Positions 1 to 44,364 of a stretch of 44,364 nucleotides of DNA are shown one piece after another (position 1 is the stretch's first letter; the number at the start of each line of letters is the position of its first letter). This stretch comes from a virus, in the IMG/VR virus record IMGVR_UViG_3300020154_000008, positions 1 through 44,364 of that record; one strand, written 5' to 3'. The notes under the pieces were generated by a model, which had not been told where the DNA came from, did not search any database, and was given only the letters and a program-made list of their open reading frames with translations. The translations under genes were made by a program, and so were the position numbers.

Positions 1-136
1 GAATATTAGCCCATTGAGTTTCGAGCTGGTAATGAATCTCAATTCCGTTATCTGAAAGTCCTGAATTGAATGTGTGAACCTTTCCATCAGAGTCTCCAAC
101 AACCTGAGCAAGAGCAGAGCCTGTATCATATTGAGC
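1..136. repeat. Terminal redundancy, left copy
   Basis: This stretch repeats at 44228-44363. The only difference is base 10 (C here, T at 44237); the match ends at 137 (C) against 44364 (A). The repeat lies inside a coding sequence that reads through the join in frame, so it is best read as the overlap of a circular or circularly permuted genome. Confidence 0.93.
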
Positions 137-1144
137 CCCACAAGTGAATGAATGAGCATAAGAATAGATCGTCCATGTTTCTGTTGAGATCGTCCATCGA
201 AGCACACAGTTAGTGATAATGAGGCCATTATCGAGTGTCACATTTCCTACTGAGAAATAGACATGATCACGATCTACCCATGAACTAATAAGATCGTAAT
301 TTGTTCGGAGGATATTTTTGATCACATCATCGACAGGTCGTGAGATCTCCATCGGCTGTGATTCACCTTTTCGCATTCTATAAATTCCAGTGGGATGATG
401 CCAGTACATTCCATCTTTAGCCACAGAGATAGACTCATGAGAATATGTTCCCACATTAATTGATGGATCAGGCTCAGTCTCATTGATACTGAAGATCGGA
501 TACATATAATTATTCTTGAACATCCAGAGAATCTTTCCAAACTTCTTCGCTCCTGTAATATCCTCTCCGTCTCCAGGAGAAATATCAATATAATCACCCT
601 CCCATGAAACGAGGCCAGTAGATGGATCGGGAAGAGTAGAGTAATAAGCTCGAGATGGATTTGATGGATTATTTAAAATCCATACTCGGCTTTTGAAGTT
701 TTCAATAAAAAATCCGATAGGAGCACTTGCAGCATTTCCTGTGGTAATGAAACTATTTGCTGAAGCCCCATCCCAAATTGCAGTAGCATCAGCACCATTT
801 ACCATCCACACGAAATCAAGAAAGTTAGTGAATCGAGCTTTTTTCTGGGCAGTGAGTCCAGTTCGTTTTGAAGTCCATGTGCCTCCTGAGAGATAGTAGA
901 GAGCAGTATTTACCACAGCGAGGAGACGGTTATCTGTTCCAGTACCTTGATCGAGGAATTGATGAAGTCCGAGAATGGCATCTCCAGCATCGATCTGAGA
1001 TCCGAGAATAGTAACTCCAGGGCGAAGTTGAGTTGATCCTAATCGGTCAAAATGAAGATTAATAGCGAGTGAAACGCTATCTTTTGGAGCGAGGTATTCA
1101 TCAACAACGGAATCTTGAACAACTCCATTACTGAAATTTCTCAT
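1..1144 (-). CDS. Virion hub / DNA-stabilisation-like beta-propeller protein (N-terminal part)
   Basis: This is the first 381 codons of a gene that leaves the window at base 1 and continues in frame at 44227 down to 43953, giving 472 residues in total. The start is ATG at 1144 (MRNFSNG). The sequence is beta-rich, with repeated short blade-like units (LDQGTGTDNRLLAV, GDGEDITGAKKFGKILWMFKNNYMYPI split over two strands). Such units are typical of podoviral tail hub or packaged-DNA-stabilisation proteins of the P22 gp10 type. It is the last gene of the late operon, just after the lytic transglycosylase, where tail-tip components are expected. The fold assignment is by motif style and position only. 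A receptor-binding or tail-spike role is possible. Confidence 0.6.
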   Translation of the reverse strand, partial: MRNFSNGVVQDSVVDEYLAPKDSVSLAINLHFDRLGSTQLRPGVTILGSQIDAGDAILGLHQFLDQGTGTDNRLLAVVNTALYYLSGGTWTSKRTGLTAQKKARFTNFLDFVWMVNGADATAIWDGASANSFITTGNAASAPIGFFIENFKSRVWILNNPSNPSRAYYSTLPDPSTGLVSWEGDYIDISPGDGEDITGAKKFGKILWMFKNNYMYPIFSINETEPDPSINVGTYSHESISVAKDGMYWHHPTGIYRMRKGESQPMEISRPVDDVIKNILRTNYDLISSWVDRDHVYFSVGNVTLDNGLIITNCVLRWTISTETWTIYSYAHSFTCGAQYDTGSALAQVVGDSDGKVHTFNSGLSDNGIEIHYQLETQWANI

Positions 1145-1183
1145 TATGATCGGAAGATCTTCTCTTTGTTCTGGTGGCATATT

Positions 1184-1939
1184 TTATAAGTTATATCCTG
1201 CTGCAGCAGCTTCTTTAATAAAGGACGCCTTGAATTCTTCATCATCGATGTGCTTGATAACATCTCGAAGATATTTTACACTCGCATTGATGTTTTTCCC
1301 TGCTTCCCCACGTTTTGCTTGGAATGTTCCTGTGAGTCCACGATGATAGGCGACAAGGGCATCTGGCCAGTTCCCAGCTCTTTTATACAGATCATTAAGA
1401 TAGAGAACTCCACCAGTGAGGTTATCATTAGGATTCTCGAAATTAGGTTTACGTCCATAAGTTTGTTCAAATAATTTAGTTATGTCTTTGGCGGTGTTTG
1501 GTGATATTTGAGCAATTCCTTTTCCACCTGTTGATGGATCAACAGCATTCGGATTATATGAACTTTCTTGCTGGAACATTGCTCCCGATAATTGAGGATT
1601 TACTTTCCCTTTTTTAGAAGCGTTTAGAAGCGTCTGGCGATATTCTTCAGGCACATGTCCTGGAGCTGGAATGTCAGGATCTTCCATTTCAGTTTCAGGC
1701 GTTCGAGTATAAGTAGTTTTTTCTCCAAACACTAATTTACTAAAGAGTCCTTGTTTTGAAGGAGTCTCAGTAAAAGGCCCTACGTCTGCACCTTGAGCTG
1801 ATGCTTTTGGAACGAATAAAGGAATCTGAGGCATTGGCGTTGTCTTTCGCTCAATAACAGCAGGCGTAGTATTGGCCATGTTCATTGGTGGCATCATACT
1901 TTTTTGTGGTTGTGGGCTAAATTTTAGTGACCTTTCCAT
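1184..1939 (-). CDS. Virion-associated lytic transglycosylase (SLT domain)
   Basis: The protein has 251 residues. The first ~110 are Pro/Thr-rich and low in complexity; residues ~112-245 form a soluble lytic transglycosylase domain. The catalytic glutamate is in FQQESSYNP (E125), followed by GKGIAQISPNTA and ALVAYHRG, the usual order of SLT family motifs. It would cleave peptidoglycan between MurNAc and GlcNAc. There is no signal peptide, and its place among the ejection-type genes suggests it travels in the particle and opens the wall during DNA entry rather than acting as the lysis enzyme. The start ATG at 1939 has no Shine-Dalgarno. A 144-nt gap separates it from the upstream gene, unusual for this packed operon. 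Confidence 0.85.
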   Translation of the reverse strand: MERSLKFSPQPQKSMMPPMNMANTTPAVIERKTTPMPQIPLFVPKASAQGADVGPFTETPSKQGLFSKLVFGEKTTYTRTPETEMEDPDIPAPGHVPEEYRQTLLNASKKGKVNPQLSGAMFQQESSYNPNAVDPSTGGKGIAQISPNTAKDITKLFEQTYGRKPNFENPNDNLTGGVLYLNDLYKRAGNWPDALVAYHRGLTGTFQAKRGEAGKNINASVKYLRDVIKHIDDEEFKASFIKEAAAAGYNL

Positions 1940-1943
1940 ACGC

Positions 1944-1972
1944 TTTACTTTTATTAATTGCTGATGTATTCT
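1944..1972 (+). promoter_or_regulatory. Putative promoter for a small divergent gene
   Basis: A -35-like TTTACT (1944-1949), a 17-bp spacer and TATTCT (1967-1972) are followed after exactly 6 nt by an ATG. Transcription would start at or next to that ATG, giving a leaderless message. The same 6-nt geometry occurs at 28081. Visible from sequence only. Confidence 0.35.
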
Positions 1973-1978
1973 ATCAAC

Positions 1979-2083
1979 ATGCGGTTAATTTTCATTGGTG
2001 TCATTGTGGCTCTACTATCTGCTACAGGATTTTTAATTCCTGTTGCTGCTTTTATTGTTTACCTCGAGCTCACAAACAACTAA
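1979..2083 (+). CDS. Small single-pass membrane peptide, opposite strand to late operon
   Basis: A 34-residue ORF begins MRLIFIGVIVALLSA and is hydrophobic almost to its polar C-terminus (ELTNN), fitting one membrane span. It fills the only sizeable gap in the late operon between the transglycosylase and the 750-residue virion protein, and is read against them. A promoter-like sequence ends 6 nt before the ATG; no Shine-Dalgarno is visible. It could be a small holin-like or regulatory membrane peptide. It could also be chance, since the ORF is very short and contains CGG, a codon rarely used for arginine elsewhere here. Confidence 0.35.
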   Translation: MRLIFIGVIVALLSATGFLIPVAAFIVYLELTNN

Positions 2084-4336
2084 TTACTTCAACGTCTTTT
2101 TTCCTCCATTCTTCACATACTTAATCGCTGCCTCGACAAATGCATCGATAGAAGTAAATCTCTCTGGATTTAATCCCTTAATAGCATTTATCACAGATTG
2201 AGAAATTCCTCCCCCTGTTTGGCTGGCGATTCCATCGACAATATTTTTCTGAATATCAGCAATCATTGCTGGAGTCACCTTAACGCCTGAAGCTTTCATG
2301 TCAGGATCATCAAGATAATCTTTCATGATTTTTGCTGTACTCTGAACATATTTCACAGCTTCACTTTGAACTTGCTGCTTCATTGATCCTGCAGCTGGAT
2401 AATAAGTTTTATCTTTTGGATTGAATGAGTAGCTTCGAACTTTTGGAGCTGGAGCTTCAAAAGTAGTAGGAGCTGGTGGAGTGATAACTTTATCTGCAGC
2501 AACTCGTCCTCCACCATCAGGAAGAGCAAGAGTGTCTGGACGGCTAGAACTTCGATTAATTTTCTGTGCTGCAGGCTCGAATGTTGTAGGAGTTTTTGGA
2601 GGGGGAGTAACAATAGGATTACGTGCTGATCCAAGAGGCTGAGGAGCATCAAGCTTCGGAATAGCTTGAACTCGAGCACCTCGTTCTGCCAAGATTTTTT
2701 CAGCTTCAGCAATAACACTATATCCATTTGGTTGCTTCTCAAGTCTCTGGATAAGAGCTCGAGTCATCATTGTTGAGATCTTTGGATCTGCCATAAGCTG
2801 AGCAAGCTTATCTCCTGTGATAGCTCCTGAAAGTGTTCCAAGTGGGCCTCCTTGAGATCCTACGAGTCCTCCCACAATTCGGGAAGTGAATCGAGTCATT
2901 TTACCTCCTCTCATCACAGTTCCAGCTCGCTTTTCAAGAATTCGAATTGCACTAGCAAAATCTCCAAGTCGAGAATTCATCATTCGAATATTTGCATCAT
3001 CCACAACCTCCTCGATCATTGTTTTTGCAACGTGACCCATTCGGAAATTCTGATCAGCCAACATATCAGCATCAGGATTACCAAACACTTTTTTAGATTT
3101 GAACCAGAGATCTTGTTTGATTTCATTAAATTCATCGATCTTCATAAGAGCTTTTCCATTTGATTCGAAGATCTTTCCTTGAGATCGATATGCTGCAACT
3201 TCGGCTCGAGCATGTTCGAGAGCTCGTTGTCGTGCAGTTCCTTTGAGTTGATTTGCTGATTCGAGAGCTCGGCGTTCGAATTCATTTAGATCGGCATATT
3301 TTCCAGAACTCTTAAGAACAGCTTTAAAGGCTGCATTTTCTGCAGCTGCTTTTGTTGAGAGCTCATCGATCGCTCGAGTAGGATCAAGCTTGCCTCCTTT
3401 ACTCTCCAAAACGATTCCCTCTTTAGCCAAGAATTTTGGAGTATTTCGAGCCCATTTCTCTTCGATCTGTGCCATTCGAGGAGTGAGATTGAGTGATTGT
3501 CGATAAGCATTCTCAAGCTTTTCCATCTGCTTTACAGGATTCACAATGATATTAAGAGTCTTTTTTGCTGCAGCTTTTGCTGGAACACTTACTACTTTTG
3601 AAGTTGTAGACACGATATCCACAGGAGCTCCTTTAACTTTAGTAAGCGTTTTATTGATTCCTGTAGCACTAAGAGCCACTTGTTCAGGGCTCTCTTGTGT
3701 CCACTTATACAGATCTTCCACAGCTTTACCCACAGTTTCAGCTTTCTCGTTTTTGAGGATATTTACTCCTTTATCATAAGCCTGCTTAGTGTCTTTAGTG
3801 TTTAAATCAACTCCTGTAAGCTTTTTTACGCCTGCAGAGAATGCTCCAAGTGTGAAGTTACCGAATCCAGCAAGAGGATCATAAATACCTTTTCCGATCT
3901 TTTTTCCAGTATCAACAAATCCCTCGGCGATGTATTTTGTAGCATTTCCAGCACCATGCTCTTTATACATTCCGATAGTCTGAGCAGGAGCATGATAAAG
4001 AAGATCTTCAAGGTTTCTTCCTGTGTTAGCTACGATATTCACAGCAGGGCGAACAAGACCTTTTGCAGCCATTTCGAGAGGCTGTTCATCTTTCCCAACT
4101 TTCCAGTTTGGAATAAAGTGATGATCTTGTTCTACAGGTTGACCTTGTTCATCCACTTCTTCTTGTTGTGCCATTGGTGGAGCAACTTCGGCATAGCCAG
4201 GGTCTACTTCACTTCCAAAATACTGAGATGCTTCATCATCAGAAATAAAGTCAGGAAGTTCGGAGACTGTAACATCAGCCTTTCCGCCCATCTCTAACTC
4301 CATCATCTCTTCATCTGTTAAAAAATCTTTTGGCAT
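2084..4336 (-). CDS. Large internal/ejection-type virion protein
   Basis: The protein has 750 residues. It has an acidic N-terminus, a central helical region rich in Ala/Lys (about 110-520), then a Pro/Thr linker holding two related copies of a TTFE-P-A-P-K type unit (PTTFEPAAQK and PTTFEAPAPK), and a helical C-terminus. No enzymatic motif was recognised. Its size, helical nature and place between two wall-degrading proteins match the ejection (internal core) proteins of short-tailed phages, which are expelled to form a conduit through the envelope. The start ATG at 4336 lies one base after the stop of the preceding gene, within TAATATG. Function is inferred from context. Confidence 0.7.
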   Translation of the reverse strand: MPKDFLTDEEMMELEMGGKADVTVSELPDFISDDEASQYFGSEVDPGYAEVAPPMAQQEEVDEQGQPVEQDHHFIPNWKVGKDEQPLEMAAKGLVRPAVNIVANTGRNLEDLLYHAPAQTIGMYKEHGAGNATKYIAEGFVDTGKKIGKGIYDPLAGFGNFTLGAFSAGVKKLTGVDLNTKDTKQAYDKGVNILKNEKAETVGKAVEDLYKWTQESPEQVALSATGINKTLTKVKGAPVDIVSTTSKVVSVPAKAAAKKTLNIIVNPVKQMEKLENAYRQSLNLTPRMAQIEEKWARNTPKFLAKEGIVLESKGGKLDPTRAIDELSTKAAAENAAFKAVLKSSGKYADLNEFERRALESANQLKGTARQRALEHARAEVAAYRSQGKIFESNGKALMKIDEFNEIKQDLWFKSKKVFGNPDADMLADQNFRMGHVAKTMIEEVVDDANIRMMNSRLGDFASAIRILEKRAGTVMRGGKMTRFTSRIVGGLVGSQGGPLGTLSGAITGDKLAQLMADPKISTMMTRALIQRLEKQPNGYSVIAEAEKILAERGARVQAIPKLDAPQPLGSARNPIVTPPPKTPTTFEPAAQKINRSSSRPDTLALPDGGGRVAADKVITPPAPTTFEAPAPKVRSYSFNPKDKTYYPAAGSMKQQVQSEAVKYVQSTAKIMKDYLDDPDMKASGVKVTPAMIADIQKNIVDGIASQTGGGISQSVINAIKGLNPERFTSIDAFVEAAIKYVKNGGKKTLK

Positions 4337-4337
4337 A

Positions 4338-5933
4338 TTATGCTTGTGAATTAAACGCCTTGGCGAATCTATTTATGTACTCTGGTACTGATGTTCCAGT
4401 TACATCTTTTGCATTGTTACCCTTGAAAGGTTTCCCACTGAACCATGCAGAGGCGACATCGAGCCCATCTCCGTATTGATTAATAAGATTTTTCATTTGA
4501 TGTTTTGCAATCTTTTCTTGAAGTGCTGGATTTTTTAGGAATTCTTGAACAGTGATCGATCGACCAAGAGCTGCTTTACTCCATGATGGAATATTCTTTC
4601 CCATGATCTGATATTTTCCATATGCGTTATCTCCTGCATACATACCACTTTTTACTGTAGGCCCGATGGCGTCATATCGTTTTGAGCTTTCGATTGTCCC
4701 TATCGCTTCAGCTACGGCATCAACATCATTCACAGTAACTGGGATCGATTTAGGTGTTGATGCCGAACTCACTTTTCTCCAACCTCCGTCTACCTTTTCA
4801 TATTCCACACCGTTCACTGTTTTCTTATCTGCTGCTGTTGCCTGATCGTAATTGATAAGATATGAACTTCCATCTTCTTCTCCTGTTTTCTTTTCGATCA
4901 ATCGTGCTGATTCATCATAAAGATTCTTGTATTGTTTTCGAATACCGTTATATTTCTCATTAATGATTGCACTGAATTCATTTCGAACAGAGTCAGGAAG
5001 TTTACCTCCATCTGGCTTGAAGAGAGCATTGAATTTTGCAAATTGTCCCACGAACCAGTTACCAGAGGCTTGAGCTGTAGCGTATTCTGATTCTCGAACT
5101 ACGGAAGTAGGATCGAGAGCTTTCATGAAATCGAAGATGGCAGCAAGATCTCCAGGGCCAGTCTTTCGTGAAAGAATGTTTTTTGTAGTAAGGTATTTAT
5201 TCTGAACTTCATTAAATTGTTTTGTAACAGGACTTGTATTGTATTCAGATCGAATTTTATCCACCTGAGCTTCAGTTTTGTAATCCCATGTCTTAGAAGT
5301 TTCTCCATAAGCTTGCTTCTTAGTTGTTCCATATGGAACACCAAGATCTCGAGCCTCAGCCACAGAGAGAAGCTCATCATCCGCATCTTCTTCATCCTTA
5401 AGATCTTTAAGAATCTGAAGCTTTCGAAGTTCTTCTGAAGAAGCATCTTCCTGGACTCCGATCTCTGCATCGATTGATTTAATTGCATCATCATATTCAG
5501 CACCTTTATTTCGCATTGCAGCAATAGCCCCATCTGGAGTGACTCCAGTGAGATCTGCAGGAGCGAGAAGTTGCTTTGTTCGAATATCATCCTTTCGGGC
5601 ATTCAACTGCTTAAGCTGTGGATTTCCTGTGACACTTCGAAGAAGTGTTTCACGAAAAACTTTATTAACGTCGAGATTGCCAACATCGCCGATTGTTGAT
5701 GAAGCAGGGGCTTCACCCATTCCTCCTCCAGCCTGTTCATCATTTCTTGATGGAAGTGATGTGCCTGCAGGCTCATCAGCAAAAGTGAGAGCTCGGCTAT
5801 TTGGCTCTCCTTTATATGCCAAATTACCAGCCTTAAGATCTGATAATATATCTCGTTCGATTACTGGAGCGAAAGTTCCACTTTCATCTCTCTTGTAAAA
5901 CGATCCATTTATTTTTATAAATTCTGATGGCAT
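4338..5933 (-). CDS. Ejection-type virion protein with C-terminal lysozyme-like domain
   Basis: The protein has 531 residues. The first ~400 are helical and polar. From about 402 to the end there is a lysozyme-like/transglycosylase domain: AIGTIESSKRYDAIGP with a likely catalytic Glu near 415, then AYGKYQIM, NIPSWSKAALGR, EFLKNPALQE and ASAWFSGKP, the motif series seen in phage virion-associated muramidase-like domains. It probably degrades peptidoglycan during infection. It is the second of two predicted glycan-cleaving virion proteins, the other being the SLT enzyme at 1184-1939. The gene overlaps no neighbour and is spaced 1 nt from the next. Confidence 0.8.
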   Translation of the reverse strand: MPSEFIKINGSFYKRDESGTFAPVIERDILSDLKAGNLAYKGEPNSRALTFADEPAGTSLPSRNDEQAGGGMGEAPASSTIGDVGNLDVNKVFRETLLRSVTGNPQLKQLNARKDDIRTKQLLAPADLTGVTPDGAIAAMRNKGAEYDDAIKSIDAEIGVQEDASSEELRKLQILKDLKDEEDADDELLSVAEARDLGVPYGTTKKQAYGETSKTWDYKTEAQVDKIRSEYNTSPVTKQFNEVQNKYLTTKNILSRKTGPGDLAAIFDFMKALDPTSVVRESEYATAQASGNWFVGQFAKFNALFKPDGGKLPDSVRNEFSAIINEKYNGIRKQYKNLYDESARLIEKKTGEEDGSSYLINYDQATAADKKTVNGVEYEKVDGGWRKVSSASTPKSIPVTVNDVDAVAEAIGTIESSKRYDAIGPTVKSGMYAGDNAYGKYQIMGKNIPSWSKAALGRSITVQEFLKNPALQEKIAKHQMKNLINQYGDGLDVASAWFSGKPFKGNNAKDVTGTSVPEYINRFAKAFNSQA

Positions 5934-5939
5934 ATAATT

Positions 5940-7370
5940 TTATGAATATGAACGGCTTCTAAGGTTTCTGTTATACGCCTCTTGTCGTCGTAAGTTTTCA
6001 TCTGATGCCAAAAGTCGTGCAAGAGTATCTGTCTTTTCTTTCTGTTCATATTCAAGATCTCCAGTGACTCCACCTCCAAAAGAAAGGCTTCGTCCACCCA
6101 ATTGAGGCAGGGCAGTACTCATGAGATTATTTGAACCCCCTACACGTTCCGCTTTAGTTACGAGATCTCGGCCAGATCGGAATGCGATATCTGCTTTTTG
6201 AGCGAGTGCATCATTTGTGTCCACAGTGAGATCGTCATTAAATGTCTTTCGATTTGAAGAAAATGCGAGTCCTCGTTCTGCCATATCTTCATTTCCTGTT
6301 TTTCGCTCTCGATTTGCCTGACGAGTAATCTGGCCAGAGACTCGAGTGAGATCTACTCCGAGATCAGTGAGATTTGTCTCGAGATCCTTTTTAAGAAAAT
6401 CGAGTTGCTGTTTATAAAATGGTGAAACAACTTTCTGAGCTTCATCAAGAAGTGATTTGTAATCTACAAGATCGAAAGATCCCATATCAAATCCTCCACC
6501 TCCATTTGATCCGCCCTCTCCACCTCCTGTCATTGCTGGATTGAATTGATATCCTGAAGCCACGAGAGCTTGTCCTGTGTTATATGCTGCAGATTGAATA
6601 GCGATGTAGGCTTTACTAATCGGGCCGAAATATCCAGGATTGCCTTGAGTATCGATCTTATTTGCATTTTGCCATGCAGTAACTGCAGCTTTTGTTTCGT
6701 TTCCGTAATTACCAGTTGCACCTGATGGAATCTGATATCCATTCTTAATAAGAAAATTCTGAAGATCCCGAACATCCTGGCCCTTCATTCCTGGAGTGAG
6801 ATTTCGTTCAATTTTTGGAACTTCAATAAATCGATTATTGTTCGCATTGTAATCGAAGCTCTGGCCAGCATCGACATTATTTTGTTGAACAGTTGAATTC
6901 ACCCCGAAAGCTCCCACAGTGGTTGTATTATTCTGTGTTGATTTCACTGAAATAGATCCATCAGCATTAAGTCGTGCTGGGCGATTTCCTCCAGCCATAA
7001 TATCCATCGGCTGAAAGAGTTGATTTCTATAATTATTGAGAGCGTTTTCATAAGCTACGAAATCGGCTGCTGTAGCTTTTGGATTTTGTGACGGATGAGG
7101 AATGCCTCGGCGAACTTGTTCGAAAGCTGCTTCAGGAGAAAGTGTTCCCACTTTCATTGCTTCTCGTACTCGAGAGATATCTGAAGAGCCTAAAACATCA
7201 GCTTTATATCCTGATGGCTGCTGATATGTTTGAGTGCTTTGCTGTGGGCCGATAGGAAGTGATCGATTTTGCTGTGCTGCCTGGAACTCCGCTTGAGATG
7301 GATAATAGCCAGTCGCTGGAGATCCGTAAGGCGTTTCTGGACTATAAGTTGCTGAATAAGTTACTCGCAT
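5940..7370 (-). CDS. Virion protein with peptidoglycan-binding domain and coiled coil
   Basis: The protein has 476 residues. The N-terminus (1-60) is rich in Tyr, Gln and Pro. Residues about 191-257 form a peptidoglycan-binding domain of the PF01471 type: LTPGMKGQDVRDLQNFL, then TKAAVTAWQ, then GYFGP. The GYFGP style is common in Parcubacteria cell-wall proteins. A glycine-rich linker (~285-297) leads into a long charged helix (KQQLDFLKKDLE). It lies in the ejection-protein block and could anchor the particle or ejected proteins to the host wall. The start ATG at 7370 has no Shine-Dalgarno. Confidence 0.75.
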   Translation of the reverse strand: MRVTYSATYSPETPYGSPATGYYPSQAEFQAAQQNRSLPIGPQQSTQTYQQPSGYKADVLGSSDISRVREAMKVGTLSPEAAFEQVRRGIPHPSQNPKATAADFVAYENALNNYRNQLFQPMDIMAGGNRPARLNADGSISVKSTQNNTTTVGAFGVNSTVQQNNVDAGQSFDYNANNNRFIEVPKIERNLTPGMKGQDVRDLQNFLIKNGYQIPSGATGNYGNETKAAVTAWQNANKIDTQGNPGYFGPISKAYIAIQSAAYNTGQALVASGYQFNPAMTGGGEGGSNGGGGFDMGSFDLVDYKSLLDEAQKVVSPFYKQQLDFLKKDLETNLTDLGVDLTRVSGQITRQANRERKTGNEDMAERGLAFSSNRKTFNDDLTVDTNDALAQKADIAFRSGRDLVTKAERVGGSNNLMSTALPQLGGRSLSFGGGVTGDLEYEQKEKTDTLARLLASDENLRRQEAYNRNLRSRSYS

Positions 7371-7371
7371 T

Positions 7372-7563
7372 TTATTTTAATTTTAATTTATTCGCCTTTA
7401 TTATCTCTTCTAAAAGTTCCTGCATTTCTTCGACCATTTCTATTGCTGTTTGAGCCAGTAAGAGTGCATCTGTTTCTGTATTAATATCTTCTCTCGGCTT
7501 CAGCTGTCTCCCTATCACTTTCTCCAACCGTTTTCTGAGTTTTTCTTTTGTGAAGTCTTTCAT
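7372..7563 (-). CDS. Small coiled-coil protein
   Basis: The protein has 63 residues, is basic at the N-terminus (KEKLRKRLEKVIG) and has a heptad-like helix at the C-terminus (EMVEEMQELLEEIIK). It lies in the same operon, with its stop next to the start of the following gene. No family was recognised. It may be a virion-assembly or chaperone-like factor for the neighbouring fibre or ejection proteins; this is inference from position only. Confidence 0.65.
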   Translation of the reverse strand: MKDFTKEKLRKRLEKVIGRQLKPREDINTETDALLLAQTAIEMVEEMQELLEEIIKANKLKLK

Positions 7564-7606
7564 ATAATTATACTATTTTTAACGATGAGTTGATAGATGA
7601 GACTGT

Positions 7607-9073
7607 TTACAATGAGAGCTGAAATTGATAAATCGTTCCTGAAGATCCGTTGTTAGCCTGAGTATTTGGCACAGATGGAGTGGGATCAGAACCTCGAATT
7701 TGCTGTTGTCCTCCACCCATACCACCAGTACCAGCAGATGCAGTAATTGAGCCTCCGTTAGTAAGCTGATTGTACACAAGAATGATTACACCTCCGTTTC
7801 CACCAGCACCTCCTCCTCCGTTTCCTACCCAGAATGGGCCAGGGCCAACAGGATATCCTGAACTTGCTCCATTACCTCCGTCTCCACCATTACCTCCGTT
7901 TGCAGCAATAGATCCACTTGATCCAATGATTAGTTTACGAGCATAGATTGCAATGATGCCTCCGTTTCCACCACCACCACCTCCTCCTCCTCCATCAGCA
8001 GAAACTCCACCACCTGGAGGGCCACCTCCACCCCCTCCACCTGCAGTGCCTCCACCTGTATATTTAACACTCGATCCTGAAGAAGAAATATCGAGAAGTG
8101 TGGCAAGATGCCAGTTTGCAATAAGTTTACAATTTGCAGCTGTTGTCGTTCCACCAGCTCCACCTGCTCCTCCTGCTCCGTTACTTCCGTTTGTAGATGC
8201 TCCTCCTTGTTGACCAGCTACGCCTGCAGCAGATCCGATCGCATTTGTAACAGATGTTCCTGCCCCTCCTGGATTTTGCCCCCCACCGTTTCGGCCTCCT
8301 GCTCCTCCTGCTCCTGAAGCTGGAGCTCCTTTAAGATACCCATCAGCAAGTGAAGCTCCATTTCCTCCACCGTTATTCGGCCACATAGAACCGAAGCCGT
8401 TAGATCCATTACCACCATTTCGGGCGATCGATCCATTAACAGTAAGGGTGTTTTTTACGAAAATTCGATAGCCCCCTGGATTAAGAGTGACGCCAGAATT
8501 AACTGTTAAGTTATCGTAATATTTATCTGCTGTGAGCGTAGTGTTTGAAGATATTGTGGCATCACCGTCTGAACCGTCTCCGAAAGAAAAGATTCCCGAG
8601 TTTGTAATAACGTATTGAATCGTACTTCCTCCAATCTCTACATTTTCGAAGTGTGCAGCACCTGAAGCACTAATTCGTGTGGGGGCTGTAGAATAAGATC
8701 CATTTCCTGCTCCACTCCAGAAATTTCCATCAGTATCGATGTGAGCCGATGTCGCATCGTTTCCACCGATATGAATTTCATCCACAGTGACAGTGCCTCG
8801 AAAGACTCCATCGTTAAATTCAACAGATCCATTTGCTGAGATCTGCCATCCTTGAGTGCCTGATTTGAAATTGTATGATTCAAGATTTCCATCTCGAACA
8901 ACAATTCCACCTGGGAGAATTCCATCTTGAATATCTCCAGCATCCACTGTTCCGCCTCCGCCTGCATTATTACTATATTCAGACGAGTTTAATACAGTTC
9001 CACCCTGCATCCCATTTCGGGGATCGTTTATGCGATAGAGTTGTTTACTATAATTTGAATATACGTCGTCCAT
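7607..9073 (-). CDS. Glycine-rich tail fibre/adhesin
   Basis: The protein has 488 residues. Residues 1-215 are beta-rich, with fibre-like segments (FKSGTQGWQISANGS, GNDATSAHIDTDGNFW, LTVNSGVTLNPGG). From ~216 to ~450 it is extremely glycine-rich (GGAGGAGG, GGGGGGGPPGGG), interspersed with hydrophobic beta segments (IIAIYARKL, VIILVYNQL), ending in a short cap. Polyglycine-type repeats of this kind occur in receptor-binding tips of some phage adhesins. It is probably the receptor-binding tail fibre. The high local GC and the proline-rich opposite-strand frames are consequences of GGN codons. It sits directly after the head-tail adaptor gene. Confidence 0.75.
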   Translation of the reverse strand: MDDVYSNYSKQLYRINDPRNGMQGGTVLNSSEYSNNAGGGGTVDAGDIQDGILPGGIVVRDGNLESYNFKSGTQGWQISANGSVEFNDGVFRGTVTVDEIHIGGNDATSAHIDTDGNFWSGAGNGSYSTAPTRISASGAAHFENVEIGGSTIQYVITNSGIFSFGDGSDGDATISSNTTLTADKYYDNLTVNSGVTLNPGGYRIFVKNTLTVNGSIARNGGNGSNGFGSMWPNNGGGNGASLADGYLKGAPASGAGGAGGRNGGGQNPGGAGTSVTNAIGSAAGVAGQQGGASTNGSNGAGGAGGAGGTTTAANCKLIANWHLATLLDISSSGSSVKYTGGGTAGGGGGGGPPGGGVSADGGGGGGGGGNGGIIAIYARKLIIGSSGSIAANGGNGGDGGNGASSGYPVGPGPFWVGNGGGGAGGNGGVIILVYNQLTNGGSITASAGTGGMGGGQQQIRGSDPTPSVPNTQANNGSSGTIYQFQLSL

Positions 9074-9076
9074 TTT

Positions 9077-10474
9077 TTATTCTTGGCCTTGCAAGTGGCC
9101 GTTATCTGGTGAAAATCCTACGTCCTGCCCGATTCGCTGTCGCTTTTTCATTACTTCTTTTCTTCGAACATATTCGAGATAATCACTATTTTCTTCAGCC
9201 TTAATTGCTCCTCGTTTTTTCTTGTATTCGATTTTGAATTTAAGATATGAAACAAACATATCTACATCTGGCTCATCAAGAACATCAGCATCTGAATCGT
9301 ATGCTGGGAGTGTTCGATAGAGATCCATGAAAATATTATTTCCATCATACGCTTCTTCAAATGGAACATTAAAGAAGATAGTATCTTCAAAAATAGTGTA
9401 TGAAGTAGGAAGTCCGAAACTCACATTTTGCCAAACATTTGTACCCACAGCATGAGTGGCTGTAATAGATCCTGTTCCTGATGCTGGAATTCCTGAGAGA
9501 GTATTAGTTGAATTATTCTTCGCTGTATATGTGATTGTATTTGTTCCGATCGTAATTGATCCACTGTCCTCGAGATCTCGAGTATCAGTAAGAACGAGAG
9601 TTGTCTGTCCAACTGTAGGCTGAGTGGCTACTGTTGTTCGAGTGATCTTTTCATACCATTCATCCCATCGTCTTTTTGAAATATAAGGAATATTTTTTCC
9701 ATCAGATCCGATGCGAAGTCCGAGAATGTTTTGTGCTGAATCAGGATTTCTGAGTGTTGCTGGAACAGCTACGGAATACTGACCCACAGTAATATTTCCT
9801 ATATCTGTATTGAATGAAGTTCGGAAAGGCCATCGCTTTGATTCACTATCAAGCTCTCGTCGAGCTTCCCATAGAGATTCGTTCAAAAACTCGTCTGTAA
9901 GGGTCTTATCGATCGTTTCGCCCTTGTCGTCCAAGGCTCGCTTTTTGATCGAATAGACGGTGTTATAGGCGTAACCAGCCCCTGTTACCTCATCTGAATA
10001 GTCTGAATATGTCGTATCATTAGCATTTTTAAAGCGGATCTTGTATGCCTTAGTAATTGCATCTGAAACAGCTTCATAAAACGTTTCTAAAGCATCCACT
10101 CGAATAGATACAGTGGCGAGCACTGAATAAGATCCTCCCACCGATGTTGCTGAAGAGATCTCAACCTGATTATATGGAATGAATCGAACAACAGTCCCTC
10201 GGGCATGAGCGAATTTTGTAGTTCCAACAGTAGCTGTATTTGATGATATTGCACTCATCAAAACAATTTCAGTTTCTTCATGTCCTGGCTCTCCGATAAT
10301 GAGATATTGATTTGCTGAAAAATTCTGGCCAGAAAGGAGTATAAGCGACGTTACCGCTGCTGAATAATCCTGGGCGAGATATGTTTTTTCAAATCCCGAA
10401 AGATCAGGAAGTCGAGCCCAGAGCTGATTCCCGATATCGCCTCTTTTTATTCTAAGCTGTGGTAATAATTGCAT
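9077..10474 (-). CDS. Head-to-tail adaptor-like protein
   Basis: The protein has 465 residues. The N-terminal ~190 residues contain two beta domains, with YNTVYSIKKRAL at their end. A helical block follows (LTDEFLNESLWEARRELDSE), then SKRRWDEWYEKI, an inserted beta domain, and a C-terminal part PTSYTIFEDTIFFNVPFEE with FMDLYRTLP and VSYLKFKIEYKKKRG. This last arrangement is characteristic of phage adaptor proteins that join portal to tail in podoviruses. It is placed by motif style and by its position before fibre genes. The start ATG at 10474 is in GTTATATG without a Shine-Dalgarno. Confidence 0.65.
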   Translation of the reverse strand: MQLLPQLRIKRGDIGNQLWARLPDLSGFEKTYLAQDYSAAVTSLILLSGQNFSANQYLIIGEPGHEETEIVLMSAISSNTATVGTTKFAHARGTVVRFIPYNQVEISSATSVGGSYSVLATVSIRVDALETFYEAVSDAITKAYKIRFKNANDTTYSDYSDEVTGAGYAYNTVYSIKKRALDDKGETIDKTLTDEFLNESLWEARRELDSESKRWPFRTSFNTDIGNITVGQYSVAVPATLRNPDSAQNILGLRIGSDGKNIPYISKRRWDEWYEKITRTTVATQPTVGQTTLVLTDTRDLEDSGSITIGTNTITYTAKNNSTNTLSGIPASGTGSITATHAVGTNVWQNVSFGLPTSYTIFEDTIFFNVPFEEAYDGNNIFMDLYRTLPAYDSDADVLDEPDVDMFVSYLKFKIEYKKKRGAIKAEENSDYLEYVRRKEVMKKRQRIGQDVGFSPDNGHLQGQE

Positions 10475-10480
10475 ATAACT

Positions 10481-11518
10481 TTATGAATATAACTCTGCTA
10501 ATTTTGCCTTTGTAATCGGGCCAAGTGTTCCCACTGGATCGATTCCATATTTTGCCTGAAACTTCTTTAATGCCTCTTTTGTCACTGGCCCGATATTCTC
10601 AGTGAAAGAAACATTTGATGGAAAGAATCCCTCGTATCGAAGAATTCTCTGTGTTGAAATAACTGATCCATCGAACACAGGACGATCGCCTCCTCCCTCA
10701 TATTTGAAGTTCATAGGATAGGTGATAGCGAGAGATCGTTTTGAAAGCCATTCCTGATCCACGAGGCGACGTGAGATCCCTCCGAAATGTGCTGAGTCCT
10801 CGACAAGAAGAACCTTTCGGCCGTTATAGAGGAATGAATCAGTAAATGTTACGAAGTGACGAAGTGTAGATGGAGCATATCCATTAAGAGAACGATTGTA
10901 TATTTGTGGCTGTAATTGTCCCCATTCTGAGCTTGTGAAGAAAGTCATGTAATGTACAGCTTTCCCTGTCGTCTGAATAACTGAAGCGATAACGTCGATA
11001 TCTGCAGGAAGAACAATTTTCTTCCCCATTTTAAAGGCTTTACCGACTTCTTGGGCAGGAATAGAAATCTTCGCATTGTCTGCATCGGCATCTTCACTGA
11101 TGAAAACTCCAGTAAGAAGTTTAAGCGTAACACCATCGCCGATGATCTTATATAAGTCATCAACACTCATCCCAGCTCCAGGCTTATTGAATCGGCGTTG
11201 ATAAATATCTTCTTCTGAGAATTCGATCCAGACTCCATGGCGTAACCAGTAGTAAACTCCTACGAGCTTCTTCATTGAGAATGCTCCACACATAAAACTT
11301 CCGAACTGATTCAGCTCAGGAAAAACTCTCCATTTTGATTCAGGCTTTTCAGTCCAAATAGGCGTATTTGCTGAAGCAACGATTTCATCAAATTTGATAT
11401 CGTCCTCTCGAGTTCCAACAGGATCTTTTGTTAAGAGAGCACCTGTAAAATCCTCTGGAAGTTTTTCAGGGGCTTTTACTGCGAATCCTTTGAATATGTT
11501 TTTTAAAAATTCGAGCAT
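10481..11518 (-). CDS. Papain-like cysteine peptidase with C-terminal peptidoglycan-binding domain
   Basis: The protein has 345 residues. Residues ~65-270 look like a papain (C1) fold: Q71 and C77 in NQFGSFMCGAFS, H221 in RHFVTFTDS, and D241 in KVLLVEDSAH. This reproduces the Gln-Cys-His-Asn/Asp order, with Asp in the last place. Residues ~305-345 (GPVTKEALKKFQ, VGTLGPITKAKL) are a peptidoglycan-binding motif. The likely role is a wall endopeptidase, either the endolysin or a virion enzyme. The neighbouring single-span membrane protein would suit a lysis pair. There is no signal peptide. Papain-like folds are unusual among phage lysins, so activity on the wall is inference. Confidence 0.65.
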   Translation of the reverse strand: MLEFLKNIFKGFAVKAPEKLPEDFTGALLTKDPVGTREDDIKFDEIVASANTPIWTEKPESKWRVFPELNQFGSFMCGAFSMKKLVGVYYWLRHGVWIEFSEEDIYQRRFNKPGAGMSVDDLYKIIGDGVTLKLLTGVFISEDADADNAKISIPAQEVGKAFKMGKKIVLPADIDVIASVIQTTGKAVHYMTFFTSSEWGQLQPQIYNRSLNGYAPSTLRHFVTFTDSFLYNGRKVLLVEDSAHFGGISRRLVDQEWLSKRSLAITYPMNFKYEGGGDRPVFDGSVISTQRILRYEGFFPSNVSFTENIGPVTKEALKKFQAKYGIDPVGTLGPITKAKLAELYS

Positions 11519-11521
11519 ATA

Positions 11522-11887
11522 TTATTTACTACTATTTTTAATAATTTCGATGTCTTTTTGAATGAGTTTGATACTACTGAGAATCTCTGAATTTACGTTT
11601 TGCTGATTTGATCGATCTAAATCACCATTGTTTGCGATTGCTTCTGTAACTCCTACAAGTTTCTCTATTGCTGCAGCATTTGAATCAATGCGAGTATTTT
11701 GAATTTGATCTATGTTTTTACCATCATTGATCCCCGAGATAAGCCACAAGGCGACCCCGACGACTGCCATGATAAGCCAAGAATTTTTACTAAGTGTATT
11801 AGTCAATGAATTAAAACTATCATTGTCTTTTACTGGCTTCATCATTTCAGCCATCACTTTTAATTGTTCGAGATCTACCTTTGCCAT
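11522..11887 (-). CDS. Single-span membrane protein, holin/lysis candidate
   Basis: The protein has 121 residues with one strong transmembrane segment near residues 36-52 (WLIMAVVGVALWLISGI), a polar N-terminus and a long helical C-terminal part. It lies directly upstream of the papain-like wall enzyme. It is one of the few phage genes here with a Shine-Dalgarno-like AGGA just before the ATG. A promoter-like TTAACA-N18-TATACA lies about 30 nt upstream. It could be a holin or spanin-like partner; the fold alone does not decide. Confidence 0.6.
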   Translation of the reverse strand: MAKVDLEQLKVMAEMMKPVKDNDSFNSLTNTLSKNSWLIMAVVGVALWLISGINDGKNIDQIQNTRIDSNAAAIEKLVGVTEAIANNGDLDRSNQQNVNSEILSSIKLIQKDIEIIKNSSK

Positions 11888-11958
11888 TGTCCTAAAAAAA
11901 ATTATGTATAATTCGCTTCTTAATAAAATGTTAATGATGAGCTTGTATACTTAACTCA

Positions 11959-12165
11959 TTAGAACTTAGTTTTATTAATATGAGCTTGCAAGTGTTGTTT
12001 TATCTTTATCTTCTCTTCTTTTGTCAGGACTGAATCATCGTGTCTGCCACACTTATTACATGACTCGTGATTATATCCTCCTCCGTCACTATGAAATCCC
12101 CCACAGGGGCAGAAAGACGGAGCTTTCAACCACCTGCAAAATTTTATAAAAGGACATGTTTTCAT
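11959..12165 (-). CDS. Small cysteine/histidine-rich zinc-binding protein
   Basis: The protein has 68 residues with cysteines in CPFIKFC, FCPCGGFH and SCNKCGRHD, consistent with one or two zinc sites. The C-terminus is a charged helix. Its ATG overlaps the preceding gene's stop by four bases (ATGA), so it is translationally coupled to the short exported protein upstream. No family was recognised. Confidence 0.6.
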   Translation of the reverse strand: MKTCPFIKFCRWLKAPSFCPCGGFHSDGGGYNHESCNKCGRHDDSVLTKEEKIKIKQHLQAHINKTKF

Positions 12166-12479
12166 CGCATTTTTTTTCCCTTTATAAAATCTCGATTCGC
12201 CACATCCTCTAAATCTTTCACCTTATCCCAACTGAAAGGAAAAGATTTCGATTTTCCGTTTTTTAGAAAGATTGTGACAGTGCACGTTTCATAATCTGGC
12301 ACAACTTTCTGAACAACCTGATCATCGAGGCGGAATCGACGATCGATTGTTGTTGATGCAGATAGTTCACAATCTTGTTTAGGAGAAGTTGCCACAGGCT
12401 TTGAATCAGGAACAGCAACGAAAGCACCTCCGAGAGCTGCGATTCCTACTATTGTTCCTGCAACGATTTTCTTTTTCAT
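12162..12479 (-). CDS. Short exported protein with N-terminal signal/anchor
   Basis: The chosen start, ATG at 12479, gives 105 residues and puts a classic export signal at the very N-terminus: MKKK, then a hydrophobic stretch (IVAGTIVGIAALGGAFVAV). An earlier in-frame start 12 nt upstream would add a non-hydrophobic tail. Two cysteines (QDCEL, YETCT) could form a disulfide outside the cell. It is the third of three consecutive genes with export signals (see 12484-13275 and 13281-15887). Function unknown. Confidence 0.65.
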   Translation of the reverse strand: MKKKIVAGTIVGIAALGGAFVAVPDSKPVATSPKQDCELSASTTIDRRFRLDDQVVQKVVPDYETCTVTIFLKNGKSKSFPFSWDKVKDLEDVANRDFIKGKKMR

Positions 12480-12483
12480 ATAT

Positions 12484-13275
12484 TTAGTCAAAAAAGATTA
12501 AGTCCTCTACATAAGGAGAGGGTGTTACTCCACCGCCTCCTGATTCTTTAAATGTAGCTACTAATGTTTGAGATCGGAGAAATTCTGTTGAGGTGAATGT
12601 TGCTGTTTGAGCTCCTGTTGAAGTAATTAATTTATCTTCGATTGCTTGCCATGTATATCGATCAAAGCCTTTTTGTTCGAGGCCATTTGAATATCCTGAT
12701 CCAGCTGTATATCCCACTGTTACACCCTGATCTCCACCTGAACCAACACAACCGATTACAAGCTCTCCCGCCTGAGTGGTTGCAGCTGTTGCTCCTGAAG
12801 AGTGACTTTGAACATATCCTCCAGCAGTATTAGATGAAGTGTATACATCCAAGGGATTTGTAGTAACGAGGCCAGAATATTCTCTAACTTGAGTAATTGA
12901 ATCGGCAAATACTCCATCAGCCCAGCCAATATTAATCACTGTTGATCCTCCTGAAATGTTATAAGCCATATACATCCAAGTCTTTCGTTCTTCCGTTTTA
13001 TCCTGAATTAATGTCCATGTATTGCTTCGGCTATCTGTAATTGTATCTGGAACATCAGCCGATCCTGCAGTAATACAAGCCAAAAGAGTATTTCCTGTGG
13101 TTGTATTTGAAGTCATTGTCACTGTGTAGGAATTCACATATCCTCCACCGTTTTGAGATTTTGTTTGAACAAGTGCAGCTGCTCCATATACTGGATGAAC
13201 TGGAATATATGAAACTCCAACAACCAGGGCGAGGATTGCGACACTCGATATGATTTTTTTAATGAAGTTTTTCAT
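12484..13275 (-). CDS. Secreted beta-rich protein with signal peptide
   Basis: The start at ATG 13275 (263 residues) yields a Sec-type signal: MKNFIKK, a hydrophobic core (SVAILALVVGVSYI) and a likely cleavage near VYG-AAA around residue 32. The upstream in-frame ATG at 13296 would bury this signal. The AT-rich AAAATATATG context matches neighbouring starts. The mature part is beta-rich, Ser/Thr/Gly-rich, with segments such as TGNTLLACITAG and SNTWTLIQDK. It ends in a Gly/Pro linker (GGGGVTPSP). It lies next to a large signal-bearing fibre-like protein. It is probably displayed or secreted from the infected cell; whether it also enters virions is unknown. Confidence 0.7.
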   Translation of the reverse strand: MKNFIKKIISSVAILALVVGVSYIPVHPVYGAAALVQTKSQNGGGYVNSYTVTMTSNTTTGNTLLACITAGSADVPDTITDSRSNTWTLIQDKTEERKTWMYMAYNISGGSTVINIGWADGVFADSITQVREYSGLVTTNPLDVYTSSNTAGGYVQSHSSGATAATTQAGELVIGCVGSGGDQGVTVGYTAGSGYSNGLEQKGFDRYTWQAIEDKLITSTGAQTATFTSTEFLRSQTLVATFKESGGGGVTPSPYVEDLIFFD

Positions 13276-13280
13276 ATATT

Positions 13281-15887
13281 TTATTCTCGTGTCCAAGTAC
13301 CGAAGATACTAATGTTTACATAATTCACTGATCCTGAAGTTGCTCCGAATGTAACAGTGTTTAGTGCTGCAGCTGCTGAAGTGGCTGAAGAAATCGCTCC
13401 ATCATCTGAGGTTGAAGTGGTAAGACAAGTGATTGTTTCACCGAAGAGAGTGATTGCTTTTGAAGTACCTCCCTCGACGTTGCATCGGATCGCTGTAACA
13501 GTATATCCATCAAGTTCGATCGGAAGCTGTTTTGTTCCTGATGAGACGAATGCCGGTGAAGTTGAACCGAGAGCAAAACTCATAATTCGATTCACTTTTC
13601 GAGAAGCCACGAATGCTGTATTTCCTGAATCAGCTACAAGTAATTGATTATCTGTAGTATCAAGGGCAATTTCTCCTGCAGTATCAACCACAGGGGCTGT
13701 ACCATTAATTATTTCAAATGATGTTTTTCCTCCGAGATCGATTGATGTAGGAAGTGAGAGTGTGGGATTACCTGAAACTCCATCTCCATTTGTTACAGTG
13801 ATTTCATTTGCTGTTCCTGTAATAGTTCTCTGTGACCATGCATCGGTTGTAGTTCGAACAGCAAATCCTGTTGATCCAAGTCCTTCAAGAGCTGAAAGAT
13901 CATTCGCTAATGCGAGTGTGGGATTACCTGAAACTCCGTTTCCGTTAGTAACAGTGAGTCCTGCAGCTGGGCCTGTAAGTGTTCGGCCTGTAAATGTATC
14001 TGCAGCTGTTTGAACAAGAATTCCGTTAGTGTTATATGCAGCAAGAGATGTGAGTGTTGAATCGCCTGCTTGTTTTCCGTTAAAGGTTGACCAATCAGTT
14101 GTAGAAAGACATCCAACTACAGAGGCGGAGGCTGTATTACAATTAAGTGTATTTGTACTCCACGCCAATCCACTTCCTGCTGTTATCCGATTCGATGGTG
14201 TTGTGTAGAAAGTATTTAGATTCGTGATATCTGCAGAAAGGGGAATGGTATATCCTGATGTGAGACTGAGTGCAAGAGTTCCATCTGTTGTGATAGGACT
14301 TCCTGTAACAGTGAGCCCTGTAGGTGTTGTCATTGCCACACTTGTTACTGTTCCTGAGCTTCCTGATCCTCCGAGTCCGAGAGTAGATGTTGCCACCCAT
14401 TTTACAGCTGATCCTGTACTCTGAAGCACCATTCCATTTGTTCCTGCTGAAGAGAGAGAATCGAATAATCCACCAGTGAGAACCATATCTCCAGTTACCG
14501 AAAGAGTTTTCCAAGGTGAAGTTGTTGCAATTCCGAAGTTTCCATTCACATCGATCACAGCTCGTTCAGTGAGAGATTTTGATGAGTTAGCCACCTGAAA
14601 AGCTAATCGTGAAAGAAGTCCTCCCGATCCTTGAGATGATGAAATTCGAGCTGTTGAGAATGCACCTGTATCGGTATACCAAGAAATACCAGGAGCAGCA
14701 CCTGATGATGAGACGGAATTTCGAATACGGAGAGCGTCCTGAGTACCCGATGTTGAGCTGGCCACAATACTCATAAGGTATAGTGGGCTTGTTTGAGGTT
14801 GTACGAATTGAACGAAGTTATCAAAACTATTATCCGCTGCATTTCGAGCATTGAGCTGTAATACATTTCCCTGAACAGCAATTTCATATTTCCCAGCTGG
14901 ACTTGTTTGATCTGTTTCAACAAATTCTATATCTGGATTTGGTGAATCAATTCGAAGATCATAATCAGCCCCTTGTGGGCTATTTGAAATTGTTCTTAAT
15001 GCTCCATTTACAGAACTTGCATCCTGATTTACTACCTGGAGACGTGCTGTTGATTGTGATGTTGTTCCTACAGTAAGTTGATTATCTACTTGTAGAGCAT
15101 TTGAAATTGTTGATGTTGCTGTTGAAGATGTGGCAGTAAAATGTGATCCTACTATCTGGCCAGCCACAGAGAGTTTTGCATAAGGTGATGTCGTTCCAAT
15201 TCCGAAATTTCCACTTACTCCTGATATTTTTACACCTGCAGATCCGAGACTGAGATGAGCTTGTGTACTATCTTGTGCCCCTTGGAATTCAAGAGTATTA
15301 GCTGTATTGATATCAAACATCTTTATATCATCTCCAATTCTGAAAGCTTCTCCTGAAGATCCTCCTCCCTGGAAATAACTCGCTGAAGTGATCGGCCCTG
15401 CATCATATGAAATTGTTGACCCTCCCTTTGTCCAGTAATTAAGAAATGCTGGAAGTGTTGTTGATCCTGTAATGTATGATCCCACTCGAGCATCTGTATA
15501 AAACAATTTTGAACCCTCTACTATATTTGATGAACTAATATTAAGTGAAGATGTCGCTATTGATGTAAGAGCTGAAGCACTTGACCATCGAGCAAGATCT
15601 CCAGTTACTGGAGTTGTTGATGTTGAAATTGATCCGCCTCCACCGCCTCCTCCTGAAGAATCAGTTCCACAAGAGAAAACTCCCTGAGCATTCGTATCGA
15701 TAGTGTCACAGTTTGCGAGAGATGGAATTTGAAGTCCCCATGTATTGAGTACAGGAGCAACTTTATTACTTACCACTTTCCAGAAGTTTTGAGATACCTG
15801 AGCCTGAGTCCAAAAAGGGGCTAAGAAAATTCCAAGTCCGATGGCTAATGCTGCAATTAATCTTTTTGTGCTAAATTTAGTTTTCAT
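13281..15887 (-). CDS. Large secreted fibre-like repeat protein
   Basis: The protein has 868 residues. The N-terminus is a textbook signal peptide: MKTKFSTKR, the core [16 protein letters not shown], and TQAQ near residue 30. The body is Ser/Thr/Gly-rich beta repeat sequence. It carries [16 protein letters not shown] and [16 protein letters not shown] units, an [16 protein letters not shown] motif, and two near-identical tail-fibre repeats ([24 protein letters not shown]). The [13 protein letters not shown] style is characteristic of secreted proteins of Parcubacteria. The gene overlaps its upstream neighbour by 11 nt. It could be a surface adhesin added to the host, or a fibre taken from a host gene. 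The signal peptide is odd for a cytoplasmically assembled virion fibre. Confidence 0.8.
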
Positions 15888-16296
15888 ATATATATGTTAT
15901 TCCCTCGCCACTCACTGAAGCATCGATGTAAATCAGATTAAGGTTATTCACTGATAAAGTAATCGTTCCAGTAGGTAAAAGCTCGATGCCTCGGGTGGCT
16001 GAAACTGTTGAACTCCCTACATAGATACTGCCTGTATTTGCTGATTTTGCCTGGATGGTGATTTTCTTTGCTGGAACTGATGATGATGAAAGTTGTACTG
16101 ATGTTCCTGCAGTAGTAACTGTTTTATTTCCATCTCCGAATGATGAATTTCCTGATCCTCCGAAATTTGTAATCTGATCTCCATTCTCATCATAGACTGT
16201 GACAGGAACAGCAACCTGAACACCTTTCTTATCAAGCTCGAGTTTTCGATCATCATTTACCTCACTCCCGATTATTACTCGTTTGTTTTCTAGCAT
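15877..16296 (-). CDS. Small beta-rich structural protein
   Basis: The protein has 139 residues. After a charged N-terminus ([13 protein letters not shown]) there is a beta domain with [40 protein letters not shown] and [12 protein letters not shown]. This pattern recurs in small tailed-phage structural proteins, probably tail- or head-associated. Its stop overlaps the start of the fibre-like gene by 11 nt. The protein at 17410-17739 has a comparable beta layout. Confidence 0.6.
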
Positions 16297-16297
16297 T

Positions 16298-17194
16298 TTA
16301 TTCTTGTTCTAAATTCTTAAGGTTGATGAGATCGTTCTCTCGACGTGAGACTTTTTTCTCTCGAACTCGCATCTCGATTTCTTTTGATGCAACAGCTTCT
16401 TCTCGCTCTCGAATGCTATCTTCTCGAGATTTCATTTCTTTATCTGCTTTTGTTATTCGTTCAATATTGAGATCTACCACAGCCTGATCGTTTCGGAGCT
16501 TTTCTTCTCGGTCAAATAATTCATTTTCCTTTTCAGAGAGGGTAACTTTAAAAGCTTTAAGTTTATGTTCCTGATCAATAAGATCTGATTCCTGACTAGC
16601 AAGTTTTAATCCTTGAATTTCATTTGATCGTGCATCCAATGTATTCTTTTCAGCATCTGCTGTGTTTTTCGCTTCTTTTCCATTCAAGAGAGCTTCTCGA
16701 TCAGAAAGAGTCTTTTTCTTTCGAATAATTTCCGCCTCTCCCACAGTGATAGCAAGCTCTCGCTCCTCGAGTTTCTTCTTTGCTGCAGTAAGTTTCTTTT
16801 GATCGTCAGTAAGACCATCTCGAGCTCGTTGCACATCTTTCATTGCATCCTCGGCTTCATGAAGTTTTATTCGAGCCTGATTTTCTATCTCTTTAGCAAG
16901 ATCTTCAATCTTTTCTGCATTTTGTTCTTTCTCGAGGACGCTCTTTTCACGAGAAAGGAGCTCGGCATTCTTTGAAGCTTCAGCTTTTCGCTTTTTATCT
17001 TCAATTAAATCGAGCTCCTTTAACGCTGTCTTTTTTTCTTCAGTGATTTCGAAGAGATCTTCTTCAGCTTTTTCTATTTGCTTTACGATGATATCTCGTT
17101 CTGTTCTCTGAGTATTAAGATCACTAACATCACGCTGAAGATCCTCAATTTCTTTTTCGAGATTATTCTTTTGTGTTAGTAAATCTTGTGACAT
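16298..17194 (-). CDS. Long coiled-coil protein
   Basis: The protein has 298 residues, almost entirely a charged coiled coil (ETEKKTALKELDLIE-like heptads, ERELAITVGEAEIIRKKK). No globular domain was recognised. It follows the holin-like gene, with the stop and start directly adjacent (TAAATG). Possible roles are a structural spacer of the particle or an intracellular scaffold; neither can be decided from sequence. Confidence 0.7.
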   Translation of the reverse strand: MSQDLLTQKNNLEKEIEDLQRDVSDLNTQRTERDIIVKQIEKAEEDLFEITEEKKTALKELDLIEDKKRKAEASKNAELLSREKSVLEKEQNAEKIEDLAKEIENQARIKLHEAEDAMKDVQRARDGLTDDQKKLTAAKKKLEERELAITVGEAEIIRKKKTLSDREALLNGKEAKNTADAEKNTLDARSNEIQGLKLASQESDLIDQEHKLKAFKVTLSEKENELFDREEKLRNDQAVVDLNIERITKADKEMKSREDSIREREEAVASKEIEMRVREKKVSRRENDLINLKNLEQE

Positions 17195-17380
17195 TTATTT
17201 AAGAGTTACAGGTGTTGATGTGTAGAATCGGAGGATAACGTCGAGGAATGATTTTGCAATCATAAGACCTCCAACTTCAGGATATGCAGTCTGAAAGATT
17301 GCAATTGCTCCGATCACAGCCTGGATGGTTGCAATCCAGAATACTTTTGAAGCTAAGATTGATTTTGCGAACTGTTGCAT
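17195..17380 (-). CDS. Putative holin (small two-helix membrane protein)
   Basis: The protein has 61 residues with two hydrophobic segments, about 14-33 (FWIATIQAVIGAIAIFQTA) and 36-54 (GLMIAKSFLDVILRFYTS). It starts with a short amphipathic N-terminus and ends TPVTLK. The layout (SKVFWIATIQ, then a second helix ending in LRFYTSTPV) resembles small phage holin-type proteins of the form K-FW...LR..T..P. It lies between structural genes; the lysis enzyme is several genes downstream. Confidence 0.6.
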   Translation of the reverse strand: MQQFAKSILASKVFWIATIQAVIGAIAIFQTAYPEVGGLMIAKSFLDVILRFYTSTPVTLK

Positions 17381-17409
17381 AAATTTAAATAATTAAACTT
17401 TGATAATAC

Positions 17410-17739
17410 TTATGGAAGAACAATGATCTTCACCGCTGCAGTTGATCCTGAAGCGTTACTGATGAAGATGTTTGAAATCTCTCCATCAAAAACGAGAGGA
17501 CTATCTGTAGAGGCTACAGTGATTGCATCATTTGTAGTTTTGTTGAACTTCACAGAAATAGTCTGATCTGTTCGGATGATCACACGTCCTGGATGAGAAT
17601 CATGAGATGTTCCAGGGCCGATCTTTGAAAGAAAGCCAGCCTGTTCAGCGTCTACATCATAGTCAGTTGTTGCTGTTACGACATTGAACTCTAAACTTTC
17701 GTAATATGGGCTTCGTTTTGTATTTGTTGCATCGAGCAT
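17410..17739 (-). CDS. Small beta-rich head/tail protein
   Basis: The protein has 109 residues, beta-rich, with ATTDYDVDAEQAGF, GRVIIRTDQTISVKF and ISNIFISNASGST. It lies directly after the major capsid gene, beyond a strong hairpin. It may be a head-associated decoration or tail-attachment protein. No family is claimed. Confidence 0.6.
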   Translation of the reverse strand: MLDATNTKRSPYYESLEFNVVTATTDYDVDAEQAGFLSKIGPGTSHDSHPGRVIIRTDQTISVKFNKTTNDAITVASTDSPLVFDGEISNIFISNASGSTAAVKIIVLP

Positions 17740-17762
17740 ATGTTTTTAAATTATATTATTTA

Positions 17763-17803
17763 AATTCCTATCTCTACCCCTGGCAGGGGGCAGAGTAGGA
17801 ATT
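17763..17803 (-). terminator. Strong hairpin after the major capsid gene, without U-run
   Basis: AATTCCTA (17763-17770) pairs with TAGGAATT (17796-17803). Inside, CTCT pairs with AGAG and CCCC with GGGG around a short loop. It follows the capsid stop by about 10 nt in the minus transcript. What follows is AT-rich without a T run, so it may be a partial terminator or an mRNA-end stabiliser that keeps capsid message in excess. Confidence 0.55.
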
Positions 17804-17812
17804 CAAAAGCTA

Positions 17813-18823
17813 TTAAGAGTTTGTATTCTTTGAACCAACCCATCCTCGTGCATCGTTGTGACCGATGTCGAACATCATAGTTGTCTTGTACTGGATTTCT
17901 CCTGTCTTAAACACTACATTTGGGCCTTCCAACTGGATCGGCTGTGACTCCTTGTACTGGAATCCGTATTCATCGTTCACCATTGATGAATCAAACATAA
18001 ACCAGTAGCTGGTATTTGTTTTGATCCATGGATTCTCGATTACTTCGTATTCTGGAGCTGCAGCTGCATCATTATTTGCAGTTGATGGCATTGATCGTGG
18101 GCCTCCTGACTTGATATTAGCCAAGATTTCCTTAGCTCGGAAAGCAACAGAGTGTCCCTTTCGAGTCATAAGTTTATCGAGGTTGATATCCATCAATTCT
18201 CCCTTTGGATCTTTGATCAATGAGGCTGTTCGGTGAGCTGCTTTGATAGCATCGTAATCGATGTCCATGTTCACAGTTGAACCGTCAGTAATTTCATTGT
18301 TCCAGTTTGCACCTCCATCTTCTCGAGTGTGAGCAGTCGTAATGAATGCAACACCATCTCCACCAGCATTTGATACAGAGTAGTTTCCACCTCCATCATC
18401 AGCTGTGTAAGAAGTTGCCCATGCATTGTCGAGGCGATCAGCACAGAGCTTCTCTCGCTTTCGTTCACATGATGAGATGAGAGCTTTTACAACTCGTTCC
18501 AAATCTCGCTTCTTAATTCCGAACTTCCACATCTTCTTTGTTACGGGAAGAAGTTTTCCGTACTCAACCTGAGTATAAGTTTTGTCGAATCCTTGAACTG
18601 GTACTTCTGAATTGATTACAGCATTTTCTACAATTCGATCAGCTGTTCCTAAGCCTGAAAGAGATGAGTCTTTACTGTAATAATCAGTAACACCTGAGAC
18701 AACATTGAAATATTTGTCATAGAATGACTTTTTTTCCAATGATGATTGCTTCAAGAAAATATCCTGAATGGCTACGTCTGTAAGATCTACAGCATCACCT
18801 AAGGTAAGTGCTCCTGCTGGCAT
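17813..18823 (-). CDS. Major capsid protein
   Basis: The protein has 336 residues. Motifs typical of tailed-phage coat proteins include NVVSGVTDYY near the N-terminus, GKLLPVTKKMWKFGI, a long helix ERVVKALISSCERKREKL, and a C-terminal NDEYGFQYKE with ARGWVGS. It lies directly after scaffold and decoration genes in the standard order and is followed by a strong hairpin. It would form the icosahedral shell by an HK97-type fold; the fold is inferred from size and context. The N-terminus MPAG is shared with the decoration protein. Confidence 0.8.
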   Translation of the reverse strand: MPAGALTLGDAVDLTDVAIQDIFLKQSSLEKKSFYDKYFNVVSGVTDYYSKDSSLSGLGTADRIVENAVINSEVPVQGFDKTYTQVEYGKLLPVTKKMWKFGIKKRDLERVVKALISSCERKREKLCADRLDNAWATSYTADDGGGNYSVSNAGGDGVAFITTAHTREDGGANWNNEITDGSTVNMDIDYDAIKAAHRTASLIKDPKGELMDINLDKLMTRKGHSVAFRAKEILANIKSGGPRSMPSTANNDAAAAPEYEVIENPWIKTNTSYWFMFDSSMVNDEYGFQYKESQPIQLEGPNVVFKTGEIQYKTTMMFDIGHNDARGWVGSKNTNS

Positions 18824-18889
18824 ATGTTATTGATACTAAATGAATAAATTTCTACAAAAGAACTAAAAATGCTGATTCTACTAAGCTAC

Positions 18890-19330
18890 TTAAGCAGCGT
18901 CGTAATCAACACCTGTACCTACGAGAACCTTTCCGAGAATTCGATTGTCTGAGGTTGCACCGATAGTTCCATCCTGGATGAATCCTACGGCCTGAGTTGT
19001 AACGTCAGTACCTGAGTTATTCACAGTGTTTTCATCTGTGAATGCCATTCGATCTCCGTTGTGTGAAACGTTTGAAGCGTTTGCACTTTGTACTTCTACT
19101 GTTTCTGTACCATCGAGCTCAATAGCTTCTACTTCAGATGCTGAAGTTGCAGCCTTTACCACGATAGCCTTGCGAGTGTGATGAGCACTTGAAGAAGTTA
19201 CTTTAGCCCATGTTGCAGAGCCTGCACCTAATTCAAGAAGATCTCCCACAGCAACAGTAAGAGAAGATACAGGAAGAAGGACATGTCCTAAATCTCGATC
19301 AGTCTTTACGATTTTAAATCCTGCTGGCAT
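18890..19330 (-). CDS. Capsid decoration / head-stabilising protein
   Basis: The protein has 146 residues, mostly beta, beginning MPAGFKIVK. It contains VLLPVSSLTVAVGDLLEL, a common opening of phage head-decoration proteins, plus THR-type loops and a Gly/Asn-rich C-terminus. The position between scaffold and capsid fits. The spacing to the capsid gene (66 nt) shows no hairpin that I can see. Confidence 0.65.
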   Translation of the reverse strand: MPAGFKIVKTDRDLGHVLLPVSSLTVAVGDLLELGAGSATWAKVTSSSAHHTRKAIVVKAATSASEVEAIELDGTETVEVQSANASNVSHNGDRMAFTDENTVNNSGTDVTTQAVGFIQDGTIGATSDNRILGKVLVGTGVDYDAA

Positions 19331-19333
19331 ATG

Positions 19334-20305
19334 TTAAGAATTATCAATACTATTAATTTCCTCCTCCGTCCAACCACCATGGAGCATTTGCTGTTTCTGG
19401 GCTGCAGATAACTTGCCAGTTCCATTGTTCTTGTTTTTGGGAGCAGGATTATTTCCGCCTCCTGAAGATCCTCCACCCATTGAGGCTCTACGAGTCCGAG
19501 CTACGATCGCATTTTTTTGTGGGATCGTTTTCTTCGTGGTGAATCGATTCGGAAATCTTTTTACTACTTGCTCGTGAGCTTTTGTAAATAATTTCGGAAT
19601 GAGTTTTGCATCCTTTGGTGTAGCAAATAGTGAGAGCTCCTCGAGAATGGCATTGTAGAGTTTATCATCAGGGTCATTCTTTGGGAGGTACTCAGGATGT
19701 GCTGAGAAGAAAGCGTCCTGAGCTGATTTATGAGTTTCCTCATAAGTCTGCTTTTGGAGATCTTCTTTCTTAACAAATCCTTTCGCTTTAATAACACGCT
19801 CTATGAGCTCAATGTTATCAGGATCAACGTCACTAAGATCGTCGTCGTTAGATTCGGGTGGAATTGTGGAATGTACAATGTCCTTGATGCCTCTCTTGTC
19901 TCTTCGCTGTCCTCGTTTTTCAACGATTCGTTTTCGAGCTTCTTCGATCTCTCGATCGATATCAGTGAGATTGCCATCTAACTCCCTTTCGGTTGCTAGT
20001 AAGCCATCAAGAACTCTCTTCTTTTCAGCGGCATCGGCTGGAGGTGTATCATCTTCATCATCATCCTCAGAATCATCTTCTTCGGAATCCTCTTCAGAAT
20101 CCTCTTCATCCTCGTCCTCTTCGCCTGTTTTTTTAGCCTCGGAAGTGTCGGCTGGAGTTTCATCTTCTCCGTCTTGATCATCATCAGTGTGATCATCAAG
20201 TTCATTATCTTCCTCTGAGTCGATGTCCTCTGCTGTTTCTTCTGTTTCCACAGCATCAGGAGCATCTGAGTCAGTAAATTCTGGATTTAAGTTTAATTTT
20301 GGCAT
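19334..20305 (-). CDS. Scaffolding protein
   Basis: The protein has 323 residues. Residues ~10-100 are almost entirely Asp/Glu/Ser (EDEDEEDSEEDSEEDD), followed by a long helical middle (ERELDGNLTDIDREIEEARKR) and a basic Gly/Asn-rich C-terminus. An acidic N-terminus with a basic, coat-binding C-terminus, directly before decoration and coat genes, is the usual profile of an assembly scaffold removed before DNA packaging. No protease domain is visible in it. It is the first gene after the terminator/attenuator-like region. Confidence 0.75.
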   Translation of the reverse strand: MPKLNLNPEFTDSDAPDAVETEETAEDIDSEEDNELDDHTDDDQDGEDETPADTSEAKKTGEEDEDEEDSEEDSEEDDSEDDDEDDTPPADAAEKKRVLDGLLATERELDGNLTDIDREIEEARKRIVEKRGQRRDKRGIKDIVHSTIPPESNDDDLSDVDPDNIELIERVIKAKGFVKKEDLQKQTYEETHKSAQDAFFSAHPEYLPKNDPDDKLYNAILEELSLFATPKDAKLIPKLFTKAHEQVVKRFPNRFTTKKTIPQKNAIVARTRRASMGGGSSGGGNNPAPKNKNNGTGKLSAAQKQQMLHGGWTEEEINSIDNS

Positions 20306-20366
20306 TTGATTTTTACTCTAGTTTACAAACGGCTCTCATAGAGGAGGAGAGAAATGCTTAATAAAT

Positions 20367-20393
20367 AAAAAGACCCACATCCAGGGGGTCTTT
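20367..20393 (-). terminator. Rho-independent terminator-like hairpin ahead of the scaffold gene
   Basis: In the minus transcript AAAGACCC (20393-20386) pairs with GGGTCTTT (20376-20369) around a 9-nt loop, followed by further Ts, then ATTTATT. It would stop reading from the upstream late genes before scaffold and capsid unless overcome. An identical copy of the 3' arm lies upstream (20478-20487) and could compete. Confidence 0.65.
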
Positions 20394-20429
20394 GGGCACT
20401 CCAATATTTATAGAAAACTTATCGTAGGA

Positions 20430-20515
20430 AAGGCGTAACAAACCTAGTAATAAGAAAATATATTTATTAGAGGGCTTAAAGACCCACTGGATATATCCTT
20501 TTACGCCTTATTACT
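20430..20515 (-). promoter_or_regulatory. Candidate structured leader / anti-terminator with pseudoknot topology
   Basis: Two perfect 9-bp inverted pairs cross each other: AAGGCGTAA (20430-20438) with TTACGCCTT (20501-20509), and AGTAATAAG (20446-20454) with CTTATTACT (20507-20515). Between them are a GGATATATCC palindrome (20489-20498) and AAAGACCCAC (20478-20487). In the minus transcript the latter reads GTGGGTCTTT, the same as the 3' arm of the terminator downstream, so it could pair with the terminator's 5' arm. No protein-coding potential was seen here. Confidence 0.5.
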
Positions 20516-20525
20516 TGAAAGAACT

Positions 20526-20810
20526 TTAAATTTTTTTAACTTTCTTCACTACTTTCTTCTCCAACTTCATCAATCCTTTTCCTTTCGGAGCTGGAACTGA
20601 TTTAATTGCAGATTTTCCCATCTTCATATAACCGTCACTTGTTCCCATTCGTCCGATCTTTCGAGCTGCTGCTCCGAAACCTGCCATGACTGATGCACCC
20701 TTTGCAGCAGCCTTACCTACTTCTTTAGCAATAGCAGGCTTTGCAGGAGCGATTGCAGCTGCTCCAGCTTTTGCTACACCCATTGCCATTTTCTTTGCTT
20801 TCTTTAGCAT
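20526..20810 (-). CDS. Lys/Ala-rich basic protein, histone-H1-like
   Basis: The protein has 94 residues dominated by Lys, Ala and Gly (KEVGKAAAKGASVMAG, KLEKKVVKKVKKI). It has no acidic patch to speak of, resembling histone-H1/Hc1-type DNA-condensing tails. It lies in the late structural block between a KKK-tailed protein and the scaffold. It could be packaged and bind DNA, or bind membranes. A second, smaller basic peptide of similar style is at 37209-37298 among early genes. Confidence 0.6.
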   Translation of the reverse strand: MLKKAKKMAMGVAKAGAAAIAPAKPAIAKEVGKAAAKGASVMAGFGAAARKIGRMGTSDGYMKMGKSAIKSVPAPKGKGLMKLEKKVVKKVKKI

Positions 20811-20818
20811 GTGATTAA

Positions 20819-21361
20819 TTAATTACTAAATGGTGACTTAATTGCATTACGTGAGTAATACTTATTTAAATTCTCTCGAACTTTATTGCACCACTCTCGA
20901 ACTCCATTTTCACCTTGAGCTCGTGAGATTCGCTTGCTTCGGCGATCTACACCCTTGATCTTTTCATTTTCATCAGCAGGGCTGTATTTATTAGGCACAA
21001 TAATATCGATCTGGAAATCAGTTGTATCATCGAAGTTATGAATTTCGATAGGGAATTCTGGAGAGAGAATATCATCGGCAATCTTTCGAAACTTTGCAGG
21101 GACATAAATTCCCTCTGGGGCTTCGTATGTTTCCTCAGCATCTTTTGCTGAAATAGGATTTTCTATACTAGGAGCTTTTGCAGATCCTGTAATGATTTCT
21201 CGATCTTCTTTTCGTTCCTGAATTCCTTGAGCTGTGAAATCAACAAGAGTGCCGATTGCATTTGTGAGCTTGTCGAGTCCACTGATAACTTTATCCAACT
21301 TTTCATCTTGTGAAAGAACTACAGACTTCTTTTTAGAAACTGTTTTTTTTGCTTTTGGCAT
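20819..21361 (-). CDS. Hypothetical virion/late protein
   Basis: The protein has 180 residues: a basic N-terminus (MPKAKKTVSKKKS), a helical segment (KVISGLDKLTNAIGTLVDF), then a mixed domain with YVPAKFRKIADDILSPEFPIEI and FQIDIIVPNKYSP. No family was recognised. It has its own extended -10 promoter candidate about 67 nt upstream. Confidence 0.6.
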   Translation of the reverse strand: MPKAKKTVSKKKSVVLSQDEKLDKVISGLDKLTNAIGTLVDFTAQGIQERKEDREIITGSAKAPSIENPISAKDAEETYEAPEGIYVPAKFRKIADDILSPEFPIEIHNFDDTTDFQIDIIVPNKYSPADENEKIKGVDRRSKRISRAQGENGVREWCNKVRENLNKYYSRNAIKSPFSN

Positions 21362-21427
21362 AATGTTGTTTAGCTTCAGTTTTTAGCTCTCGTGAAGTGG
21401 AGAGATTATGTTAATATTTTCCTAATA

Positions 21428-21461
21428 ATTATATCACAAGTAGGCTCGTCTATAAATAGAC
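21428..21461 (-). promoter_or_regulatory. Extended -10 promoter with adjacent palindrome
   Basis: On the minus strand TGATATAAT (21436-21428) is an extended -10 box. The perfect inverted repeat GTCTAT-AA-ATAGAC (21448-21461 on plus) sits about where a -35 element or operator would be. It lies in a 112-nt gap upstream of the gene at 20819-21361. A small hairpin CTCTC/GAGAG lies in the leader. Confidence 0.45.
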
Positions 21462-21473
21462 TGTGCATAACTC

Positions 21474-21884
21474 TTATCCGAAACGCTGTCGAACAAGACT
21501 TCTCATGTTTCCCTTACTGATCGTCACCTGATTTGTTTCAGGATTCAATGTGAATTCTAAGAGCACATTTACCATTCCACCTTTTGGAATCATAGCCCCT
21601 GTAGTAATACCCACCATCTTTGTGAACTTCGTCACTTTCGTCTGCTTTACGAATGGATCGATAAGAGCATCTTGCTCTTCAAGAGATCCGAGCATGAAGA
21701 AGATTCCCCATAACTGATCTTTTTTTACCACAGCGGATTTGTCTCCGATTGTTAGGCGGATATATTTTCCTTTAACGTGATCGTTCCAATTCACTTCAGC
21801 AACGACATCATTCCCTCGGCCACTTACATCGTGAACCGCCCCTTTGTGATGTTCAAAATCGGGATTTGGATTTTTATTCGCCAT
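21474..21884 (-). CDS. Hypothetical protein of the portal region
   Basis: The protein has 136 residues, a mixed alpha/beta sequence with DVVAEVNWNDHVKGKYIRL, KKDQLWGIFFMLG and a basic C-terminus MRSLVRQRFG. Its start overlaps the upstream gene by 11 nt, implying coupling. No family was recognised; position suggests a head-completion or packaging accessory role. Confidence 0.6.
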   Translation of the reverse strand: MANKNPNPDFEHHKGAVHDVSGRGNDVVAEVNWNDHVKGKYIRLTIGDKSAVVKKDQLWGIFFMLGSLEEQDALIDPFVKQTKVTKFTKMVGITTGAMIPKGGMVNVLLEFTLNPETNQVTISKGNMRSLVRQRFG

Positions 21885-22104
21885 ATGACATGTTTTCTAA
21901 TTCTTTTAAAAAGATATCTAACGCTCGAGGCATCTCTTCATTTGCAATAGCCTGCTTCACTGTTTCCCATTCCGATTCTCTAACGAGAGATCGTGAACGC
22001 CACTGAAGCTTTAATTCTTCAGCAAGCGATTGTAGGAGCTCGAATGAACGACCTCCTACGATCTGCTGTGCTAATTGAACTTCGCCTTTTGTATATTTTG
22101 CCAT
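21874..22104 (-). CDS. Small helical hypothetical protein
   Basis: The protein has 76 residues, a helical sequence (LAQQIVGGRSFELLQSLAEEL, WETVKQAIANEEMP). It lies just after the portal gene and overlaps the next gene by 11 nt. No family was recognised. Confidence 0.6.
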   Translation of the reverse strand: MAKYTKGEVQLAQQIVGGRSFELLQSLAEELKLQWRSRSLVRESEWETVKQAIANEEMPRALDIFLKELENMSYGE

Positions 22105-22113
22105 AGATATCTA

Positions 22114-24135
22114 CTACGTTTTCATTATGTTCGCTATATCTGCAGCTGGATTTGTAGGCCCTGCAATATCTGATGGGGGTACTACAGTTTCAGCATTTGG
22201 ATCTTGAGCGTTAGGATCTTGCTCAGCTCCAGCCTTAACAAACATTTCTTGTCCTGGAGGAGTTTCCACAAACCATGCATCAGGCAACCAGTCTCGAGGA
22301 TCTTTCTTATATGTTTCGATAATCTGAATCGCTGGCTTCTTTGCAACTTCTGGAGGAGCAGTAAGAAGAGGAATAACAATATTCGCCATTTCGATTGTAG
22401 TAGTTCGCTCGAGCAATTCACTATCAGCGATAATAGATTGTCCTTTTACAACAATAACTCCCTCCCATGATAGATCTTCAGGCTTGAGTGTAAAGAAATC
22501 TTCTTTCTGACTTTTTACAATTGTTCCTGTTTCTTTTTCTCGTTCAAGCTTAAGAGGAATCTCTTTATATTCTTCTTCAAATTCTGGAGGCACTCCATCA
22601 TTATCTTCTGTCATTTGATCGAGCTCGAATAGTTCGATGTAACGATCTTCAGCAATCAATTTGATTTTAGGAATAGCATAAAGATCTTCAATGATACCCA
22701 TAGAAATATATGCATCGATCTCGAGTGCATCAGTGATATTTTCAAGAGGGGTCTTTAGTCGCTTGAGTGCAGCTTCTCGGGCCTGTGAAATTTCAAATGC
22801 AGTTTTACCAGTCACTTCACCTGAAAGACCTTTAGTGATTCCTGTCGCTTCTTCCATGGCATTCTCTTGGATCTCGAGTCCCATCCATGCATCTCTTCCA
22901 GGGCCTGGAATTTCATTCCATTTAACATTCTGAGGATTTGTAACTTGTCGCCCTCGGCCTGGAGCTGTTTTCATTTGGCCATCAGCTTCGAGTGTATCAG
23001 TACCCTCATAAAAGAATTCCTTATAGATCGAAAGTACCAATTGATCCATAGTCATATTTCGAATCTTCATATGAAGCTTGTGATCATTTCGCATCGCCTC
23101 ATATACTCCAATACCCTCGATATCTCGATCGTTTCGAAGAGTCCATGGAGCAGTAAAGAGAGAGAGTCTCTTATTCTTCGGACGCTTTGGAATAGGCTCA
23201 TTCACAAGAACAATACCATCTTCAGTCTCAACATAAAACATATCTCGGCCGAGATTTTCATAGAACCATACTCGCTCTTGAATTGCTGCCACTCCTTTTG
23301 TTTGAGTAGCTCCCTCTGCATTATCCACAGGAGAGAGAACCTTTTCAGTAGGATTTACGAATTTAAAGTTTGGAAGATGTCCGAACTGTTCTTTTAATTT
23401 ATCCCATGAGTAATCCTTGTACCACATATTGTCATTGCAACTGAAAGGATTTCCCACAACTGCAGCATCATCAAACCAACACTGCCAAGGGCTCATACTC
23501 TCTCGGAAGATATCGTCATAGTATGTATGTTCAACAGGAACATATTTATTCTTTCCAGTCTTAGGATTGTATTCAGAAAGATCTGAAACAGTTCGCTTCA
23601 CTGTGAGAGGATATGTTCGGCCAACACCCATTCCATACTTCGCTTGATTAAATACAAAAGGCTTTAAGAATGCAGATTTTGAGTGAGCGATTTCCCAGCT
23701 TCGGCGATAGAGATCTGCCATCAATTCATTATTCTTTTTGTACTTCTTAGCACCAGGCGAAAAGACTGCAGTAGGATTTCGATCAACGATAATCCCGAGA
23801 GCAGTCTGAATCTTTATATATGGATTTGGTGGAACTGAATCTTCAACCCATGCATCATCTTTATTAAGGATTTGCTGTGAAGATCTCCAGCCATTTTCAT
23901 CATCACTCACTAGAACTTTTTTGCCAGGTGTTCCATCAATAGTATGTGGAACATAAGCTTTATCTGCAGCCTTCCAGATTTCCTCGACTTTCTTATTTCG
24001 TCGATTCTCCATGAGTTGCTGTTTTCGCTGAGCGAAAAACTCTTGAGCTGCTTTATCTTCTGGAGTACGTCGATAGCCTTTTGCCCCCTCTTGTTGAGCT
24101 TTAAGCTCTTTTTTAAGTTCTAATGATGTAGGCAT
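22114..24135 (-). CDS. Portal protein
   Basis: The protein has 673 residues, a usual length for P22-type portals. It has an N-terminal helical region (ENRRNKKVEEIWKAADKAY), a conserved core with DDENGWRSSQQILN, PPNPYIKIQTALGIIVDRNP and MSPWQCWFDD, a long helix near GKTAFEISQAREAALKRL, and a Pro/Ala-rich tail. It would form the dodecameric ring at one capsid vertex. It follows terminase and the GroES-like gene, a standard packaging-module position. The start ATG at 24135 has no Shine-Dalgarno. Confidence 0.85.
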   Translation of the reverse strand: MPTSLELKKELKAQQEGAKGYRRTPEDKAAQEFFAQRKQQLMENRRNKKVEEIWKAADKAYVPHTIDGTPGKKVLVSDDENGWRSSQQILNKDDAWVEDSVPPNPYIKIQTALGIIVDRNPTAVFSPGAKKYKKNNELMADLYRRSWEIAHSKSAFLKPFVFNQAKYGMGVGRTYPLTVKRTVSDLSEYNPKTGKNKYVPVEHTYYDDIFRESMSPWQCWFDDAAVVGNPFSCNDNMWYKDYSWDKLKEQFGHLPNFKFVNPTEKVLSPVDNAEGATQTKGVAAIQERVWFYENLGRDMFYVETEDGIVLVNEPIPKRPKNKRLSLFTAPWTLRNDRDIEGIGVYEAMRNDHKLHMKIRNMTMDQLVLSIYKEFFYEGTDTLEADGQMKTAPGRGRQVTNPQNVKWNEIPGPGRDAWMGLEIQENAMEEATGITKGLSGEVTGKTAFEISQAREAALKRLKTPLENITDALEIDAYISMGIIEDLYAIPKIKLIAEDRYIELFELDQMTEDNDGVPPEFEEEYKEIPLKLEREKETGTIVKSQKEDFFTLKPEDLSWEGVIVVKGQSIIADSELLERTTTIEMANIVIPLLTAPPEVAKKPAIQIIETYKKDPRDWLPDAWFVETPPGQEMFVKAGAEQDPNAQDPNAETVVPPSDIAGPTNPAADIANIMKT

Positions 24136-24141
24136 ATAATC

Positions 24142-24426
24142 TTATTTTTCAATGACACACGATATGTCAGAGGCGTTAATAATCCAAAAAGTTTTTACGC
24201 CTTGACCGAGATCTAATTGAAAGTCATTTGGAATTACTTTCGGATATAAAATGACATCGCCTTTTTTATATTCATCTGAACCTGATTCAATTACTACACC
24301 TTGAGCAATTTGATCGGCTTCTTTCATCTGCTTTGGAATAAAGATTCCTGAAGCTGTTTTTTCCTTGTCCTCTCCCTGCACCTCTGAACTAAAAATAACT
24401 TGATTGTTTTTTGGTATAAGTTTCAT
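24142..24426 (-). CDS. GroES-like co-chaperonin (Cpn10 family)
   Basis: The protein has 94 residues, the normal length of GroES. The fold signature is clear: an N-terminal LIPKNNQVIF strand, the mobile loop with KTASGIFIP, GVVIESGSDEYKKGDVILY, and the C-terminal ASDISCVIEK. The mobile loop IVL-like tripeptide (IFI here) is the part that binds GroEL. It lies between large terminase and portal, so it probably supports folding of the capsid protein with host GroEL, as T4 gp31 does for gp23. It has a near-leaderless promoter candidate just upstream. Confidence 0.88.
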   Translation of the reverse strand: MKLIPKNNQVIFSSEVQGEDKEKTASGIFIPKQMKEADQIAQGVVIESGSDEYKKGDVILYPKVIPNDFQLDLGQGVKTFWIINASDISCVIEK

Positions 24427-24436
24427 AAGTAAAATA

Positions 24437-24445
24437 ATTATAACA
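24437..24445 (-). promoter_or_regulatory. Extended -10 promoter for the GroES-like gene
   Basis: TGTTATAAT on the minus strand ends 10 nt before the ATG at 24426, so transcription would start about 3 nt before translation. No good -35 is seen. It sits in the 35-nt gap after terminase. Confidence 0.4.
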
Positions 24446-24461
24446 CAACTGATCTATTAAA

Positions 24462-25898
24462 TTATACACCTTTGAACCGATCGAGCCTGATCGGATCATC
24501 CTTAATGATTCCCATCTTTCGATGGAAGTCTTTCATCTTTCTCTCGACATGCGTTTGCTGTGAGGCTGTACGCTTTGATTTAATCGTCTGCAAGAAATAT
24601 CTATCAGTATCCGCTGCGTGATCTTCACCATCAGAATCAAGATCTTCGAGATTAATATCACTGTGGATAAGTCCTGGAATTGTACGAATAGAATCAACAC
24701 AGGTGTTGAAATACTTCATACGAGGCTCAGTCTCTGCAGTCCATTTGAGCATTTGATGCATGATTGTCCATCCAGCAATTCGATCTTTATGAGAGGGAAT
24801 AAGTAGAGGAATATTTGTCCCCATCTTACCCACTCCATTTTTCTTAAAGATCTCGGCAATCGTTTCGCCTGCTCCAGTTTTTGTGAAGATAGCAGCATCG
24901 GCCACAACATACTCGAGCACCTCGCCCTCTCCATAGTTTGCATCGTTAGTAATTCGAGTTACTTCTTTTGCAATATCCTCAGCTTCCCATCGATCAGACC
25001 CATCCTCTTTATTCACATACAACTCTCGATAACAATAAACGTTCCCACTTTCATCGAGGGCATACCATTTGAAACATGCAGGCTTTGCACGTCCATGATC
25101 GTATGCACCGAATTTTCTCCAGCTCACAGGAATTCGGAATGGAGTAACAACATGCTTCACTGGATTCCATTCATTGAAGTACTGGCCAGCAAATACATCC
25201 CATCGACCATATCTCCAGGCTTGTCTCAAATTCTCTGGCAACCCATCGAGGAATGCGACATAGCCAGGGTCATTTTTCATCAAGATCGGATTATCCTCGA
25301 TTGTTGCTGGAATAAAGATTCTTCCTCGACCAGTAATAGGATCAAGAAAAGGAGTTCCAGGCGGAGCTGGATCAATAAAGCGAGCTTTAATCCATGCATG
25401 TCCTTTACCTCCAGGATTTGCAGTAGCAAAAACTTCAGCAGGCAACTCTGGCACAGTAGATCGACATGATGAAAGCAACTTTAAATAACGTTCTTCACTA
25501 ACGATTTGCTGTAGCTCTTCAAGTACCATTCGCTGATATTCTTGACCTTGATATTTTTCATAAGCATTATCATCTTTGAAGTGACCTGTTCGAATTATGC
25601 CACCAGACTTGAAGCGGATCTCTGCAGGATTTCCCACGATCTCAGCACCCATCGGCAAAAAGAGACGCTTAGCTTTATCGAGCCAGTCTTTTAAATCGTC
25701 ACCATTCTTACGAATAACAAGCCCACGAAAAAGAGGGTGATGAATATCACGAGATATCCATGCTCGGCCAGCCTCTGATTTCCCTCCTCCTCGAGCACCT
25801 CCATAAAGTAATTCATATATACGCCACGTTAAAGCTTCCGTTTGCTTACCCTCTTGAGGCTTCCATTCTAATTGAGGTGATATTACTGCGTCTGACAT
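24462..25898 (-). CDS. Terminase large subunit
   Basis: The protein has 478 residues. The ATPase domain has Walker A GGARGGGKSEAG (33-44) and Walker B RMVLEELQQ (E127/E128). The RNase-H-like nuclease domain has the acidic residues D267 (AYDHGR), D334 (VVADAAI) and D430 (HAADTDRY). It packages DNA through the portal and cuts it. It is immediately preceded by a 49-residue zinc-ribbon ORF whose stop touches its ATG (TAAATG). Confidence 0.93.
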   Translation of the reverse strand: MSDAVISPQLEWKPQEGKQTEALTWRIYELLYGGARGGGKSEAGRAWISRDIHHPLFRGLVIRKNGDDLKDWLDKAKRLFLPMGAEIVGNPAEIRFKSGGIIRTGHFKDDNAYEKYQGQEYQRMVLEELQQIVSEERYLKLLSSCRSTVPELPAEVFATANPGGKGHAWIKARFIDPAPPGTPFLDPITGRGRIFIPATIEDNPILMKNDPGYVAFLDGLPENLRQAWRYGRWDVFAGQYFNEWNPVKHVVTPFRIPVSWRKFGAYDHGRAKPACFKWYALDESGNVYCYRELYVNKEDGSDRWEAEDIAKEVTRITNDANYGEGEVLEYVVADAAIFTKTGAGETIAEIFKKNGVGKMGTNIPLLIPSHKDRIAGWTIMHQMLKWTAETEPRMKYFNTCVDSIRTIPGLIHSDINLEDLDSDGEDHAADTDRYFLQTIKSKRTASQQTHVERKMKDFHRKMGIIKDDPIRLDRFKGV

Positions 25899-26048
25899 TT
25901 AAATCTTATCGTAAATAGTAAGCTTAACGCTGCTTCTTCTTGCTTCAGGATCATCAGCACATTCATCACAGATGAACTGGCCAGGCGGAACTTTGTTCTT
26001 GCATGAATAGCATTTCGCTGGCTGTTCTTTTTTTTCTTTCTTTTTCAT
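25899..26048 (-). CDS. Small zinc-ribbon protein
   Basis: This 49-residue ORF begins MKKKEKKEQ, with two CxxC pairs (CYSC at 13-16, CDEC at 27-30) spaced as in a zinc ribbon. The stop TAA directly abuts the terminase ATG, and its ATG is adjacent to the stop of the putative small terminase, so it is an operon member. It might assist packaging or recruit partners to terminase. No named family is claimed. Confidence 0.7.
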   Translation of the reverse strand: MKKKEKKEQPAKCYSCKNKVPPGQFICDECADDPEARRSSVKLTIYDKI

Positions 26049-26567
26049 TTAGTTTCCAAAACGTTCTTTCGGAGCTGGTAAATAAACAACCATCGGCTTA
26101 TTAAGTGAGCCATCAGGATTTTGTATATCAAGAGATTCTTTTGCTTTACCATGAGCACGATCGAGCAACGCTTGAAGAGCTTTGTTATCTGGACGCTGCT
26201 TTGTTAAGAAATAATATGCATCTAAATCCATATCATATCCATCATCCTCGTTACCATTAAGCTTATTAAGATATGCAACTATCTCATCATCATCAGTCAC
26301 AATCTTCGGCTTTTTATTTCCGATCTTCACTCGCTTCCCTTTTACAGTTTTATAAAGCGGATCAATTCGATAAAGAACCTGTATGCCTTTAGCAATAGAT
26401 ACTTGAGAATTAATAAGAGAGTCAGTGATTTCGAGAATGCGATCATTCATTTTCTTCGTGATCTTCTCTTTCTCAATAGTCTTAGCGTTTCGCTTCCCTC
26501 GTTTATTGAAGCCACCTTTTCGGCCTGCTGCTGCTCTTATCTCTGATAAATTCTTTTTAATACTCAT
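26049..26567 (-). CDS. Putative terminase small subunit
   Basis: With ATG at 26567 (MSIKKNLSEI) the protein has 172 residues; the longer frame upstream would need a TTG start. It is basic at the N-terminus (RKGGFNKRGKRNAK), helical, and ends with RPDNKALQALLDRAHGKAKES, a stretch very like the C-terminal part of small terminase/DNA-recognition proteins. It directly precedes the zinc-ribbon and large-terminase genes. It probably recognises packaging-site DNA. The assignment is from position and one motif. Confidence 0.6.
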   Translation of the reverse strand: MSIKKNLSEIRAAAGRKGGFNKRGKRNAKTIEKEKITKKMNDRILEITDSLINSQVSIAKGIQVLYRIDPLYKTVKGKRVKIGNKKPKIVTDDDEIVAYLNKLNGNEDDGYDMDLDAYYFLTKQRPDNKALQALLDRAHGKAKESLDIQNPDGSLNKPMVVYLPAPKERFGN

Positions 26568-26610
26568 AAAGCGTGATTTTGCCACAAATAGCAAATAGCA
26601 AATAATATTT

Positions 26611-26619
26611 AGTATATCA
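26611..26619 (-). promoter_or_regulatory. Extended -10 promoter at the head of the late/packaging operon
   Basis: TGATATACT on the minus strand lies about 45 nt upstream of the small-terminase ATG. Downstream of it, and inside the leader, is a 7-bp tandem repeat (CAAATAG twice, then a partial copy). No strong -35 is visible. Confidence 0.4.
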
Positions 26620-26621
26620 TT

Positions 26622-26837
26622 TTATAGCCGAGTCAGTATAGAATAATCAAAATTCTCTACTAATTCATAACGCTTATTGAGCGTTCTATCTGCCATAGTG
26701 TGCGTGTCTTTATACACTCCAGGCTTACCTGTAAGCACTTTAGTCAACCACTTATCCCTCTTTCTGCCTGCGATCAATATATGAAAATTATTTCCTTTCT
26801 GTTTATAGATTTGATTACGTCTGATAATGTGTCTCAT
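26622..26837 (-). CDS. Small basic hypothetical protein
   Basis: The protein has 71 residues, basic (RRNQIYKQKGNN, GRKRDKWLTKVL), with a mixed fold. It is the last gene of the minus-strand early block before the late promoter. No family was recognised. Confidence 0.55.
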   Translation of the reverse strand: MRHIIRRNQIYKQKGNNFHILIAGRKRDKWLTKVLTGKPGVYKDTHTMADRTLNKRYELVENFDYSILTRL

Positions 26838-26852
26838 CGATTCTCATTATTG

Positions 26853-26984
26853 CTATTCTTCGATGAGCTCCACTGTCAGATTTTCCCCCTCGATCTCCAT
26901 AATCCTTTCATTCGCTTTGATGCTTGATGTTCGAACTTCTTCACTCACAACATCCCCTTTTATAATGATTTTATATTTTGCCAT
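26853..26984 (-). CDS. Very small hypothetical protein
   Basis: This 43-residue ORF reads MAKYKIIIKGDVVSEEV and then an acidic C-terminus (NLTVELIEE). It sits in frame between two tightly spaced genes: its ATG lies 2 nt after the stop of the upstream gene and its stop ends 15 nt before the next ATG. That spacing and the codon use support it as real. Function unknown. Confidence 0.55.
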   Translation of the reverse strand: MAKYKIIIKGDVVSEEVRTSSIKANERIMEIEGENLTVELIEE

Positions 26985-26986
26985 AA

Positions 26987-27178
26987 CTATTCTTCGCCGT
27001 TAGCTTTTGATAAGTCCGCTTCCATATCCTTTAATGCTTCTTTAAGCATGAGAATATTTTGTTTGAGATATTTTTTCACATCAATTCTCACAGAAAAAGC
27101 CATTGATTGCTCTCCGATCTGATATGAATATTTCTTCTTAACCTCGCTTGTATCTTTGCTTAATACTTCTTTTGCCAT
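26987..27178 (-). CDS. Small hypothetical protein
   Basis: The protein has 63 residues with a central beta segment (YSYQIGEQSMAFSVRI) and a C-terminal helix (NILMLKEALKDMEADLSKA). It is packed with its neighbours in the early minus operon. No family was recognised. Confidence 0.6.
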   Translation of the reverse strand: MAKEVLSKDTSEVKKKYSYQIGEQSMAFSVRIDVKKYLKQNILMLKEALKDMEADLSKANGEE

Positions 27179-27201
27179 AACGATTTAATTAAATTTGTAA
27201 T

Positions 27202-27423
27202 TCATGCCAAAGCTGGATCTAAAAATCCGAGTCCTCTTTGATTATCATCTTCATCATCTTCATCTTCATCCTTAATAGGATTCATATATCCGAGATCAAT
27301 TGCTTTTTGTTCTGCATCTTCAAGAGATAAATTTTCATGATTACGAAAATACGAAACGATTCCAACTGTTCCATCTTCTTGAAAGATCTTATCCAACGTT
27401 GCCTTTTGATTATTGTTTATCAT
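27202..27423 (-). CDS. Small acidic hypothetical protein
   Basis: The protein has 73 residues with an N-terminal helix, LSLEDAEQKAIDLGY, and a very acidic stretch (KDEDEDDEDDNQ). It follows the peptide deformylase gene by 5 nt. No family was recognised. Confidence 0.6.
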   Translation of the reverse strand: MINNNQKATLDKIFQEDGTVGIVSYFRNHENLSLEDAEQKAIDLGYMNPIKDEDEDDEDDNQRGLGFLDPALA

Positions 27424-27428
27424 GGTGA

Positions 27429-27911
27429 TTATTTTTTAAAATAAATATTCTTACCCTCTCCATGCCCGATCTCATGCTGAAAGATCTGAGCAAATGAACC
27501 TTGTAACATCTTCTCAACTTTCTTCAATCCCTCTCCATCAGGTATTTCATATTCGACCAATATCTGAAGATATCGCTTCACCAGTTTCGGCTGGCGATAT
27601 GGGAATGACATGCATCCCTCTTTAACTTCTCTTAAAGAGTCCTCTTCATATCCTTTAACCCGAGGATTAATGATTACATGACTCTGAAGATACTCCATTA
27701 AATCAGGATGGATAATAACTGGATCTCTATTCAATACAAAAAAGTTAAAGTGATCATCAGTCACTTGTGCATGATGAATGGCATATGGAGTGAATGGAGA
27801 CTTTCCGAAATCTCCTGCAGTGATAAACACTTCAAGATCTTCAACCTCTTTCTTAATCTGAGTAAAAGATTCTACAGGCTTTGAAACATTATAATTATAT
27901 TGAAGCTTCAT
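27429..27911 (-). CDS. def: Peptide deformylase
   Basis: The protein has 160 residues, close to bacterial deformylase length. All three family motifs are seen: a divergent motif 1 (YAIHHAQV, residues 43-50, in place of GLAAPQV), motif 2 EGCMSFP with the metal-binding C100, and motif 3 QHEIGHGEG with metal ligands H146 and H150 and catalytic E147. It would remove the N-formyl group from nascent peptides. Short phage-encoded deformylases are known in marine phages. The gene is in a small operon led by a basic 55-residue protein with a leaderless promoter. The altered motif 1 may change substrate choice. Confidence 0.87.
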   Translation of the reverse strand: MKLQYNYNVSKPVESFTQIKKEVEDLEVFITAGDFGKSPFTPYAIHHAQVTDDHFNFFVLNRDPVIIHPDLMEYLQSHVIINPRVKGYEEDSLREVKEGCMSFPYRQPKLVKRYLQILVEYEIPDGEGLKKVEKMLQGSFAQIFQHEIGHGEGKNIYFKK

Positions 27912-27913
27912 GA

Positions 27914-28081
27914 TTATTTTTTAATTCTTGCTTTTACCATCATGACAGCATGAGCCTTTCTTTTATTCTTAGGAGTTTTCGCCCATCTCTTCTTAGCAAG
28001 TTCGCTCATTAACTTCTTTCTTTCATCAACTGGAATAGATAACATTCTTTTTCTACTTGCTTTGGAGTGTTTTTCTGACAT
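27914..28081 (-). CDS. Small basic protein, first gene of the deformylase operon
   Basis: This 55-residue ORF is strongly basic (SKASRKRMLSIPVDERKK, KKRWAKTPKNKRKAH), with a KRW-K-T-P-like element common in small DNA-binding phage proteins. Its ATG at 28081 lies exactly 6 nt after a consensus -10 box, so its message would be leaderless. The stop is 2 nt from the deformylase start. Confidence 0.65.
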   Translation of the reverse strand: MSEKHSKASRKRMLSIPVDERKKLMSELAKKRWAKTPKNKRKAHAVMMVKARIKK

Positions 28082-28087
28082 GAAAGC

Positions 28088-28115
28088 ATTATAAAGATTT
28101 TTTTATTTATCGCAA
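28088..28115 (-). promoter_or_regulatory. Strong promoter for the deformylase operon, leaderless
   Basis: Minus-strand TTGCGA (28115-28110), a 16-bp spacer and TATAAT (28093-28088) are followed after 6 nt by ATG. The -35 overlaps the recurrent 12-bp motif at 28106-28117, suggesting shared control. Confidence 0.7.
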
Positions 28116-28123
28116 GTGGATAA
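28106..28123. promoter_or_regulatory. Recurrent motif TTTATCGCAAGT plus DnaA-box-like site
   Basis: TTTATCGCAAGT (28106-28117) overlaps AGTGGATAA (28115-28123), the reverse complement of TTATCCACT, one base off a DnaA box. The other copies of the motif are at 30786, 33578, 35793 and 35822. Confidence 0.5.
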
Positions 28124-28157
28124 CGCTGCAGTTACCACAAAAGGGGGCTGAGTCCGC

Positions 28158-28432
28158 TTGCATACCTTGCATACGGGGGTATGCAAGCATTTTTTGGCCA
28201 CAGTTAAGGCTAGTTCTCTATATTTGCATACCTTGCATACCTTTTTATATAAAAGAGTAAAGAGGGGATAGATAGGGAAAACAGGGGGAGAGAGTAACAC
28301 AGAGGGGGAGGTATATATAGGCAAAAGGTATGCAAGGGTATGCAAGTTGAAAAAAATCTCTCTCCTGTGGCTAACTATAGCCCTATAATCGCTTGCATAC
28401 CTTTCATCATTTAGGTGTGCAAGTTGCATACC
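28158..28432. repeat. Iteron array and G-rich tract, candidate replication origin
   Basis: Ten copies of a 9-bp unit TTGCATACC or close variants occur. Direct pairs lie at 28158/28167 and 28224/28233. Inverted copies lie at 28178, 28327, 28337 and 28414. Single copies lie at 28393 and 28424. The two inner pairs face each other across an AT-rich TTTTTATATAAAA, a purine tract with four G-runs (28264-28308) and TATATATA. This is the layout of an iteron-type origin. The 370-bp region holds no convincing gene. Confidence 0.7.
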
Positions 28433-28440
28433 TTTTAAGC

Positions 28441-28464
28441 AAAAAGACCCCTTAAGGAGTCTTT
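28441..28464 (-). terminator. Rho-independent terminator, possibly bidirectional
   Basis: AAAGACCCCTT (28443-28453) pairs with AAGGAGTCTTT (28454-28464). The one imperfect pair is a G-U wobble in the minus transcript but a mismatch in plus. T runs flank both sides. The hairpin contains the stop codon of the gene at 28452-28673 and separates that operon from the iteron region. Confidence 0.75.
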
Positions 28465-28673
28465 TTTTCACTAAATTTGATCATTTCCCGAATTTTTTTC
28501 TTCCGTTCAATACATTTTTTTTTAAGGGCTGGAGAGTCTTTTCTGGCTTTTTTCAATTCGAGGTATGCAAACCGATCTCTATAATATTTCCCCATTTCTT
28601 CCACAATATATCGATGCTGTTCATTGCCGAATTCTGCTCTAAATCCTGGGAACTGATTTTCAAATTGCTGCAT
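28452..28673 (-). CDS. Small charged helical protein
   Basis: The protein has 73 residues, rich in Lys, Glu, Arg and Tyr (YIVEEMGKYYRDRFAYLELKK, CIERKKKIREM). It is the last gene of the right part of the early minus block, with its stop inside the terminator. Its start overlaps the zinc-binding gene upstream by 14 nt. No family was recognised. Confidence 0.6.
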   Translation of the reverse strand: MQQFENQFPGFRAEFGNEQHRYIVEEMGKYYRDRFAYLELKKARKDSPALKKKCIERKKKIREMIKFSEKKTP

Positions 28674-28884
28674 GAAAAGGGCAAGGCTTATCTATTGGAT
28701 CTTCATCAGGCTCATATCGCATCGAGATCGTTCCAGTATCACGACAGTGCACACATACCTCTGTAACTTCACACGCAAGGCCACATTTTGCACACATGAA
28801 ATCCGTTCCATCACCATATTCAATCGCTTCTCGTCTACAGCATTTTGATATAAGTTCTTTTTCATCGGTCGCTGTTGTTTTCAT
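28660..28884 (-). CDS. Small zinc-finger-like protein
   Basis: With ATG at 28884 (MKTTATDEKE) the protein has 74 residues; the longer frame would need TTG. It has cysteines in SKCCRREA, CAKCG and CVHCRDTG, plus CPFH near the end, so probably two zinc sites. It overlaps both neighbours by a few codons, indicating coupling. Confidence 0.6.
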   Translation of the reverse strand: MKTTATDEKELISKCCRREAIEYGDGTDFMCAKCGLACEVTEVCVHCRDTGTISMRYEPDEDPIDKPCPFHAAI

Positions 28885-29074
28885 GTTGAGCTTCTTGATC
28901 AATTTCTTCTAATAATTTTTCGACGCTTTTATCTTTCTTCTTTCGCTTTTCTTCTTTACCATGATGAGCCTTCCATTCCGTCATTCCTGTCATATCATCT
29001 ATTCGCTTATGAAATTCAGGATCTAATAAATGGGCTACTGATGCTCCATGACGTGGATCTTTACGAGGTGACAT
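28862..29074 (-). CDS. Small hypothetical protein
   Basis: The protein has 70 residues, His- and Lys-rich, with FHKRIDDMTGMTEWKAHHG and a charged helical C-terminus (KSVEKLLEEIDQEAQHE). No family was recognised. It overlaps its neighbours by 14 and 23 nt. Confidence 0.55.
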   Translation of the reverse strand: MSPRKDPRHGASVAHLLDPEFHKRIDDMTGMTEWKAHHGKEEKRKKKDKSVEKLLEEIDQEAQHENNSDR

Positions 29075-29189
29075 ATAAGTATTTAGTTATAGATACAATA
29101 ATAATGGCTGAGAACATACAGAGGATAATGACGATCGGAAACAGATATCCTATACACAGTAGAGCTCCATAAAATGAATACCGAGCCAT
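29061..29189 (-). CDS. Small membrane protein
   Basis: ATG at 29189, just after the stop of the upstream gene, gives 42 residues that are almost all hydrophobic (YSFYGALLCIGYLFPIVII, CMFSAIIIVSITKYL). This fits one long or two short membrane spans. A longer in-frame start would overlap the upstream gene by 56 nt and add a polar tail, so it was not chosen. Function unknown. Confidence 0.55.
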   Translation of the reverse strand: MARYSFYGALLCIGYLFPIVIILCMFSAIIIVSITKYLYVTS

Positions 29190-29190
29190 A

Positions 29191-29802
29191 CTATCGATAA
29201 TTAACTGGTACTTCTTCAGTAAAATATCGAACGCCATCCAATTCAATTCCCTCTTTCATAGCCTTTCGAATAGCCACTTCATTCGGCAATATATATTCAA
29301 CTGGCAATAATGTTACATCCATAACTTCAAACTTTTTTCGAGTTTCAAACTTCACGAGCCCTGCATCAGTAGAGATCTTTTTTTCTGGCTTATCAAGCTC
29401 TTCAATTTTCTTGACCGCTGTTTCGAGTTTAAGATTTCCCTTTCCTGCTCCGATTCTCTTTTCGATTTTATCTTCTTCAGCTTTTTGGATTGCCACTTTC
29501 TCAGTTTGATACACACTCATCTTCTTTCGGAGTGTTGCCACAGCTTCCTCATGCATCTCTTCAAGAGTTGCCCATCGTTCTTTTTCTCTCTTAATGATTG
29601 CTTTTGCTGGGGCGATTACTGTATTTTTTTCTTCTTCGATAGCGTCGAGATATTGATTTAACTTTGAAAGTGTCTCAACTGCTACTTTCATTTCTTTTTC
29701 TGAACTGATCTTGATTCCTTTCGCTTGTTCAGCAAGTGGAGAGATCTTCTTTTCATATATTACTGTTACATCTTTTGATTCCGCCTTTTTTATGTTTTTC
29801 AT
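29191..29802 (-). CDS. Coiled-coil early phage protein, DUF1351-like
   Basis: The protein has 203 residues: an N-terminal region, a long central helix (NTVIAPAKAIIKREKERWAT, RKKMSVYQTEKVAIQKAEE), and a small C-terminal domain with KFEVMDVTLLPVEYILPNEV, RKAMKEG and GVRYFTEE. This architecture is common in phage early proteins next to recombination or ssDNA-binding genes, often labelled DUF1351-like. It may accompany recombination; this is inference. It is the largest gene of the early minus operon. Confidence 0.6.
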   Translation of the reverse strand: MKNIKKAESKDVTVIYEKKISPLAEQAKGIKISSEKEMKVAVETLSKLNQYLDAIEEEKNTVIAPAKAIIKREKERWATLEEMHEEAVATLRKKMSVYQTEKVAIQKAEEDKIEKRIGAGKGNLKLETAVKKIEELDKPEKKISTDAGLVKFETRKKFEVMDVTLLPVEYILPNEVAIRKAMKEGIELDGVRYFTEEVPVNYR

Positions 29803-29807
29803 GCGAT

Positions 29808-29966
29808 TTAAAAATATTCGATTATGTACTCAATAGACTTCTTCACTTCAAAATCATTCACATGCTCTGCCATAACTCGGAGAGCTTCGATCAATACTTT
29901 CGGATCTTTATTGAAATCGTATTGAATCGAGTCGAGATTTCGAACTAATAAGTCTATTTCATTCAT
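29808..29966 (-). CDS. Small acidic helical protein
   Basis: This 52-residue ORF reads MNEIDLLVRNLDSIQYDF, followed by KVLIEALRVMAEHVNDFEV, then a helix. Its stop is just upstream of the 203-residue gene. It was found by reading the gap between two longer genes. No family was recognised. Confidence 0.55.
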   Translation of the reverse strand: MNEIDLLVRNLDSIQYDFNKDPKVLIEALRVMAEHVNDFEVKKSIEYIIEYF

Positions 29967-29975
29967 AAAATTTAA

Positions 29976-30122
29976 TTATTTGATTAATTGCTTCCCCTCT
30001 GCGATCTGCTTCAAGTATTCTTTTAATGTGAGTCCTAACTTGAGAGCCTGCATTTTTAGCTTTGCCCGAGTATCTAAAGATATTCGAATCATTGCATCTC
30101 CGTTATCCTTTGTTGTTTTCAT
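29976..30122 (-). CDS. Ribbon-helix-helix-type DNA-binding protein (putative)
   Basis: The 48-residue ORF has a short beta strand (MIRISLD) followed by two helices (RAKLKMQALKLG and TLKEYLKQIAEG). This is the size and layout of Arc/CopG-like ribbon-helix-helix repressors. It is the only plausible small transcription factor seen. It lies in the operon whose promoter carries repeated operator half-sites (30729-30764), so autoregulation is a reasonable guess. Confidence 0.6.
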   Translation of the reverse strand: MKTTKDNGDAMIRISLDTRAKLKMQALKLGLTLKEYLKQIAEGKQLIK

Positions 30123-30276
30123 CTTCTGATTGTAGTGACTTAGCGAATAACATTGCTGCTTTAAGACTGAAGAACTGAGTTTGACCCTCTTGATTTGGTA
30201 ATATCACGAGATATGTACCACTCACATGAGGAACTAATCGAACTCCATTTTTATATTTAATTGTTTTTAAGTTCAT
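30103..30276 (-). CDS. Small hypothetical protein
   Basis: The 57-residue ORF begins MNLKTIKYKNGVRLVPHVSG and continues with a beta segment TYLVILPNQEG and a helix FFSLKAAMLFAKSLQ. It overlaps the ribbon-helix-helix gene by 20 nt. No family was recognised. Confidence 0.55.
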   Translation of the reverse strand: MNLKTIKYKNGVRLVPHVSGTYLVILPNQEGQTQFFSLKAAMLFAKSLQSEDENNKG

Positions 30277-30293
30277 AATGATAAATGTTTTAT

Positions 30294-30343
30294 GATACGT
30301 GACGAGCGTATCTTATAGAGAGTCGAACCCTTTCGGCTCTCTA
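30294..30343. other. Tandem hairpins between two early genes
   Basis: GATACG (30294-30299) pairs with CGTATC (30307-30312). Then TAGAGAG (30316-30322) pairs with CTCTCTA (30337-30343), extended by CGAA/TTCG around a CCCT loop. One internal pair is G-U only in plus-sense RNA and a mismatch in the minus transcript. There is no T run, so a simple terminator is unlikely. Confidence 0.5.
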
Positions 30344-30351
30344 AAGATCTA

Positions 30352-30672
30352 CTAGTCGCAATGATTAAATGATTTTGCTTCTCCGTTCCACACTCTGAGA
30401 TAATTCATTGAGCCTCTGTAATCGAGTGAACTCTTGAAACATTCTTGAGTGTATGACCCATCAAAACTTGTCTTTGGCTTTACTGCTCGGAATTCCTTTT
30501 CATCTGCAAACTCATCACTTGGCACTGACTTTCCTGATAAGAATCCTGTATGCTCTTCCTTACTCTTAAGCTTTCGGATAATCACTGTCTTTGGAGTTTC
30601 TCGTACTACTTTGTAATAATCTACGATTGTCATTGAGTAACCCCACACATTCACTAATATTTTATCTTTCAT
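30352..30672 (-). CDS. Hypothetical early protein, first gene of the operon
   Basis: The protein has 106 residues: VNVWGYSMTIVDYYKVVRE, PKTVIIRKLKSKEEHTG and a C-terminal SMNYLRVWNGEAKS. This style recurs in small uncharacterised phage proteins. It is the first product of the strong early promoter (leader about 36 nt), so it is likely made very early, perhaps acting on the host. Confidence 0.65.
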   Translation of the reverse strand: MKDKILVNVWGYSMTIVDYYKVVRETPKTVIIRKLKSKEEHTGFLSGKSVPSDEFADEKEFRAVKPKTSFDGSYTQECFKSSLDYRGSMNYLRVWNGEAKSFNHCD

Positions 30673-30714
30673 ATGTTTTACAGCTATTTATTATTAATTA
30701 ACCTTTATAAATAC

Positions 30715-30743
30715 AGTATAATCCCTCCTGTCTAACTTGTCAA
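30715..30743 (-). promoter_or_regulatory. Near-consensus early promoter
   Basis: On the minus strand TTGACA (30743-30738), a 17-bp spacer and TATACT (30720-30715) form an almost perfect sigma-70-type promoter for the genes from 30672 leftwards. Its -35 and spacer overlap the operator repeat at 30729-30737. Confidence 0.8.
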
Positions 30744-30764
30744 CGTTGTCTAACTAGTAAGACA
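30729..30764. promoter_or_regulatory. Operator half-sites over the early promoter
   Basis: TGTCTAACT occurs at 30729-30737 and 30747-30755. An inverted near-copy AGTAAGACA lies at 30756-30764, forming a palindrome with the second copy. The first copy lies within the promoter spacer and touches the -35, so a bound repressor would block polymerase. Confidence 0.6.
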
Positions 30765-30785
30765 CAATAAAAATAGCTTGTCAAA

Positions 30786-30805
30786 TTTACCGTAAGTTAT
30801 CCACA
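30786..30805. promoter_or_regulatory. Recurrent motif fused to a DnaA box
   Basis: TTTACCGTAAGTTATCCACA occurs here and identically at 35793-35812. It combines the TTAC-C-GTAA palindrome with TTATCCACA, the bacterial DnaA-box consensus. The position between the two divergent early operons suits an origin or promoter control site. Confidence 0.6.
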
Positions 30806-30823
30806 TGCGATGATTGACTCGTA

Positions 30824-30851
30824 TTGATACGGTCGTGCTATGATATATAAA
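30824..30851 (+). promoter_or_regulatory. Promoter for the plus-strand replication operon
   Basis: TTGATA (30824-30829), a 16-bp spacer and TATAAA (30846-30851) lie about 125 nt before the primase ATG. An overlapping alternative is TTGACT (30814) with TATGAT (30839) at 19 bp. The resulting leader contains the structured element at 30894-30959. Confidence 0.5.
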
Positions 30852-30893
30852 TGCTAAAAAAACATAAGATACATTTTCATATTTATAAACAGC

Positions 30894-30959
30894 ACGAGTT
30901 AGAGAATTCGGAGAAAATCCGAAAGGGTCTTATGTCCCTTCAGCAGTTCTCTAACTCGT
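30894..30959 (+). ncRNA. Structured leader element (three-way-junction-like)
   Basis: A perfect 13-bp outer stem, ACGAGTTAGAGAA (30894-30906) with TTCTCTAACTCGT (30947-30959), encloses two hairpins: TTCGGA-GAAAA-TCCGAA (30907-30923) and AGGG/CCCT (30924-30939). It ends 16 nt before the primase ATG and is followed by no T run. It could control translation or stability of the replication mRNA, or be a DNA element. A comparable element lies at 35860-35925. Confidence 0.6.
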
Positions 30960-30975
30960 TTTGTTTGGAAATTTT

Positions 30976-33174
30976 ATGAGCAAAAATCCTTTAGTAAAAA
31001 AATATGGGAGCGAGGCTCGTTGGGTAACTTGGAAGTTTCAAGTTCGAAAAGGAAAATCGACAAAAGTCCCACACACAATAATGGGAGATCTCGCATCGAG
31101 TACGAATCCCGATGATTGGAGTACATATGAAGAGGTTAAGAATTTTGCAGATGTAACTGGAATCATTTTTACACCTGAACAAAAATTACTCGGAATTGAT
31201 ATCGATCATATTATCGAAAAAGATGGATCAGTTCCCGATCATATTCAAAAGTTTATAGATCTATGTGATACATATACAGAAATTTCACCATCGGGAACAG
31301 GTCTGCATTTATATTTAGATGTAACAGAATCATTCCCACTCGAGGCGAATAAAAAAGCACCGTTTGAACTTTATACAAAAGGAAGATATTTCACAGTCAC
31401 AGAAAAATCATTCGGCAAAGCAAAAGAAGTTCGAACCGTAACACCTGAAGAAGCAAACAAAATTCTTGCATCGATCGGCTACCCATGGAAAGAAGAGGAT
31501 GAAGAGGAATCAGATCAGCAAACTCTTGCAGTTGTAAACAATAAGCAACCTATTGTAAACACCATTGTCAACCTGAATGATGATGAGGTATTGGCGAAGA
31601 TGTTCGCATCAGAAAAGAATGGAGCAAAAGCAAAATCTCTTTATGATGGGGCTGCGGATATTAAAGATAAATCCTCTGCAGATCTCGCCCTGTGTTCGTT
31701 CTTAGCCTTTTATACTCGAAAAGATTCAACACAGATGGAGCGAATCTGGCTCAGCTCTCCACTCGGCTCACGAAAGAAAACACAAAAGCGAAAAGACTAT
31801 CGAGAGGCTACTATCGAAAAAGCTATAAAGGGATGTAAAGAAGTTTATGAACCATCAGCAAAAGTAAAAACAGAAAAATTAAATGATCAGCTTGACCTTG
31901 ATTTGCTTTTCACGTACTACAAGGACACAAAAGTCTATACACAAAATACTGAGAACATGTGTCGAATACTTCGGAAGCATCCAGAATTTGCTGGTACTCT
32001 TCGATATGATGCATTCAAAAATGTTATTGAAATTAAGGTAAATGGTAAATGGAGAACAGTAGAAGATAATGATGCTGTAAATCTTCAAACTCAAATTCAA
32101 ATTCTTTTTTCTTATTTCGGAAAGGTGGGCAAAGACATGGTGTATGACGCTCTTATTAAAGTTGCAAAAGAAAATACAATGGACTCGGCCATTGATTACA
32201 TCACATCGATCAAATGGGATGGAGTAGCTCGGCTTGATAATTGGCTTACTCATGTTTATGGAGTTCCTGAAGATCTTTATCATAAAGCAGTGGGCTCAAA
32301 CTGGCTCAAGGGATTAGTGAAGCGTATTGTTGAGCCTGGCTGTAAATTCGATTATGTTTTAGTACTCGAGGGAGAGCAGGGAACACGAAAATCAACCTCG
32401 CTTCATATTCTTGGAGGTGACTGGCATGTCGAGACTGCAATGAGTACCGATTCAAAAGATTTCTTCATGCAATTTGCAGGAAAAGCGATTATTGAATTTT
32501 CAGAGGGTGAAACTTTGAATAGAACGGAAGTGAAAAGAATGAAAGCAATCATTACAATGCAGAGCGATAAATATCGCCCTCCATATGAAAGAAGTTCTCA
32601 AGATTTCCCTCGCCGATGTGTATTCGCTATGACCACAAATCAGACTGAATATCTTAAGGATGAAACAGGAAATCGCCGATGGTTGCCGATTACGGTTGCA
32701 CTTCCTGAAGCTAATATCGATTGGTTGAAAGATAATCGGGATCAACTTTATGCAGAGGCATATCATAGAGTACATAACTTGAAAGAGACTATTTATGAAT
32801 TTCCGAAAGAAGAAACTCGAGCAGCTCAGGAAGCTCGAAGAATTCGAGAGCCGAATACAGATCTTGTAGTCGATTGGTATTTCAACAAACTCTCAAAAGA
32901 CAAGAGAGAGGATGGAATTACAGTGAATCAAGTTTATCGAGATGCATTCCATGGCGGATATCCATCAAAGCCACTTGATCGATATAACGAAATGAATATC
33001 GCCGATATTTTAAAGACATCTCTTAAGCTCACGAAACGGAGAGTGATGTATAACGGAGTGCAGAGTATTCGCTGGTATAACACAGCAGGATTATCGAAAG
33101 AAGAAGTTGAGAAAATTATTCACATAATGTCAGTCGATCGAGAAGATGATGAGACTGAAGATGAAGATTGGTAA
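30976..33174 (+). CDS. Primase-polymerase / VirE-family helicase
   Basis: With ATG at 30976 (MSKNPLVKKY) the protein has 732 residues; the upstream TTG start would add five residues. The N-terminal part is of archaeo-eukaryotic primase type: GIDIDHIIE (acidic pair near 75-77), SPSGTGLHLYL (~105) and ELYTKGRYFTVT. The C-terminal VirE/VapE-type P-loop domain has GEQGTRKST (~466-474), IIEFSEGE (~505), PRRCVFAMTTNQTEYL and TGNRRWLPI. It should prime and unwind DNA at the origin. It is the first gene of the plus operon, with no DNA polymerase encoded, so the host replicase probably extends. Confidence 0.85.
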   Translation: MSKNPLVKKYGSEARWVTWKFQVRKGKSTKVPHTIMGDLASSTNPDDWSTYEEVKNFADVTGIIFTPEQKLLGIDIDHIIEKDGSVPDHIQKFIDLCDTYTEISPSGTGLHLYLDVTESFPLEANKKAPFELYTKGRYFTVTEKSFGKAKEVRTVTPEEANKILASIGYPWKEEDEEESDQQTLAVVNNKQPIVNTIVNLNDDEVLAKMFASEKNGAKAKSLYDGAADIKDKSSADLALCSFLAFYTRKDSTQMERIWLSSPLGSRKKTQKRKDYREATIEKAIKGCKEVYEPSAKVKTEKLNDQLDLDLLFTYYKDTKVYTQNTENMCRILRKHPEFAGTLRYDAFKNVIEIKVNGKWRTVEDNDAVNLQTQIQILFSYFGKVGKDMVYDALIKVAKENTMDSAIDYITSIKWDGVARLDNWLTHVYGVPEDLYHKAVGSNWLKGLVKRIVEPGCKFDYVLVLEGEQGTRKSTSLHILGGDWHVETAMSTDSKDFFMQFAGKAIIEFSEGETLNRTEVKRMKAIITMQSDKYRPPYERSSQDFPRRCVFAMTTNQTEYLKDETGNRRWLPITVALPEANIDWLKDNRDQLYAEAYHRVHNLKETIYEFPKEETRAAQEARRIREPNTDLVVDWYFNKLSKDKREDGITVNQVYRDAFHGGYPSKPLDRYNEMNIADILKTSLKLTKRRVMYNGVQSIRWYNTAGLSKEEVEKIIHIMSVDREDDETEDEDW

Positions 33175-33175
33175 C

Positions 33176-33373
33176 ATGACCCCCGAACAAGAAAAAGAAT
33201 TTGATGAGATCTTTTATGAGCCCGAGCACGTTGCAGGAATTGGATCATGTTGGTGTGGTGTTACCTACACAAAAGAAGATGGAGTGACTCATATTAATCA
33301 TGTATCTCAGAGAGAAAAAATAAAAGCATTTATAAATAGAATCCATGGCAAATCCATTCCCAGCAAAATTTGA
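33176..33373 (+). CDS. Small zinc-binding-like protein
   Basis: The start is ATG at 33176, one base after the primase stop, giving 65 residues. It has an acidic N-terminus (TPEQEKEFDEIFYEPE), a CWCG pair and HINHVSQ that could bind metal. Its end overlaps the next gene by 29 nt. No family was recognised. Confidence 0.55.
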   Translation: MTPEQEKEFDEIFYEPEHVAGIGSCWCGVTYTKEDGVTHINHVSQREKIKAFINRIHGKSIPSKI

Positions 33374-33578
33374 TAGTGCATGTAACTCATGCGGAGACTC
33401 CATCGACGAGGGCTCAGATACTTATGCAGTAAACAATTTATTTGTTTGCAAAACATGTGCTGAAGCCGAGGGAGCTATCTGTATTTGTGGCAACGTGAAG
33501 AAGCCCACATTCGATAAATGTTATGACTGTTTCAAAGAAGATAAAGAAGATTCTGAATGGAATCCCCTTGCAGATTAA
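33345..33578 (+). CDS. Small double zinc-ribbon protein
   Basis: The 77-residue protein begins MANPFPAKFDSACNSCGDSI, with further cysteine pairs CKTC, CIC and CYDC. The opening resembles the small zinc-finger proteins common in phage replication modules (ANPF-AK...C--C). Its stop codon lies at the start of the recurrent motif and promoter at 33578. Confidence 0.7.
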   Translation: MANPFPAKFDSACNSCGDSIDEGSDTYAVNNLFVCKTCAEAEGAICICGNVKKPTFDKCYDCFKEDKEDSEWNPLAD

Positions 33579-33609
33579 CTTACGGTAAATTATAATAGAG
33601 GCGTATAAA
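33578..33609 (+). promoter_or_regulatory. Promoter with recurrent motif for the Pif1-type gene
   Basis: ACTTACGGTAAA (33578-33589), the reverse complement of TTTACCGTAAGT, contains the -35-like TTACGG. After 18 bp there is TATAAA (33604-33609), then ATG at 33623, so the leader is only a few nucleotides. The motif therefore sits over the polymerase-binding site. Confidence 0.5.
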
Positions 33610-33622
33610 TTAATTAGATAAC

Positions 33623-34873
33623 ATGACTCAAGAAAAGGCGTTAGAGGTTTTGAAAACAGGAGCGAATGTTTTTCTTACTGGAGAGCCAGGATCAGGAAAG
33701 ACTTTCACTATAAATAAATATATTGCTTGGCTCGAGGAGCGAGGGCGATATGCTGAAGTTACAGCATCCACTGGAATTGCAGCAACTCATATTAATGGAA
33801 GCACCATTCACTCATGGTGTGGGATTGGAACAAAATCACATATTACTGATGAAGAGATCGAACAGATTTTAAGTAAGCCATGGGTAATCAAGAAGCTGGC
33901 TGGAGCTCGAGTTCTTATTATCGATGAGATCTCCATGCTCAACGCTCAAATGATCGAGGATGTAGATCGCATTCTCTCAGTGGCGAATAATACCGTTTGG
34001 GATGGAACGCCATTCGGAGGGCTTCAGGTGATTTTTGTGGGAGATTTTTATCAGCTTCCGCCTGTATCAAAAGAAAAAAAGAAGCCCTCTTCATTTGCTT
34101 TTGAAGCTAAAGCCTGGGAATCAGCCAAGCCTGTTATTTGTTATCTCACAGAACAGCATCGACAGAGTGACCCTCTTTTTCTTGAAATTCTCACAGCTCT
34201 GCGCCAGAGCACTCTCACAGAGAAGCATATCTCTGTGTTGAATAAACATGTACGACGGCCGAAAGAGGGCGAGCAGATTACAAAACTTTATACACACAAT
34301 AAAGATGTAGATGCTATTAATGCCTTTGAACTTTCCAAAATTAAAGCTGAACAGCATGAGTTTGAAATGATCGGCACTGGTATTCCAGCATTGATCGAAG
34401 CTCTGAAGCGAAGTTGTATCTCTCCAGAAATTCTCAAACTAAAAAAGGGGGCTCTCGTAATGTTTACTCGGAATAAGTTTATTGATGATGAGACTATCTA
34501 TGTGAATGGAACGATTGGAACAGTTGTGGGATTTGAAAACGGTCGGCCAGTTGTAGAGACAAAAGATGGAAAGGAAATTCTTGTTGAACCTGCAACGTGG
34601 GAAATTAAGGAAAAAAATAAAGTTCTTGCATCGATCACACAAATCCCTCTCCGCTTGGCTTGGGCTATCACAGTTCACAAATCTCAAGGCATGAGCTTGG
34701 ATGCAGCAATGATGGATTTATCAAAAGCATTTGAATTCGGGCAGGGCTACGTTGCCCTCTCTCGAGTTCGATCGCTCGAGGGATTGTATCTCGTGGGCTT
34801 TAATGAACAAGCTCTCAAGATGCATCCGAAAGTAATTATTAAAGATGCTGAATTTCGTAATCAGCAATTATAA
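33623..34873 (+). CDS. Pif1/RecD-family helicase
   Basis: The protein has 416 residues. It has Walker A GEPGSGKTF (20-28), ATASTGIAATHINGSTIHSW-like motif Ia (TASTGIAATHI), Walker B VLIIDEISMLN (~98), FVGDFYQLPPV, TEQHRQSDP, and the C-terminal SF1 motif VHKSQGMSLDAA plus YVALSRVRSLEGL. It would unwind DNA 5'-3' during replication or recombination. Its own promoter lies directly upstream. Confidence 0.9.
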   Translation: MTQEKALEVLKTGANVFLTGEPGSGKTFTINKYIAWLEERGRYAEVTASTGIAATHINGSTIHSWCGIGTKSHITDEEIEQILSKPWVIKKLAGARVLIIDEISMLNAQMIEDVDRILSVANNTVWDGTPFGGLQVIFVGDFYQLPPVSKEKKKPSSFAFEAKAWESAKPVICYLTEQHRQSDPLFLEILTALRQSTLTEKHISVLNKHVRRPKEGEQITKLYTHNKDVDAINAFELSKIKAEQHEFEMIGTGIPALIEALKRSCISPEILKLKKGALVMFTRNKFIDDETIYVNGTIGTVVGFENGRPVVETKDGKEILVEPATWEIKEKNKVLASITQIPLRLAWAITVHKSQGMSLDAAMMDLSKAFEFGQGYVALSRVRSLEGLYLVGFNEQALKMHPKVIIKDAEFRNQQL

Positions 34874-34877
34874 AAAC

Positions 34878-35138
34878 ATGAGACTATCAATCGACAATCG
34901 TGATGTAAGAGCTGTATTTAGTTTTACCCCTCGTCAATATCTTTTAGTAAGAGTTGAAGATTTAAGAGAGCCGATGCCAGGAGAAATATATAACTTTATC
35001 TGGACACTTTGCCCTCGCATCGATCGAAGTGAAAAAGGTAAAGATGATGATATTGGTTTACCTGTTTTGTACCTATCAGATGCCGAGGCGAGTGTTTTAA
35101 AAGAATCAGGTTTTGCTTATAGAGATGAAAGAGATTAA
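34878..35138 (+). CDS. Small hypothetical protein
   Basis: ATG at 34878 gives 86 residues (MRLSIDNRDV), including YLLVRVEDLREPMPGEIY, a DDDIG segment and a C-terminal helix. The longer frame would overlap the helicase gene. The end overlaps the nuclease gene start by 14 nt. No family was recognised. Confidence 0.55.
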   Translation: MRLSIDNRDVRAVFSFTPRQYLLVRVEDLREPMPGEIYNFIWTLCPRIDRSEKGKDDDIGLPVLYLSDAEASVLKESGFAYRDERD

Positions 35139-35802
35139 GCCAAAATTCAATAAGAAGAGAAAATTCTCCTGGTCAGCAATGAGCTCTTTCGATTGGGATA
35201 AAGAGCAGTGGTGGGAAAAATATTGTCTCCATGGAGATTGTACTCGAGAGAAGTGTGTCATTTTTAAGGATGGTAAAAACATTTGCCCCCTTGCAGTGAA
35301 AACTGTTGAGATGGCATTCGGCTCGAAGATCGGAAAGAAGCTCGAAACAGATCCGAGTTATCTTCCCATGATTACTCGCCAGTCAAAAATGGAGCATGAG
35401 TTTTCAGTGAAATTTGGCAAGATCGAATTAGTAGGCTTCGCCGATTCTTTCTGTGATAAAACATTCAGAAAACTCGAAGAATATAAAACAGGAAAGACAG
35501 GGCCGAATCAATGGTCACAGAAAAAAGCTGATGAGCATGGTCAGATTACAATGTATCTTCTTATGAATTGGATTGCTCGAAAAATTCGGCCTGAAGAAGT
35601 TGAATGCTGCATTCACTGGATGCCCACTCAACAGAATGGAGATTTCACTATTTCATTTGTGAAGCCGATTCAGAAGAATATAAAACACTTCAAAACAAAA
35701 AGAACAATGAAAGACATTCGAGAGTTTGGAGCTCGAATAAATAAGACTTGGAAAGAGATGGAGGAGTACGCTAAAAATCACCCTCCTTATATTTTACCGT
35801 AA
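35125..35802 (+). CDS. PD-(D/E)XK nuclease of the Cas4/YqaJ-like type
   Basis: ATG at 35125 gives 225 residues (a TTG start 12 nt earlier is possible). The active-site pattern is IELVGFADSFC followed by KLEEYKTGKTG: the Asp of GFAD, the E-x-K of EYKTGK, then a Gln in HGQITMYLLM. The N-terminal FSWSAMSSFDWDKEQWWEKY is the usual opening of PD-(D/E)XK exonucleases. Four cysteines lie between residues 35 and 60 (CLHGDC, KC, ICPL) and might hold a metal or Fe-S cluster. It could process DNA ends for recombination. Confidence 0.75.
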   Translation: MKEIKPKFNKKRKFSWSAMSSFDWDKEQWWEKYCLHGDCTREKCVIFKDGKNICPLAVKTVEMAFGSKIGKKLETDPSYLPMITRQSKMEHEFSVKFGKIELVGFADSFCDKTFRKLEEYKTGKTGPNQWSQKKADEHGQITMYLLMNWIARKIRPEEVECCIHWMPTQQNGDFTISFVKPIQKNIKHFKTKRTMKDIREFGARINKTWKEMEEYAKNHPPYILP

Positions 35803-35812
35803 GTTATCCACA
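35793..35812. promoter_or_regulatory. Recurrent motif with DnaA box, second full copy
   Basis: It is identical over 20 bp to 30786-30805 (TTTACCGTAAGT then TTATCCACA). The first part overlaps the stop codon of the nuclease gene. Confidence 0.6.
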
Positions 35813-35813
35813 G

Positions 35814-35841
35814 TTGCATAATTTATCGCAAGTAGTAGAAT
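35814..35841 (+). promoter_or_regulatory. Promoter candidate for the SSB/anti-defence operon
   Basis: TTGCAT (35814-35819), a 16-bp spacer and TAGAAT (35836-35841). The spacer carries another recurrent motif, TTTATCGCAAGT (35822-35833), 29 bp from the previous copy. The leader would run through the structured element to ATG 36004. Confidence 0.45.
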
Positions 35842-35859
35842 AAACATCAGGAAACGCTT

Positions 35860-35925
35860 TGAAGATAGAGAGGCGGTAGCAATGATTTAATTGCTTAAAC
35901 GGTCAAACGAGTCTCTCTATCTTCA
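35860..35925 (+). ncRNA. Second structured leader element
   Basis: A perfect 13-bp stem, TGAAGATAGAGAG (35860-35872) with CTCTCTATCTTCA (35913-35925), encloses a hairpin AGCAAT/ATTGCT (35878-35895) and further unpaired AC-rich sequence. It lies in the leader of the gene at 36004. The outer stem shares its TAGAGAG/CTCTCTA core with the hairpin at 30316-30343 and resembles the TTAGAGAA stem at 30894. A small GCAT/ATGC hairpin follows. Confidence 0.55.
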
Positions 35926-36003
35926 GTGCATTTCATGCTGAAAAGGTCGAGCTGAAGATAATTAAAAAGATAATATATAAGATAAATAATTAGATAATAT
36001 TTT

Positions 36004-36849
36004 ATGGCAAAAGAAGCAAAAAAAGAAACAGGATTGATGAGTAAGGTTGATCAGGAAGCACTAGCAGCACTCAAGGCAGATTACCCTACAGAAGCGACAT
36101 TCAACAGAACAATTCTTCCACGTCTCGCTCTTGCATCTCAGGATGTAACAGAGGGAGAGGGAAAGAAAATGAAAGTAATCACAGAGGCTGGAACATTCTT
36201 CACTGAAGAAGAGGGTGAAGAAGAAAACGAAGAGGGAAAAAAGATCTGGGAGAAAAACGAAATTGGAACAAGTATCGAGGGAGTGATTCTCTTTCAGCGA
36301 AAACAACTTCGTTACTATGATCAAGAAAACGAAGAATATACCTCTTCATCTGTTTATGATTCAGATGATCAAATCATTCCACTCTTTAAAGATAAAAAAG
36401 AAGTGGCTCGAGGTACTCCAAAAGAATTAAAGGCTCTCAAGAAATTCAAGTTTATTGGTGAAGATGGAAAAGTGAAGAGTAAACTTGAAGATAATCGAAT
36501 CCTTTACGTTCTCTATAAAGAAAAAGTTTTTCAACTTAATCTCCGAGGAACATCGATGTATGCATATATGACATACACTCGAGATCTTCAAAAAAAGGGA
36601 TTAGTTCCTCCAGCAGTTCTCACAGCTTTTAGTTCTGAAGCTAAACAGAAAGGAAAGATCAAATGGAATCAAATGACATTTGAAATGAAGCGAACTCTTA
36701 ATACAAAAGAGATCCAAGAAGCTGTTAAGCATGTTCAAGAAGTAAAAGCTGCAGTTACTGCAGAAAAGGAATTCTACGCTTCACGACAATCTGAAGCAGC
36801 TGAAGAAGCTGACTCAGATGAGGATGATGAAGAAGAAGAGGATTTCTAA
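36004..36849 (+). CDS. Single-stranded-DNA-binding-protein-like
   Basis: The protein has 281 residues. A mixed beta domain (GVILFQRKQLRYYDQ, VFQLNLRGTSMYAYMTY) is followed by helices and a very acidic C-terminal tail ending DDEEEEDF. An acidic tail with a terminal aromatic is the hallmark of SSB and of phage ssDNA-binding proteins (T7 gp2.5 type), used to recruit replication partners. It is the first gene behind the second DnaA-box site. The fold itself is not proven by sequence. Confidence 0.65.
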   Translation: MAKEAKKETGLMSKVDQEALAALKADYPTEATFNRTILPRLALASQDVTEGEGKKMKVITEAGTFFTEEEGEEENEEGKKIWEKNEIGTSIEGVILFQRKQLRYYDQENEEYTSSSVYDSDDQIIPLFKDKKEVARGTPKELKALKKFKFIGEDGKVKSKLEDNRILYVLYKEKVFQLNLRGTSMYAYMTYTRDLQKKGLVPPAVLTAFSSEAKQKGKIKWNQMTFEMKRTLNTKEIQEAVKHVQEVKAAVTAEKEFYASRQSEAAEEADSDEDDEEEEDF

Positions 36850-36880
36850 ATTATAAATTCGGTTTTAAGTTTTAAGGCGT

Positions 36881-37174
36881 ATGGCAGAAGATCAAAAAAC
36901 ATTCGGGTTTGATGAGGCACTAAGACTCATTAAAGAGGGCAAGCGAGTTGGCCGAGTATCATGGAAAAATGCTCTCTGTGTGTTCTTAGTCCAGGGATCA
37001 CAATTCATGGTGAATCGCCCTCCATTAAATCAGTTCTATCCAGAGGGCACTGAGATCACATATCGTCCACACATTGATGTGGTGAATGCTGATCACAGCA
37101 TCGGTACATGGTCGCCATCAAATGGTGACGTGTTGGCTGATGATTGGTATGAGTTGAATCCTCTCTCTGCATAA
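36881..37174 (+). CDS. DUF2829 protein, Tad2-type anti-defence candidate
   Basis: The protein has 97 residues and matches the DUF2829 pattern throughout: GFDEALRLIKEGKRVGRVSW, then YRPHIDVVNADHSIGTW, and a C-terminal PSNGDVLADDWYEL. Members of this family include Tad2, which sequesters the cyclic ADP-ribose-type signal of Thoeris defence. It lies directly after the SSB-like gene among early genes, when anti-defence proteins are needed. The family match is strong; the function in this host is inference. Confidence 0.8.
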   Translation: MAEDQKTFGFDEALRLIKEGKRVGRVSWKNALCVFLVQGSQFMVNRPPLNQFYPEGTEITYRPHIDVVNADHSIGTWSPSNGDVLADDWYELNPLSA

Positions 37175-37208
37175 AGGTCGTTTTATCAAGCGTAATTGTT
37201 CAAAACAA

Positions 37209-37298
37209 ATGCCATCAAAATCAAAAAAGGCAGCTCCAAAAAAGGCTACAGCAAAAAAGACTGTTGCTAAGAAAACAGTAAAGAAAGGAAAGAAGTAA
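37209..37298 (+). CDS. Tiny Lys/Ala-rich basic peptide
   Basis: The 29-residue ORF is MPSKSKKAAPKKATAKK plus similar KK-T-A repeats, like histone H1 or Hc1 tails. It probably binds nucleic acid. It fills the gap after the DUF2829 gene; low-complexity sequence makes chance possible, but the start context and operon position support it. Confidence 0.6.
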   Translation: MPSKSKKAAPKKATAKKTVAKKTVKKGKK

Positions 37299-37315
37299 TT
37301 ACTTTTCTATTCAGT

Positions 37316-37331
37316 GCCAGATTACTCTGGC
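37316..37331 (+). other. Small intergenic hairpin
   Basis: GCCAGA (37316-37321), a TTAC loop, then TCTGGC (37326-37331). It has no T run, so it is not a canonical terminator; it may stabilise message ends. Confidence 0.4.
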
Positions 37332-37358
37332 TCTGGATTAGCAAAATAATTAAAAAAA

Positions 37359-37637
37359 ATGCGTAAACATAAGAATAAAAAACGGTGGGATTTCTGGCTA
37401 AAGATAGTTATCTATTTAGTTTTAGCTATAGGACTTGGGCTCTCTGCAAAACTTCAAATTGGCCAGCCTTGGCATTTACTTTGTTTCACTCCATCTTATT
37501 TCCTTTTAATCCATATAATCGGAGAGGCTATTAAATTTGAGAGATTAAATAAAGATATGGCTGAACTTAAAATGTATAGATGGGTTTACGGTTTAGATCT
37601 TGATCTTAAAGAACAACATGATAAGACCAGAGTATAA
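37359..37637 (+). CDS. Small two-span membrane protein
   Basis: The protein has 92 residues: a basic N-terminus (RKHKNKKRWDFW), hydrophobic segments (IVIYLVLAIGLGLSA; HLLCFTPSYFLLIHII) and a charged C-terminal helix. Its end overlaps the next gene by 20 nt. No family was recognised; an early membrane-targeted role is possible. Confidence 0.6.
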   Translation: MRKHKNKKRWDFWLKIVIYLVLAIGLGLSAKLQIGQPWHLLCFTPSYFLLIHIIGEAIKFERLNKDMAELKMYRWVYGLDLDLKEQHDKTRV

Positions 37638-37797
37638 AAGAATAAAGAAACTCTGTCCTCATTGCCCTATCTGTAAAGAAGAGCTCTCAGGAAATAACAG
37701 CATCATGAATCCCTGGAATTGTTCATGTGGTGTATGGGTGGCAGTAGGACATAATTTTATTGGCCAATACGATATCCAAAAGAAATTAGATATATGA
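37618..37797 (+). CDS. Small zinc-ribbon protein
   Basis: ATG at 37618 (MIRPEYKRIKK) gives 59 residues with CPHCPIC and NCSCGVW, so two CxxC-type pairs. The TGA stop overlaps the next ATG (ATGA). It shows that TGA is an ordinary stop here. Confidence 0.6.
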   Translation: MIRPEYKRIKKLCPHCPICKEELSGNNSIMNPWNCSCGVWVAVGHNFIGQYDIQKKLDI

Positions 37798-37976
37798 ATA
37801 TACCAAACGAAGAATTTCTTGAAGCATTAGATAAAGCTGAAAAGCTTGGATATCAAAGAGGAGTGAAAACTGTTTTCATTAATCTCTTTTCTAAAATGGA
37901 GAAAGATAAAATGATGATGATAAGTTTTATGACATTAAAAAAGATCTGGGAAGAATTTGAAAAAAATGAATCTTAA
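37794..37976 (+). CDS. Small helical hypothetical protein
   Basis: The protein has 60 residues: NEEFLEALDKAEKLGYQRG, then a Met-rich helix (KDKMMMISFMTLKKIWEEF). It overlaps the following gene by 11 nt and is coupled to it. No family was recognised. Confidence 0.55.
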   Translation: MNIPNEEFLEALDKAEKLGYQRGVKTVFINLFSKMEKDKMMMISFMTLKKIWEEFEKNES

Positions 37977-38385
37977 AAATGAAAAAGAAATACAGGATTA
38001 TGTTTTGAAAAATGGGAAAGAATATTCTCCTCGAGTTTTGCCTAAAGATATTCGACGAGGGCCAGTTTGCCATTGTTTTGATAACTGTGCTTTAGTCGCT
38101 CTTTATAATAAGAAATATAAATATGTAGAGGGATATGCTACAAATCCTATTACTAAAGAATGGATGGCTCACGCCTGGCTTACTGATGGAGAGAATGCAT
38201 ATGATCCTACATGGTTAGGCTTTGATGATTTTGGAAGAGAAGTGCCGATGCCGAGTCGATATGTTGGAATTGAAATGCCGATAAAAAATGTCGTAAAGAT
38301 CATGCTAAAGACAGAACGTGCTGGAGTTTTAGTGAATGCATGGAGAGTTCCTGAATTAGCTGAATTAGTTCCACTTGTTATATGA
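37966..38385 (+). CDS. Transglutaminase/papain-like fold protein with Cys-His-Asp
   Basis: ATG at 37966 gives 139 residues. A Cys in HCFDNCALVALYN, a His in WMAHAWLTDG and an Asp in AYDPTWLGF form the order expected of transglutaminase-like or NlpC-type folds, joined by YKYVEGYATNP. The substrate is unknown; small phage proteins with this C-H-D layout are common but uncharacterised. It precedes the HerA-like ATPase gene with a 4-nt overlap. Confidence 0.6.
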   Translation: MNLKNEKEIQDYVLKNGKEYSPRVLPKDIRRGPVCHCFDNCALVALYNKKYKYVEGYATNPITKEWMAHAWLTDGENAYDPTWLGFDDFGREVPMPSRYVGIEMPIKNVVKIMLKTERAGVLVNAWRVPELAELVPLVI

Positions 38386-40100
38386 AAAAAGACATAATAA
38401 AACTAAATAACGAGACATCGATGGATCTTTTGAAGTTCCGTTCTCAAATGTCATTACTCCAGGCTTCAACAGGGGGCGGTAAAAGCTGGGCAATTCGCCG
38501 AATTCTTGAACAGTCTTTCGGAAAGATTCCACATATCATATTAGACACAGAGGGAGAGTTTGCAACGCTTCGAGAAAAATATGATTACATTCTTATTGGT
38601 AAAGGATATGAAATTGCTGCAGATCCTAAGACTGCACATCTTATGGCTCTTCGCCTGTGGGAAGAGGGCGTTTCAGCTATTATAGATCTATATGAACTCA
38701 CTCCATGGGATCGAGCTCTCTTCGTGAAGAACTTTGTGAATGCAATGATTAACGCTCCAAAAAAACTTTGGAATCCTGTTCTCTTGGTAATTGATGAGGC
38801 TCATGAATATGCACCCGAGGGCGATCGAACAGAGTCAGGTCGAGCTCTTCATCTTCTTGCATCGAAAGGACGTAAGCGACAGATTGGAGTTATCTTTGCA
38901 ACTCAGCGAATTGCTACACTTTCAAAAAATGTGGTTGCTGCATGTAAAAATAAACTCATTGGATATACCTCTCTTATGAATGACATGAAGAGAGCAGCCG
39001 ATGAATTAGGCTTTAATAAAGAGGAGATGATCTCGCTTCGAAAATTAGACCCAGGAGAATTTTTTGCTTTTGGCCCTGCAATCTCAAAAGATATTATTAA
39101 GGCTCGAATTGGTGAAGTGCTCACAACTCATGGGAGCGATCAAAAGACTGTGGGTAAGGTTGCACCAGCCTCAGATAAAGTAAAAAAAGCTCTAGCAAAA
39201 TTGGCAGATCTTCCACAGGAAATGAAGAATGAAGAGGATCTCATTCAGAGTTTGAAAAATAAGATTACAAATCTTGAGATTGAGAATCGAGAGATGCGAT
39301 CACATCCACTCATTCAGACTACAGATCCTAAAGACACAGAAAAACAGATAAGTCAGGCTCTACAAAAAAGAGATAAACAATGGGAGACTGTATTGAAAGG
39401 CTGGATGAATCACGTTCAGAAGCTCACTTCATTTATTGAAAAAGCTCGAAACATGTTTATTACAGCAAATTTTTCAAGCGAACTAAAAGACGCTCCTGAT
39501 CGATTGGATGGGAACTTTCATATTCCTGTTATTAAGAAACGTGAAATTCCAAAAGTTGAAGATGTCCGAGGAGATAGACTTCATGCTGAGATACTTCAGA
39601 ATGGATTTAAAACTGAATATACTGGAGAACAAAAATTCGGAAAGTGCTCTAAACTCATAGCGTCATATTTATATAATGCTAGAGAATCAAGAACAAAAAC
39701 TCAAGTTGCAGTGGCAACTGGATATTCTCAAGGGTCTGGCGGTTTTAATAATTCTATTTCCGAGCTTTCTGCAGCTGGGATCATTAAGCGTGATGCAGGG
39801 AATCTTTCTTTTATCGGTGGCACTCTTGGCCCTGAGTTGTATGAACAAGTAGATCTCTCTCTTGAAAAATGGCTTCCAAAATTCGGGGCATGTCCTCGAG
39901 CTATTTGGACGTTCATGCTTGAAAATGTTTTACCATCAAATCCCGATGGAGTTGTTTCAAAAGAAACTATTGCTGAAGCTACAAACTACTCTCCAGGATC
40001 TGGTGGATTTAATAACTCTCTTTCTCAACTTTCTGCACTTGGGCTTATTGAACGTGCACAAGGAGGGATTCGAATTAATCCCGAAGTACTACATCTATGA
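38382..40100 (+). CDS. HerA-like ATPase with duplicated winged-helix C-terminus
   Basis: The protein has 572 residues. It has Walker A ASTGGGKSW (28-36) and Walker B LLVIDEAHEYAPEG (DEAH 138-141). SKGRKRQIGVIFATQR follows as in HerA/FtsK-type pumps. A coiled middle section leads to two tandem winged-helix-like units near the C-terminus that repeat the core SGGFNNS(I/L)S-LSA-G-I (GYSQGSGGFNNS and NYSPGSGGFNNS). It probably moves or clears DNA in a ring. Two PD-(D/E)XK nucleases nearby could be partners, as NurA is for HerA. The role in this phage is inference. Confidence 0.8.
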   Translation: MKKDIIKLNNETSMDLLKFRSQMSLLQASTGGGKSWAIRRILEQSFGKIPHIILDTEGEFATLREKYDYILIGKGYEIAADPKTAHLMALRLWEEGVSAIIDLYELTPWDRALFVKNFVNAMINAPKKLWNPVLLVIDEAHEYAPEGDRTESGRALHLLASKGRKRQIGVIFATQRIATLSKNVVAACKNKLIGYTSLMNDMKRAADELGFNKEEMISLRKLDPGEFFAFGPAISKDIIKARIGEVLTTHGSDQKTVGKVAPASDKVKKALAKLADLPQEMKNEEDLIQSLKNKITNLEIENREMRSHPLIQTTDPKDTEKQISQALQKRDKQWETVLKGWMNHVQKLTSFIEKARNMFITANFSSELKDAPDRLDGNFHIPVIKKREIPKVEDVRGDRLHAEILQNGFKTEYTGEQKFGKCSKLIASYLYNARESRTKTQVAVATGYSQGSGGFNNSISELSAAGIIKRDAGNLSFIGGTLGPELYEQVDLSLEKWLPKFGACPRAIWTFMLENVLPSNPDGVVSKETIAEATNYSPGSGGFNNSLSQLSALGLIERAQGGIRINPEVLHL

Positions 40101-40525
40101 AAAAGATAATTGTTACTAAATATAAAGACAATCTCGCAAAAAGAGCTATGACAGTTGCTGATTCTGAATCTGTTTTTGTGGGTGATGAGGATATGACTGT
40201 TTCTGATGGATATCACACAATGGATGAATTATATGATCACAGGATGATTCTTTACATCTCTCTGTGTAGATCTCTTCGAAACAATGAACGCATGACTCGA
40301 AACACAATGAGATATGAAGTGTGGAGATCGAAACTTCATTCAGATGGAACATTTATTCCTGATTGGTTTATTTTAGGAATTGGGATCGAGCCAGGTAAGC
40401 AGATCACGTATCATATACCGAATAAGCTTTGGAATGAAACTCATTTTGCAACCACATTGGAAAGAGCTCCCGAATGGGATAAGCATAATTCCTATGATGT
40501 ATTAGTAAGATTAAGACAACTATAA
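40097..40525 (+). CDS. WDGH-type conserved phage protein
   Basis: The protein has 142 residues with DGYHTMDELYDHRMILYIS, VWRSKLHSDG, WFILGIGIEPGKQITYHIP and PEWDKHNSYDVLVRL. This set is typical of a small conserved phage family often called WDGH-domain. Function unknown; it is part of the replication operon, with a 4-nt overlap to the HerA-like gene. Confidence 0.65.
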   Translation: MKKIIVTKYKDNLAKRAMTVADSESVFVGDEDMTVSDGYHTMDELYDHRMILYISLCRSLRNNERMTRNTMRYEVWRSKLHSDGTFIPDWFILGIGIEPGKQITYHIPNKLWNETHFATTLERAPEWDKHNSYDVLVRLRQL

Positions 40526-40866
40526 TGGGATTAAATTTCAGACACAGCTCGGCTCAGTGGAGCTACTCGGGATTTATGAGATTTAGAGAGAGACTCGCTG
40601 AAGCGGAGGGGATCGAACTAAAAAAAATGTGGGGATTTGGTGAACCGTTTCTTCCATGGAAGCCGGTAAAGAATGATATAAAACATTTTCTGAATCATTC
40701 TGATTGTGACGGCCAGATCGGGCCAGCAAAATTAAAACTGATTTATCCGATTATCGAAAGAATTGTTACACCATGGGAACATGATCACGATAGAGCAAAT
40801 GCATTAGAGTTAGTCGAGACAATGAAAAAATGTATAAAGAAAAAACAACCTTTAATATTTCAATGA
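40525..40866 (+). CDS. Conserved hypothetical phage protein
   Basis: The protein has 113 residues with FRHSSAQWSYSGFMRFRERL, LNHSDCDGQIGPAKL and a helical C-terminus ending MKKCIKKKQPLIFQ. The HSDCDG...P...L motif occurs in small phage proteins of unknown function. Its start shares a base with the preceding stop. Confidence 0.55.
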   Translation: MGLNFRHSSAQWSYSGFMRFRERLAEAEGIELKKMWGFGEPFLPWKPVKNDIKHFLNHSDCDGQIGPAKLKLIYPIIERIVTPWEHDHDRANALELVETMKKCIKKKQPLIFQ

Positions 40867-42149
40867 GTACTATAGCTCCACATCAACAAGCCTTTAAAGA
40901 TACAGCCCGAGATTATGAGGGATGCTGGTTTGGTACTGGTTGCACAAAAACTCGAACGTGTCTCTACGCTGTGCAGGAATACGAGGGAAGTATTTTAGTC
41001 TTAGCTCCAAAAACAACCGTACAAAAAAAACAGTGGCAATATGAGGCTGAAGTTTTGAAAATGAAAACTCCTGTAGTTATGAGTAAGGAAACATTTCGCC
41101 GAGATCATCAGAGCCTGCCGAAATACGATGTTCTTATTCTCGAGGAGGCTCATTACTTTTTAGGCGTTACACCGTACACAAGACAGCGGAATAAGGTGAA
41201 GATCCCGAAAGCCTCTCAATTATACGAAGCTGTACAGTGGTATATCAAGAAATATAAGCCAAAACGAGTAATTCTGGCCACAGCGACCCCTAATAAGACG
41301 CCTATGAGTGTTTGGGCAGCTGCTCAAATACTCGGCTATAAATGGGATTTCTACAAGTTTAGAGAGACATTCTATTTTGTGCTTCCGATGGATCGGGGAT
41401 ATGGTCAGCAGATCTATGCTCAGAAACGAGATGAGGCATCGATGGAGCGTCTGGCAAAAGCCACTCAAAAGATCGGGAAAGTTCTCAGTTTAAAAGACAT
41501 CCGAGATGTTCCCGATCAGGTCTTTATGGATAAAGAATTTGAACTCACTGCAGCACAAAAAAAGGCTCTAAAGGATCTCCCCTCTTTATTTTCAGGAGAT
41601 ACATCACTTCGATCAAAACAACATCAAATAGAAAATGGAATTCTTTATCGAGATATCTTTAATGAAAAAACAGGAAAGGTTGAAAGGACAGTAACTTATT
41701 TTCCGAATGAAAAACTCGATTACATTATAGAGAGAGCAATCGAATTCAAGAAGATGGTAATTTTTGCCAGCTATACAGCTCAGGTGGATATGATCGCCAA
41801 GGCTTTAGAAAAAGAGGGAAAGAAAGTATTTATTTTGGACTCTCGAACAAAAGACAGAAAAGTTATTGAGACACAGATGGAGGCATTAGAAAGTGCTTAT
41901 ATAGTAGCCCAGGCGAGCGTTAGTAGTGAATGGGAAGCGAAATCCTGCCCTGTGATGATATTTGCATCTCTAACAAATAGGAATCTTGATTACATTCAAG
42001 GCAAGGGAAGAATTCAGCGGTACGATAAAGTGAAGAAAAATATATATATTCACTTAAAGACAATGGGGGATAATAGCATTGATGAGAAATGGTTTAACAC
42101 AATCATGAGTGGGAAAGATTTTAATGAAGCGATTTATGAAAAAGAGTGA
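40863..42149 (+). CDS. SF2 (SNF2/DEAD-like) helicase with unusual P-loop
   Basis: ATG at 40863 (overlapping TGA as ATGA) gives 428 residues. Motif I is WFGTGCTKTRT (residues 22-32): the lysine and threonine are kept but the usual GxGKT glycine before lysine is Thr. Motif II is ILEEAHYF (EEAH, 94-97, for DEAH), motif III ILATATPNK and motif VI QGKGRIQRYD near 382. It is thus a helicase/translocase of the SNF2-like kind. With the RecU-like nuclease next door it may act in recombination or restart. The changed P-loop deserves testing. Confidence 0.78.
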   Translation: MSTIAPHQQAFKDTARDYEGCWFGTGCTKTRTCLYAVQEYEGSILVLAPKTTVQKKQWQYEAEVLKMKTPVVMSKETFRRDHQSLPKYDVLILEEAHYFLGVTPYTRQRNKVKIPKASQLYEAVQWYIKKYKPKRVILATATPNKTPMSVWAAAQILGYKWDFYKFRETFYFVLPMDRGYGQQIYAQKRDEASMERLAKATQKIGKVLSLKDIRDVPDQVFMDKEFELTAAQKKALKDLPSLFSGDTSLRSKQHQIENGILYRDIFNEKTGKVERTVTYFPNEKLDYIIERAIEFKKMVIFASYTAQVDMIAKALEKEGKKVFILDSRTKDRKVIETQMEALESAYIVAQASVSSEWEAKSCPVMIFASLTNRNLDYIQGKGRIQRYDKVKKNIYIHLKTMGDNSIDEKWFNTIMSGKDFNEAIYEKE

Positions 42150-42531
42150 GGCCACACAACATTCAAAAATATCTGCATGGATCAGATATTTCATGGAAAA
42201 ATATGAGCAGAATGTGAAAGTCGAGCTCAAACACAGTAGAGGTAAAACATCGATGCCTTACGATTGTTTTGAAGAACATCAGCTTCCCGATCTTATCTCA
42301 TTTCAAAACGGAGCTGCATTCATTTATAAATTTCCTGATACTGGATATGAAAGAAAGCCTGTGGATTTTCTTGGAGCGAGAGGGGGGGTGAGTTTCGTGG
42401 CTGTTCGATTCCCGAAAGTGATTACCATAATAAATATCGATCGATGGCTGGCAGAAGAAGCGAAGCTAGAACGTAAATCAATAACAGTAGAGAGGGCGGA
42501 GGAGATAGCTTTTCAAATAATAAAAATATAA
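42136..42531 (+). CDS. RecU-like Holliday-junction resolvase / PD-(D/E)XK nuclease
   Basis: ATG at 42136 gives 131 residues. KVELKHSRGK carries the E-x-K, followed by CFEEHQLPDLIS, then AFIYKFPDTGYERKPVDFL and FVAVRFPKVITIINIDRW. This order, E-x-K, Q, then a beta-strand with KPxD, is that of RecU-like resolvases. It would cut branched DNA produced during replication or packaging. It overlaps the helicase gene by 14 nt. Confidence 0.65.
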   Translation: MKKSEATQHSKISAWIRYFMEKYEQNVKVELKHSRGKTSMPYDCFEEHQLPDLISFQNGAAFIYKFPDTGYERKPVDFLGARGGVSFVAVRFPKVITIINIDRWLAEEAKLERKSITVERAEEIAFQIIKI

Positions 42532-42713
42532 TGAAAACACCAGGAATAGAAAAAAAGAAATGTGCTCATACAGGATGCCCTCGAAATGCAATGTTCGAAA
42601 GAACATATTGCTATGGCCATCATTACAGTCGCCTCGAGCACGATATCAGTCTCTCTCAAAAGCAGAGGGGGCGAACTAAGAACGTTTATTATTCACCCAC
42701 ATTAAAAAGATGA
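42531..42713 (+). CDS. Small zinc-finger protein
   Basis: The protein has 60 residues with C-x4-C (CAHTGC) and CYGHH spaced about ten residues away, an arrangement of zinc ligands common in tiny phage proteins. The C-terminus is basic. It overlaps its neighbours by one and four bases. No function is known. Confidence 0.6.
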   Translation: MKTPGIEKKKCAHTGCPRNAMFERTYCYGHHYSRLEHDISLSQKQRGRTKNVYYSPTLKR

Positions 42714-43306
42714 GAAAAACTTGGCTTATAACAGATACACATTTCGGGCATAAGATGCTTCTTAATCATGGGAGGCCAGAACATTTCTCAGATCTCATTT
42801 TTGAAAATCTCCAGAAATTAGTGCAGCCAGGAGATACACTTATTCATCTTGGCGATATTTGCATTGGAGATGATGAAAAGTGGAATAACTGCTTCACCCA
42901 TCTTTTACTTTCACCCAGCATCAAAAAGATCTTAGTAAAGGGAAATCATGATAATAAAAGTGACAATTGGTATTTAGATCATGGATGGGACTTTGTGTGT
43001 GAAATGTTTTGGGGACGGTACTTCGGCCAGCAGATTATCTTTAGTCACATTCCTGTGAAAAAAGATGCAGATTTTGCTCCACATTTTCAGCCCACTATGA
43101 ATATCCATGGGCACTTTCATGGAAATAATCACAGGATGGAGGATTTCACTAAAGATTCATCTATCTATGATAGGCACTATTATTACGATATAGCTCCTGA
43201 TATATGGGATTATAAGCCTGTACAAATTGGAGAAGTGATCAGATATCACGAAAAGAAGAAAGTGAGAATCTGTGCATATCCACCAGACCAAGCTCAGCAA
43301 AAGTGA
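42710..43306 (+). CDS. Calcineurin-like metallophosphoesterase
   Basis: The protein has 198 residues with all five metal-binding motifs: DTHFGH (9-14), GDICIG, GNHDN, SHIP and GHFHG. It hydrolyses phosphodiester or phosphomonoester bonds; the substrate is unknown. Phage members of this family may process nucleic acid ends or signalling nucleotides. It is the last AT-rich gene of the plus operon before the GC-rich island. Confidence 0.85.
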   Translation: MRKTWLITDTHFGHKMLLNHGRPEHFSDLIFENLQKLVQPGDTLIHLGDICIGDDEKWNNCFTHLLLSPSIKKILVKGNHDNKSDNWYLDHGWDFVCEMFWGRYFGQQIIFSHIPVKKDADFAPHFQPTMNIHGHFHGNNHRMEDFTKDSSIYDRHYYYDIAPDIWDYKPVQIGEVIRYHEKKKVRICAYPPDQAQQK

Positions 43307-43341
43307 TACTATTATAGTAGAACTCGTTCCGAAAGGAATCC

Positions 43342-43494
43342 ATGAAATACAGTTTCAGAGCATCGACGAGCCTTTGTCTTAAGGCACGATGCGAAGCCCC
43401 TCGTCAACGGAGGACGTATGACTCTGAGAAGCCACGTTCGCAACGTGCTGTCCGATCTAAATCGGTACGGCACAAGCCAGCGTCTCGGGCGTGA
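43342..43494 (+). CDS. Small Arg/Lys-rich ORF of the GC-rich island
   Basis: A 50-residue ORF starts MKYSFRASTSLCLKARCEAP and becomes very basic. A Shine-Dalgarno AAAGGA lies at good spacing, within a TTCC-GAAA-GGAA hairpin that could mask it. It overlaps the next ORF by 77 nt in another frame, so it may be a leader peptide or chance. Confidence 0.35.
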   Translation: MKYSFRASTSLCLKARCEAPRQRRTYDSEKPRSQRAVRSKSVRHKPASRA

Positions 43495-43699
43495 GCCCAC
43501 GCTAAGCGATGTCGACGCATTGTGCGACAACTACGAGCGACACGTACCCATCTACACGATCCACAGCTTCACTGTCGCTGAAGCGGATCAACACCAACTG
43601 CCACTCTTCCAGGAGGTCGTCCATGAACGACAGTGTCCAGAATGCGGCACTCTCCGAGGGCGTGACGGTCAAGTCCCTTCTTGTCCGCATAGCCACTGA
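43418..43699 (+). CDS. Hypothetical zinc-ribbon-ended protein of the island
   Basis: The protein has 93 residues and ends with ERQCPECGTLRGRDGQVPSC, then PHSH, a plausible metal-binding tail. GGAGG precedes the ATG at good spacing. G/C dominates third codon positions, as in a GC-rich genome. No family was recognised. It overlaps the next ORF by 77 nt. Confidence 0.55.
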   Translation: MTLRSHVRNVLSDLNRYGTSQRLGREPTLSDVDALCDNYERHVPIYTIHSFTVAEADQHQLPLFQEVVHERQCPECGTLRGRDGQVPSCPHSH

Positions 43700-43856
43700 A
43701 CAGGGCTTCACCGATGCGGAAAGCGTCGGCACAAACTGGTGGAGGCGGCATCGGTCAAACGCCTCCATCTTCCTGCGACAGTGCCCCCTCGTCCGAAACT
43801 ACTGCGAGCAGCTGATCGACCACAATCAGCGTCTCCCACTCTCCATCGCTTCTTAA
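43623..43856 (+). CDS. Hypothetical protein of the island
   Basis: The ATG at 43623, preceded by AGGAGGT, gives 77 residues (MNDSVQNAALSEGVTVK...), rich in Arg and Trp, with WWRRHRSN in the middle. The stop TAA is followed by AAGGAGGTGATC, a near-complete match to the 16S anti-Shine-Dalgarno complement, but without a start codon after it, as if the next gene had been cut off. Confidence 0.5.
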   Translation: MNDSVQNAALSEGVTVKSLLVRIATEQGFTDAESVGTNWWRRHRSNASIFLRQCPLVRNYCEQLIDHNQRLPLSIAS

Positions 43857-43873
43857 GGAGGTGATCAAAATCT

Positions 43874-43909
43874 CATCAGCGGAGCTGATGCACTGGGAAT
43901 GGATTCCCA
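43874..43909. other. Two tandem short hairpins at the island's right end
   Basis: CATCAGC-GGA-GCTGATG (43874-43890) and TGGGAAT-GG-ATTCCCA (43894-43909) are perfect inverted repeats. They precede the late terminator in plus orientation. They could mark the junction of the acquired segment or end the plus transcript. Confidence 0.45.
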
Positions 43910-43911
43910 AC

Positions 43912-43950
43912 AAAAAACAGGCTGATCAGAACCATTCTGACCAGCCTGTT
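43912..43950 (-). terminator. Rho-independent terminator of the late operon
   Basis: In the minus transcript a 16-bp stem (arms 43950-43935 and 43931-43916, with one G-U pair) is followed by six T. It lies just after the stop of the hub-like gene. The same sequence read on plus lacks a good T run, so its direction is late-operon. Confidence 0.9.
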
Positions 43951-43952
43951 AT

Positions 43953-44364
43953 TTATTCTATAATTCCCTCGTTTTTATATTCTAGTATTTCGAATCCTTG
44001 AAATGTGAACGGTGTTCCTTTTGAAGATCCTGAGAGATTCATTTTAAATCGTTTCCCTTTCATATCTCTTATATTATTGAACATCGTCTCGGGCTCTTTG
44101 AGTGATCCAAGAGCCTTTATTTCTGAGATATTGTCTTTATCTTTTCTGAAGCCCACTTTTCCGCCTGCAGCATTTTCATGAACTCCTGCAATTTTATTGA
44201 TTACTTTTGTTTCACTTCGGAGGCCGAGAATATTAGTCCATTGAGTTTCGAGCTGGTAATGAATCTCAATTCCGTTATCTGAAAGTCCTGAATTGAATGT
44301 GTGAACCTTTCCATCAGAGTCTCCAACAACCTGAGCAAGAGCAGAGCCTGTATCATATTGAGCA
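43953..44364 (-). CDS. Virion hub-like protein (C-terminal part, joined through the ends)
   Basis: This stretch is open to the right edge. It joins bases 1-1144 of the left end once the 136-bp overlap is merged: the C-terminal 91 codons run from 44227 to the stop at 43953. It is Lys/Asn/Ser-rich at the end (GKRFKMNLSGSSKG, LEYKNEGIIE). The overlap carries one amino-acid difference, Thr here for Ala at the left end (from T/C at 44237/10). Function as described for the N-terminal part. Confidence 0.7.
   Translation of the reverse strand, partial: AQYDTGSALAQVVGDSDGKVHTFNSGLSDNGIEIHYQLETQWTNILGLRSETKVINKIAGVHENAAGGKVGFRKDKDNISEIKALGSLKEPETMFNNIRDMKGKRFKMNLSGSSKGTPFTFQGFEILEYKNEGIIE
44228..44363. 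repeat. Terminal redundancy, right copy
   Basis: Same as 1-136 with one mismatch (T at 44237 against C at 10). It marks the closure point of a circular map. Confidence 0.93.

Follow-up and report, generated by a model that had tools for sequence, protein, structure and literature searches.

Signal-bearing, tail-type proteins encoded by three adjoining late genes of a phage presumed to infect Patescibacteria may act outside the infected cell

The fibres of tailed phages are expected to be synthesized and assembled in the cytoplasm. What, then, is the role of export signals on a fibre-like phage protein and its two neighbours? The question is raised by a phage record of 44,364 b, analysed over its whole length (the window), which from its sequence probably derives from a virus of minute, uncultured Patescibacteria, the host being presumed. 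Three adjoining, tightly packed late genes on its minus strand encode proteins of 868, 263 and 105 aa after start correction (genes 1 to 3; Table 1). They nearly overlap and are placed between structural and lysis genes. The initial annotation had described three neighbouring late genes with Sec-type N-termini. This description is confirmed: the reading frames lie where it put them and the signals are at sound starts.

Table 1. Features of the signal-bearing cassette and its surroundings in the window
Feature	Position	Strand	Basis or remark
Gene 1, 868-aa fibre-like protein with N-terminal signal peptide	13281..15887	-	start ATG 15887
Fibre signal peptide, residues 1-29, predicted cleavage TQA/Q	15801..15887	-	sequence and shuffle test
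Gene 2, 263-aa protein: signal peptide and one tail-type beta-sandwich domain	12484..13275	-	corrected start, fold
Signal peptide of 263-aa protein, residues 1-31	13183..13275	-	sequence and shuffle test
Gene 3, 105-aa protein, N-terminal signal or anchor, two cysteines	12162..12479	-	corrected start
139-aa small protein without signal, upstream neighbour of fibre	15877..16296	-	kept in L082, L084, L093
68-aa cysteine-rich protein; start overlaps gene 3 stop	11959..12165	-	ORF sequence
121-aa single-TM protein, holin-like candidate	11522..11887	-	hydrophobic segment; no family match
345-aa candidate endolysin, PG_binding_1 domain	10481..11518	-	Pfam PF01471 5e-7; PHROG endolysin
465-aa conserved tail-region protein; flanks cassette in sister phages	9077..10474	-	25 matching ORFs in related loci
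488-aa glycine-rich protein without signal; alternative candidate virion receptor-binding protein	7607..9073	-	PHROG 13336; homologue in L097
Likely major capsid protein; marker for collecting sister phages	17813..18823	-	26% to annotated major capsid protein

All three N-termini have a K/R-rich stretch followed by a hydrophobic one. They were scored with a home-made, crude hydropathy/charge rule rather than a trained predictor, and this rule, together with shuffling, supports all three signals. When the residues of each N-terminus are shuffled, hydrophobicity as high is reached in just 1-2% of cases. Among shuffled window genes the rule gives 2.3% positives, and besides the trio it picks out four real genes of the window, three of which (11522, 17195 and 37359) encode small or internal-TM proteins, the fourth (18890) being a doubtful call. 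Genes 1 and 2 have the features of Sec signals (positive n-region, hydrophobic core and small residues at -3/-1). Gene 3 has a weak cleavage site and, judged from its sequence, its signal could be an uncleaved anchor. None of the three proteins has a lipobox within its first 45 residues, and no LPXTG motif or C-terminal anchor is visible. Surface retention is therefore unexplained unless the signal stays uncut.

The assignment of signals depends on where translation begins. The ORF list starts gene 2 at TTG 13296 and gene 3 at TTG 12491, both mechanical choices; ATG 13275 and ATG 12479 are better, each a few bases beyond the preceding stop. The starts of the trio share an ATATATGAAAA context, and Shine-Dalgarno sites are not evident at the neighbouring genes. 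Starts downstream of the signals, which the initial annotation recognized would undo its proposal, are not what was found. The sole alternative in the fibre gene is GTG38, which lacks a Shine-Dalgarno site. The 263-aa gene has GTG47 behind GGAGG, but this start is disfavoured because the first beta-strand of the domain would be lost. The idea of dual starts, with a signal-less virion form made from an internal codon, likewise found no convincing start.

The label "868-residue fibre-like protein" is borne out by matches to annotated tail fibres and to a PHROG family. However, gene 1 encodes a chimera. Its C-terminal half is phage-tail-fibre-like, with repeats at about residues 470-725, and the protein matches PHROG 697 structural protein at 1.8e-14 and the tail fiber of Bradyrhizobium phage ppBdUSDA122-1 with 47% identity over 107 aa. 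The repeats are what it shares with these and with cyanophage YadA-domain structural proteins; the window protein adds the signal peptide and an N-terminal region like that of Patescibacteria exported proteins. Residues 40-260 match only Patescibacteria-type genomes (six genomes, five of them titled as Patescibacteria lineages). A profile of the N-terminus gives one weak match in 380 Patescibacteria genomes, a chromosomal exported protein adjoining a groEL-like gene, and the repeat module is present in 35 of 240.

Behind its signal peptide the 263-aa protein is a beta-sandwich of the type seen in phage tails. AF2 gave a pLDDT of 35.5 from the single sequence and 79.7 (pTM 0.78) from a 19-row alignment. 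Fold matches in BFVD reach 4.7e-14 and many are named minor tail protein. Those of mycobacterio- and gordoniaphages (Tweety, Hawkeye, DroogsArmy) share the fold (Foldseek E ~1e-7, TM ~0.55-0.6), whereas sequence identity is only 10-20% and it is the window copy that carries a signal. A fold search of the PDB gave no significant match; the best hits to ligand-gated channel domains (E 1.2e-3, Z 5.6) were treated as chance. Single-sequence searches found no close homologue in viral_contigs or annotated phages, and phage homologues were detected only by a profile that included host copies. By this route about 20 other phage contigs encode the domain, with a signal in none of the 18 scored, these being related viral-contig proteins rather than BFVD entries. 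A 365-aa protein of L091 and a 220-aa protein of L105 align in the profile without significant BLAST scores and are only possible homologues. The initial annotation had held that signal-less homologues in virions would speak against it, and this came half true: homologues lacking a signal were found, and among the fold matches some bear the name minor tail protein, but the copies in this phage do have the signal. The 105-aa protein has no family match, homologues appearing only at E above 0.005 and being discarded. No PADLOC anti-phage defence model matches the trio or its neighbours, systems that it does not list being outside its scope.

Is the arrangement peculiar to this phage? The syntenic fibre genes of three sister phages (L082, L084 and L093) also begin with signals, as does the fibre of L188, and exported or anchored late proteins are found again in L097 and in L111/L188. 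Downstream of the capsid gene, 33 other sister phages lack signals altogether, although some of them have fibre- or lectin-like genes at the corresponding positions. On the capsid tree the signals are clustered, with about three gains or losses, at least two of them forced; none of 500 shuffles gave a number as low. Co-occurrence of the trio in related phages had been proposed as a check. The three genes are not kept together as homologues; instead, two to four signal-bearing proteins in a row are found repeatedly. In the window, L082, L084, L093, L097 and L111, a small signal-less protein is encoded ahead of the signal-bearing fibre. The thought that in L097 and L111 it is the fibre's anchor domain split off as a separate protein is suggestive by eye and unsupported by BLAST. 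The cysteine content also differs, at 0.9% in the signal-bearing set compared with 0.5% (p=0.007), and the number of cysteines is even in 12 of 14 signal-bearing proteins compared with 4 of 12 (p=0.014). The possible pairs in the window fibre are 60/73, 583/593 and 802/821.

Beyond the sister phages, two phage contigs with no detected core homology to the window (L091 and L067) have adjacent exported late proteins too. Signal-bearing fibres occur in 4 of 67 (~6%) unrelated phage contigs with fibre matches, so such a fibre is not unique to this phage, and they are also seen in L165-L167. These occurrences in other phages, given which the role need not be specific to Patescibacteria, count against the explanation favoured below. 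A broader proposal, that several Patescibacteria phage lineages have independently rerouted fibre and lectin proteins through Sec, as adhesins displayed on the cell or assembled outside it, is possible but on the doubtful side; it would give tailed phages a means of controlling adsorption that has not been reported before.

How might these observations fit together? The explanation that we favour, at slightly short of an even chance, is that the trio are late adhesins of phage-tail type, exported by Sec to act at or outside the infected Patescibacteria cell, perhaps by masking receptors. What is read directly from the sequence is the signals at correct starts, the tail-type domain of gene 2, the fibre repeats of gene 1, the gene order and the recurrence in sister phages. 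From these we infer working signals, folding outside the cell with paired cysteines, and display or shedding. The proteins would be made late, alongside structural and lysis proteins, and carried out of the infected cell by their signals. Once outside they would fold with their cysteines paired and be displayed on the surface or shed. In the least certain step, domains of receptor-binding type would occupy or mask sites on the cell surface late in infection. Progeny might then avoid re-adsorption to the dying cell, to debris and to already infected neighbours. The interpretation given in the initial annotation is thus supported in part, the superinfection block and the attachment to a partner cell that it offered as roles being conjectural.

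Most exclusion genes are not expressed late. Late expression with structural and lysis genes therefore sets the trio apart from them and counts against the export explanation, as does the presence of fibre-type genes in virion-fibre positions with no relative known as a non-virion protein. Among the close parallels are Llp and Cor of T5, exported lipoproteins that block superinfection (PMC9586334). Like the trio these are phage-encoded and sent to the cell surface, and a receptor block is the proposed common outcome. However, they are small lipoproteins, whereas the trio is late, adhesin-like and without a lipobox.

What if the exported proteins end up on virions after all? They could be exported, fold outside with disulphides and, once the cell has lysed, attach to virions by way of a virion-side socket protein that lacks a signal, for which the 139-aa neighbour is a candidate. 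A weaker version has the signal uncut and serving only as a hydrophobic tether. The trio does occupy the positions at which sister phages have fibre and lectin genes without signals, its domains are of tail type, and small signal-less proteins come before the signal-bearing fibres. We nevertheless consider this unlikely. The literature searched offers no precedent for assembly of a tailed-phage fibre after Sec export and does not mention tail fibres with signals in any tailed phage, and BLAST finds no link between the small upstream ORFs and the anchor ends of sister fibres. In addition, the glycine-rich protein could be the virion adhesin. That a signal-less candidate for this function remains was also counted in favour of export.

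Another possibility, already raised in the initial annotation, is that host surface proteins were taken up by the phage. As captured host-type adhesins they would change how the epibiont sticks to its partner or to other cells, and so aid phage spread. Giant surface adhesins of Patescibacteria (Absconditicoccaceae) are proposed to bind the partner (PMC13059738). Giant exported Patescibacteria proteins (L085-L090, L201-L204) share with the trio the signal plus 263-aa domain, GIGTTSP repeats and a motif, and the N-terminal motif and repeat module of the fibre point the same way. The signal and domain stand at the N-terminus of such proteins in 3 of 287 Patescibacteria genomes, where they adjoin ligA-, tatD- and polA-like genes. 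This common design was counted for the export explanation as well. In contrast to the shorter phage copies, which lie in a late gene run, the giant proteins are chromosomal ORFs of about 1,000-8,800 aa with extra domains. Identity between window and chromosomal copies is only about 30%, and therefore there was no recent capture. A resident prophage is argued against by the capsid profile of this lineage, which finds nothing in 380 Patescibacteria genomes. The suggestion of uptake thus stands for modules common to Patescibacteria surface proteins, but not for the rest, the C-terminal half of the fibre and the mature 263-aa domain, which is phage-type and widely encoded by other phages without a signal. 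Overall, we regard capture as distinctly unlikely.

Very unlikely is an accessory role in lysis or at the envelope, in which the proteins, in the manner of XepA from prophage PBSX, would be exported late and affect the envelope before the cell lyses. The cassette does have tail genes on one side and a TM protein and endolysin on the other, and XepA is a late lysis-cassette protein, a beta-sandwich exported during phage development and reported absent from particles (PMC6834076). However, XepA is a pentamer and is catalogued as a protein whose secretion does not involve a signal peptide (PMC1266369), its structure (6i56) matches gene 2 only weakly (Z 4.9, rmsd 3.0, 93 aligned), within the background range stated for the tool, and a large fibre would be an odd lysis protein. 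Least credible of all is an artefact, with real starts beyond the signals or hydrophobic N-termini that do not function as signals: use of a rule other than SignalP and the GGAGG before GTG47 favour it, but the lost strand, the close spacing and shared context of the starts, the lack of Shine-Dalgarno sites nearby and the signals at the same place in sister phages do not.

Export of tail-type adhesins thus remains the preferred explanation. A conserved export signal on proteins of fibre-slot and minor-tail type points either to surface display of receptor-binding domains during infection or to fibre assembly outside the cell, and either outcome would be a first among tailed phages, judging from the literature searched. 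Such signals have been gained or lost about three times in one capsid lineage and are also found on surface proteins of the presumed hosts. This is a caution that the annotation "tail fibre" does not always denote a virion protein. To our knowledge, little is known of how phages interact with epibiotic bacteria, and the trio may provide a direct handle on that interaction.

The three adjacent open reading frames proposed in the initial annotation are present where it placed them, and their claimed Sec-type N-termini hold up: in all three, at sound starts, an n-region rich in lysine precedes a hydrophobic core. Gene 1, encoding the fibre-like protein, starts within the 3' end of an upstream 139-aa gene, whereas genes 2 and 3 actually start at ATG 13275 and ATG 12479, respectively, both lying a few bases past the preceding stop. 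Predicted cleavage sites are good in gene 1 (TQA|Q) and gene 2 (VYG|A). For each of the trio, 1-2% of shuffles are as hydrophobic as the real N-terminus. Signals were scored with a home-made rule, not a trained predictor, and this rule gave a positive call for 2.3% of the window's genes after shuffling. The comparative evidence for these predicted signals is stronger than the rule-based scoring.

Features of the window and of compared phage and Patescibacteria-type loci
Feature	Location	Strand	Remark
Gene 1, 868 aa	window 13281-15887	-	fibre-like
Gene 2, 263 aa	window 12484-13275	-	
Gene 3, 105 aa	window 12162-12479	-	
SLT domain protein	window 1184-1939		large late protein
PG_binding_1 protein	window 5940-7370		large late protein
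GroES-like gene	window 24142-24426		no GroEL-like partner kept in the window
Adjoining GroEL-like and GroES-like genes	L111:2910-4774		sister phage; between terminase and portal
Short ORFs only	window 43309-44364	+	strand end; odd composition (e.g. 43509-43856)
Small TM-anchored Thr/Ser-rich proteins	L082:8852-9451; L084:7040-7558; L093:1838-2666; L111:10743-12221; L188:11984-13379		sister phages; directly 3' of capsid gene
Signal-bearing fibre-type protein	L165:10967-12817		distant capsid relative
Signal-bearing 844-aa fibre, then two small signal/TM proteins	L046:8897-12254		Bacteroidetes-like phage contig; structural module
Giant exported proteins	L088:6935-12808; L090:3362-12595		Patescibacteria-type; N-terminal cytoplasmic HTH-like segment SAREAADLSGYTPDYIARLCHDGEV..., TM segment, then thousands of residues of fibre-like repeats
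Prepilin-peptidase-like and pseudopilin-like genes	L201:332-4333		near chromosomal giant protein with gene 2 domain

Several sister contigs measure 44-46 kb, so the record, a single virus of 44,364 bases, is probably near complete; its plus-strand end may be a non-coding or terminal region. Late genes occupy the minus strand (SLT transglycosylase, internal and tail proteins, lysis genes, capsid, portal, GroES-like protein and terminase) and early genes the plus strand (VapE/NrS-1-type primase-helicase, PIF1-type helicase and HerA-like ATPase). Peptidoglycan-directed modules in the SLT and PG_binding_1 proteins suggest that these are wall-degrading ejection proteins. The trio lies late, between structural and lysis genes. 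Its tight spacing extends to a Cys-rich 68-aa gene, beyond which lie genes for a TM protein and an endolysin with a PG-binding domain.

Three portal relatives (56-61% identity) have late genes syntenic with the window, and two of their contigs, L082 and L084, reach the fibre. Both fibres begin with a signal (MKNKIINIVTGTVISLFLVLPSIGYSQ and MKKYLLFALTIFLSCALVASAQ, respectively), and that of L093 is a third case (NANAQATSNFWK). The segment directly past the signal is alike in the window, L084 (TTSNFWKVLVSNSVGRVSPSLSSW) and L093 (ATSNFWKLLGTVLQPVLNTW). Scanning with a capsid profile returned 100 related matches, from which 80 loci were retained. Signal-bearing or TM-anchored proteins lie 3' of the capsid gene in the window, L082, L083, L084, L093, L154 and L188, with three such proteins in L097 and four in L111/L122; they are present in 8 of 41 capsid rows and absent from 33. 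On the capsid tree this label is clustered, with three changes (at least two forced), and none of 500 shuffles was as low. Fibre- or lectin-like genes, such as Laminin_G_3 in L095, fill the same slots in sisters that lack a signal. Signals recur in relatives, and the signal-bearing late genes, rightly flagged in the initial annotation, are a real and recurrent feature. The slot directly 3' of the capsid gene is occupied by TM-anchored Thr/Ser-rich proteins in signal-bearing sisters and by short signal-less structural-type proteins in others.

Signals also appear more widely. Adjacent exported-type late proteins occur in L091 and L067, phage contigs in which no core homology to the window was detected. 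A signal-like start was found in 4 of 67 fibre-matching phage contigs with a complete N-terminus (L006, L024, L046 and L067), and the distant capsid relatives L165-L167 encode a signal-bearing fibre-type protein of 607-616 aa immediately 3' of the capsid gene. Therefore, predicted signal-bearing fibres are not confined to Patescibacteria phages.

Where would these proteins fold? Cysteine content is 0.9% in signal-bearing proteins versus 0.5% in signal-less sister-phage fibre/lectin ORFs (p=0.007), and counts are even in 12/14 versus 4/12 (p=0.014), in a post hoc comparison of small and related sets. The pairs in the window are 60/73, 583/593 and 802/821 (gene 1), 67/176 (gene 2) and 37/66 (gene 3). 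This pattern is consistent with disulphide formation outside the cytoplasm. The sequences show signals at correct starts, tail-type domains behind the signals of genes 1 and 2, a late position and recurrence of signals in relatives; we infer that the trio is exported through Sec and acts outside the cell. In the favoured scheme, the proteins would be made late and exported, their adhesin domains would cover both the infected cell's surface and any shed material, and surfaces covered in this way would lessen wasteful re-adsorption. The trio sequences show neither a lipobox nor a sortase motif, and no C-terminal anchor either, so the proteins would need non-covalent binding, an uncut-signal tether or shedding. 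The main rival, that they attach to virions after export, is less probable but plausible.

A further rival, that the trio consists of captured host adhesins, is more doubtful still. Chromosomal homologues support it. Three Patescibacteria chromosomes carry the same signal and gene 2 domain at the head of proteins of roughly 1,000-1,400 aa, adjoining genes resembling ligA, tatD and polA. Giant exported proteins of six genomes (five from Patescibacteria lineages, the other a MAG) align with residues 40-260 of gene 1, the gene 1 fibre repeat module occurs in 35 of 240 Patescibacteria genomes, usually as part of a very long ORF, and giant signal-bearing adhesins have been described in Patescibacteria (PMC13059738). 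However, the same domain is widely used in phages without a signal: BLAST hits for gene 2 include phage proteins of L206 (2e-8) and L207 (6e-8), both lacking a signal, and none of 18 other phage copies scored has one.

The predicted gene 2 fold is a beta-sandwich (AlphaFold2, 19-row alignment; pLDDT 79.7, pTM 0.78); in Foldseek it matches phage proteins, many named minor tail protein, down to E 4.7e-14 among viral models, with no significant match in the PDB. Matches to the C-terminal half of gene 1 (about residues 470-725) are tail fibres and structural proteins annotated in phages. Family searches with gene 3 gave no detectable family.

The trio can be compared with known exported phage proteins. 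Phage T5 encodes Llp and Cor, exported lipoproteins with a receptor-blocking action; the trio lacks a lipobox. PBSX makes XepA late, from a lysis cassette, and this beta-sandwich protein is exported and not part of the virion (PMC6834076); its structural match is at background level. No report of signal-bearing tail fibres in tailed phages was found in the literature searched, most subscription papers lying outside it. Phage-encoded exported surface proteins are already known, and the trio, with its predicted export, is a variant built from tail parts.
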